Shown: positions 1-33,819 of the stretch, piece by piece | How the letters are laid out: the number at the start of each line of letters is the position of its first letter | Numbering within the stretch: position 1 is the first letter of the stretch | Virus record (IMG/VR): IMGVR_UViG_3300020472_000090 | Span: 1-33,819 of that record | Origin: a virus | Length of the DNA stretch: 33,819 bases | Strand: one strand, 5' to 3' | The notes under the pieces: generated by a model | The model's input: the letters and a program-made list of their open reading frames with translations, nothing else | Told to the model about the DNA's origin: nothing | The model's database searches: none | Made by a program: the position numbers and the translations under genes

Positions 1-30
1 GCATTTAAAATAAATTAAAATAATTAAGAT

Positions 31-321
31 ATGGCAGATTTAGATATAGATGATATAAAAAAGAAAAAGGTAAATATTTCAATAGAAAACCTAATTATGA
101 TAGCTGTTGGAATTTTTACACTTGTAGGTATGTGGTTTGCACTTCAAGGCGATATTGAAGAAGCAAAGAAACTACCTGAACCAGAGGTTTCAAGAACGGA
201 GTATGATCTGAAAGATCAATTAATTAGAGAAACTATTATGTCAACACAAGAAAAAGTGGAAGATAATGGGGATAAGTTAAAAGAGATTGATGATAAATTA
301 TATGAAATAATAAAGAAATGA
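31..321 (+). CDS. Membrane-anchored coiled-coil protein, possible lysis accessory
   Basis: This 96-residue protein has a charged N terminus (residues 1-16, lysine-rich), one strong transmembrane segment at about residues 19-38, and a charged helical, coiled-coil-like C-terminal half (about 55-94). The layout resembles small membrane-anchored phage proteins such as spanins or holin accessory proteins, but there is no diagnostic motif. It overlaps the next gene by an ATGA junction and heads a run that includes an M15 peptidase and a holin, so a role at the host envelope is inferred from context. Function unproven. Confidence 0.55.
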   Translation: MADLDIDDIKKKKVNISIENLIMIAVGIFTLVGMWFALQGDIEEAKKLPEPEVSRTEYDLKDQLIRETIMSTQEKVEDNGDKLKEIDDKLYEIIKK

Positions 322-635
322 AAAACTTAATATTATCATTGTTTTTGATGTTTAGTGGGTTGTTATACTCCCAAGACATTACACTTGTTCATTTTAATTA
401 TAAATGGAACTCTAGCAATACATATAAAGGTCTTGATAGATTAAGAAACGCAAAAATACAATATGCTTATGTTGAGGATCAATCTGATGCTTTAAAGGGA
501 TCAATTAAAAGTGTTCCAACAATAATGATATACAAAAATGGTAAACCAGTAGGAAAGTTTGAAGCAGGTTTACAAATGAAGATTCTAGTAAGACTAGAGG
601 ATATACAAGAGGAGATTAATAAACACAATGAATAA
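318..635 (+). CDS. Exported thioredoxin-fold protein lacking cysteines
   Basis: The first 19 residues look like a signal peptide (Lys then a Leu/Phe-rich core ending SQ). The rest follows the thioredoxin pattern: a strand TLVHF near 22-26, then the typical cis-proline block SVPTIMIYKNGKPVG at 65-79. The CXXC redox site is absent; the protein contains no cysteine at all, and its position is occupied by W-N-S-S-N. It therefore cannot act as a thiol oxidoreductase and is more likely a periplasmic binding or structural thioredoxin fold. The start overlaps the previous stop (ATGA). Confidence 0.6.
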   Translation: MKNLILSLFLMFSGLLYSQDITLVHFNYKWNSSNTYKGLDRLRNAKIQYAYVEDQSDALKGSIKSVPTIMIYKNGKPVGKFEAGLQMKILVRLEDIQEEINKHNE

Positions 636-777
636 TTTTGAGCCAACAATACTAGGAGTATTAGTATTTGCTATGTCAGTAGCAGAGATAAATGATGTAC
701 TTCAAGTTGTGCTTTTAGTTATGACGATAGTTTATACAGGTTATAAAATTTTAGAATTAATAGATAAAAGAAAATAG
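628..777 (+). CDS. Small two-helix hydrophobic protein (49 aa)
   Basis: ATG at 628 overlaps the end of the thioredoxin-like gene by 8 bases. The 49 residues contain hydrophobic stretches at about 7-17 and 24-37 separated by acidic residues (E-I-N-D), followed by a basic end (D-K-R-K). The size and layout suit a small holin or holin-like membrane peptide in the lysis region. No family was recognised. The tight packing with both neighbours supports it being a real gene. Confidence 0.5.
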   Translation: MNNFEPTILGVLVFAMSVAEINDVLQVVLLVMTIVYTGYKILELIDKRK

Positions 778-779
778 TT

Positions 780-878
780 ATGGTAAGAATATTAAGATGG
801 TTAGCTAACAAGCTAGAAAAATTTAACAACTACATATCAACTAAATGGAACAATTGGTTGAAGAAGATAAAGATGTAA
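780..878 (+). CDS. Tiny basic amphipathic peptide (32 aa)
   Basis: ATG at 780 lies two bases after the preceding stop, and the stop at 876-878 lies three bases before the GTG of the M15 peptidase. The peptide is rich in Trp, Leu and Lys (four Trp, seven Lys), consistent with an amphipathic membrane-binding helix. It fills its slot between genes exactly, the main argument for translation. Function unknown; a lysis accessory role is only a guess. Confidence 0.4.
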   Translation: MVRILRWLANKLEKFNNYISTKWNNWLKKIKM

Positions 879-881
879 TAA

Positions 882-1343
882 GTGGATCGTATAAGTAAAC
901 ATATATCTTATAATGAAGCTATTAAATCAAACACAGCTCTCAGATTAAACATAGACAACTCACCAAGCGAATATCATACAACAAATATGGTTGGTATTGC
1001 TACAAATATATTTGAACCTTTAAGAGAATGGGTTGGTGGTGCAATAAAAATAAACTCTATGTTCAGATCTGAGGAATTAAATAAAGCAATAGGTGGTAGT
1101 TCAAAATCACAACATTGTCAAGGAAGAGCAATTGACTTAGATGATACATTTGGTCATAAAACTAACGCACAAATGTTTCAATATATTAAGGATAACCTAG
1201 ATTTTGACCAACTAATATGGGAGTTTGGTGATGAAAACAATCCAGATTGGGTTCACGTTTCTTATGTTAGTGAGAATGAAAATAGGGGAAGATGCTTAAA
1301 GGCATATAAAGAAAATGGTAAAACAACTTATAGTGTGATATGA
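882..1343 (+). CDS. M15-family peptidase (endolysin candidate)
   Basis: This is a 153-residue zinc D,D- or L,D-peptidase of the M15 family, which cleaves peptide cross-links of peptidoglycan. The family signature SxHxxGxAxD is at residues 76-85 (S-Q-H-C-Q-G-R-A-I-D), giving zinc ligands H78 and D85; the third ligand is H125 in the W-V-H-V motif. The RSEELNKAIGG stretch at 62-72 is also typical. It starts with GTG, three bases after the previous stop. No signal peptide is seen, so release would depend on the holin downstream at 1474. A second M15 enzyme is at 3256-3621. Confidence 0.85.
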   Translation: MDRISKHISYNEAIKSNTALRLNIDNSPSEYHTTNMVGIATNIFEPLREWVGGAIKINSMFRSEELNKAIGGSSKSQHCQGRAIDLDDTFGHKTNAQMFQYIKDNLDFDQLIWEFGDENNPDWVHVSYVSENENRGRCLKAYKENGKTTYSVI

Positions 1344-1351
1344 TAACATCA

Positions 1352-1383
1352 TTAAACGCAATAAGTTCTTAAACATAGTAGGT
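1352..1383 (+). repeat. Two copies of the TTAAACGCARTAGGT element
   Basis: The gap after the M15 peptidase holds TTAAACGCAATAAGT at 1352-1366 and TTAAACATAGTAGGT at 1369-1383, 17 bp apart start to start. The same pair of variants, in the other order and with the same 17-bp spacing, recurs at 30900-30931. These belong to a family also found in arrays at 11525-11633 and 14118-14193. Confidence 0.8.
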
Positions 1384-1387
1384 TAAT

Positions 1388-1477
1388 ATGAAATTTATAC
1401 AAAAGTTATTTAAAAAGATAGAAGATCTTTTGTATGAAAAATATCCACATTTAACAAAACATATGAAAAAGAAATGA
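1388..1477 (+). CDS. Tiny basic peptide (29 aa)
   Basis: ATG at 1388 begins five bases after the second repeat element, and the TGA overlaps the ATG of the holin gene (ATGA at 1474-1477). The peptide is Lys-rich with an amphipathic pattern (FIQKLFKKIEDLLYEKY). The translational coupling geometry with the holin suggests real expression, but no family is recognised. Confidence 0.4.
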   Translation: MKFIQKLFKKIEDLLYEKYPHLTKHMKKK

Positions 1478-1923
1478 GTAAAAAGAAATTGAAAGATACA
1501 GCTGTTGGTAAATTTTTAAGTGGAGCTGGATCTGAAATAATAGGTTCGTTGGGAAATGTACTCCCAGATAAAGGGGTTTTTGGTGTAGTTAAAAACCTTA
1601 TTAAGAAAGATCCTGATCTACCTTTAGAAGATAAAGAAAGAGCATTAGCATTATTACAGCAAGATACAATAGAAATGGAAGAAGTATCTAAACGCTGGGC
1701 GAGTGATATGCAGTCGGATTCGTGGTTGTCTAAAAACACAAGACCACTCGCTTTAATATTTTTAACTATTTCTATGGTATTATTAATATTTGTTGATTCA
1801 ATGGGGGTAAATTTTGATGTTGATAGTGGATGGGTAGATCTTTTAAAGTCACTGCTTATTACAGTCTATGTAGCATATTTCGGTTCCAGGGGTGCTGAGA
1901 AGTTTAAAACTATTAGCAAGTAG
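1474..1923 (+). CDS. Holin of the 3TM / gene-transfer-agent type
   Basis: The 149-residue protein has a long soluble N-terminal part (1-85), then the motif W-L-S-K-N-T-R-P-L-A at about 84-93, followed by hydrophobic segments at about 91-108 and 120-137 and a G-S-R-G-A-E-K-F end. This layout matches the 3TM holin family found in gene transfer agents and many phages, whose members form pores that let the endolysin reach peptidoglycan. Its position just downstream of the M15 peptidase supports the role. It overlaps the preceding 29-aa gene (ATGA) and the following GTG-started gene by one base. Confidence 0.75.
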   Translation: MSKKKLKDTAVGKFLSGAGSEIIGSLGNVLPDKGVFGVVKNLIKKDPDLPLEDKERALALLQQDTIEMEEVSKRWASDMQSDSWLSKNTRPLALIFLTISMVLLIFVDSMGVNFDVDSGWVDLLKSLLITVYVAYFGSRGAEKFKTISK

Positions 1924-2063
1924 TGGCAAGGGTAAAAAGACCAAAAGTATTTATTTATATCCCACCAAGAAGAAAAAAGCGACCTGGAGTACACTCTAAA
2001 AATGCTTCTAAAGGTCAAAATGGTTACAAAAAAAAATATAGAGGACAAGGTAAAAAAAGATAA
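1923..2063 (+). CDS. Small highly basic protein (46 aa)
   Basis: GTG at 1923 shares its first base with the stop of the holin gene. The 46 residues are extremely basic: P-P-R-R-K-K-R-P-G-V-H-S-K-N-A in the middle and a tail of K-K-K-Y-R-G-Q-G-K-K-R. It ends three bases before the next start. Such a protein could bind nucleic acid or acidic polymers. I have an impression that similar RPGVHSKN-type peptides recur in Bacteroidetes phages, but cannot verify it. Confidence 0.5.
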   Translation: MARVKRPKVFIYIPPRRKKRPGVHSKNASKGQNGYKKKYRGQGKKR

Positions 2064-2066
2064 TTT

Positions 2067-2429
2067 ATGGATATAAACCACAGAGGTTGTATTGCAGAAT
2101 ATAAATTTGCAAATGAGTGTATGGAAAGGGGAATTGAAGTTTCTTTTCCTTTATTACATTCTTCAATTTATGATTGTATTATTGATTATAAAGGTAAACT
2201 TTTAAAGATACAAGTAAAGTCAACTGGTAAAGATTTAGCTAAGAATAGAAGCACTGTACAAGTATCTTTTCACGGTAATTATCCAAAAGATAAAGTAGAT
2301 TACTTTGCTATATATGTTGATCTTTATAAAGGGTTCTTTATTTTTAAAAACAATGGATCTCAACAAAGTATTAGGTTAAGTATGGATAATGCAAATTCTA
2401 AATACTATAATAACTTTATCTTTGACTAA
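2067..2429 (+). CDS. PD-(D/E)XK endonuclease-like protein
   Basis: The 120-residue protein carries the signature of the PD-(D/E)XK nuclease fold: E11 in the first helix (A-E-Y-K-F-A), D36 in Y-D-C-I-I-D, and Q49-V-K51 in place of ExK. The Q-x-K variant with an N-terminal Glu helix is typical of the group I intron endonuclease / archaeal Holliday-junction-resolvase-like branch (PDDEXK_5-like). The substrate is unknown; a structure-specific or nicking DNase is plausible. It lies between the basic protein and the Mom-like gene. Confidence 0.65.
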   Translation: MDINHRGCIAEYKFANECMERGIEVSFPLLHSSIYDCIIDYKGKLLKIQVKSTGKDLAKNRSTVQVSFHGNYPKDKVDYFAIYVDLYKGFFIFKNNGSQQSIRLSMDNANSKYYNNFIFD

Positions 2430-2587
2430 TTAAAAAAGAAAAGAAAGAAAAAGTAACCAAAAAGAAAGAAAAGAAAAAGTCCTGGTAGAAAAAGAAAATT
2501 CAATAGTTATCTGATCCAACAATATTTCTATTGAAGTTTGTAACTTTTTTTGTAGATTTACAACTACATTGACGCAAATATACAAAA
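2430..2587 (+). promoter_or_regulatory. Intergenic region with candidate Bacteroidetes promoter
   Basis: About 80 bp of nearly pure A/G on the plus strand (2430-2510) contains no complete reading frame with a start codon. It is followed by a candidate promoter: TTG at 2531-2533 and TAGATTTA at 2553-2560, separated by 19 bp. This has one mismatch to the Bacteroidetes -7 consensus TAnnTTTG. Transcription would start near 2567, upstream of the Mom-like gene at 2588. Confidence 0.45.
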
Positions 2588-3256
2588 ATGGATGATATAA
2601 AAAATTTTAATGTTAGGTCAATTAACAAAGATCAAACTAAAGAGTGGTTAAGGTATAAGCATTATGCTAAAAGAATACCACCTATGAGTTATACATTTGG
2701 TTTGTTTAATGATAAAGAATTAATTGGTGTTTGTACTTATGGAACTCCTATATCTAAAGAATTGTGTAATAATGCTTGTGGCGAAAAATATAGAGATTGC
2801 GTCATTGAACTTAATAGGTTGGTTGTAGAAGACAATTTGCCAAAGAATAGTTTATCTTTTTTTGTAAGTCAAACATTTTTTTTATTACCTAAACCTAAAA
2901 TCATTGTAAGTTATGCTGATACAAAACAAAATCATACAGGATATATATATCAAGCTACTAATTGGATCTACACTGGCTTAACACAAAAGAATTATGATTG
3001 GAAATTAAAAGGTACAAATAAACATAGTAGGACACTTAATGGTCAATATAATGCAGAGTATATGAGTAATCACCCTGATAGGTTTGAAAAAGTTGCTAGA
3101 TCTCAAAAGCATAGATATTTTATGATTTTAGCTAGTAAGAAATTGAGGAATAATTTAATCAAAAATTTAGGTTACCCTAAACAACCCTATCCTAAAGGAG
3201 ATAATAAAAGGTATGATTCTAGTTATAAAATAACAAAACAATTAAATATGTTTTAA
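2588..3256 (+). CDS. Mom-like adenine modification protein (GNAT-type fold)
   Basis: The 222-residue protein matches the pattern of the Mom family, acyltransferase-fold enzymes that in phage Mu convert adenine to a carbamoylmethyl-type adenine and so block restriction enzymes. Visible features are K-H-Y-A-K-R-I-P at 24-31, GVCTYG at 47-52, the ELNRL strand at 74-78, and the block S-Y-A-D at 108-111 followed by H116, G118, Y119, Y121, A123, N125. It ends one base into the next gene (TAATG). Unlike Mu, no com-like gene is adjacent. Family recognition is by motif pattern only; a generic GNAT is the main alternative. Confidence 0.65.
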   Translation: MDDIKNFNVRSINKDQTKEWLRYKHYAKRIPPMSYTFGLFNDKELIGVCTYGTPISKELCNNACGEKYRDCVIELNRLVVEDNLPKNSLSFFVSQTFFLLPKPKIIVSYADTKQNHTGYIYQATNWIYTGLTQKNYDWKLKGTNKHSRTLNGQYNAEYMSNHPDRFEKVARSQKHRYFMILASKKLRNNLIKNLGYPKQPYPKGDNKRYDSSYKITKQLNMF

Positions 3257-3621
3257 TGGAAGACTTGAGGTATTTTACATTCGATGAATTTGATTCTCCT
3301 GATTATCCAGGTAGTGGTGAAAAGTTTATGGATCGTGAATTTGTTTATTGTTTAGATGAAGCGAGAGATATTGCAGGAATACAATTTAAAATAATATCAG
3401 GTTATAGAACTCCACAAGAAAATTTAAAGTCAGGAGGTCTATCAAACTCTAGTCATCTTATTGGTAGAGCAGCTGATATACATTGTACTCACATAGGGAA
3501 AAGATTAAAAATAATTGAAGCACTTTCAATGGTTGGTTTTCAAAGGTTTGGAATAGCAAAAGATTATATTCACGTAGACAATGACGATCAAAAACCTAAT
3601 TCAATTTGGTTATATTCGTAA
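3256..3621 (+). CDS. Second M15 peptidase (Peptidase_M15_3-like)
   Basis: The 121-residue protein opens with YFTFDEFDSPD and has G-Y-R-T at 49-52, followed by the zinc motif S-S-H-L-I-G-R-A-A-D at 65-74 (ligands H67 and D74) and I-H-V-D at 105-108 (H106). This is the compact M15 type common in phages. Cleavage of peptidoglycan stem peptides is expected. It sits with the Mom-like gene and not the holin, and has little sequence in common with the first M15 protein, so the two are probably not recent duplicates. The start overlaps the previous stop. Confidence 0.85.
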   Translation: MEDLRYFTFDEFDSPDYPGSGEKFMDREFVYCLDEARDIAGIQFKIISGYRTPQENLKSGGLSNSSHLIGRAADIHCTHIGKRLKIIEALSMVGFQRFGIAKDYIHVDNDDQKPNSIWLYS

Positions 3622-3637
3622 ATTTTATATATATTTG
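3605..3637 (+). promoter_or_regulatory. Strong Bacteroidetes-type promoter for the replication operon
   Basis: TTTG at 3605-3608 and TATATTTG at 3630-3637 are separated by 21 bp, matching the host consensus TTTG / 19-21 bp / TAnnTTTG. The -33 box lies inside the end of the M15 gene. Transcription would begin near 3644, just ahead of the ERF gene at 3656, so this is probably the main early promoter for the replication genes. Confidence 0.7.
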
Positions 3638-3655
3638 TTGTAAATTAAATTTATA

Positions 3656-4219
3656 ATGAATATTACAGAAAAGTTATTAGCAATTCAAAGTGAACTTAAA
3701 GCACCAAAGAATCAATATAATTCTTTTGGTAAGTATAAATATAGGAGTGCAGAGGACATTCTTGAAGCTATAAAGCCACTTACAATTAAATACAAACTTA
3801 CTTTAAAAATGAGTGATGAACTTAAAATGTTAGGCGATCACTTGTTTATTGAAGCAACCGCGAGGTTAGTAGATTGTGATTCTATGGAAACACAAATAGA
3901 ATCATCAGCTCAAGCAGTATTAGACTTTACTGCTAAAGGGATGCAACACCCACAAAGAACAGGTGCTGCTTCATCTTATGCTAAAAAATATGCTCTTGGT
4001 AATTTGTTTCTATTAGATGACACGAAAGATTCTGATGCAACAAATACCCATAATAAAGCAGAAAAAAAAAGCATAGATAATAATAAGCCACTTTTAGAAT
4101 CAAATACAAATGCTTTTGTTAAAGCTATGGAGTTTCTAAAAAATGGTGGGGAAATAGATAAAATTAGAGAGAAATATAGAGTATCTCTAGCATTAGAAAA
4201 AGAACTTTTAAATCAATAA
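3656..4219 (+). CDS. erf: ERF-family single-strand annealing protein
   Basis: The 187-residue protein matches the ERF recombinase family, ring-forming proteins that anneal complementary single strands during phage recombination and genome circularisation. Visible family features are N-S-F-G-K-Y-K-Y-R at 22-30, the E-D-I-L-E-A-I-K-P helix after it, and the highly conserved G-A-A-S-S-Y-A-K-K-Y-A-L near 102-113, followed by D-D-T-K-D-S-D-A. The C-terminal part is a lysine-rich linker and a short helical end. It is the first gene after the promoter at 3605-3637 and is followed by an SSB-like gene. Confidence 0.85.
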   Translation: MNITEKLLAIQSELKAPKNQYNSFGKYKYRSAEDILEAIKPLTIKYKLTLKMSDELKMLGDHLFIEATARLVDCDSMETQIESSAQAVLDFTAKGMQHPQRTGAASSYAKKYALGNLFLLDDTKDSDATNTHNKAEKKSIDNNKPLLESNTNAFVKAMEFLKNGGEIDKIREKYRVSLALEKELLNQ

Positions 4220-4223
4220 TAAT

Positions 4224-4484
4224 ATGAGTGTACTAGCAAGTATTGGTATAAAGGGTAAAGATGGTAATTATAAAAATTACACTATATCTATATCTGATTA
4301 TACAAACGATTATGGACAAAATGTTTCTATGTATGAGGAACAAACCAAAGAGGAAAGAGATAACAATTCTCCAAAAAAATACATTGGCAATGGCAAAGTT
4401 TTTTGGACTGATGGTAAAGTCCAAGTTGCAGAAAAGCAAGTTGAAACCACTACAAGTGAAAAGGAAGAAGACTTACCTTTTTAA
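4224..4484 (+). CDS. Small single-stranded DNA-binding protein with DLPF tail
   Basis: The 86-residue protein begins with beta-strand-like segments (about 3-23), has a central K-K-Y-I-G-N-G-K-V-F-W-T-D-G-K strand pair, and ends in an acidic tail closing with E-E-D-L-P-F. The acidic D-x-P-F tip is the hallmark of bacterial SSB proteins, where it recruits partner repair and replication proteins. The length is half that of a full SSB, so it would be a minimal binding domain. Its place between ERF and the RecA-fold ATPase supports a single-strand-binding role. Confidence 0.6.
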   Translation: MSVLASIGIKGKDGNYKNYTISISDYTNDYGQNVSMYEEQTKEERDNNSPKKYIGNGKVFWTDGKVQVAEKQVETTTSEKEEDLPF

Positions 4485-4523
4485 CGAGTAGTTTGTTATT
4501 TTAATTAGTTTTATATAAGTGTA

Positions 4524-4552
4524 GGGGGGATGTAGTGTTCCCCCTTTTTTTT
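4524..4552 (+). terminator. Rho-independent terminator after the SSB-like gene
   Basis: GGGGGA at 4525-4530 pairs perfectly with TCCCCC at 4539-4544 over an 8-base loop, followed by eight T residues (4545-4552). This is a classic intrinsic terminator. The next ATG starts at 4553 with no spacer, so downstream genes depend on read-through or an unseen promoter. Confidence 0.85.
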
Positions 4553-4912
4553 ATGGAAGAAGTAATAATAGATAAAGAAGAATTAGAGATCCTACAACAA
4601 AAATCAATTATGTTGGAAAATATGTCAGCTTGGTTTGTAAGCTATGTATTTGATAAATACCAATACACAATTAAAGATATTACCCCTTTTTTTATTTATT
4701 GGTTTTTTATTAACAAGTTAGAAAAAGCTATAACTTTTTCATCGGAAGAACATTATGCTAATTTAAAAACAAATATATTTGCATTTAACATAGCTAATGG
4801 AAATGACAACGAAGATCTAGATGAACTTATGGATCTAATAAAACAAGAAGTTAATAATACTATAAATGCAGAAGACTCAAAAATCAAAACAAGCAATAAA
4901 GAAAAAGTTTGA
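4553..4912 (+). CDS. Hypothetical protein in the replication operon (119 aa)
   Basis: I place the start at ATG 4553. An upstream in-frame GTG at 4535 lies inside the terminator loop and would add residues encoded by the T tract, so it is unlikely. The protein is mostly helical, with an aromatic-rich hydrophobic stretch at about 45-57 (FFIYWFFINK) and an acidic N-terminal helix (EEVIIDKEELEIL). No family is recognised. The last 47 bases overlap the RecA-fold ATPase gene. Confidence 0.55.
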   Translation: MEEVIIDKEELEILQQKSIMLENMSAWFVSYVFDKYQYTIKDITPFFIYWFFINKLEKAITFSSEEHYANLKTNIFAFNIANGNDNEDLDELMDLIKQEVNNTINAEDSKIKTSNKEKV

Positions 4913-5684
4913 GAAGATACTTGAAGAAAGTTATGTTGATGCAAATGAAATTATTAAAGAACCTCCTGTAGCATTATCAAAAGGTTTAACTCAAAGTGGC
5001 GAACACATCCCAATAGGAACTTATGGCAATTTTAGTTTTATTGCAGCAGGTCCTAAAAGTAAAAAAACATTTTTAGTAAGTTTATTAGCATCAGCCTATA
5101 TGGGATCTCACGAAACATATGTAAAAGATATTCGTGGGTTTAGGGGGAATAAAAAAGTTGTTCATTATGACACGGAACAATCAAGATACCACGCACAAAA
5201 AACATTTAATAGGGTACATAGAATGTGTAAGGATGCAAGTGATTATATTCCATTTGCTTTAAGACAATATAGCCCAGAGGAAAGATTAGAGTTTATAGAT
5301 TGGCATATTAATACTATTGATAATTTAGGTTTAGTTATCATTGATGGTGTTGCTGATCTACTTAATGATATAAATGATTTAGAGAAGTCCAATAAAGTTA
5401 TTCATTATTTAATGAAATGGACATTAAATTTAAACATACATATCATTACTGTTATTCATAGTAATTTTTATAATTCAAAAGCAACTGGTCATTTAGGATC
5501 ATTCTTAGAGAAGAAGACTGAAACTCAAATAGGATTGACGGTTGACTCAAGTAATTCAAATGTTGTTTTAGTGGAATGTAAAAGAAGTAGGGGGTTTCCA
5601 TTTAAGAGTTTTTATTTTGAAGTAAGACAAAATCTCCCAATGATACTTGAAGACCTTAATAAAAAAAATAACTTTCCATTTTGA
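4866..5684 (+). CDS. RecA-fold ATPase (AAA_25 / RepA-type replicative helicase-like)
   Basis: The 272-residue protein has a Walker A variant A-G-P-K-S-K-K-T at 61-68 (K67), D-T-E-Q at 102-105, a Walker B strand L-V-I-I-D at 156-160, and a sensor-like T-V-I-H-S at 195-199. This is the pattern of RepA/DnaB-related RecA-fold ATPases in many phage replication modules, where they act as a helicase or loader. Its neighbours (ERF, SSB-like, RusA) fit. It overlaps the previous gene by 47 bases and the next by four (TTGA). Confidence 0.75.
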   Translation: MQKTQKSKQAIKKKFEKILEESYVDANEIIKEPPVALSKGLTQSGEHIPIGTYGNFSFIAAGPKSKKTFLVSLLASAYMGSHETYVKDIRGFRGNKKVVHYDTEQSRYHAQKTFNRVHRMCKDASDYIPFALRQYSPEERLEFIDWHINTIDNLGLVIIDGVADLLNDINDLEKSNKVIHYLMKWTLNLNIHIITVIHSNFYNSKATGHLGSFLEKKTETQIGLTVDSSNSNVVLVECKRSRGFPFKSFYFEVRQNLPMILEDLNKKNNFPF

Positions 5685-6097
5685 TTTTAACTTTAGAATA
5701 TAATATTCGACCACTAGCACACCAATCTTTTAGAATTGGTAGGAATGGAATAAAGTACAAACCAAAAAAAGTTAAAGATTATCAAAACATTATACAGATC
5801 TTAACAATAGAACAATTACCCAAAGATTTTAATATAATACCTAGTGGCTCTACAATTTTTGTAAATTACATAGAGTATATATATGCCTACCCAAAGAGTA
5901 TGGCTAAATATAAAAGGGAAAAGAAGCAATTTAAGACAACCAAACCTGATTTACAAGATAACCTTAACAAAGCATTTTTCGATGCGTTAGAGGGGTTAAT
6001 ATATGAACAAGATCAAAATATTGTGGTTATAAATAAGATGAGTAAGTTTTATGGTGAGTTCGACAAGATAAAGGTTCAATTTGAATATATTATATGA
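5681..6097 (+). CDS. rusA: RusA-type Holliday junction resolvase
   Basis: The 138-residue protein carries the RusA pattern T-K-P-D-L-Q-D-N at 87-94 followed by K97, D101-A-L-E-G and E-Q-D-Q-N-I at 109-114. In this family the conserved aspartates (here D90, D93, D111) coordinate metal and cut four-way junctions made during recombination and packaging. TTG at 5681 is the likely start, overlapping the previous TGA; no ATG occurs near the N terminus. The length is close to the E. coli enzyme (about 120 residues). Confidence 0.85.
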   Translation: MILTLEYNIRPLAHQSFRIGRNGIKYKPKKVKDYQNIIQILTIEQLPKDFNIIPSGSTIFVNYIEYIYAYPKSMAKYKREKKQFKTTKPDLQDNLNKAFFDALEGLIYEQDQNIVVINKMSKFYGEFDKIKVQFEYII

Positions 6098-6237
6098 CTA
6101 TACAATTTGAGTGGATTAAGGGCTTTATTATAGGTATTGATTATGTAGAAGACATAGAGATACTACCAGATGAGTTTGCTGATTTGTTGAGAATACATTT
6201 AGGCATTTTATGGATCAATATATTTTTTATAAGATGA
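6094..6237 (+). CDS. Small acidic/hydrophobic protein (47 aa)
   Basis: ATG at 6094 overlaps the RusA stop (ATGA), and the reading frame runs 28 bases into the sigma-like gene. The 47 residues read F-E-W-I-K-G-F-I-I-G-I-D-Y-V-E-D near the N terminus and end in a hydrophobic segment. The ATGA junction and the otherwise empty 112-bp space support a real gene. No family is recognised. Confidence 0.45.
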   Translation: MTIQFEWIKGFIIGIDYVEDIEILPDEFADLLRIHLGILWINIFFIR

Positions 6238-6833
6238 TGGAAATGTTAGCTAAATATCATCATTTGTGGGTAGCTATGGGAATATCTATTGGAATAAGGA
6301 GAGATTTAGTAGAAGATTTTGTGCAAGAAATGTATTTGCGACTTAATAAATACATAAAGAATCCAAATAAAATAATGTATAATGATAAAGAACCTAATAA
6401 GTTTTACATATATGTTACAATAAAAAATTTATGGAACACTTATCTTAAAGATAAAGCTAAACATCGTATGATGAGTATAGATGATATAGATGTTGTTTAT
6501 GAACTTGTAGATAATTCAAGTAGCTTACCTGAGAAGTTTAATAAAGAGAAAGCACAAGACATTTTAATAAATAACATTCATAGCGAAGTAGATAATTGGG
6601 ATAGATGGTACGATCAGAAGTTATTTAAAGTGTATTATGAGACTGATATAAGTATGAGAAAACTAGCTAAAGACTCTCGCATATCAGTAACATCAATATT
6701 CAATAGTTGTAAGAACTACAAAGAAATATTAAATTCAAAGTTTTCAGAGGATTTCCAAGATTATATAAATGGGGATTTTCATTTAATTAAAAATAAAGAT
6801 TATGAGCAAAATTCCAAACAAACCAAAAGATAA
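6210..6833 (+). CDS. Sigma-70-like (ECF-type) transcription factor
   Basis: The 207-residue protein has a region-2-like segment with D-L-V-E-D-F-V-Q-E-M-Y-L-R-L at 32-45 and a K-N-L-W-N-T-Y-L-K-D-K-A-K helix near 72-84, then a region-4-like helix-turn-helix at about 148-172 (S-M-R-K-L-A-K-D-S-R-I-S-V-T-S-I-F-N). This layout is that of short sigma factors. It may direct host RNA polymerase to phage middle or late promoters; the motif pool upstream of structural genes is a candidate target. The N terminus overlaps the 47-aa gene and the C terminus the next gene. Confidence 0.65.
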   Translation: MDQYIFYKMMEMLAKYHHLWVAMGISIGIRRDLVEDFVQEMYLRLNKYIKNPNKIMYNDKEPNKFYIYVTIKNLWNTYLKDKAKHRMMSIDDIDVVYELVDNSSSLPEKFNKEKAQDILINNIHSEVDNWDRWYDQKLFKVYYETDISMRKLAKDSRISVTSIFNSCKNYKEILNSKFSEDFQDYINGDFHLIKNKDYEQNSKQTKR

Positions 6834-7233
6834 AAGAACAAAGGCATATAAAGAGTGGGTTGCTAAATATGAAAGCAATTCATCTGGTCTTGGTGATACA
6901 ATAGAAAAGATAACTAAAGCTACTGGGGTTAAAAAAGTAGTTAATAAAGTATTTGATAAACTAGGAAAAGATTGTGGGTGCGATGATCGTAAAAAATCAT
7001 TAAATATAGCATTTCCATATAATAAACCTAATTGCTTTAATGAAGAAGAATATAATTATGTAGGAGATTATCTTAATTTAAACACCGACACGGTTACATC
7101 AGAACAACAAACTAAATTACTATCTATATATAATAGGATCTTTAATACAAAAGATGAACCCACAAGTTGTGGTTCTTGCTTTAGAAGTAAGATTGATAGA
7201 TTAAAATATGTATATGACAAATACAATGGTTGA
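6802..7233 (+). CDS. Hypothetical protein with two cysteine pairs (143 aa)
   Basis: The protein begins with a basic K-P-K-D-K-R-T-K-A-Y-K-E-W segment, has a G-L-G-D-T-I-E-K-I-T-K-A-T-G helix, then D-C-G-C-D at about 57-61 and S-C-G-S-C near 121-125. The two C-x-C / C-x-x-C pairs could bind a metal, but no zinc finger family is recognised. It overlaps the sigma-like gene by 32 bases and the following nuclease-like gene by 26. I recall similar proteins next to sigma-like genes in Bacteroidetes phages but cannot verify it. Confidence 0.5.
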   Translation: MSKIPNKPKDKRTKAYKEWVAKYESNSSGLGDTIEKITKATGVKKVVNKVFDKLGKDCGCDDRKKSLNIAFPYNKPNCFNEEEYNYVGDYLNLNTDTVTSEQQTKLLSIYNRIFNTKDEPTSCGSCFRSKIDRLKYVYDKYNG

Positions 7234-7615
7234 ACAAGATTTGTTTAATTATTTAAAAGAAAATTTATATCCTGACCTAGTGATGAGTTTAAGTCCTATA
7301 AGTAGGTGGGATTGTTATAGCAAAAAAAGACAACATAGAATAGAATTAAAGTGTAGGAAAAATCATTATGAAGAATTAGTTATAGAGAAAGGTAAGTTTG
7401 ATGCTATGATTAGAAAAGCTAATGAAAATTTTGATGTTCCTATATATATAAATTCAACACCAAAGGGCATTTATAGTTGGAATTTATTTTATGTTTACCC
7501 AGATTGGTCTTATAAAGACTTGCCTAAAACTACTGATTTTAATGATAATAATATGATTCCTAAAGAAATAGCTATGTTGCCTATTTGTGATGCAGAAATA
7601 TTATTTGTAAATTAG
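7208..7615 (+). CDS. PD-(D/E)XK nuclease-like protein (135 aa)
   Basis: The core of a PD-(D/E)XK nuclease is visible: D35 in R-W-D-C-Y and E46-L-K48 in H-R-I-E-L-K-C-R, separated by a short strand, followed by a K-G-K-F-D-A-M-I helix. This is a small phage nuclease or repair protein of unknown substrate. ATG at 7208 is used here; a second in-frame ATG at 7226 is also possible and would reduce the overlap with the previous gene. It differs from the other small nuclease at 2067-2429. Confidence 0.6.
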   Translation: MYMTNTMVEQDLFNYLKENLYPDLVMSLSPISRWDCYSKKRQHRIELKCRKNHYEELVIEKGKFDAMIRKANENFDVPIYINSTPKGIYSWNLFYVYPDWSYKDLPKTTDFNDNNMIPKEIAMLPICDAEILFVN

Positions 7616-7632
7616 ATGTATATAAAAACAAA

Positions 7633-7929
7633 ATGGCTAAAAAAAATCATCAGATCAGAAAAGAAATGCCAATCTATTCAGGGGTAATAAAATATTTCCC
7701 ACTTGCTTTAAAGTATATATCTAAAGTAAGTTTAGCTGGTAATCAACAACACCACCCAGATAAACCATTACATTGGGATAGATCTAAAAGTCAAGATGAG
7801 TTAGATGCACTTGTAAGACATTTAATAGACGCAGGTAAGTTAGATGATGATGGATTATATCACGATGCTAAAGTTGCTTGGAGAGCATTAGCTAATTTAG
7901 AAAAGCTATTAGAATCATTAGAGGAATAA
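7633..7929 (+). CDS. dATP/dGTP diphosphohydrolase-like protein
   Basis: The 98-residue protein shows the pattern of the phage dATP/dGTP diphosphohydrolase N-terminal family (formerly DUF5664): Y-S-G-V-I-K-Y-F-P near 15-23, K-V-S-L-A-G-N at 31-37, H-H-P-D-K-P-L-H-W-D-R-S-K-S at 40-53, then R-H-L-I-D-A-G, and H-D-A-K-V-A-W-R-A-L-A near 77-87. The His and Asp residues would form the metal site. The expected role is to shape purine dNTP pools. It lies next to a DNA methyltransferase, one base apart. Confidence 0.65.
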   Translation: MAKKNHQIRKEMPIYSGVIKYFPLALKYISKVSLAGNQQHHPDKPLHWDRSKSQDELDALVRHLIDAGKLDDDGLYHDAKVAWRALANLEKLLESLEE

Positions 7930-7930
7930 T

Positions 7931-8572
7931 ATGATAAATCTTTACAATGGAGATTGTCTTATCTTTATGAAAGATATGAAAGACAATCAATATGATTTAG
8001 CTATTGTTGATCCACCTTACGGGTTGAGAAGATTTAATCGTAAGGATGGTGGAACTTCAAGAGTATTTACATTTGGTGATGTAGATAAGAATTGGAATAA
8101 TGAGAAACCTACTAAAGAATATTTTGATGAGTTGTTTAGGGTATCAAGGAATCAAATAATATGGGGTGCTAATAATTTTGAGTTACCTCCTAGCGAATAC
8201 TTTTTATGTTGGAACAAAGAGCAACCACTACCAAACTTCGCTACATTAGAATATGCGTGGGTTAGTATGGGATTAAAGAAACCAGCGAAACTATTTACAT
8301 ATAATATTTATAAGCATCAAGGAGAACAAAAAGTGCAAGGTAAAATTAACCCAGCTCAAAAGCCAATTGCTTTGTATGAATGGATTTTAATGAACTATGC
8401 AAAGGAAAATGATATAATATTAGACACTCATTTAGGTAGTGGATCAATAGCGATAGCTTGTCATAATTTAGGATTTTCTTTAGATGGTTATGAAATTGAC
8501 GAAAAATATTATAAATTAGCATTAAAAAGATTTACAAATTACACAAAACAAATAAGAATAGATTATGATTAA
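7931..8572 (+). CDS. Beta-class DNA methyltransferase (N6-adenine or N4-cytosine)
   Basis: The 213-residue enzyme has motif IV D-P-P-Y at 27-30 near the N terminus and motif I-like D-T-H-L-G-S-G-S at 165-172 near the C terminus, the beta-class order. D-P-P-Y indicates amino methylation of adenine or cytosine. L-Y-N-G-D-C at 4-9 and G-Y-E-I-D at 186-190 fit S-adenosylmethionine binding. No cognate restriction enzyme is adjacent, so this is an orphan phage methyltransferase probably protecting phage DNA. The stop overlaps the exonuclease start by eight bases. Confidence 0.85.
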   Translation: MINLYNGDCLIFMKDMKDNQYDLAIVDPPYGLRRFNRKDGGTSRVFTFGDVDKNWNNEKPTKEYFDELFRVSRNQIIWGANNFELPPSEYFLCWNKEQPLPNFATLEYAWVSMGLKKPAKLFTYNIYKHQGEQKVQGKINPAQKPIALYEWILMNYAKENDIILDTHLGSGSIAIACHNLGFSLDGYEIDEKYYKLALKRFTNYTKQIRIDYD

Positions 8573-9341
8573 ATTACTAGACGACACGGAATGGGAAGAA
8601 AAAGAACTAATTGATAGAATGTATGATGATTCTTTTTATTATGATTATCTTGGCAAAGCTAGTTTATCATCCAGTAGGATAAAACCTTTAGTTAAATCAC
8701 CACAAGCATATGAAAAATCTTTGATAGAACCAATATCAAACGAGAAAGCATTAAGGGATGGCAGGTTATTTCACACTTTGTTATTAGAATATGAAAAGGT
8801 AGCAGATAGATATATGTTTATAGATTCTTCTACAAGAACAACTAAAAAGTTTAAGGAGTGTGAACTAGAGAATCAAGATAAAGAAATAATGTTAAACAAG
8901 GAGTTAGAGCAAATGTCATATCTTCTTGCAAGGGTTGAAGCTAATTATATGGCGAGTGAATTATTGAGAGAGGGGTTGGCAGAAGTACCGATGGTCGGTA
9001 ATATATTTGGTTTCCCGTTTCGTGGGAAAGTAGATTATATAAAGAATGATCTAATTATAGATGTTAAAACAACTTCTTCTTTAGATGGTTGGGGTTATGC
9101 TGCGAAAAAGAAATGGCACTATGACCTGCAAGCATACATATATACAGAATTATTTTCAATACAAAACTTTACTTTCTTAGTTATAGATAAAAGCACTTCG
9201 GAAATTGAGAGGTGGGATGTTAGTCAAGAAACTCTTGAGATTGGTAAGCAAAAGTGTGAATTAGCTTGTCAACGATATAGGGATTATTTTTATGATAAAA
9301 CTAAAAATGTAAATGAGTTTGTTAGAAGATCGATCTTATAA
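8565..9341 (+). CDS. RecE-like PD-(D/E)XK exonuclease
   Basis: The 258-residue protein carries the pattern of the phage PDDEXK_1 / RecE-type exonucleases: G66-R-L-F-H70-T-L-L-L-E, G154-K-V-D157-Y, I-I-D166-V-K168-T-T, and a later H185-Y-D-L-Q189-A-Y-I-Y. These match the expected H, D, D-x-K and Q-x-x-x-Y motifs. It would resect 5' ends to give 3' overhangs for the ERF annealing protein at 3656, completing a Red-like pathway. It overlaps both neighbours. Confidence 0.8.
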   Translation: MIKLLDDTEWEEKELIDRMYDDSFYYDYLGKASLSSSRIKPLVKSPQAYEKSLIEPISNEKALRDGRLFHTLLLEYEKVADRYMFIDSSTRTTKKFKECELENQDKEIMLNKELEQMSYLLARVEANYMASELLREGLAEVPMVGNIFGFPFRGKVDYIKNDLIIDVKTTSSLDGWGYAAKKKWHYDLQAYIYTELFSIQNFTFLVIDKSTSEIERWDVSQETLEIGKQKCELACQRYRDYFYDKTKNVNEFVRRSIL

Positions 9342-9570
9342 AGAACAAATTGAAAAAAGCTATGTATTAACTTTACAAGATCTTCTTACTGGTGTTTCTT
9401 ATAATGATCTAATTGATGATATAAAGGAGTTTGAAAGAAAAGAAATGTATGAAGTTTGTGAGGGAATAAAGTTAGCACTTGAAAGAGCAAAAAATAAAAC
9501 ATACAACGAAATTAAATTAGAATTATTAAATTATGAAAACAAAGTCGAGCATAGATATAGTCCAAATTAA
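9313..9570 (+). CDS. Hypothetical helical protein (85 aa)
   Basis: The protein is predicted to be mostly alpha helical with many Glu and Lys, including L-I-D-D-I-K-E-F-E-R-K-E-M-Y-E-V-C-E at about 33-50. Its start lies 29 bases inside the exonuclease gene and its end overlaps the DnaA-like gene by 38 bases. No family is recognised; the compact overlaps are the main evidence. Confidence 0.5.
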   Translation: MSLLEDRSYKEQIEKSYVLTLQDLLTGVSYNDLIDDIKEFERKEMYEVCEGIKLALERAKNKTYNEIKLELLNYENKVEHRYSPN

Positions 9571-9946
9571 GTTAGATGTATCAAAAGAATTAGGTTTAAA
9601 TCTCTCAAAGAATACTAGAAATAGAAGTTATGTTTATGGTAGAGCAATATATTTTAAATTGTGCAAAGAGTTTTCACACGCAACATTATTTGAAATAGGT
9701 AAAAGTGTTGGTAGAGAACACGCAAGTGTGATCCACGGTTTAAATGTTTTTGATATGATTGCAATGTATAATGATTCAATAATAAATGTTTATACTAAAC
9801 TAAGAGATCATCTTGTTAAAGAGAATGAAGAAAGTTTAAAGAAGTATAACGAGGAAATTTACTACAAGATTAAGTATGAAAAATTATTAGCAGAACACGA
9901 GGAATTACTAGAGAAGATAACTAAAGTTAGTGGAGTTGTATCATAA
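9533..9946 (+). CDS. DnaA domain IV-like DNA-binding protein
   Basis: Residues about 24-75 resemble the C-terminal DNA-binding domain of the initiator DnaA: R-N-R-S-Y-V-Y-G-R-A-I-Y-F, then the helix-turn-helix L-F-E-I-G-K-S-V-G-R-E-H-A-S-V-I-H-G at 52-69, comparable to the I-G-x-x-F-G-x-R-x-H-S-T-V signature. No ATPase domain is present. The remainder (about 90-130) is a charged coiled-coil-like helix. A phage initiator or origin-recognition role is suggested by the replication context; the repeat array at 11525-11633 is one possible target, untested. Confidence 0.65.
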   Translation: MKTKSSIDIVQIKLDVSKELGLNLSKNTRNRSYVYGRAIYFKLCKEFSHATLFEIGKSVGREHASVIHGLNVFDMIAMYNDSIINVYTKLRDHLVKENEESLKKYNEEIYYKIKYEKLLAEHEELLEKITKVSGVVS

Positions 9947-9951
9947 TCAAA

Positions 9952-10335
9952 ATGGGGAGGAAACCAAAACAATATAAGTATGTCAAAGATAATGATGGTA
10001 GGAGGAATAATGGTAGAAAGAAAGGTGTAAGAAATATTGATGTATTAAAAGCCACACCTAGTTCAATAAACAAAGCAAAAGAAAATAGAGTTGCTCTTTC
10101 CACTTTAAACGCAATAAGGCAAGTATATGGATCTGAAACTAATTTTTGGATTGATTGTGCTGAGAAAGCAAAGGGGGGTTCTTTTCCCCACGCAAAACTA
10201 TTAGCAAGTTATAGGTTTGGTAATCCAGGCGACAATCTAAATGAAAATTCAAAAGAGGTTAATATAAATATAAAGAACTTGTTTACAGGCAACCAAGAAG
10301 ATACGATTGATCTAGATGAAGAAACCACAACTTAA
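9952..10335 (+). CDS. terS: Candidate terminase small subunit
   Basis: The 127-residue protein has a basic N terminus (G-R-K-P-K-Q... R-R-N-N-G-R-K-K-G), a central helical part with A-L-S-T-L-N-A-I-R-Q-V-Y-G and C-A-E-K-A-K-G-G-S-F-P-H-A-K-L-L, and an acidic tail. It sits directly upstream of the large terminase with a 20-base overlap, the standard terS position. No certain terS domain is seen, so the assignment is mainly positional. Confidence 0.5.
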   Translation: MGRKPKQYKYVKDNDGRRNNGRKKGVRNIDVLKATPSSINKAKENRVALSTLNAIRQVYGSETNFWIDCAEKAKGGSFPHAKLLASYRFGNPGDNLNENSKEVNINIKNLFTGNQEDTIDLDEETTT

Positions 10336-11521
10336 TAGTAAATACAATGCACTTGGTAATGATGCTAGATATTTTGTTATTACTGGTGGAAGAGGTAGTG
10401 GTAAGTCTTTTGCGATAACTACATTCCTTGCTTTCCTATCTTTTGAAAAAGGACACAAGATCTTGTTTACAAGATACACAATGATTAGTGCAGGTAACTC
10501 AATCATACCAGAGTTCTTAGAAAAGCTAAGATTATTTGATATACTAGAACATTTTAGAATAACAAAAGATGAGATCTTAAATTTAAGTAGTGGTAGTTCT
10601 ATAATATTTAAAGGTATTAGAACAAGTGCTGGTAACCAAACTGCAGCTCTTAAATCTATAAATGGTATTACGACTTGGGTACTTGATGAAGCAGAGGAGA
10701 TGACAAACGAAGAAGACTTTGATAAAATAGATCAATCTGTTAGGTCAAAGAAGAAACCTAATAGGGTTATAATGATATTGAACCCAGCGACTAAAGAGCA
10801 TTGGATCTATCAAAGGTTTTTTGCAATGAAAGGTGTAAACCCATCTACAAATACTTGGAAAGATAATGTTACATATATTCATACTACATTTAAAGATAAC
10901 ATAGACCATTTATCTGATTCATTTTTATTACAACTAGAAGACATAAGAAGAAGAAGACCTGATAGATATAACCATCAAATATTAGGTGGTTGGTTAGATA
11001 AAGCAGAGGGTGTGATCTTTACTAATTGGAAGACGGGGATGTTTAACGAGGAGTGTGATTATATCTTTGGTCAAGACTTTGGCTTTAGTGTAGATCCAAC
11101 AGTTCTACTTAAAGCAGCGATAAGTAAAGACTTAAAAAAGATATGGGTAAAGACAATGTATTGTAAGCCAGGTATGGCTACTAAAGAGATAGGCGAGTCA
11201 AATAGAAGATATGCAGAGGATAATCTTATTATATGTGATAGTGCAGAACCAAGATTGATTAAAGAATTAAAAGAGTATTGTAATATAAAACCTACCATAA
11301 AAAGACAAGGTTCAATATTAACGGGCATAGCATTATTACAAGATTATGATTTGATTGTTGATCCAAATAGTGTTGAATTAATTAAAGAGTTAAATAATTA
11401 TGTTTGGCACGAAAGAAATAGAAAACCAATATCAAAGTTCGATCACCATATTGACTCACTTCGTTATTGTACTCAATACTTTTTAGCAAATTCCAATAAA
11501 GGAGTTTATGTAATCAGATAA
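10316..11521 (+). CDS. terL: Terminase large subunit (PBSX-like)
   Basis: The 401-residue packaging motor has an N-terminal ATPase with Walker A G-G-R-G-S-G-K-S at 24-31, Walker B W-V-L-D-E at 121-125 and coupling motif L-N-P-A at 155-158. The C-terminal RNase-H-fold nuclease carries D254 (F-G-Q-D-F-G), D308 (I-C-D-S-A-E-P) and D380 (D-H-H-I-D-S-L-R-Y), the expected acidic triad. It drives DNA into proheads and cuts the concatemer. The portal gene is about 20 kb downstream, at 31356, an unusual separation. The stop is followed immediately by a repeat array. Confidence 0.95.
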   Translation: MKKPQLNSKYNALGNDARYFVITGGRGSGKSFAITTFLAFLSFEKGHKILFTRYTMISAGNSIIPEFLEKLRLFDILEHFRITKDEILNLSSGSSIIFKGIRTSAGNQTAALKSINGITTWVLDEAEEMTNEEDFDKIDQSVRSKKKPNRVIMILNPATKEHWIYQRFFAMKGVNPSTNTWKDNVTYIHTTFKDNIDHLSDSFLLQLEDIRRRRPDRYNHQILGGWLDKAEGVIFTNWKTGMFNEECDYIFGQDFGFSVDPTVLLKAAISKDLKKIWVKTMYCKPGMATKEIGESNRRYAEDNLIICDSAEPRLIKELKEYCNIKPTIKRQGSILTGIALLQDYDLIVDPNSVELIKELNNYVWHERNRKPISKFDHHIDSLRYCTQYFLANSNKGVYVIR

Positions 11522-11524
11522 TCA

Positions 11525-11633
11525 TTAAACGCAATAGGTAGATCCTTAAACGCAGTAGGTGCGTACATAAACGCAATAGGCTGATACATAAACGCAGTAG
11601 GTAGATCTCTAATTATCGTTAAACGCAATAGGT
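11525..11633 (+). repeat. Phased array of five 15-bp direct repeats
   Basis: Five copies of TTAAACGCARTAGGT or one- to two-base variants start at 11525, 11546, 11567, 11588 and 11619. The start-to-start spacing is 21, 21, 21 and 31 bp, i.e. close to two, two, two and three DNA helical turns, so all copies face the same side of the helix. All are on the plus strand. An AT-rich stretch follows from about 11740 to 11890. The array could be an iteron-like origin or multi-site operator. Read in frame after the terminase stop, the 21-bp units give S-L-N-A-I-G-R-type heptads, but a TGA interrupts them. Confidence 0.85.
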
Positions 11634-11761
11634 TAAGCACAATTTGGTTGAACAAAAGCACCAATGTATGCGAAAGTAAAAACCACTATAAAAAAAGCAA
11701 CCAAAATTGTAAAGACAAAACCTAAAATTATTGGCTTATAATTAATTATATTCTTTTTCAT
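11633..11761 (-). CDS. Small membrane protein on the minus strand (42 aa)
   Basis: Reading leftwards from ATG at 11759-11761, a 42-codon frame encodes a basic N terminus (K-K-N-I-I-N-Y-K), a strong hydrophobic segment (I-I-L-G-F-V-F-T-I-L-V-A-F-F-I-V-V-F-T-F) and a short tail ending in N-C-A. This is a clear single-pass membrane peptide in a region otherwise free of genes. Its stop touches the last repeat copy. A perfect -7 box is not visible upstream; TAGTTATATAC lies about 20 bases before the start. Confidence 0.45.
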   Translation of the reverse strand: MKKNIINYKPIILGFVFTILVAFFIVVFTFAYIGAFVQPNCA

Positions 11762-11839
11762 TTGTCAATAATATGTATATAACTACAAAATATTTTTCTC
11801 ACTTGACTTGTTTTTTATAAAAAATAATTGTATAAAAGT

Positions 11840-11870
11840 TTTGTTTATTAAATGTTAATTACTATATTTG
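11840..11870 (+). promoter_or_regulatory. Strong Bacteroidetes-type promoter for the small-gene operon
   Basis: TTTG at 11840-11843 and TATATTTG at 11863-11870 are separated by 19 bp, an exact match to the host consensus. Transcription would start near 11877, giving a short leader before the ATG at 11894. This promoter would drive the run of small genes to the terminator at 14071-14110. Confidence 0.75.
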
Positions 11871-11893
11871 AATAATATTAAAATTATATAACA

Positions 11894-12136
11894 ATGAATA
11901 ATAAATTTACACTACATATAAACGATTTAGAACAAGAGTATTCGGATCGTTTTGATTCGCAATTTTGCGAAGAAATATCTATTGATAAATTAGTAAACTT
12001 AATTTTAGATAGTAACCAAGAAAAAACTACTTGGGATGGTAAAATTGCCTTTGAAAAGAAAGACCTAGATACATACTATTATGTATTAAAAAATGGTTGG
12101 AAAATAGATAAATTAGAAGAATTAATTATTAACTAA
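11894..12136 (+). CDS. Hypothetical acidic protein, first gene of the small-gene operon (80 aa)
   Basis: The 80-residue protein is acidic and probably alpha/beta: L-H-I-N-D-L-E-Q-E-Y-S-D-R-F-D near the N terminus and a C-terminal D-L-D-T-Y-Y-Y-V-L-K-N-G-W-K-I. No family is recognised. It follows a strong promoter by about 17 bases from the predicted transcript start, and its stop shares one base with the next ATG (TAATG). An early host-interaction role is likely only by context. Confidence 0.6.
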   Translation: MNNKFTLHINDLEQEYSDRFDSQFCEEISIDKLVNLILDSNQEKTTWDGKIAFEKKDLDTYYYVLKNGWKIDKLEELIIN

Positions 12137-12636
12137 TGGGATATACTACTAATTTTGGGGGGGAACTTTGGTTAAGTAACCCCTTACCTAAAAACGAAGT
12201 CAAAGAAATCAACGAAGTTTTGACTACTACTAGACACGATCACAAATTATTGCGTGGAAATATGGAAAGACCTTTTCCAAGTATATGGAATCAATGGATT
12301 ATTAACGACTCTTATTCAACTCAAAGTTTAGTTTGGGATGGTAATGAAAAGTTTTATAATTATATTGGTTGGCTAGATTATATTATTAGAAATTATATGA
12401 TACCTAATGATATATATTTAAATGGTCGCATACAATGGATTGGCGAAGATAAAAATGATATTGGAGTCATATATTCTGATGACAATTTTATTGATATAGA
12501 ATATACTCAACTAAGTGAACATAACCCAAATATTTTAATTTGGCATAATATCACAATGCAACAATATTTAAAGGATCAACATAATGATACTATTAAAATA
12601 GAAGAATATGTTAAAAATAAAAATCATCAATTATGA
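12136..12636 (+). CDS. Conserved phage hypothetical of the MGYTT...GGEKFYNY type
   Basis: The 166-residue protein begins M-G-Y-T-T-N-F-G-G-E-L and contains W-N-Q-W, a W-D-G-N-E-K-F-Y-N-Y-I-G-W-L-D-Y-I-I-R block near 69-87, and Y-L-N-G-R-I-Q-W-I-G-E-D near 96-107. I recall a widespread family in phages and bacteria with the same landmarks (opening MGYTT, a WDGGEKFY block, then LNGxVxWxGED), whose function is unknown to me. Compared with that family pattern the Trp-containing core is kept. It overlaps the gene before it by one base and the next gene by four. Confidence 0.6.
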   Translation: MGYTTNFGGELWLSNPLPKNEVKEINEVLTTTRHDHKLLRGNMERPFPSIWNQWIINDSYSTQSLVWDGNEKFYNYIGWLDYIIRNYMIPNDIYLNGRIQWIGEDKNDIGVIYSDDNFIDIEYTQLSEHNPNILIWHNITMQQYLKDQHNDTIKIEEYVKNKNHQL

Positions 12637-12953
12637 ATGTAGCAAATTATATTAAAGATTTAGAAGATAATATTATTGAAGAATACCAAGAAATTATTAG
12701 TGATAGCGATGACTATGACCAAAATATATTTGATGATGAAATTAACGATTTTATGTATGAATATTTAGATAGTGAATTTATATATTATAAGGATCAACTA
12801 AAGTGTATAGAAGAATTACATTTATATTCTTGGGAACATCTAGATAACCCAAAAAGTTTAGGGGAAGTTTGTTTTTATGGAGTAATGGAGGAATTAATGG
12901 ATAGTGGGAAAATATTTGATAAAGATAATTATATATTTAAGAAAGATGAATAA
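12633..12953 (+). CDS. Very acidic hypothetical protein (106 aa)
   Basis: The protein is strongly acidic, with D-S-D-D-Y-D-Q and F-D-D-E-I-N-D-F-M-Y-E-Y near 23-46, and a mixed C-terminal half. Such negatively charged small phage proteins often act as DNA mimics or inhibitors, but here that is only a possibility. It overlaps the previous gene by ATGA and the next by eight bases. Confidence 0.55.
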   Translation: MNVANYIKDLEDNIIEEYQEIISDSDDYDQNIFDDEINDFMYEYLDSEFIYYKDQLKCIEELHLYSWEHLDNPKSLGEVCFYGVMEELMDSGKIFDKDNYIFKKDE

Positions 12954-13080
12954 AGATATAAACTTTTATATAGAGTGTTTAAAAAGAGAATTAAGAAAAC
13001 CATTAAATGAACACGACCATATGTATACGAGGTATTTAGATACTAAAATATATAACTTAAAAAAAAAAAATAAATTATAA
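12946..13080 (+). CDS. Small basic protein (44 aa)
   Basis: ATG at 12946 overlaps the end of the acidic protein gene by eight bases. The 44 residues begin N-K-D-I-N-F-Y-I-E-C-L-K-R-E-L-R-K and end with a lysine-rich tail coded by an A-rich run (13059-13070) that could itself be prone to slippage. The next gene starts four bases after the stop. No family is recognised. Confidence 0.45.
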   Translation: MNKDINFYIECLKRELRKPLNEHDHMYTRYLDTKIYNLKKKNKL

Positions 13081-13084
13081 GATT

Positions 13085-13363
13085 ATGGAAAAATTAGAAT
13101 TAATATTGACTTTTGAAGAAGCTAACCAAGAAATACTTGAGTTAGAATTTCAAAGATCTGACTACCAACGAACTTATGAAGAATATTTACTACAATATTT
13201 TGGCGAAGAATTAACTTGGAACAATAAGAAGATTGTTAAAATTAGTGGTTGTTTAATTTCAGAGCAACCAATTAAACTCTCTCCTTTCTTTACAACTTTT
13301 ATGGAAGCAATGGGGAAGATTTTTAGAGAAGTAGATATTATAGATAATCAAATATATTATTAA
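13085..13363 (+). CDS. Hypothetical protein (92 aa)
   Basis: The 92-residue acidic protein has an N-terminal helix rich in Glu (E-E-A-N-Q-E-I-L-E-L-E-F-Q-R) and a C-terminal half with a proline-containing segment (P-I-K-L-S-P-F-F). No domain is recognised. It is spaced four bases after the preceding gene and two bases before the next, in line with operon packing. Confidence 0.55.
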   Translation: MEKLELILTFEEANQEILELEFQRSDYQRTYEEYLLQYFGEELTWNNKKIVKISGCLISEQPIKLSPFFTTFMEAMGKIFREVDIIDNQIYY

Positions 13364-13365
13364 TT

Positions 13366-13533
13366 ATGGATGAGGATACAAAACAAATTTGGATCAAACT
13401 TGTAGCAAATTGGCTATTAGAAACTTCAAGTGTATATTATGAACAAGCACTACAAGATTCTGAAGAACTTTTTGAAACTAATAAAGATGAATTTTTAGAA
13501 ATATTAAAGGGAATAGAAAATGAGATTTGTTAA
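13366..13533 (+). CDS. Small acidic helical protein (55 aa)
   Basis: ATG at 13366, two bases after the previous stop, opens a 55-codon frame. The product is amphipathic and acidic: I-W-I-K-L-V-A-N-W-L-L-E-T followed by D-S-E-E-L-F-E-T-N-K-D-E-F-L-E-I-L-K-G. It overlaps the following frame by 14 bases. No family is recognised. Confidence 0.45.
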   Translation: MDEDTKQIWIKLVANWLLETSSVYYEQALQDSEELFETNKDEFLEILKGIENEIC

Positions 13534-13651
13534 TACTATAAAAAAAATGTTATATACTTATGAAGAAGAACATAAGTATTTTATTGGAACTTCTGATGGA
13601 TCTTTCAAAAAGAGAATAAGCGAGAAAGATAATGATAACTTAACTAAATAA
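13520..13651 (+). CDS. Small basic protein (43 aa)
   Basis: A 43-codon frame from ATG 13520, overlapping the gene before it, encodes a product starting R-F-V-N-T-I-K-K-M-L-Y-T-Y and ending in a charged tail. The next start is five bases after its stop. The evidence is operon packing only. Confidence 0.4.
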   Translation: MRFVNTIKKMLYTYEEEHKYFIGTSDGSFKKRISEKDNDNLTK

Positions 13652-13656
13652 AAACA

Positions 13657-13827
13657 ATGAAAAATATATTTAATAAAACATTTATATCAATAAATATAAT
13701 ACTAGCTTTTATATGTTTGTTTATGGCATTGAAAGATTTATATAATGGAGGTAATTCCTTTGGTCATTTCATTACTTATTATATAGTTTTGATCTTGATA
13801 ACTAAAGTATCAACCTTAATTAGATAA
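13657..13827 (+). CDS. Small two-pass membrane protein (56 aa)
   Basis: The 56 residues form two hydrophobic helices, about 9-25 (F-I-S-I-N-I-I-L-A-F-I-C-L-F-M-A-L) and 38-50 (F-I-T-Y-Y-I-V-L-I-L-I-T-K), joined by a polar loop with G-G-N-S-F-G. It is a credible small inner-membrane protein, such as a superinfection-exclusion or membrane-remodelling peptide, but nothing specific can be claimed. Confidence 0.5.
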   Translation: MKNIFNKTFISINIILAFICLFMALKDLYNGGNSFGHFITYYIVLILITKVSTLIR

Positions 13828-13831
13828 GTAT

Positions 13832-13900
13832 ATGGATTGGCAAATAATATTAAATATGCTAATAGCTATTATAATTATAATTATATATGGAAAAATGTAA
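13832..13900 (+). CDS. Candidate micro membrane peptide (22 aa)
   Basis: A 22-codon frame starting four bases after the preceding stop encodes D-W-Q followed by an almost unbroken run of Ile, Leu, Met and Ala, ending Y-G-K-M. It could be a transmembrane micropeptide; AT-rich sequence can produce such frames by chance. It overlaps the zinc-ribbon frame by 14 bases. Confidence 0.3.
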   Translation: MDWQIILNMLIAIIIIIIYGKM

Positions 13901-13982
13901 GTATTGCAATAGTAAAGAGTTAACTTATAATCAATACATAATGGATAGTTATTGTTCAGATTGTGCTAATTGGCAAGAATAA
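13887..13982 (+). CDS. Miniature zinc-ribbon protein (31 aa)
   Basis: The 31-residue frame has C4-K-Y-C7 and C23-S-D-C26 separated by 15 residues, the pattern of a single four-cysteine zinc ribbon with almost nothing outside it. Short zinc ribbons in phages bind RNA, DNA or protein partners; phage Mu Com is one example of a small zinc-binding regulator. No direct relationship is claimed. It is the last coding frame of the operon, immediately before the structured region ending at 14110. Confidence 0.5.
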   Translation: MEKCKYCNSKELTYNQYIMDSYCSDCANWQE

Positions 13983-14031
13983 ATATAATGGGTTTTCTTT
14001 AAGATATAGTTAACGACATTTAGAAATTAAA

Positions 14032-14062
14032 GAGTAGTGAAATAATTGCACCTTGACTACTC
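14032..14062 (+). other. Stem-loop upstream of the operon terminator
   Basis: GAGTAGT at 14032-14038 pairs perfectly with ACTACTC at 14056-14062 over a 17-base loop. It lies in the untranslated stretch 13983-14070 and is followed nine bases later by the terminator hairpin, so the transcript ends in two tandem stem-loops. Confidence 0.55.
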
Positions 14063-14070
14063 GCCCAACT

Positions 14071-14110
14071 AAAATGAGCATCGGAGATTTTTCCTTTGCT
14101 CATTTTTTTT
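14071..14110 (+). terminator. Strong terminator of the plus-strand small-gene operon
   Basis: AAAATGAGCA at 14071-14080 and TGCTCATTTT at 14097-14106 form a perfect 10-bp stem with a 16-base loop, and the run of T extends to 14110. This is a clear intrinsic terminator ending transcripts from the promoter at 11840-11870. Confidence 0.85.
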
Positions 14111-14117
14111 ATTATCG

Positions 14118-14193
14118 TTAAACGCAATAGGTATGGAGATCTTTGATTTCTTAAACGCAATAGGTAGGAGTGTAATCATTAAACGCAATAGGT
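14118..14193 (+). repeat. Second array: three TTAAACGCAATAGGT copies
   Basis: Perfect consensus copies start at 14118, 14151 and 14179 (spacing 33 and 28 bp), directly after the operon terminator. The first copy shares an exact 22-bp identity (14111-14132) with 11612-11633, and the last shares 23 bp (14173-14195) with 11519-11541, so both flanks of the small-gene module carry long direct repeats. Confidence 0.85.
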
Positions 14194-14238
14194 AGGAGTC
14201 CATTTTTCCCTTATAAATTTTGCCTTTATCATAAAACT

Positions 14239-14302
14239 AAAAAAGAGCATTTTAGATCCTAAGTGTAAAAAAGAGCATTGTTGATCCATAATAAAAGAGC
14301 AT
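14239..14302 (+). repeat. Three short AAAAGAGCAT repeats
   Basis: AAAAGAGCAT occurs three times, with its GAGCAT core at 14245, 14273 and 14297 (spacing 28 and 24 bp). The first two copies share a longer unit that ends in GATCC (14239-14259 and 14267-14287). The region 14111-14302 holds no gene that I can support. The repeats sit just beyond the end of the minus-strand operon terminator. Confidence 0.6.
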
Positions 14303-14338
14303 AAAAAAACCCCCAATAATATTTGATATTAAAGGGGG
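14303..14338 (-). terminator. Terminator of the minus-strand operon
   Basis: On the minus strand CCCCC (plus 14334-14338) pairs with GGGGG (plus 14310-14314), with an inner AATAT/ATATT pairing, followed by seven T residues (plus 14303-14309). It ends transcripts of the five-gene minus-strand operon and lies 22 bases beyond the last stop. Confidence 0.8.
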
Positions 14339-14360
14339 ATTACATTACAAACTAAATAAA

Positions 14361-14555
14361 CTAAATTGTATTTATCTTAATACTTTCACAAATTTGCCAC
14401 TCATAATTTGAATGTGCTTCTAGTCCTTTTGATTCTAGGAACTCGTAAAAATATCCCTTTGATATATATTTTTCTTCTAGTTTTGTAATGTTAAAAATGT
14501 AAGTTGTGCCATATGCACAAATAATAGTAATGTATAAATTCTTTTTATCTTTCAT
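14361..14555 (-). CDS. Hypothetical protein, last gene of minus-strand operon (64 aa)
   Basis: The 64-residue protein begins K-D-K-K-N-L-Y-I-T-I-I-C-A-Y-G-T-T-Y-I-F and has a helical middle (K-L-E-E-K-Y-I-S-K-G-Y-F-Y-E-F-L). No family is recognised. It is two bases downstream of the 34-aa membrane peptide frame and is followed by a strong minus-strand terminator, which supports it as a genuine last gene. Confidence 0.5.
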   Translation of the reverse strand: MKDKKNLYITIICAYGTTYIFNITKLEEKYISKGYFYEFLESKGLEAHSNYEWQICESIKINTI

Positions 14556-14557
14556 AA

Positions 14558-14662
14558 TTATAATACTAAAAAATGATAAAAGAATATAAAGAATAATACT
14601 ATTGCTAATACTTTAGCAATTGACCAACTTAATTTATCTAAGTAATCTATAAATTTATTCAT
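14558..14662 (-). CDS. Small membrane peptide (34 aa)
   Basis: On the minus strand from ATG at 14660-14662, the 34 residues comprise a short amphipathic start (N-K-F-I-D-Y-L-D-K-L-S-W) and a hydrophobic stretch (V-L-A-I-V-L-F-F-I-F-F-Y). It fits exactly between two neighbours of the same operon. A single-pass membrane peptide is likely; function unknown. Confidence 0.4.
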   Translation of the reverse strand: MNKFIDYLDKLSWSIAKVLAIVLFFIFFYHFLVL

Positions 14663-14680
14663 TTTATTTATTTATTTATT

Positions 14681-14830
14681 TTAAACTCCTTCAAATTTGT
14701 CTAAACCTTTAGAAAGTTTAGATTCTAGCTTTGATATTGGAGTTTCTGATTTTACATTTTGCTTTAAGTATGAAGAATATAGTATATTTAATTCTTCATA
14801 AGTTAAATCTATTTTAATTGTTTTATTCAT
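14681..14830 (-). CDS. Small helical protein (49 aa)
   Basis: ATG at 14828-14830 overlaps the stop of the preceding minus-strand gene by eight bases. The 49 residues begin N-K-T-I-K-I-D-L-T-Y-E-E-L-N-I-L and end with two S-K-L-type repeats (I-S-K-L-E-S-K-L-S-K-G-L-D-K). The beginning resembles small ribbon-helix-helix-like openings but no family can be assigned. Confidence 0.45.
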   Translation of the reverse strand: MNKTIKIDLTYEELNILYSSYLKQNVKSETPISKLESKLSKGLDKFEGV

Positions 14831-15101
14831 TATCAATTAATTTTAAGTTAAGATACTTGGCAACATAATTAATATGTTTGCTAGTAGTTGACGACCAATA
14901 ACCTAAAGTTATTAATTTGTCGCCTTTAATTTCCCCTACTTTTGTTGAGTAGGAAAATACAAACCCCTTTAAATAATTTCCGTGATTTCTTCTAGTGCTA
15001 TTTGTGAGCACTATTGTAAGGTTCTCTTTATATCTTGGTTGCTTAATCAACTCAATATCTTCCGATTTAATTAAATTTGTATCCATTATTTTGAATCCCA
15101 T
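14823..15101 (-). CDS. Hypothetical protein (92 aa), minus-strand operon
   Basis: The 92-residue protein seems beta-rich, with L-T-I-V-L-T-N, F-V-F-S-Y-S-T-K and L-I-T-L-G-Y-W-S-S-T-T-S-K-H. No family is recognised. It overlaps the upstream gene by 16 bases and the downstream 49-aa gene by eight. M6 is an alternative start that would remove the overlap with the upstream gene. Confidence 0.5.
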   Translation of the reverse strand: MGFKIMDTNLIKSEDIELIKQPRYKENLTIVLTNSTRRNHGNYLKGFVFSYSTKVGEIKGDKLITLGYWSSTTSKHINYVAKYLNLKLIDNE

Positions 15102-15409
15102 TTAAAAAAGTTATTTAAATCCCTATAAGTAGCTTTATCATTAAGCAATAATTTAATAGCTTTAGGATCTAAATAATCAGAAGTTTTTATATTTAAATAG
15201 TCCCCTACTTTTGCACTATCAAACGAAGATAATATCTTTATATCTTCGCTAAAATTAGAATCTGAGTTATGAAAATACTCGCTAAAATTTTCGGAGTGCA
15301 TTAAGTTGGTTACTACTTTATTTGCATTTGCCCAACTATCAGAAGTGATAGTAAAATTATGTTTTATTTTATAATCATATTGGGCTAAATAAATTTGATT
15401 TTTACTCAT
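15086..15409 (-). CDS. Hypothetical protein, first gene of the minus-strand operon (107 aa)
   Basis: The 107-residue protein opens S-K-N-Q-I-Y-L-A-Q-Y-D-Y-K-I-K-H and has a helical central part (S-W-A-N-A-N-K-V-V-T-N-L-M-H-S-E-N-F). It has no recognised domain and no obvious DNA-binding helix-turn-helix. A -7-like TATCTTTG box lies about 60 bases upstream on the minus strand, so the gene probably heads its operon. Confidence 0.55.
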   Translation of the reverse strand: MSKNQIYLAQYDYKIKHNFTITSDSWANANKVVTNLMHSENFSEYFHNSDSNFSEDIKILSSFDSAKVGDYLNIKTSDYLDPKAIKLLLNDKATYRDLNNFFKWDSK

Positions 15410-15470
15410 TTTTATTTGAATTAGTTTTACAATAAGTCAATGAACTTAATAAGGTTTATCCCTATCATTA

Positions 15471-15478
15471 CAAAGATA
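15471..15478 (-). promoter_or_regulatory. -7 box of the minus-strand operon promoter
   Basis: On the minus strand TATCTTTG (plus 15471-15478) exactly fits the Bacteroidetes -7 consensus TAnnTTTG. A clear TTTG -33 element at the right distance is not visible. Transcription would start near 15464 and run into the 107-aa gene. Confidence 0.45.
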
Positions 15479-15713
15479 GTGAATTCCTACTTATAAACAC
15501 CTATTGTTGATTAAAATAAAATATAATATTTTCTTATTTAGTTGACAATCAAGATAAGTTTTATTTATATAGTAATAAATGCTTTTAAATTCAAGTCAAT
15601 TTCCTTATTGAGATATTACCCTATTATTTGAGATAATTAGACATTTCAACGCAAAATGGGATTATGTATGGGTAGATTCCCCTCTTTTAAAAATTCAAGC
15701 AAGATCTAGGAAG

Positions 15714-15757
15714 TAAAAAACCCGATGATAGCTAATTAAAGTAAACACATCGGGTTT
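15714..15757 (-). terminator. Minus-strand intrinsic terminator in the control region
   Basis: AAACCCGATG at 15718-15727 and CATCGGGTTT at 15748-15757 form a perfect 10-bp stem with a 20-base loop. On the minus strand the second arm leads into six or more T residues, so this ends a leftward transcript. No protein gene lies upstream of it on that strand, so the terminated transcript would be non-coding. Confidence 0.7.
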
Positions 15758-15820
15758 ATAACCAATTTATAATGAAAAATACATTTTAAATATAATACAA
15801 CTATGGTAAATCTATGTATT
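15714..15820 (-). ncRNA. Candidate small RNA of about 107 nt
   Basis: A leftward promoter candidate (ATTG at plus 15855-15858, 20 bp, TATCTTTA at plus 15827-15834) predicts a start near 15820, and the terminator at 15714-15757 predicts the end. No reading frame of credible length lies between. This is a promoter-plus-terminator prediction only; expression is unknown. Confidence 0.4.
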
Positions 15821-15821
15821 G

Positions 15822-15866
15822 TACTATAAAGATAGTATATTCTATGTAGATATGCAATTCATATCT
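15822..15866. promoter_or_regulatory. Two operator-like dyads overlapping divergent promoter boxes
   Basis: TACTAT-AAAG-ATAGTA at 15822-15837 overlaps the leftward -7 box, and AGATATG-CAATT-CATATCT at 15848-15866 overlaps both the leftward -33 box and the rightward -7 box TATCTTTG (15862-15869). Perfect inverted repeats placed on promoter boxes are typical of operators bound by dimeric repressors. In such AT-rich DNA chance dyads occur, but two perfect ones on promoter boxes are notable. Confidence 0.45.
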
Positions 15867-15940
15867 TTGATATAACTATTTTTTTGAGTTTTGTTTTACA
15901 TTTTCATTGCAACAAATAAAATATTGTTAGTTATATAGAT

Positions 15941-16657
15941 ATGAGTAAGAAATTCACTATCGATATACCAAAAAGTTTATCCGCTATACCTCTAAAACAA
16001 TATCAAGAGTACATTAAGACGATTGATTATAGTAATGACAAAGATTTAACTAATGAGCAAATAGAATTTGCAAATTTGAAGTTATTAGAGTGTTTTTGTG
16101 GAGTATCTTTAAAGGAAGCATATAATTTACCTTTAAATGAGTTTAGTTTTATTATTAAATACATATCTGATCTATTTAAAGAAGAAACACCATTAGAAAG
16201 AACATTTACTATGATAGATCCAAAAGGTGAAGAAAGAAAATTTGGTTTTATACCTAAGTTAGATGATATATCATTGGGTGAGTTTATAGATTTAGATAAA
16301 TATATAGGTGATTGGAAGAATATGCACAAAGCTATGGCAGTTTTGTATAGACCTATTACTTTTGAGAAAAAGGATTTATATTTAATAGAGGATTATGAGG
16401 GTAGTGATATTTATTCAGAAGTAATGAAAGATGCACCAGTTAGTGTTTTATTAGGTGCTATGGTTTTTTTTTACCATTTAGGGAAAGAGTTGTCGGAAGT
16501 TATGATGGATTATTTAACGAAAGTGGAAAAGGGGGACTCGATGCTTCATCAAACTTTGGATCAAAATGGGGTTGGTATCAATCAATATATGGACTTTCTC
16601 AAGGCGACCCGACAAAGTTTAAAGAAATTACAAAACTCCCACTATTTCAATGTTTAA
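15941..16657 (+). CDS. Tail assembly chaperone, unshifted product (gpG analogue)
   Basis: The 238-residue protein has a conserved-looking core with F-G-F-I-P-K-L-D-D-I-S-L-G-E-F-I-D-L-D near 101-119, H-K-A-M-A-V-L-Y-R-P-I-T-F, and G-A-M-V-F-F-Y-H-L-G-K-E-L. This is the type of protein that precedes the tail genes in Bacteroidetes siphoviruses and binds the tape measure during tail assembly. It is the first late gene after the control region. The gene contains a -1 slippery site at 16528-16534, after which this frame continues only 40 residues. Confidence 0.65.
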   Translation: MSKKFTIDIPKSLSAIPLKQYQEYIKTIDYSNDKDLTNEQIEFANLKLLECFCGVSLKEAYNLPLNEFSFIIKYISDLFKEETPLERTFTMIDPKGEERKFGFIPKLDDISLGEFIDLDKYIGDWKNMHKAMAVLYRPITFEKKDLYLIEDYEGSDIYSEVMKDAPVSVLLGAMVFFYHLGKELSEVMMDYLTKVEKGDSMLHQTLDQNGVGINQYMDFLKATRQSLKKLQNSHYFNV

Positions 16658-16725
16658 CTTGGTTAGAATTTGAGAAAGAGAAAAACGAATTAGAAGCTAA
16701 AATGATAAAACAAAACTATAAATGA
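15941..16725 (+). CDS. Frameshifted tail assembly chaperone (gpGT-type fusion)
   Basis: A shift of -1 at A-AAG-GGG (16528-16534) joins the first 198 codons to a 63-codon reading frame ending at TGA 16723-16725, for a product of about 261 residues. The new tail is non-random: F-G-S-K-W-G-W-Y-Q-S-I-Y-G-L near its start, then K-F-K-E-I-T-K-L-P-L-F, then F-E-K-E-K-N-E-L-E-A-K. It has no own start codon and abuts the next ATG (ATGA). This mirrors the G/GT frameshift of lambda-like phages, where the fusion carries tape measure to tail tube subunits. Confidence 0.7.
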
Positions 16726-17183
16726 GGCAAGTATATACAATATTAGATAAGCTAAAAACCATATTAAGAGCAAATGGAATAACAAAGTATGTTACTTTTG
16801 GCGATATATTGCAAGTGGATCTTAACAAGACCACTATATATCCTCTTGCTCATATAATATTTGGCGATGTCAGCTTTAACGATAGAATAATGAGTGCTAG
16901 TATTCAAGTTTTATGTTTAGATGTAATAGATGAAACAAATTTAAAACAAGATGAAGATGAGTTTTTTGGAAATGACAATTTACAAGATGTTTTAAACACT
17001 CAACTACAAGTTGTTAATCAATTACAACAAGAAATGAGAAGAGGCGACGCTTTTTCTGACAATTTTCAAGTTACTACATCAGTAATAGCCAACCCAATAC
17101 TAGACCAATATGAGAATGAACTTGCAGGGTGGGGTGTAACAATAAATATTGAAGTTCCTACTAACGAATTATCTCTTTGCTAA
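16722..17183 (+). CDS. Virion assembly protein, tail-terminator-like
   Basis: The 153-residue protein follows the chaperone by an ATGA overlap. Visible features are T-I-Y-P-L-A-H-I-I-F-G-D-V, a beta-rich middle, a Q-rich helix (T-Q-L-Q-V-V-N-Q-L-Q-Q-E-M) and W-G-V-T-I-N-I-E-V-P near the C terminus, which suits a small tail-completion or terminator protein. No family is certain; the call rests on its location beside the gp10-like protein. Confidence 0.45.
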   Translation: MRQVYTILDKLKTILRANGITKYVTFGDILQVDLNKTTIYPLAHIIFGDVSFNDRIMSASIQVLCLDVIDETNLKQDEDEFFGNDNLQDVLNTQLQVVNQLQQEMRRGDAFSDNFQVTTSVIANPILDQYENELAGWGVTINIEVPTNELSLC

Positions 17184-17668
17184 TGATTTTTAAATCAACC
17201 CTAACAACTTTAGAAAGAATAAAAGTAGATCTTGTAAATGAGTTTAAATCTCAGATAGCAAGTAAAGATTTAAAGGCAACAGGTAGATTAGAAAATAGTA
17301 TTAAAGGTTTTATTACTAAAAGCCCAAAATATCTTAGATTAGATATAACAAGTAAAGATTATTTTGCGTACATTGATGAAGATGGTAGATCACCAGGTAA
17401 AAGACCACCATTAGAAAAAATAATGAAATGGGTACAAGATAAAGGATTAGGGAAATCATCAAACATAAAAAGTAAAAGAGTTAATAGATTAAGAGATGTT
17501 GCTTGGTCAATTGCAAAAGCTATTGGCGATAAAGGAACAATAGAAAGGTTTAATTATAGTGGTGCTAAAATTACAAGTTTTGTGGATCAAAAATATAGAA
17601 ATAGAATAACACAAGATATAAAAGAAAGTTACTTATTAGATTTAATGGGTGAAATAAAACCAAACTAA
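17183..17668 (+). CDS. HK97 gp10-like tail completion / neck protein
   Basis: I start the gene at ATG 17183, which overlaps the previous stop (TAATG); a TTG six bases earlier is less likely. The 161-residue protein has A-T-G-R-L-E-N-S-I near the N terminus, Y-F-A-Y-I-D-E-D-G-R-S-P-G-K-R-P-P around 55-75 and I-A-K-A-I-G-D-K-G-T later. These landmarks match the HK97 gp10-like family of neck and tail-completion proteins that join head and tail. Confidence 0.6.
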   Translation: MIFKSTLTTLERIKVDLVNEFKSQIASKDLKATGRLENSIKGFITKSPKYLRLDITSKDYFAYIDEDGRSPGKRPPLEKIMKWVQDKGLGKSSNIKSKRVNRLRDVAWSIAKAIGDKGTIERFNYSGAKITSFVDQKYRNRITQDIKESYLLDLMGEIKPN

Positions 17669-17669
17669 G

Positions 17670-20600
17670 ATGTCAATAAACAAAGTTAATACAAGAAGTC
17701 CTTTTTATGTTGTTTCAACAGGAATTGAGGAATCAACAATTGAAAATGCTTCAATAGAAATCTCTGGACCAGCAAAAGGAACTTATGGTACTGATATAAC
17801 ATTATCTATTAACGCAACAAACTTTACACCTCAAAGTTATGCTTGGACTGGTGGTGCGATTGCTGGAAATGCAACTGCAGCTCCTACGTTTACACAAAGT
17901 GGAAGTGGATCTTCTGTTATAACTTATGGTTGTACAGTGACTGATTCAAATGGTACTCAATATACTGCGACTAAAGATGTAACTTGGAACTCAGTAACTC
18001 AATATGAAATTACTTTGCAAGTAACAAATAGTATAGCAGGTCCAAGTGCTGGTTATACTTTTACTGGTTTAACTTTTAATTCAACAACTGGTTATTGGGA
18101 AGCAAAAAAAGTTGGAGCTGTAGGTGCTTCTTATAGTTTTGCTTTTAGTGTAGCTATTAATAGTGGTTATACAGAAGACTCAACTTTAACTTTTTCACCA
18201 GTATCACCGATTGCAGGTACTATTGGAAGTTCTGATGCAACTGTAACATCAACTGTAACTGGTACTGTTTCCCTAACAACAGCTTATTATTTAACAAGAT
18301 CAACTTCTAATGTCTATGAGGGAAATACTTTTGATATTACACTAACGACTGATGGGATAGCAAATGATACAAGTGTGCCTTTTACTATTACAGGGGTACA
18401 AGCTGCTGATTTAGTAAGAGGAACTCTAACTGGAGCTTTTATAATAGAAGATGGTCAAGCAACACAAACATTTGCCGCTGTAGCAGATAATACAAGTGAG
18501 GGAGACGAAACTTTTACTCTTACACTTGATAATATAAGTCCAACAAATTCAATTAGTGTAATTATAAGTGATACTAATACAAACACACCTGTAAGCATCT
18601 TAGTTAGCGCTGATGGATATTCAAACAATAATTTAGCTTGTGAGCAGACTGCAGCAGAAACAGCTTACTATGGATTAGCAACTAGCCAATCTTTAGGTAA
18701 TGGTGTAATTTTATATAAAACTTCTCAATTAGATAATATACCTAATAACACTTACACAAATAGTGGAGATTATTACAAAATAGGAACAAGTCATTATTGT
18801 ACGATTGGTGCTGATAATGATGGTAAAATAGATCAATATAACGAATGTCCTACTTTAACTACAAAACAGAAACTTTCTCAAACGAGTGGAACAAACTCAA
18901 TAATCATCTCGTCTTCTAGTACAAGCACTTTAGGTCCAGATGGTGCAAGTGTTTGTGATTTAGAAGCAGATACTACTGTTTATTATTCAGGGTTTCTTCA
19001 AGATGGTGCTTCTCTTTTTACTAATTCAGATTTGACAGCGCCGTTAGGTGGAAGTGATAATTATTATAGATTATTAATTCCAAATTGTACTAATACACTT
19101 GTGTCTTATTATGCTAGAGTTTTATCTTATCCACCAGGTTACGTAACAAATATAAATCAATGTGGATTTGATCCTAATGAATATGAAGTTCCTACTTGTG
19201 CAGAGAATCTTACTCCTGAAATAGTAATAAGTGATAGCACAATAGATGGAACTGGTACTCAAGTAGCATTTACATCACAAAAATCAACTTTAAGTGTAAG
19301 TGTATCAAATTTATCAGGTACTTTATCTTATCAATGGTATAAAGGTACTTCTTCAAGTGGTGGTACAGCTAGTTTAAGTTCTATAAGTGGAGAAACAAGT
19401 GATAAATTAATTATTAATGATGGTGGGGAAACGCAAACAAGTGTTGCTAATATGTATTACAATGTAAAAGTAAATGGATCATATGAAGCTGACAATAATT
19501 ATCTTATAGCTTGGACTGATAGACCATCCTATGCTTGTACTTATGTTTCAGGTGCTTCAGCTAGTAGTGGTGCTTGTTCAGGTGCAGCTCAAACGATATA
19601 TGGAAATAGAGTAGCTGTAACTGCTTTTTGTGTTCCAGGTGCTATTTTTTATTCTAATCTAGCTGGTAGTAGTTTTGCAGCAGTTGGTTCTTATGCTTTT
19701 AACGATGGATCTAATCATAATTATAGATATGTAACGACAAATGGTGTTGCTCAATTATGTGTTGATGGTGGTTGTGCAGGTACTCCAAGCCAACCGACAT
19801 CTGGTACAATAACTAAATTTACAGGAAAAAGATGTGATGCACCAAGTACATTTCAAAACTTTATAATTAATGATGCACAATATGATAATGAGGGGTATAT
19901 ATTAGACTTAAATGATTTAGGGCAAAATGGTGGTGCTGGTTGTTATGAAATTGTAGAGTTATTTTCTAAAACTGATACTATAACTAATTATATAAGTTTT
20001 GATAAAGCAGATGGATTAGTTAGACTTCAACCATATACAAGTTGTTCTGAATGTCAAGGAGAAGCACCAGCACCTCCACCACCTCCAACACCTGAAATAA
20101 CATATTATTATGCTAGATTTGTTAAAGCTGGTGGAACAACAAACATAACTGCTGTAAGATCAACAGCTCAAATACCAACAGGTATAGTTATAAAAGTTGG
20201 TAATAGTTGTAGAGAATATTTAGATGATATTCAAGTAAGTGGAGCAGCAGATATATCTACTTATGTTCAATATTATAATGTAGCTGGTTGTAATGCTTCA
20301 ATTACACCGACTCCAACACCATCTTTAGCTTATTTTAGAAGATATGGAGATTGTGCAACAAATGGATCTGATATATTAAAAGATTATGGTAGTACAACTG
20401 ATTTAGGTTCTAACTGGCCAGCTACTATTTATGATGGTACTTGTATGAAAGATATGGGTTCATCAGGTAGTAGTTCAACGCAAAACGTATCAAATTTAAT
20501 ACAATATTTTGATTGTACTGAATGTACAAGTGGTCAAACACCTACTCCAACACCGACTCCAACACCGACTACTCCATATAATAAAGCAAAAATAACTAGC

Positions 20601-20825
20601 GATACAAGAGCAACAAGTGTTTTAGCTTGTAGTGAACTTACCTCATATAATACTAAAATATTTTACTCAGGTACACTTGGAGATGGTGTTACATTATATA
20701 CTGATTCAACATTAACGACTAAATACAATCCATCTAGTAATACTTTTGTGAGATCATCTTCTAATTCAACTTTTAGAATTGGTGTTACAAATACTGGTGA
20801 AATTAGCAACTTTAGTGTTTGTTAA
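17670..20825 (+). CDS. Giant tail adhesin with Ig-like, Calx-beta-like and repeated Cys modules
   Basis: The 1051-residue protein is the largest in the window. It begins with Ig/PKD-like beta domains (about 27-110), a second beta domain, and a Calx-beta-like domain (about 205-295; D-N-T-S-E-G-D-E-T-F-T-L). Six Cys-rich modules of about 55-85 residues follow, at about 325, 430, 623, 810, 890 and 984 to the end. They are joined by Pro/Thr linkers: a P-P-P-P-P-T-P run near 800, T-P-T-P-T-P near 880 and a longer T-P repeat near 955-970. It is probably a surface fibre or receptor-binding protein. The neighbouring 2OG oxygenase may act on its prolines. Confidence 0.65.
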   Translation: MSINKVNTRSPFYVVSTGIEESTIENASIEISGPAKGTYGTDITLSINATNFTPQSYAWTGGAIAGNATAAPTFTQSGSGSSVITYGCTVTDSNGTQYTATKDVTWNSVTQYEITLQVTNSIAGPSAGYTFTGLTFNSTTGYWEAKKVGAVGASYSFAFSVAINSGYTEDSTLTFSPVSPIAGTIGSSDATVTSTVTGTVSLTTAYYLTRSTSNVYEGNTFDITLTTDGIANDTSVPFTITGVQAADLVRGTLTGAFIIEDGQATQTFAAVADNTSEGDETFTLTLDNISPTNSISVIISDTNTNTPVSILVSADGYSNNNLACEQTAAETAYYGLATSQSLGNGVILYKTSQLDNIPNNTYTNSGDYYKIGTSHYCTIGADNDGKIDQYNECPTLTTKQKLSQTSGTNSIIISSSSTSTLGPDGASVCDLEADTTVYYSGFLQDGASLFTNSDLTAPLGGSDNYYRLLIPNCTNTLVSYYARVLSYPPGYVTNINQCGFDPNEYEVPTCAENLTPEIVISDSTIDGTGTQVAFTSQKSTLSVSVSNLSGTLSYQWYKGTSSSGGTASLSSISGETSDKLIINDGGETQTSVANMYYNVKVNGSYEADNNYLIAWTDRPSYACTYVSGASASSGACSGAAQTIYGNRVAVTAFCVPGAIFYSNLAGSSFAAVGSYAFNDGSNHNYRYVTTNGVAQLCVDGGCAGTPSQPTSGTITKFTGKRCDAPSTFQNFIINDAQYDNEGYILDLNDLGQNGGAGCYEIVELFSKTDTITNYISFDKADGLVRLQPYTSCSECQGEAPAPPPPPTPEITYYYARFVKAGGTTNITAVRSTAQIPTGIVIKVGNSCREYLDDIQVSGAADISTYVQYYNVAGCNASITPTPTPSLAYFRRYGDCATNGSDILKDYGSTTDLGSNWPATIYDGTCMKDMGSSGSSSTQNVSNLIQYFDCTECTSGQTPTPTPTPTPTTPYNKAKITSDTRATSVLACSELTSYNTKIFYSGTLGDGVTLYTDSTLTTKYNPSSNTFVRSSSNSTFRIGVTNTGEISNFSVC

Positions 20826-20843
20826 AATTGTTATATTTGTAGT

Positions 20844-21422
20844 ATGATATTTGAAAAATATTCTGACATACCTAAATTGACTGAATTAGGATTTAAAGTT
20901 GTTAAGTGTCCAGATCCTACTTGGGAATATATAAGATCTTATTATGATGATAATAAAGTAAATCAAATAAATGAAGAATTTGAGGGTAAAGATCAATATA
21001 TAAAAGGAAGTGGTAGTAGCACTTTAATTACTATTACAGATGAATTTAGAAATAAGGTTCATAATGATTTATATGATTTACATAAAGAATTTTGTAATCA
21101 TAACATAGAAAAAAGTTATGTATATGGAATCAGATCATATAAGAGAGGTGTTGTATTAGAAACTCATAAGGATAGGGTTGAAACTCATCATATAGCTTCT
21201 ATTATATGTGTTGATAAAGATCTGAGGTGTGGATGTTCTAATAAAGAGTTTGGTGATGATTGGGGATTAGACATTGAAGACCATAATGGTAAATGGCACA
21301 AAATATATTTAGAAGTTGGAGAAATGATTATGTATGAATCAGCTGCTTGTCAACACGGTAGACTATCCCCGTTCGAGGGAACTTACTTTAATAATTTATT
21401 TGTTCATTATAAATTAGTGTAA
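20844..21422 (+). CDS. 2-oxoglutarate/Fe(II) dioxygenase, prolyl-4-hydroxylase-like
   Basis: The 192-residue protein has the iron-binding H-x-D at H108-K-D110 and the distal histidine H171 in C-Q-H-G-R, with R173 nearby as the likely 2-oxoglutarate contact. S-Y-K-R-G at 98-102 and L-E-V-G-E-M-I-M-Y at 156-164 fit the prolyl-4-hydroxylase branch of the family. It lies 18 bases after the adhesin gene and before other tail genes, so a virion protein is the plausible substrate. A TATATTTG box at 20832-20839 precedes the gene. Confidence 0.75.
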   Translation: MIFEKYSDIPKLTELGFKVVKCPDPTWEYIRSYYDDNKVNQINEEFEGKDQYIKGSGSSTLITITDEFRNKVHNDLYDLHKEFCNHNIEKSYVYGIRSYKRGVVLETHKDRVETHHIASIICVDKDLRCGCSNKEFGDDWGLDIEDHNGKWHKIYLEVGEMIMYESAACQHGRLSPFEGTYFNNLFVHYKLV

Positions 21423-21462
21423 TACTATATTTTCTTTTTTGGTTATATACTAAAAGAGAAAT

Positions 21463-22557
21463 ATGGCAGTATTAGCAACATCAACATTAGATTTATATTG
21501 TTGGACAGGAAAATGGTCTGAGCAACCATCAACAGCTCAATATTCAATAACAAAATCAAACCCTGATTCTAATAATACAATAAGATTTGAGATAGGTGAA
21601 CTTATACAAGATTATGTTGATATTGTATTTGATAATGACTATGGATTATCTTCAAGCCAAATTTCTAATGCTAAAACAACTTGTTGGTGGAGATATGAAA
21701 AGACAAATACACATAGTGATGGATCTCCTGATACATTTGAAGTGGTTTATGGAATCGGAACAAAAGGATATAGTTATTTTGAAGATGGTATAAATTCATC
21801 ATTAACTACATCTAAGATGATTAGTAATGATTATATTTATATTCCAGAGAATGAAACAATAAGAATACCTATTTATATTGGACCTGGTGGTGTTACTAAT
21901 GTTAAATTCTATAATGTAGATTCATCTGGTAACGAAGTAATAGTTGACACTAAGTCTTATTCATTATATAACCAAGCACCTTTAGGTCCTGAGGATTCTA
22001 ATAATTATATTCGCTATGCTAGTAGTGGTGTAACTTCAACAAAAGTTGAGGTAATATCAGCTAACACTTCTCTTTCTACATATTCATCTACAACATCAAG
22101 TGGTACTGAAACATTATATGTAAAGTATTTAGATTGCTCTAAATATAATAACTATAAAGTTTCATTTGTAAATAAACTTGGTGCTATACAAGATTTATGG
22201 TTTAACAAAAAGAGAACAGATAAATTTGAAATAGAAAGAGATAGTTTTTCCACAAGCACAATAACATCTACAACATCAAGTGTATCTTATAATTTATATG
22301 ATCCATCTACTATTGTTCAAGATGTTTCAAGTAAAAAAAGCATAATATTAAACACAAGTTTTGTTAAAGAAGAATATAATGAAGTAATAAGGCAATTATT
22401 ATCATCAGAGGATATTTGGATTGTAGAAGACAATAAAACAATACCTATTTTAGTTAAAGATTCAAATTTTACTTATAGAACCCATCTAAACGACAAACTT
22501 GTTAATTATACGATAGAGTTTGAATATGCGTTTAGTGGAATTAATACTATAAGATAA
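21463..22557 (+). CDS. Tail structural protein (364 aa)
   Basis: The protein is Ser/Thr-rich and beta-rich. It has K-V-S-F-V-N-K-L-G-A-I-Q-D-L-W-F near 231-246, a tail segment F-V-K-E-E-Y-N-E-V-I-R-Q-L-L-S-S-E-D-I-W, and N-D-K-L-V-N-Y-T-I-E-F-E at the end. I recall the same landmarks in Bacteroidetes phage tail proteins that precede a large baseplate-type protein. The stop and next start overlap by a base. A distal tail or baseplate role is inferred from position. Confidence 0.5.
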   Translation: MAVLATSTLDLYCWTGKWSEQPSTAQYSITKSNPDSNNTIRFEIGELIQDYVDIVFDNDYGLSSSQISNAKTTCWWRYEKTNTHSDGSPDTFEVVYGIGTKGYSYFEDGINSSLTTSKMISNDYIYIPENETIRIPIYIGPGGVTNVKFYNVDSSGNEVIVDTKSYSLYNQAPLGPEDSNNYIRYASSGVTSTKVEVISANTSLSTYSSTTSSGTETLYVKYLDCSKYNNYKVSFVNKLGAIQDLWFNKKRTDKFEIERDSFSTSTITSTTSSVSYNLYDPSTIVQDVSSKKSIILNTSFVKEEYNEVIRQLLSSEDIWIVEDNKTIPILVKDSNFTYRTHLNDKLVNYTIEFEYAFSGINTIR

Positions 22558-25319
22558 TGAAACAAGTTGTACAATTATTTATAGATAATGAGCAAGTTGA
22601 TGTATTTGAAAGTGGTTCAATAAACATCCAATCATCAATAAAAGATCTGAGAGATCCTGGTAAAGTGTTTACTGACTTTAGTAGAGATTTTACTTTACCT
22701 GCTTCTAAAAGAAATAATAAAGTATTCAAACATTTTTACAATTATCATATAGACGATGGTTATGATGCTACACAAGCCAAAGAAGCAAGAATAGAAATAA
22801 ACAACAAACCATTTAGACAAGGGTATATTATGCTAGAGGGTGTTGATTTGAAATTTAATAGACCTTATTCATATAGAGTAACTTTTTATGGTAATACTAG
22901 GTTTATAAAAGAGCAATTAGAGAATACAAAATTAAGTGAATTATCATTTTTAGATAATGTAGAAGTGATTTATGAAGCAACAGGGACTAATAGTATAAAA
23001 GATTATCTTACTACTTCTAAAAATGTAACAATAAATAGTGTTAGTCATACACAACCAGTTGTCGTACCACTAATAACCCATACTGAAAGATTATATTACA
23101 ATTCTAGCAAATATGACGCTTCTAGTAATCCTAGTGGATTTTATGGTCAATTTGATGATGGTAATTTATATTATGACGCAGCAGACTACCCTTTAAACAC
23201 TAAAAGAAATGGTGTTAGTTGGGATCAATTAAAACCAGCTGTAAGGATTGACTTTATATTAAAAGCAATAGAGGATTTATTAACAAAAACAACTGGACAA
23301 ACTGTAACCTTTTCAACTGACTTTTTTAATTCATCAAATTTAGATTATTATAATCTTTATATGTGGCTTCATCAAAAAGAGGGTAAAGTAAGACCAAAAG
23401 GATCTGAGGGAGAAATACAAACTATAATAAACACTTTTAGTATAGGAACATATACTTCTACTCTTGATAGTGGTTTCTCTGCATTTACTGCAAAAGCAAT
23501 AAACGCAATAGACAATTCAACTGGTACAGCTGGTAATAAAATACAATTATCTTTTAATAGCGAAAAGGTTGATAGTGTAATAGCAAGATTAAGTTTAGTT
23601 AGTACCTCAAGTACAATTCCTTTTGATTTATTAATATTAAAAGATGGATTTGAGTTTTTTAGTGAAAGACTACCACCACACACAAGTACAAATGATTTTG
23701 TTGAAGTTGACTTAGATCCTGGTACGTATGAGTTTATTGTTATTACCAATAGTTCTGACACAGGTACGATAAATTTTAATAGTGGTTTTAGTTTAGAATT
23801 ATTAGCAAGACTTGATGAGGGAAATTATGGAGAACAATTATCTGCTACTGATGTAACAATAACAGCCACAAATAAAACAACAAATGCAACTCCTAATTTT
23901 TTAATTAGCCAAAACTTACCTGATATTAATATTATAGAATTTCTAACTTCTTTATTTAAGATGTTTAATTTAGTTGCTGAGGTAGAAAACACAAGCAATA
24001 CGAGTAAAACAATAAAAGTAAAAACATTAGATCAATTTTATGCTTCTTCAACTACTTCTTTAGATATTACTAATAGTGTTGATATATCTCAAAGTAAAAT
24101 AGATAAATCACTACCATACACAAGGGTAGTTTTTAAATATGAAGATGTTGGTTCTATGTTAGCAAAACAACATAGTGAAATAGCAAATAATACTTGGGGT
24201 GGGGAACTCTTTGATGTTAATGAAAATAAAGAGGGTGTGTCAAGATCAAGATTTAGTTCTGATTATGAAATAGAACCAGCTTTTGGTCATATGAAATTTG
24301 AAAGATTATTAGATGCAAATAATAGTAATGCAACTACTGAACTTATGGTTGGGTTTAGTGTAACAAAAGGTCAAGAAGATCCAAATGAATTTAATGAGGA
24401 AAAATACAATCCATATATCGGTAAACCAATATTGTTTTATCCTATATTAAAGCCAGTTTCTGGTGAAACTCCCAATACTATACCTTATGTATATAATAAT
24501 AGAGGTGCTAGTACAACAATTTCAACATATTTTGTTCCTAGTAATACTGTGAAATTGGAAACTTCTTCAACTAATCATTTTGGATCAGAAAGAAGTGAAT
24601 GGGATGTAAAAACAAATTTACCAGCTTATGAAGACAACTTATTTTCTAATTATTACAAAAACTATATTAAAAGTGTTTTTAGTTCTAAAAATAGATTATT
24701 AAGTATAAAAGCAAATTTAACAAATGCTTTTATGAGTAATTATTCTTTAGCTGATAAAATTATTTATAGTGGTGAGTCTTATTTTATTAATAAGATAAAT
24801 GCTGATATAACAAATGGTAAGTCTAAAATAGAATTAATCAGATCATACAATGTAATTGACTTTTTATGTTTAGAAACATTATTTGAAGTTAGGGTTGAAG
24901 CGATAACTGGTGGTCATTTATATATATTTAATAATAAATATGGTGTGTATCAATTAGGAAATGCTACTTATACTTTTAGTAATGTTCCAGCAGCTCATCC
25001 AATAGCTTTTCACAACTCTGGTAAAACATCATTAATTACATATAGTGGTACTACTGTTGGTGGTACAAAAACAGGATTAGATGGTAACACATATACATAT
25101 TATAGTGGAGATATTACTGTTGTAGTAAGTGGTGATTTTGGAACTATTAGTTATGAGTGTTATAACCACGGTTATATGGGTGGTCAAAACAACTTAAAGT
25201 ATAATTCAGGTTGTGTAGTAAGTGTAGCACCAACACCAGTAACAGGGACACTAACAGTAGATGCAACAGACATTAGTGTTGATAGTGCATTAATAACAGC
25301 GGATCAAACTGACGAATAA
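22557..25319 (+). CDS. Large tail / baseplate protein (920 aa)
   Basis: The protein opens with L-F-I-D-N-E-Q-V-D-V-F-E and S-S-I-K-D-L-R-D-P-G-K-V-F-T-D-F-S-R-D-F near 27-46, then K-H-F-Y-N-Y-H-I. This N-terminal landmark set recurs, as I recall, in large tail proteins of Bacteroidetes phages. The body is a mix of beta-rich segments, and the last 60 residues are low complexity (T-L-T-V-D-A-T-D-I-S). Its neighbours on both sides are tail proteins, so it is likely a baseplate hub or tail tip component. No enzymatic domain is visible. Confidence 0.55.
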   Translation: MKQVVQLFIDNEQVDVFESGSINIQSSIKDLRDPGKVFTDFSRDFTLPASKRNNKVFKHFYNYHIDDGYDATQAKEARIEINNKPFRQGYIMLEGVDLKFNRPYSYRVTFYGNTRFIKEQLENTKLSELSFLDNVEVIYEATGTNSIKDYLTTSKNVTINSVSHTQPVVVPLITHTERLYYNSSKYDASSNPSGFYGQFDDGNLYYDAADYPLNTKRNGVSWDQLKPAVRIDFILKAIEDLLTKTTGQTVTFSTDFFNSSNLDYYNLYMWLHQKEGKVRPKGSEGEIQTIINTFSIGTYTSTLDSGFSAFTAKAINAIDNSTGTAGNKIQLSFNSEKVDSVIARLSLVSTSSTIPFDLLILKDGFEFFSERLPPHTSTNDFVEVDLDPGTYEFIVITNSSDTGTINFNSGFSLELLARLDEGNYGEQLSATDVTITATNKTTNATPNFLISQNLPDINIIEFLTSLFKMFNLVAEVENTSNTSKTIKVKTLDQFYASSTTSLDITNSVDISQSKIDKSLPYTRVVFKYEDVGSMLAKQHSEIANNTWGGELFDVNENKEGVSRSRFSSDYEIEPAFGHMKFERLLDANNSNATTELMVGFSVTKGQEDPNEFNEEKYNPYIGKPILFYPILKPVSGETPNTIPYVYNNRGASTTISTYFVPSNTVKLETSSTNHFGSERSEWDVKTNLPAYEDNLFSNYYKNYIKSVFSSKNRLLSIKANLTNAFMSNYSLADKIIYSGESYFINKINADITNGKSKIELIRSYNVIDFLCLETLFEVRVEAITGGHLYIFNNKYGVYQLGNATYTFSNVPAAHPIAFHNSGKTSLITYSGTTVGGTKTGLDGNTYTYYSGDITVVVSGDFGTISYECYNHGYMGGQNNLKYNSGCVVSVAPTPVTGTLTVDATDISVDSALITADQTDE

Positions 25320-25465
25320 TGATAAAAGAAATAGTTGAAATGTTAAAAATAGATAACTTTTATGGAGTAAGTGAAAGAATTGATATTGCTAAAGGAAAAT
25401 ACAAAGCACCTTTAACTTTTTCTGAATCAAAAGATATAATTAAACGCAATTGGTATGGCAAATAA
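25319..25465 (+). CDS. Small protein whose end lies over a repeat element (48 aa)
   Basis: ATG at 25319 overlaps the previous stop and the frame reads into the tape-measure gene by 11 bases. The 48 residues begin I-K-E-I-V-E-M-L-K-I-D-N-F-Y-G-V and end I-I-K-R-N-W-Y-G-K, coded by a TTAAACGCAATTGGT repeat copy at 25440-25454. A small gene between a tail protein and the tape measure can be a second chaperone, but that is only positional. Confidence 0.4.
   Translation: MIKEIVEMLKIDNFYGVSERIDIAKGKYKAPLTFSESKDIIKRNWYGK
25440..25454 (+). repeat. Single copy of the 15-bp repeat, just before the tape measure
   Basis: TTAAACGCAATTGGT at 25440-25454 differs from the consensus by one base and is followed immediately by the tape-measure ATG. 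The following four bases also match a copy at 14118. Unlike other copies this one lies within a reading frame. Confidence 0.65.
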
Positions 25466-27407
25466 TAGTGAACATTTAGTATATACAATTGAGATAACCG
25501 AAAAAGGTACTTATAAGGTTCAAGAGTTAAATCTTGAAGTAGATGAGGCAAGTCAGTTATTTCAAAAATTAAACGAAAATATAACTAAAAACACTAATGC
25601 TAGTCGATTAAATGCAGATGCTCTACAAGCAAACATTTCTCAATTAAAAAAGTTAAGAGATACAACAACCACTACAAATGAACTTTATAGAAAACAAACA
25701 GATCAAATAAGGATCTTAGAAAAAGAGTATAGAAAACTAACAGCAGTTACAAATACACAGACTGATAAAACAGGTCTAGCTTCTGCAACTCTTGTTGAAT
25801 TTAGTAGGGGTATTCAAGATGCCAACTATGGTTTTAGGGGTGTTGCAAACAACCTTTCTCAATTAACTACATTAATGACCACTTTAATTGGTACTACAGG
25901 TGGTCTTAAAAATGCTTGGAACGCACTTACAGCTGCGTTTACAGGTCCGATAGGATTTTTAGTAGTAGCAAACCTTATTATTGCTTTCTTTGAAAGACTA
26001 GAAATTCAATCTCAAAAAAACACTAAAGCGATAAAAGAGAATACTGACGCATTGGAAGAAAATATCAAAAAAAGGAGAGAGCAATTAAAATTACTAAAGG
26101 GCAACATTGATTCATTAACAAGAGAATTAGAATTATTATTAGGAGTAGGTGGTACTGGTATGTCTGCTGCTCTATTGAGATCGGAAGAAACTATGTTTGC
26201 ATTACAAGCATTGTTATTAGACGCAGGGGCTAAAGAGGCAGAGATGTTAACAGATGCTAATATTTTTATAGAAGAAAGAGCTAAATTAGCTTTACAATTA
26301 TATCTAAGAGAAAAATTACAATTAGATTTAGATAAAGCAATCTTAGCATTAAATCAGGAAAAAGATGATTTTAAAAAGAAATCTCATTTAGGAAATGTAG
26401 CTAGAATACAAGAAGAAATAAAACTTAACGCAGATCTTATAGATTCAATAGTTAATGTCGATGATGTAGAAGTAAAAGGTGAAAAGAAGAAAAAGAAAAC
26501 TAAGGAACAACTTGAAAAAGAAAGATTAGATTTTGAAAAGTCGGTTGAAGATGCTTTAGCTGTTTGGGAAGAGCAAAAATGGCTATTAGAAAGAGAAAGG
26601 TTGCAAGAGCATTATGATAAACTTATCGAGATGACTAGAGCAAAAGGCGAAAGCACAATAGCTTTAGAAACGGCAAAATTTGCAGCATTAAAACAAATGG
26701 ATGAGAAAAGAGAGGAAGATTTAAAAGCAAAAGAAGAAAAAGAAAAGGCAGAAGCAGAAAGAGAAGTTGTAAGACAAATAAGAATATCTCAAGCACAAGT
26801 TAGAGTAGAAGAAGAAGCATTAAAACAACATCAAAAAATAGCACAAGCAAGAATTGGATTTGCAACTCAAGTTTCTGGGATACTTCAAACCTTAGCAGGT
26901 GAAAACGAAGAAATGGCAAAAGTAGGTTTAATACTTGAAAAGGGAGCTGCTATTGCAGATATTGTAATAAAATCACAACAAAGTGTTGCTACTCAAACAG
27001 CAGCTTCAGCAGCCTTTAAATTAAAAACGGAAGCAGCTTATGCTGGTTTACCAGGAGGGTTTTTAGTAGCTAAAGGATTAATTGCAGCAAACCAAATGTC
27101 CCTTAAAAAAAATATATTAAACACAAAAATTTCAGCTGGTTTAAGTATTGCACAAATATTAGCGACATCATTAGCACCAAAAGGAAACGACATAGCAGCT
27201 GTGTCAGCACCAAGCGAATCATCAACATCAGCTCCACAAATACAAGCACCATCGTTCAACGTAGTAGGTGCAACTCAACAAAGCCAATTAGCACAAGCAA
27301 TTAGTGGTCAAGAGGAAAAACCTATTAAAGCATTTGTAGTTGCTGATGATGTTACTACAACACAAGAATTATTAAGAAAAGCGGTAGCTGGTGCAACCTT
27401 AGGATAA
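25455..27407 (+). CDS. Tape measure protein
   Basis: The 650-residue protein is long, helical and rich in Lys, Glu, Gln and Ala, typical of tape measures that set tail length. It has an early helical region, a hydrophobic segment near 155-178 (G-P-I-G-F-L-V-V-A-N-L-I-I-A-F-F), long charged coiled-coil stretches at about 180-460 and an Ala-rich hydrophobic part at about 490-570. At about 1.5 angstroms per residue the tail would be near 100 nm, consistent with a siphovirus. It lies downstream of the chaperone and before the head genes. Confidence 0.7.
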   Translation: MANNSEHLVYTIEITEKGTYKVQELNLEVDEASQLFQKLNENITKNTNASRLNADALQANISQLKKLRDTTTTTNELYRKQTDQIRILEKEYRKLTAVTNTQTDKTGLASATLVEFSRGIQDANYGFRGVANNLSQLTTLMTTLIGTTGGLKNAWNALTAAFTGPIGFLVVANLIIAFFERLEIQSQKNTKAIKENTDALEENIKKRREQLKLLKGNIDSLTRELELLLGVGGTGMSAALLRSEETMFALQALLLDAGAKEAEMLTDANIFIEERAKLALQLYLREKLQLDLDKAILALNQEKDDFKKKSHLGNVARIQEEIKLNADLIDSIVNVDDVEVKGEKKKKKTKEQLEKERLDFEKSVEDALAVWEEQKWLLERERLQEHYDKLIEMTRAKGESTIALETAKFAALKQMDEKREEDLKAKEEKEKAEAEREVVRQIRISQAQVRVEEEALKQHQKIAQARIGFATQVSGILQTLAGENEEMAKVGLILEKGAAIADIVIKSQQSVATQTAASAAFKLKTEAAYAGLPGGFLVAKGLIAANQMSLKKNILNTKISAGLSIAQILATSLAPKGNDIAAVSAPSESSTSAPQIQAPSFNVVGATQQSQLAQAISGQEEKPIKAFVVADDVTTTQELLRKAVAGATLG

Positions 27408-27437
27408 AACAAAATATATATAAAGAGTTATTTAAGT

Positions 27438-28097
27438 ATGGAAAACATTATTGAGTTAATTATTGATGAAGATAACGAGATAAGTGGAATTGAAGCTATT
27501 TCAATAGTAGAGAACCCTGCAATAGAAGAAGATTTTATAGCATTGAAAGAGCATAAAGAGATCCGATTAGCAGAGGTAGATAATGAAAAAAGGATCTTAA
27601 TGGGACCTGCACTTATTCCTAATAAAAAGATATTCAGATCAGGTGGCGAACAAAGTGATGATTACTTTATTTACTTTTCCGAAGACACTGTTCGTAAAGC
27701 ATCAGAGTTATTCTTTATTAAAAGCAAACATAAAAATTCAACATATGAGCATACAATTGAATTAAATGGTATGTCAGTTGTTGAATCTTGGCTTATAGAT
27801 AACCCTAAAAAAGATAAATCTTCAAATTATGGTTTTGATCTTCCTAAAGGTACTTGGATGGTATCGATGAAAGTATTAAATGATGATGTTTGGGAAAAAG
27901 TAAAAAACGAAGAAGTTAAGGGATTTTCAATAGAGGGATTCTTTGCAGATAAAATGGAAAGACCAAAAGAGAGCATAGAAGAAAAAGCATCTTTTGATTG
28001 GGATAAATGTGATGAGTGTGAAGAAGTTTGTGATGAATGTAAAGAGGAATTAAAAGCACAAAATAAATTAGAAGAACTTATAAATAAATTAACATAA
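27438..28097 (+). CDS. Prohead protease, XkdF / U35-like
   Basis: The 219-residue protein opens with I-S-G-I-E-A-I-S-I-V-E-N-P-A-I-E-E-D-F, then R-I-L-M-G-P-A-L-I-P-N-K at 52-63, Y-F-S-E-D-T-V, H105 in Y-E-H-T-I-E-L-N-G, and S164 in K-G-F-S-I-E-G-F-F. These match the XkdF-type prohead protease family (HK97-protease fold), with His and Ser as probable catalytic residues. It would mature the capsid after scaffold release. The C-terminal tail carries an odd C-D-E-C-E-E-V-C-D-E-C cluster. Confidence 0.75.
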   Translation: MENIIELIIDEDNEISGIEAISIVENPAIEEDFIALKEHKEIRLAEVDNEKRILMGPALIPNKKIFRSGGEQSDDYFIYFSEDTVRKASELFFIKSKHKNSTYEHTIELNGMSVVESWLIDNPKKDKSSNYGFDLPKGTWMVSMKVLNDDVWEKVKNEEVKGFSIEGFFADKMERPKESIEEKASFDWDKCDECEEVCDECKEELKAQNKLEELINKLT

Positions 28098-28285
28098 TGC
28101 CAGGATACTACCCACAAAGAGAAAAAAATACCAAATCTAGTAAACAAACTAGAAGAAAAAATGCTACCGTAAGCAAGACAAGTCCTAAAGCATCATCAAG
28201 AGGTTGTTTGTGTCCAGATGGAAAAACATACTCTAAAGATTGTTGTGATGGAACTCTTGAAGCACAAGGAGTTGGTAAGGTTTAA
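28097..28285 (+). CDS. Small Cys-rich protein (62 aa)
   Basis: The protein has a basic N-terminal half (Lys, Arg, Ser, Thr) and a tail with G-C-L-C-P-D-G-K-T-Y-S-K-D-C-C-D-G-T-L. Four cysteines are packed in 14 residues, suggesting metal binding or disulfides. The pattern is familiar to me from Bacteroidetes phage head modules, without function. It lies between protease and scaffold candidates, starting one base into the previous stop. Confidence 0.5.
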   Translation: MPGYYPQREKNTKSSKQTRRKNATVSKTSPKASSRGCLCPDGKTYSKDCCDGTLEAQGVGKV

Positions 28286-28334
28286 AAATACAACAAATTT
28301 TTCTTATATAGTTACTTTATAAAATCATAATATT

Positions 28335-28886
28335 ATGAAAGCAAGTGAAGTAATAAATAGATTAAAGGACGTTCTTTTGTCTTCTACTGAAACTGAAGAA
28401 GTAGCTAAAACTACTACAAAAGAGGATGTTGAATTAAAGGAACAAGCACCTGAGGTGCAAAACGAAAATGTTTCAGAAGAAAGTTCTTCTGATAAAAACA
28501 TTGATAATTCTACTTCATCAGAGGATATAAGAGAAATCAACTATTCTGCAGATGAAGTTACTTCTGATTCTAAGGAAGAAATTAAATCAGAGGAATTAGA
28601 AGAAGAACCTCAAGAAGAAATTGTTGAGGAAAAAAGTCCTGAATATGCAACTAAAGATGAAGTTGCTGAGGTTAGGGCTATGGTAGAGAAGTTAAGAGGT
28701 ATGATAGAAACTAAAGATGAAGCATATGCTGAAGTTCCACAAGAACTATCGTCTGAGGAATCTACTGAACCTTTATCTCATTCACCTGAAAATGAAGTAA
28801 GTGAAAAATTAGGTGTTAGATATGCAACTAATGCAAACACAAACACTACTTACTCAAGAGTATTAAACGCAATATCTAATAATTAA
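28335..28886 (+). CDS. Acidic scaffold-like protein (183 aa)
   Basis: The protein is highly charged and dominated by Glu, Ser, Asp and Thr (about residues 20-100), then has a helical block A-T-K-D-E-V-A-E-V-R-A-M-V-E-K-L-R-G-M-I-E and P-L-S-H-S-P-E-N-E-V before a terminal R-V-L-N-A-I-S. Placed between the prohead protease and the capsid protein, with such composition, it is most likely the capsid scaffold. No catalytic motif is seen. The last codons include TTAAACGCAATA, a partial match to the repeat. Confidence 0.55.
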   Translation: MKASEVINRLKDVLLSSTETEEVAKTTTKEDVELKEQAPEVQNENVSEESSSDKNIDNSTSSEDIREINYSADEVTSDSKEEIKSEELEEEPQEEIVEEKSPEYATKDEVAEVRAMVEKLRGMIETKDEAYAEVPQELSSEESTEPLSHSPENEVSEKLGVRYATNANTNTTYSRVLNAISNN

Positions 28887-28897
28887 ATTTTTAAATA

Positions 28898-29317
28898 ATG
28901 TCAACAACAATAACAACATCAAATGATGTATTAAGAGCAAGATCAAAACAACACACTCTTACTACAACTCAAGAAGTATATGCAAATCAAGCTGGTGGTG
29001 AGTTTAACATAGCAACTGATGCTATTGTTATCACTTTGCCAGAGATTAATGCCAATAATATTGGTATGGAATTTACATTCAGAAACACAGGAGCAGATGG
29101 TAATAACATCATCACTATATCTCCTGCTGCTGCTGATGGTGTAAATGGAACTATCGCTAACGCAGCTGCAGATTCAGTAGCTGGTGGTGTAGTAGATAAA
29201 GACTGGGTTAACACAAAAGCTACAGCAAACAAAGGTGATTGGTGTACTATTAAAGCAATAGCTGCAACTACTTGGTATGTAACAGGTGGTGTAGGAATAT
29301 GGGCATCAGAAGCATAA
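28898..29317 (+). CDS. Head decoration-like protein (139 aa)
   Basis: The protein is Ala, Thr, Asn and Gly-rich, probably beta-sheet (L-T-T-T-Q-E-V-Y-A-N-Q-A-G-G-E-F, I-V-I-T-L-P-E-I-N, F-R-N-T-G-A-D-G-N-N). It lies directly before the major capsid gene and 11 bases after the scaffold candidate. Decoration proteins commonly occupy this place. Family not certain. Confidence 0.5.
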   Translation: MSTTITTSNDVLRARSKQHTLTTTQEVYANQAGGEFNIATDAIVITLPEINANNIGMEFTFRNTGADGNNIITISPAAADGVNGTIANAAADSVAGGVVDKDWVNTKATANKGDWCTIKAIAATTWYVTGGVGIWASEA

Positions 29318-29347
29318 TCAAATATTAATCAAATAAATTCGTAAAAA

Positions 29348-30277
29348 ATGGCGACAACAAATAATTTAACGACAACTTACGCTGGTGAATTTGCTGGGAA
29401 ATATGTTTCTGCAGCTTTATTATCAGGTAAAACTTTGGCAGAGGGTAACCTTACTATTAAGCCAAATATCAAATATAAAGAAGTAATGAAAAAGGTTGCA
29501 ACTAATGACATCGTAAAAAATGCTAGTTGTGATTTTGATCCTACTTCAACATTAACTCTTACTGAGAGAATTTTAACTCCAGAGGAGTTTCAAGTTAACT
29601 TACAATTATGTAAGAAAGACTTTAGAGGAGATTGGGAAGCAGTACAAATGGGATATTCTGCATTTGACAACTTACCACCATCTTTCTCTGACTTTTTAAT
29701 TGCTCACGTAGCAGATAAGGTAGCACAAAAAATGGAACAAAACATTTGGGATGGTACTAATGCAAATGCTGGTGAGTTTGATGGATTTAAGACTACACTA
29801 TTAGCTGACGCGGATGTAACTGACGTTGCTGCAGTTGGTGGTGGTGTTCTTTCAACAAACGTAGTAGCAGAACTAGGTAAAATTGTAGATGCAATTCCAA
29901 GTGCTGTTTATGGATCTGAGGATTTATTAATGTATGTTTCTAATAACATTTATAGAGCATATGTAAGAGCTTTAGGTGGTTTCGCAACTAACGTAGGTGC
30001 TGCTGGTACTGACAACAAAGGTACTCAATGGTTCAATGGTGGTGCTTTAACATACGATGGTATTAACGTTGTAATGGCACCAGGTCTAGCTGACAACACA
30101 AGTGTAGCTGCTGAAAAAGGTAACTTATTCTTTGGTACTGGTCTAATGAACGATCAAAACGAAGTTAAAGTTATTGATATGGCAGACATTGATGGAAGTC
30201 AAAATGTAAGAGTGGTAATGAGATTTACAGCGGGTATTCAACACGCAATTGGATCTGACATTGTACTTTACTCTTAA
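29348..30277 (+). CDS. Major capsid protein (HK97 fold)
   Basis: The 309-residue protein is the likely main shell protein. It contains an N-terminal arm, a segment C-D-F-D-P-T-S-T-L-T-L-T-E-R near 58-71, helices D-F-L-I-A-H-V-A-D-K-V-A-Q-K-M-E-Q-N-I-W, and a C-terminal K-V-I-D-M-A-D-I-D-G-S-Q-N-V-R-V-V-M-R-F-T-A-G-I-Q. The downstream terminator suits a strongly expressed gene. The size and neighbours (protease, scaffold, decoration) fit an HK97-type capsid; the assignment rests on context and pattern. Confidence 0.75.
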   Translation: MATTNNLTTTYAGEFAGKYVSAALLSGKTLAEGNLTIKPNIKYKEVMKKVATNDIVKNASCDFDPTSTLTLTERILTPEEFQVNLQLCKKDFRGDWEAVQMGYSAFDNLPPSFSDFLIAHVADKVAQKMEQNIWDGTNANAGEFDGFKTTLLADADVTDVAAVGGGVLSTNVVAELGKIVDAIPSAVYGSEDLLMYVSNNIYRAYVRALGGFATNVGAAGTDNKGTQWFNGGALTYDGINVVMAPGLADNTSVAAEKGNLFFGTGLMNDQNEVKVIDMADIDGSQNVRVVMRFTAGIQHAIGSDIVLYS

Positions 30278-30302
30278 TAAATAAATTGTATAACTGAAAA
30301 TT

Positions 30303-30340
30303 GGGTGCGTAAGCCGAAGTGCCTACCACCCTTTTTTTTT
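30303..30340 (+). terminator. Intrinsic terminator after the capsid gene
   Basis: GGGTG at 30303-30307 pairs with CACCC at 30327-30331. Inner GTA/TAC and GC/GC pairs extend the stem, and nine T residues (30332-30340) follow. It lies 25 bases after the capsid stop and would limit transcription into the tail-tube gene or set a capsid-only transcript level. Confidence 0.8.
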
Positions 30341-30354
30341 AAAATATTAACGAT

Positions 30355-30903
30355 ATGGCTTGTGATTTAACAAAAGGAAGAAAAGAACCTTGTAAGGATG
30401 TAGTAGGTGGTATAAAATCTGTCTATTTTGCAGACTTTGGGGATATAACTATTGCCTATGATTCAACTGACACGGATGTAGTTGAAGATCTAGGAACAGT
30501 AACAGTTTTTGAGTACGAAGTAAAAGGGAACTCATCTTTTGAGCAAACAATTAATAGTTCAAGAGAGAATGGTACAACATTCTTTGAGCAAACTTTAAAC
30601 TTAACACTACACAAATTAACTGTGCAAGACCACAAAGAATTAAAACTTTTAGCTTATGGAAGACCTCACGTAATTGTGCGAGATTATAATAATAACGCAT
30701 TTTTAATGGGTGCTAATAATGGTGCAGATGTAACAGGTGGTACAATTGTAACTGGAGCATCAATGGGAGATTTAAGTGGATATACATTGACACTAACTGG
30801 TCAAGAAAATCTACCAGCTAACTTTTTAGAGGGTGCTACAGCAGCTGATCCATTCGCAGGGATGACAGGAACAGTAACTGTAACACAAGGTACTAATTCT
30901 TAA
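30355..30903 (+). CDS. Major tail tube-like protein (182 aa)
   Basis: The protein starts A-C-D-L-T-K-G-R-K-E-P-C-K-D-V-V-G-G-I-K and has S-S-F-E-Q-T-I-N-S-S-R-E-N-G-T-T-F-F-E-Q near 60-79, then H-K-E-L-K-L-L-A-Y-G-R-P-H and G-N-N-G-A-D-V-T-G-G-T. The beta-rich repeating layout suits a tail tube subunit. It is odd that the tube gene lies after the capsid, far from the tape measure. The stop is followed by repeat copies and a terminator. Confidence 0.65.
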   Translation: MACDLTKGRKEPCKDVVGGIKSVYFADFGDITIAYDSTDTDVVEDLGTVTVFEYEVKGNSSFEQTINSSRENGTTFFEQTLNLTLHKLTVQDHKELKLLAYGRPHVIVRDYNNNAFLMGANNGADVTGGTIVTGASMGDLSGYTLTLTGQENLPANFLEGATAADPFAGMTGTVTVTQGTNS

Positions 30904-30931
30904 ACATAGTAGGTTCTTAAACGCAAAAGGG
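30900..30931 (+). repeat. Two copies of the 15-bp repeat after the tail tube gene
   Basis: TTAAACATAGTAGGT at 30900-30914 and TTAAACGCAAAAGGG at 30917-30931 are 17 bp apart. The first is identical to 1369-1383. The second runs directly into the 5' arm of the terminator at 30927-30960, so repeat and terminator overlap. Confidence 0.75.
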
Positions 30932-30960
30932 AGTCATTAATCTTATGATTCCCTTTTTTT
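30927..30960 (+). terminator. Intrinsic terminator after the tail tube gene
   Basis: AAGGGAGTCAT at 30927-30937 pairs with ATGATTCCCTT at 30945-30955 (11 bp with one G-U), over a 7-base loop, and the T tract runs to 30960. It overlaps a repeat copy. Confidence 0.85.
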
Positions 30961-30993
30961 GTAAACAAATATGAAATATTTAGTTATATACTT

Positions 30994-31359
30994 ATGACAA
31001 CATTATTACCAAATACTAATGCTCAAATAATTAGTATAATTCCAAGATCTTATGTTGTAGCATCGGATTTAACATTAAAAATAATTGAAGATGGTACTAA
31101 AAAAAATCAGTCATTAACTGGTTTAACAAGTGCTTTATCTTCTAATGGAAACTTCTTAAATATATCTTGCACTTTTAGTATTTTAGCTGAAGATGGTAAT
31201 TATTCATTTGAGATCAAGCAAGGCACAACATTATTGTATAGAGGTAAGGCATATGCTACTTCACAAGTAGATTACACAACAAGTCATACTTTAAATAGTG
31301 GTAAATACAACGAATATGTTGGTGGAGATACAAATGAGCAAAAATATATAGTAATATGA
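30994..31359 (+). CDS. Hypothetical structural protein (121 aa)
   Basis: The protein is beta-rich, with a fibre-like pattern (L-T-L-K-I-I-E-D-G-T-K-K-N-Q and F-E-I-K-Q-G-T-T-L-L-Y-R-G-K). It starts 33 bases after the terminator and overlaps the portal gene by four bases. The upstream sequence contains TAGTTATATAC, a motif recurring upstream of other structural genes. Likely a minor virion protein; no family recognised. Confidence 0.5.
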   Translation: MTTLLPNTNAQIISIIPRSYVVASDLTLKIIEDGTKKNQSLTGLTSALSSNGNFLNISCTFSILAEDGNYSFEIKQGTTLLYRGKAYATSQVDYTTSHTLNSGKYNEYVGGDTNEQKYIVI

Positions 31360-33095
31360 ACAACAATTTAAAAATAATCAATTTAGCAGGTTACGAAATT
31401 CCTAGAGTAATTGAAAGTAAAAGACATAATTGGGTAGAGTATGGTGAAAACAATTCATACTTCGATGATATTATAGAAAGATATTTGGGTAGTCCAACTA
31501 ACTCTAGATGTGTTAATGGTATTGTAGATATGATTTATGGTAGAGGTTTAGATGCTACTGACTCAAAAGAAAATGCTGAAATGCTAGGAAAAATGGAAGC
31601 TATCTTAGATGGTAATCAATTAAAAAAAATAGTTAATGATCTGAAGTTATTAGGACAAGCATCAATACAAGTAACATATAACAAAAGAAAAACTCAAATC
31701 AATGGTATATTTCATTACCCAACTGAAACTTTAAGAGCAGAAAAAGCAAAAGATGGTAAAATAAAAGGATATTACTACCATCCTAATTGGAAAGATATAA
31801 AACCAAACGACAAACCTAAAAGAATACCTGCTTTCGGTTTTGGTACTAAAAAAGAATTAATAGAGATATATTGTGTAAAACCATATAGACCTGGTTTTTA
31901 TTATTATTCTCCAGTTGATTATCAAGGTTGTTTACAATATTGTAACCTAGAAGAAGAAGTGTCAAATTATCATTTGAATAATATTCGTAATGGTTTACAA
32001 CCATCAATGTTATTAAACTTTAATAATGGAGTACCTGGTGATGAAGCACAAGATATGATAGAAAGAAAAATATATGATAAGTTTAGTGGATCATCAAACG
32101 CAGGTAGATTTATTCTTGCATTTAACGAAGATGTTGACACTCAAGCAACAGTTGAACCAATAAACCTCCCTGACGCACACGCACAATATGAGTTTCTAGC
32201 TAAAGAGTCAAGAGAAAAAATTATGATTGGTCACGGAGTTGTTTCCCCTATACTACTTGGTATAAAAGATAACACAGGTTTTGGAAATAACGCAGAAGAA
32301 TTAAGAACTGCGTCAATACTTATGGACAACATCGTTATTAGACCATTTCAAGCACTTTTAATAGATTGTCTAAAGACTATTTTAGCTTTTAATGAAATAT
32401 ATCTAAATCTTTATTTTGTAACCTTACAACCTATTGAATTTACTGAATTAGATAATATAGCAACAAAGATTAAAAGGGAAGAAGAAACAGGTGAAAAGTT
32501 GTCTAGTGATGAAAAATTAGATATGAGTGATGATGAAGCAGATGACATATTTAGTCAACTAGAATCTTTAGGGGAAAAAATAGATGATAATGAATGGGAA
32601 CTTGTACATCAAGAAGTAGTAGAAGATTCTGAAAATAAGTTTGATTTGACAAAAATGTCAAGCGAAGCAACAGAAAAGGATGCAAAACCAAGTAAAGAAT
32701 CATATCAAGACACTGCTACATATAAGGTCAGGTACTCTTACACACCTATTAAAAAATCTATTAATAGTAGAAAGTTTTGTATTAGTATGGAAAACCTATC
32801 TGAACAAGGTCTTGTGTTTAGAAAAGAAGATATTACAATGATGTCTTTTAAGGGTATTAATAAGGAATTAGGGCATAAAGGACAAAATTATAGTTTGTTT
32901 AAATACAAAGGTGGGGTTAATTGCCAACACAAATTTATGTTAAACGTATATAAGAAAAAAGTAGATGGATCAAATAAAGTTTCAATTGGACAAGCAAAAG
33001 AGGATGGGTTTAGAGAGCCTGAGAATCCAAAAGAATATGCAATAGCACCAAAAGATATGTCGAACTCTGGACATCATCCAAATTATAAAAAATAA
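31356..33095 (+). CDS. Portal protein with C-terminal extension
   Basis: The 579-residue protein fits a phage portal: N-terminal Y-G-E-N-N-S-Y-F-D-D-I-I-E-R near 29-42, a central wing/stem with R-N-G-L-Q-P-S-M-L-L-N-F, and a V-V-S-P-I-L-L-G-I-K-D-N-T-G-F-G-N-N-A-E-E-L-R segment, which are portal landmarks in Bacteroidetes phages. After about residue 455 comes a second part (K-V-R-Y-S-Y-T-P, N-S-R-K-F-C-I-S-M-E, G-V-N-C-Q-H-K-F) with Cys and His residues, not usual in portals, perhaps a fused minor head domain. It would form the DNA gate. Confidence 0.75.
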   Translation: MNNNLKIINLAGYEIPRVIESKRHNWVEYGENNSYFDDIIERYLGSPTNSRCVNGIVDMIYGRGLDATDSKENAEMLGKMEAILDGNQLKKIVNDLKLLGQASIQVTYNKRKTQINGIFHYPTETLRAEKAKDGKIKGYYYHPNWKDIKPNDKPKRIPAFGFGTKKELIEIYCVKPYRPGFYYYSPVDYQGCLQYCNLEEEVSNYHLNNIRNGLQPSMLLNFNNGVPGDEAQDMIERKIYDKFSGSSNAGRFILAFNEDVDTQATVEPINLPDAHAQYEFLAKESREKIMIGHGVVSPILLGIKDNTGFGNNAEELRTASILMDNIVIRPFQALLIDCLKTILAFNEIYLNLYFVTLQPIEFTELDNIATKIKREEETGEKLSSDEKLDMSDDEADDIFSQLESLGEKIDDNEWELVHQEVVEDSENKFDLTKMSSEATEKDAKPSKESYQDTATYKVRYSYTPIKKSINSRKFCISMENLSEQGLVFRKEDITMMSFKGINKELGHKGQNYSLFKYKGGVNCQHKFMLNVYKKKVDGSNKVSIGQAKEDGFREPENPKEYAIAPKDMSNSGHHPNYKK

Positions 33096-33592
33096 TGAAA
33101 GCACTATTTATAACACTAAAAGAATTAAAAAGGAAGTCCATAATAGGTGGAAATGTAGATCAAGATAAATTGATTCAATTTGTTGAAGTTGCACAAGATA
33201 CATATGTTCAAACTCAACTTGGAACTAAACTATATGATAGATTACAATATGAAATAATAAATGATAGTGTAACAACTGTCAACCAAACATTAATAGATAC
33301 TTACTTAAAGCCAATGTTGATTTGGTATAGCCAAGCTACATTAATTCCTTTTATTGCATTTCAAATTTCAAATGGTGGTGTTTACAAGCATAGATCTGAA
33401 AATTCAGATAGTGCTAGTTTAGACGAAATAAATAGTTTGGTTGATGAAGCAAAAATACAAGCTGAGTTTTATACTCAAAGGTTTATAGATTTTATGGATC
33501 AGAATAGTTCTGATTATCCATTATACACAAGTAATCAAGATGGGGGTATGTACCCAGAGAGAGATCAAAACTTAACAGGTTGGGTGTTATGA
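33095..33592 (+). CDS. Head-tail connector-like protein (165 aa)
   Basis: The protein follows the portal with a one-base overlap. It has a helical pattern with L-G-T-K-L-Y-D-R-L near 42-50, Y-L-K-P-M-L-I-W-Y-S near 69-78, and F-Q-I-S-N-G-G-V-Y near 87-95. The length and position fit the DUF6712-type connector proteins found after portals in Bacteroidetes phages. Function assigned by position and pattern. Confidence 0.55.
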   Translation: MKALFITLKELKRKSIIGGNVDQDKLIQFVEVAQDTYVQTQLGTKLYDRLQYEIINDSVTTVNQTLIDTYLKPMLIWYSQATLIPFIAFQISNGGVYKHRSENSDSASLDEINSLVDEAKIQAEFYTQRFIDFMDQNSSDYPLYTSNQDGGMYPERDQNLTGWVL

Positions 33593-33690
33593 TAAAAGAA
33601 AGAGGTAAGTATAAACCTAAAAAAGAAAACATAACTAAATTAAAGAGTTATATAAAAAAGATAAAAGATGTCATTCGGGTCAATTTATGA
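33589..33690 (+). CDS. Small basic peptide (33 aa)
   Basis: ATG at 33589 overlaps the connector stop (ATGA), and the frame ends inside the following gene. The 33 residues are Lys-rich and form one amphipathic helix. The junctions support translation, but nothing more can be said. Confidence 0.4.
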   Translation: MIKERGKYKPKKENITKLKSYIKKIKDVIRVNL

Positions 33691-33819
33691 ATTAAGTGAT
33701 TTTGGAGATGTTAATGCAACAAATGGATGGGGAAATATTTATCCTTTTGATGCAGATGGTTCATATTTAAGATGTGATACAACAAAAGAAACTGTGGATG
33801 ACACAAGTATAACGGCAGA
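33668..33819 (+). CDS. Structural protein, N-terminal part only (runs off the window)
   Basis: The ATG at 33668 opens a frame of at least 50 codons that continues past the right edge. The visible part has M-S-F-G-S-I-Y-E-L-S-D-F-G-D-V-N-A and N-I-Y-P-F-D-A-D-G-S-Y-L. It is probably another virion protein, but no family can be named from the fragment. Confidence 0.45.
   Translation, partial: MSFGSIYELSDFGDVNATNGWGNIYPFDADGSYLRCDTTKETVDDTSITA

Follow-up and report, generated by a model that had tools for sequence, protein, structure and literature searches.

A prolyl-hydroxylase-like phage oxygenase linked to X-Pro-repeat adhesins, with putative hydroxyproline-type glycosyltransferases in its relatives

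A virus-encoded 2-oxoglutarate (2OG)-Fe(II) enzyme resembling the one described here is known from the chlorella virus PBCV-1, whose prolyl-4-hydroxylase (P4H) is active on proline-containing peptides, although no hydroxyproline could be detected in its virions (PMC7019647). The preliminary description of the present locus had drawn on this parallel, which holds for peptides but is weaker than claimed where the virion is concerned. PBCV-1 is also a eukaryotic virus for which the review names no dedicated substrate (PMC7019647), whereas the phage enzyme has a proposed substrate in the neighboring gene, and its relatives add glycosyltransferases. In the Skp1 pathway of Dictyostelium and Toxoplasma, the hydroxylase PhyA acts first and the GlcNAc-transferase Gnt1 then glycosylates the hydroxyproline (PMC3515798), an arrangement with a likeness in the phage relatives. 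Skp1, however, carries a single regulatory proline and serves oxygen sensing, whereas the phage repeats are long and lie on a structural protein. In plants, the prolyl-hydroxylation motif includes X-Pro with X being Ala, Val, Ser, Thr, or Gly (PMC7960765). Plant extensins and arabinogalactan proteins are O-glycosylated on hydroxyproline by way of P4H and HPAT enzymes; the phage repeats are likewise mostly of the Thr, Ser, Ala, or Val type, and relatives yield HPAT hits above cutoff. The plant substrates differ in being cell wall proteins of eukaryotes, the phage HPAT homology is remote, and arabinose is not established as the sugar. For prolyl-hydroxylase-like genes, which are widespread in phages, the use has been called cryptic or guessed to be DNA repair (PMC9301287, PMC2984593). 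Each part of what we describe resembles a known kind (viral P4H, plant and protist hydroxyproline glycosylation), and neither its combination on phage adhesins nor any phage hydroxyproline system or module of this type was found in the open literature searched, which left out most subscription journals and all preprints.

The window, by which we mean the whole 33.8-kb stretch of DNA analyzed here, is the virus record IMGVR_UViG_3300020472_000090, with a GC content of 29.7%. Pfam matches comprised terminase, portal, ERF, RusA, DNA methylase, a Mom-like protein, and M15 peptidases. The portal protein shares 34% identity with its counterpart in the Nonlabens (flavobacterial) phages P12024S and P12024L, and because these are 35.7 kb long, the record is probably near complete; it may be short of up to a few kb. 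The same likeness suggests that the host is probably a marine flavobacterium. The features of interest are as follows.

17670..20825, plus strand: adhesin or fiber-like protein, 1,051 aa (open reading frame; homologs in relatives)
18606..18848, plus strand: ~80-aa module, copy 1 (iterated HMM, E = 1.7e-11)
18915..19163, plus strand: ~80-aa module, copy 2 (E = 8.2e-14)
20064..20093, plus strand: Pro-rich linker 1, APAPPPPPTP, aa 799 to 808 (sequence)
20304..20321, plus strand: Pro-rich linker 2, TPTPTP, aa 879 to 884 (sequence)
20538..20576, plus strand: Pro-rich linker 3, TPTPTPTPTPTTP, aa 957 to 969, the proposed main substrate (sequence; shuffle test)
20595..20822, plus strand: ~80-aa module, copy 3, C-terminal (E = 1.2e-20)
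20844..21422, plus strand: 2OG-Fe(II) oxygenase, 192 aa, a putative prolyl hydroxylase acting on the linkers of the adhesin (phrog_2954, AlphaFold2, Foldseek, alignment)
21165-21167, 21171-21173, and 21354-21356, plus strand: proposed Fe ligands H108, D110, and H171 of the oxygenase (family alignment)
21463..22557, plus strand: 364-aa tail-region protein, next in the operon (synteny)
22557..25319, plus strand: 920-aa tail protein (phrog_38559, E = 2.5e-54; alignment)

The order of adhesin gene and oxygenase gene given in the preliminary description was exact to the coordinate, with an 18-nt gap and both genes on the same strand, and H108, D110, and H171 lie where it had put them. It had also described three Pro-rich linkers that included long Thr-Pro repeats; the three linkers are present, but only linker 3 is long. 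The adhesin itself is Thr and Ser rich and built of small beta-type modules, which the linkers space out in the C-terminal third. One such module, of ~80 aa, was traced by iterated HMM to 171 proteins at 133 loci and occurs three times in the window adhesin. As none of 5,000 shuffles of the adhesin sequence contained (TP)4, the Thr-Pro repeat is not a matter of compositional chance. Within the adhesin repeats, Thr and Pro are each written with different synonymous codons, which rules out a plain DNA microsatellite origin; together with the shuffle result, this indicates that the repeats are kept at the protein level.

The AlphaFold2 model of the window oxygenase (mean pLDDT, 94.2) gave 342 PDB matches in Foldseek at E ≤ 0.001 with prolyl hydroxylases on top, the closest folds being Pseudomonas putida prolyl-4-hydroxylase, a Dictyostelium prolyl hydroxylase, and HIF PHD2. 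By sequence, no Pfam family, including those of the PF13640 P4H type, matched it at E ≤ 0.1, and PDB sequence searches with the protein and its profile returned chance matches only. Because Foldseek matches P4Hs and Pfam none, the modeled enzyme is P4H-like in fold yet outside the Pfam P4H families. It does match the profile of phrog_2954 (E = 2.8e-11), for which the PHROG label "ferrochelatase" is ill suited to this protein. Across 44 aligned homologs, H108 and H171 of the HxD...H triad are invariant and D110 is present in at least 90%, with HxE in L060. Gene content, predicted fold, and iron triad are direct observations. Most P4Hs carry a basic residue (Lys or Arg) ~9 to 10 residues past the distal His, which serves the 2OG carboxylate. 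No such residue was found at that spacing in the alignment of the window oxygenase, which has T180 and Y181 instead; R97, K125, and R173 are invariant in the family alignment and are candidates for the role. The gene is under purifying selection (dN, 0.18 to 0.38; dS, 0.8 to saturated).

Scanning viral contigs with the family profile yielded 206 relatives, of which 80 were kept; some contigs are near copies, so that locus counts are not independent. Most relatives are fusions, mostly of 376 to 439 aa, in which a canonical N-terminal P4H precedes a C-terminal domain of the window type. The fused N-terminal ~185 aa match PF13640 (E, 1e-14) and P4Hs in the PDB (E down to 7e-18), and profile-profile comparison gave no alignment between this domain and the window-type domain. 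Proteins with X-Pro repeats lie at most three genes upstream in 58 of the 61 viral relative loci with enough sequence. The gene directly 5' of the oxygenase has a dense Pro linker at 63 of 74 loci and X-Pro repeats at 60 of 74, compared with 0 of 114 at offsets -4 to -8. At some loci (L020, L021, L026, L028, and others) a Pro-poor gene lies directly upstream and the Pro-rich one is mostly two to three genes up. The carrier of the repeats varies: L002 and L003 have them on homologs of the window's 920-aa tail protein, just before the oxygenase, and crAss-like phages have them on short PTPPTP-type proteins. Proline is constant in the repeats of relatives, and X is mostly Thr, Ser, Ala, or Val, with Thr commonest. 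At L020, a pure (VP)n stretch accompanies an enzyme with only the window-type domain. This variation in X, with L020, favors proline over threonine as the target, as far as sequence comparison can do so; it is not proof.

The association does not extend to all of phrog_2954. Distant members in cyanophages and pelagiphages share the same PHROG, and the copies in HTVC033P and Mosig sit in oxygenase clusters near tail fiber genes, but they are only 25 to 33% identical to the window oxygenase and no X-Pro repeats were found near them. Because of these members, the link between oxygenase and repeats is, on the sequences compared, one of the window subfamily and not of the whole family. Relatives with the oxygenase but without Pro-rich adhesins, which would have counted against the original proposal, thus exist at long distance and not in the close family.

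The window's phage family was gathered through a neighboring tail gene, regardless of the oxygenase, as a control. Repeats of the form (T/S-P)3+ were present at 7 of 7 oxygenase-plus loci versus 1 of 73 oxygenase-minus loci (Fisher, 2.5e-9). Three of the seven were the query or had been added from the oxygenase scan; with only the four that came from the control scan itself, the value is about 4e-6 (hand calculation). Co-occurrence of the gene pair in related phages, the check suggested in the preliminary description, was therefore strongly positive, here as in the 58 of 61 loci above, and both positional linkage and co-variation with the repeats are observed directly. Close relatives without the oxygenase encode a homologous adhesin of ~1,050 to 1,320 aa at the same place, with linkers that are short and often acidic (e.g., NPPPPEEDPTP). 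Loci L095 and L096 show the swap. Their flanks share 87% identity across 1.8 kb on the upstream side and 78% across 0.2 kb on the downstream side, yet a P4H-oxygenase fusion is present at only one of the two, together with Thr-Pro linkers; the other lacks an oxygenase, and its linkers are acidic. On the backbone tree there were about five changes of oxygenase state. Across four independent pairs, the repeats followed the oxygenase in 3.7 on average and never moved against it, with too few independent pairs for the sign test to reach significance. In crAss-like phages, gathered via the muzzle protein, repeats were found at 16 of 16 oxygenase-plus versus 4 of 64 oxygenase-minus loci. At loci L189 and L199, repeats are present together with glycosyltransferases, but no oxygenase was detected.

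Two simpler accounts of this pattern were rejected. The repeats are not a mere trait of the phage clade, as the same clade without the oxygenase has no such repeats, and no oxygenase copy is hidden elsewhere in the whole records of oxygenase-minus relatives. Locus L101, a 14.9-kb fragment, has one short repeat.

In nearly all loci that do not belong to the clade of the window, the gene directly 3' of the oxygenase encodes a glycosyltransferase, typically starting with a 4-nt overlap with the oxygenase stop or 1 nt past it. At L021, L026, and L028, glycosyltransferase genes fall between the oxygenase and the counterpart of the window's 364-aa protein gene. The downstream genes are of several kinds: an HPAT-like glycosyltransferase (PF23452), a Skp1-type GlcNAc transferase (PF11397, E of 1e-35, which we take to be the Gnt1-type family) with a radical-SAM protein, a DXD-type glycosyltransferase (PF04488), and an O-FucT (PF10250) with a carbamoyltransferase. 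Sugar-nucleotide enzymes are also present in relative loci. No glycosyltransferase and no second oxygenase appeared among the window open reading frames in the Pfam scan. Beyond this set, the closest homolog of the oxygenase in cyanophage S-SCSM1 adjoins an O-fucosyltransferase, and Acidimicrobiales metagenome-assembled genomes have the P4H fusion, in some next to a weak O-FucT match.

The HPAT assignment is remote. Scores against PF23452 exceed the curated cutoff of 23.9 bits at L086 (33.3), L075 (31.6), L284 (31.0), L057 (30.7), and L084 (28.8) and fall below it in others (e.g., L003, 20.9 bits); 11 of 23 aligned HPAT-like members match at E ≤ 0.1. The model (pLDDT, 94.2) has a GT-A fold closest to alpha-1,3-Gal/GalNAc transferases, the HPAT-like profile retrieved nothing from among PDB sequences, and no isolated phages with the gene were found. 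The link to the oxygenase is nonetheless reciprocal by direct observation: a scan by HPAT-like sequence gave 65 loci, of which 57 had 1.8 kb or more of upstream sequence; among these 57, an oxygenase was detected by HMM in 55 and a phrog_2954-type oxygenase in all. L284 and L285 carry a divergent phrog_2954 oxygenase downstream of and adjoining the HPAT-like gene; homologous proteins at these loci bear (SPVP)n or (TP)n repeats, and no P4H domain was detected in the locus.

We consider it likely that the oxygenase hydroxylates the linker prolines of the adhesin and that sugars are then added to the hydroxyproline in most relatives, on the understanding that there are no modification data. The enzyme would be made from the tail operon right after the adhesin, bind Fe(II) and 2OG, and hydroxylate prolines in the X-Pro linker repeats ahead of assembly. 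Hydroxyproline could then favor a stalk that is stiff and extended, of the polyproline-II type. For most relatives, the hydroxyproline may also serve as a sugar anchor for glycosyltransferases of the same operon (HPAT-like, Skp1-type GlcNAc, DXD, or O-FucT type), and a glycosylated, extensin-like stalk could withstand proteases or mask the adhesin. Because no glycosyltransferase was found in the window, we propose for this phage either that the prolines are only hydroxylated or that a host enzyme adds the sugars. The idea that a viral prolyl-hydroxylase-like enzyme acts on the adjacent adhesin, with which the preliminary description began, draws support from co-occurrence and the P4H-nearest fold, and the fused P4H domain and hydroxyproline-type glycosyltransferases of most relatives go beyond what that description had noticed; hydroxylation itself, proline as the modified residue, the adhesin as substrate, and all physiological effects are inferred. 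Weighing against this reading are the absent Pfam P4H match and basic residue, the lack of alignment with the fused P4H, the adhesins that close relatives retain with no oxygenase, the distant phrog_2954 members, loci L189 and L199, and the negative result for PBCV-1 virions.

Other readings of the same data must be weighed. The fused N-terminal P4H could be the prolyl hydroxylase, leaving the window-type domain to hydroxylate something else on the same protein, such as Thr, Ser, Val, a residue of the ~80-aa module, or another proline position. Most relatives do carry both domains in one chain, and the two profiles gave no alignment with each other, which makes a division of labor plausible. 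Yet at least 12 viral loci have the window-type domain alone and still have X-Pro repeats, several of them with HPAT-like genes as well, and both the (VP)n stretch of L020 and the pairing of HPAT-like gene and phrog_2954 enzyme without a detected P4H domain at L284 and L285 speak against such a division of labor, which we regard as unlikely.

Still less probable, in our judgment, is that the oxygenase serves in auxiliary metabolism or DNA repair (AlkB-like) and lies in the tail operon merely by chance. Cyanophage genes with P4H domains were earlier linked to repair by their neighbors (PMC2984593), but the unvarying place of the gene beside an X-Pro protein across unrelated phages, its co-variation with repeats, and the glycosyltransferase genes that overlap or abut its stop codon speak against such a role. 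It is also conceivable that Thr or Ser in the repeats carries the sugars directly, with the oxygenase acting on the sugar or on what the glycosyltransferase makes. Thr being the commonest X residue would fit this, as would L189 and L199, where Thr-Pro repeats occur with glycosyltransferases but no oxygenase was detected; against it, the window clade has the oxygenase without a glycosyltransferase, X is often Val or Ala, and hydroxyproline is the acceptor for which the HPAT and Skp1-type families are known. To this last possibility we give the least credence.

Returning to hydroxylation of the linker prolines, we lean slightly toward a broader proposal, in which a mobile cassette for hydroxyproline-linked glycans on adhesin X-Pro stalks is common to marine phages that are not related to each other, namely flavophage-like siphophages, crAss-like phages, and a third lineage. 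This would be an extensin-like glycoprotein system encoded wholly by bacteriophages, where to our knowledge such systems have hitherto been known from plants and protists.

The adjacent gene gives this enzyme a clear and testable substrate, and dozens of phages add glycosyltransferases of the hydroxyproline type. If the proposal is true, it would also provide a functional label for phrog_2954, currently filed as ferrochelatase, and a source of small enzymes for the production of hydroxyproline glycoproteins. In that case, these phages would encode their own route to hydroxyproline and hydroxyproline glycans, which would bear on adsorption, protease resistance, and masking of the adhesin.

The 'ferrochelatase' label that PHROG gives to phrog_2954, the family of the gene at window 20844-21422 and of many cyanophage genes, has spread from there to cyanophage and pelagiphage records. 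Contrary to this label, phrog_2954 members possess a 2OG-Fe(II) oxygenase fold and an HxD...H motif.

Two loci that pair an HPAT-like gene with a divergent phrog_2954 oxygenase (L284 and L285) encode homologous X-Pro-repeat proteins:

L284 4951-5997, X-Pro-repeat protein
L285 1037-2050, homologous X-Pro-repeat protein

One carries (SPVP)n and the other (TP)n, such that proline is constant while X is swapped over the entire repeat length.

Oxygenase homologues (35% identity) were also found within ~440-aa proteins in MAGs of Acidimicrobiales and other Actinomycetota (L249 and L250-L253), with a PF13640 N terminus shown for L249. At L250, the gene that follows matches O-FucT weakly (E 0.017), with a GlcNAc-type glycosyltransferase also in the vicinity. 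It is possible that these loci are a bacterial counterpart of the phage module.

In several crAss-like loci, a radical SAM/SPASM gene is flanked by the P4H-oxygenase fusion and a GlcNAc transferase; its product perhaps adds a further modification to the adhesin that is the proposed substrate of the fusion.

L013 8582-9490, radical SAM/SPASM protein
L014 1274-2176, radical SAM/SPASM protein

Pelagibacter phages HTVC033P (L312) and Mosig (L313) cluster three to five 2OG-Fe(II) oxygenases a short distance downstream of tail-fibre genes. These clusters are without X-Pro repeats and hint at other kinds of fibre modification.

The window also contains repeated short sites and a Mom-family protein:

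11527-11540 and 14120-14194, AAACGCAATAGGTA, four exact copies
14240-14278, AAAAAGAGCAT, two copies 28 nt apart
2588-3256, protein of the Mom family (hit to PF25680 in the scan of window ORFs, E 4.8e-43)

No AAACGCAATAGGTA copies were expected by chance. One lies directly past the terminase gene and three, at 28-33 nt spacing, within the ORF-poor region 13364-15940, in a non-coding stretch shared with AAAAAGAGCAT; the AAACGCAATAGGTA copies are possibly regulatory sites. The PF25680 match likely stems from the 222-aa ORF at 2588-3256, and this Mom-family protein suggests DNA base modification by the phage.
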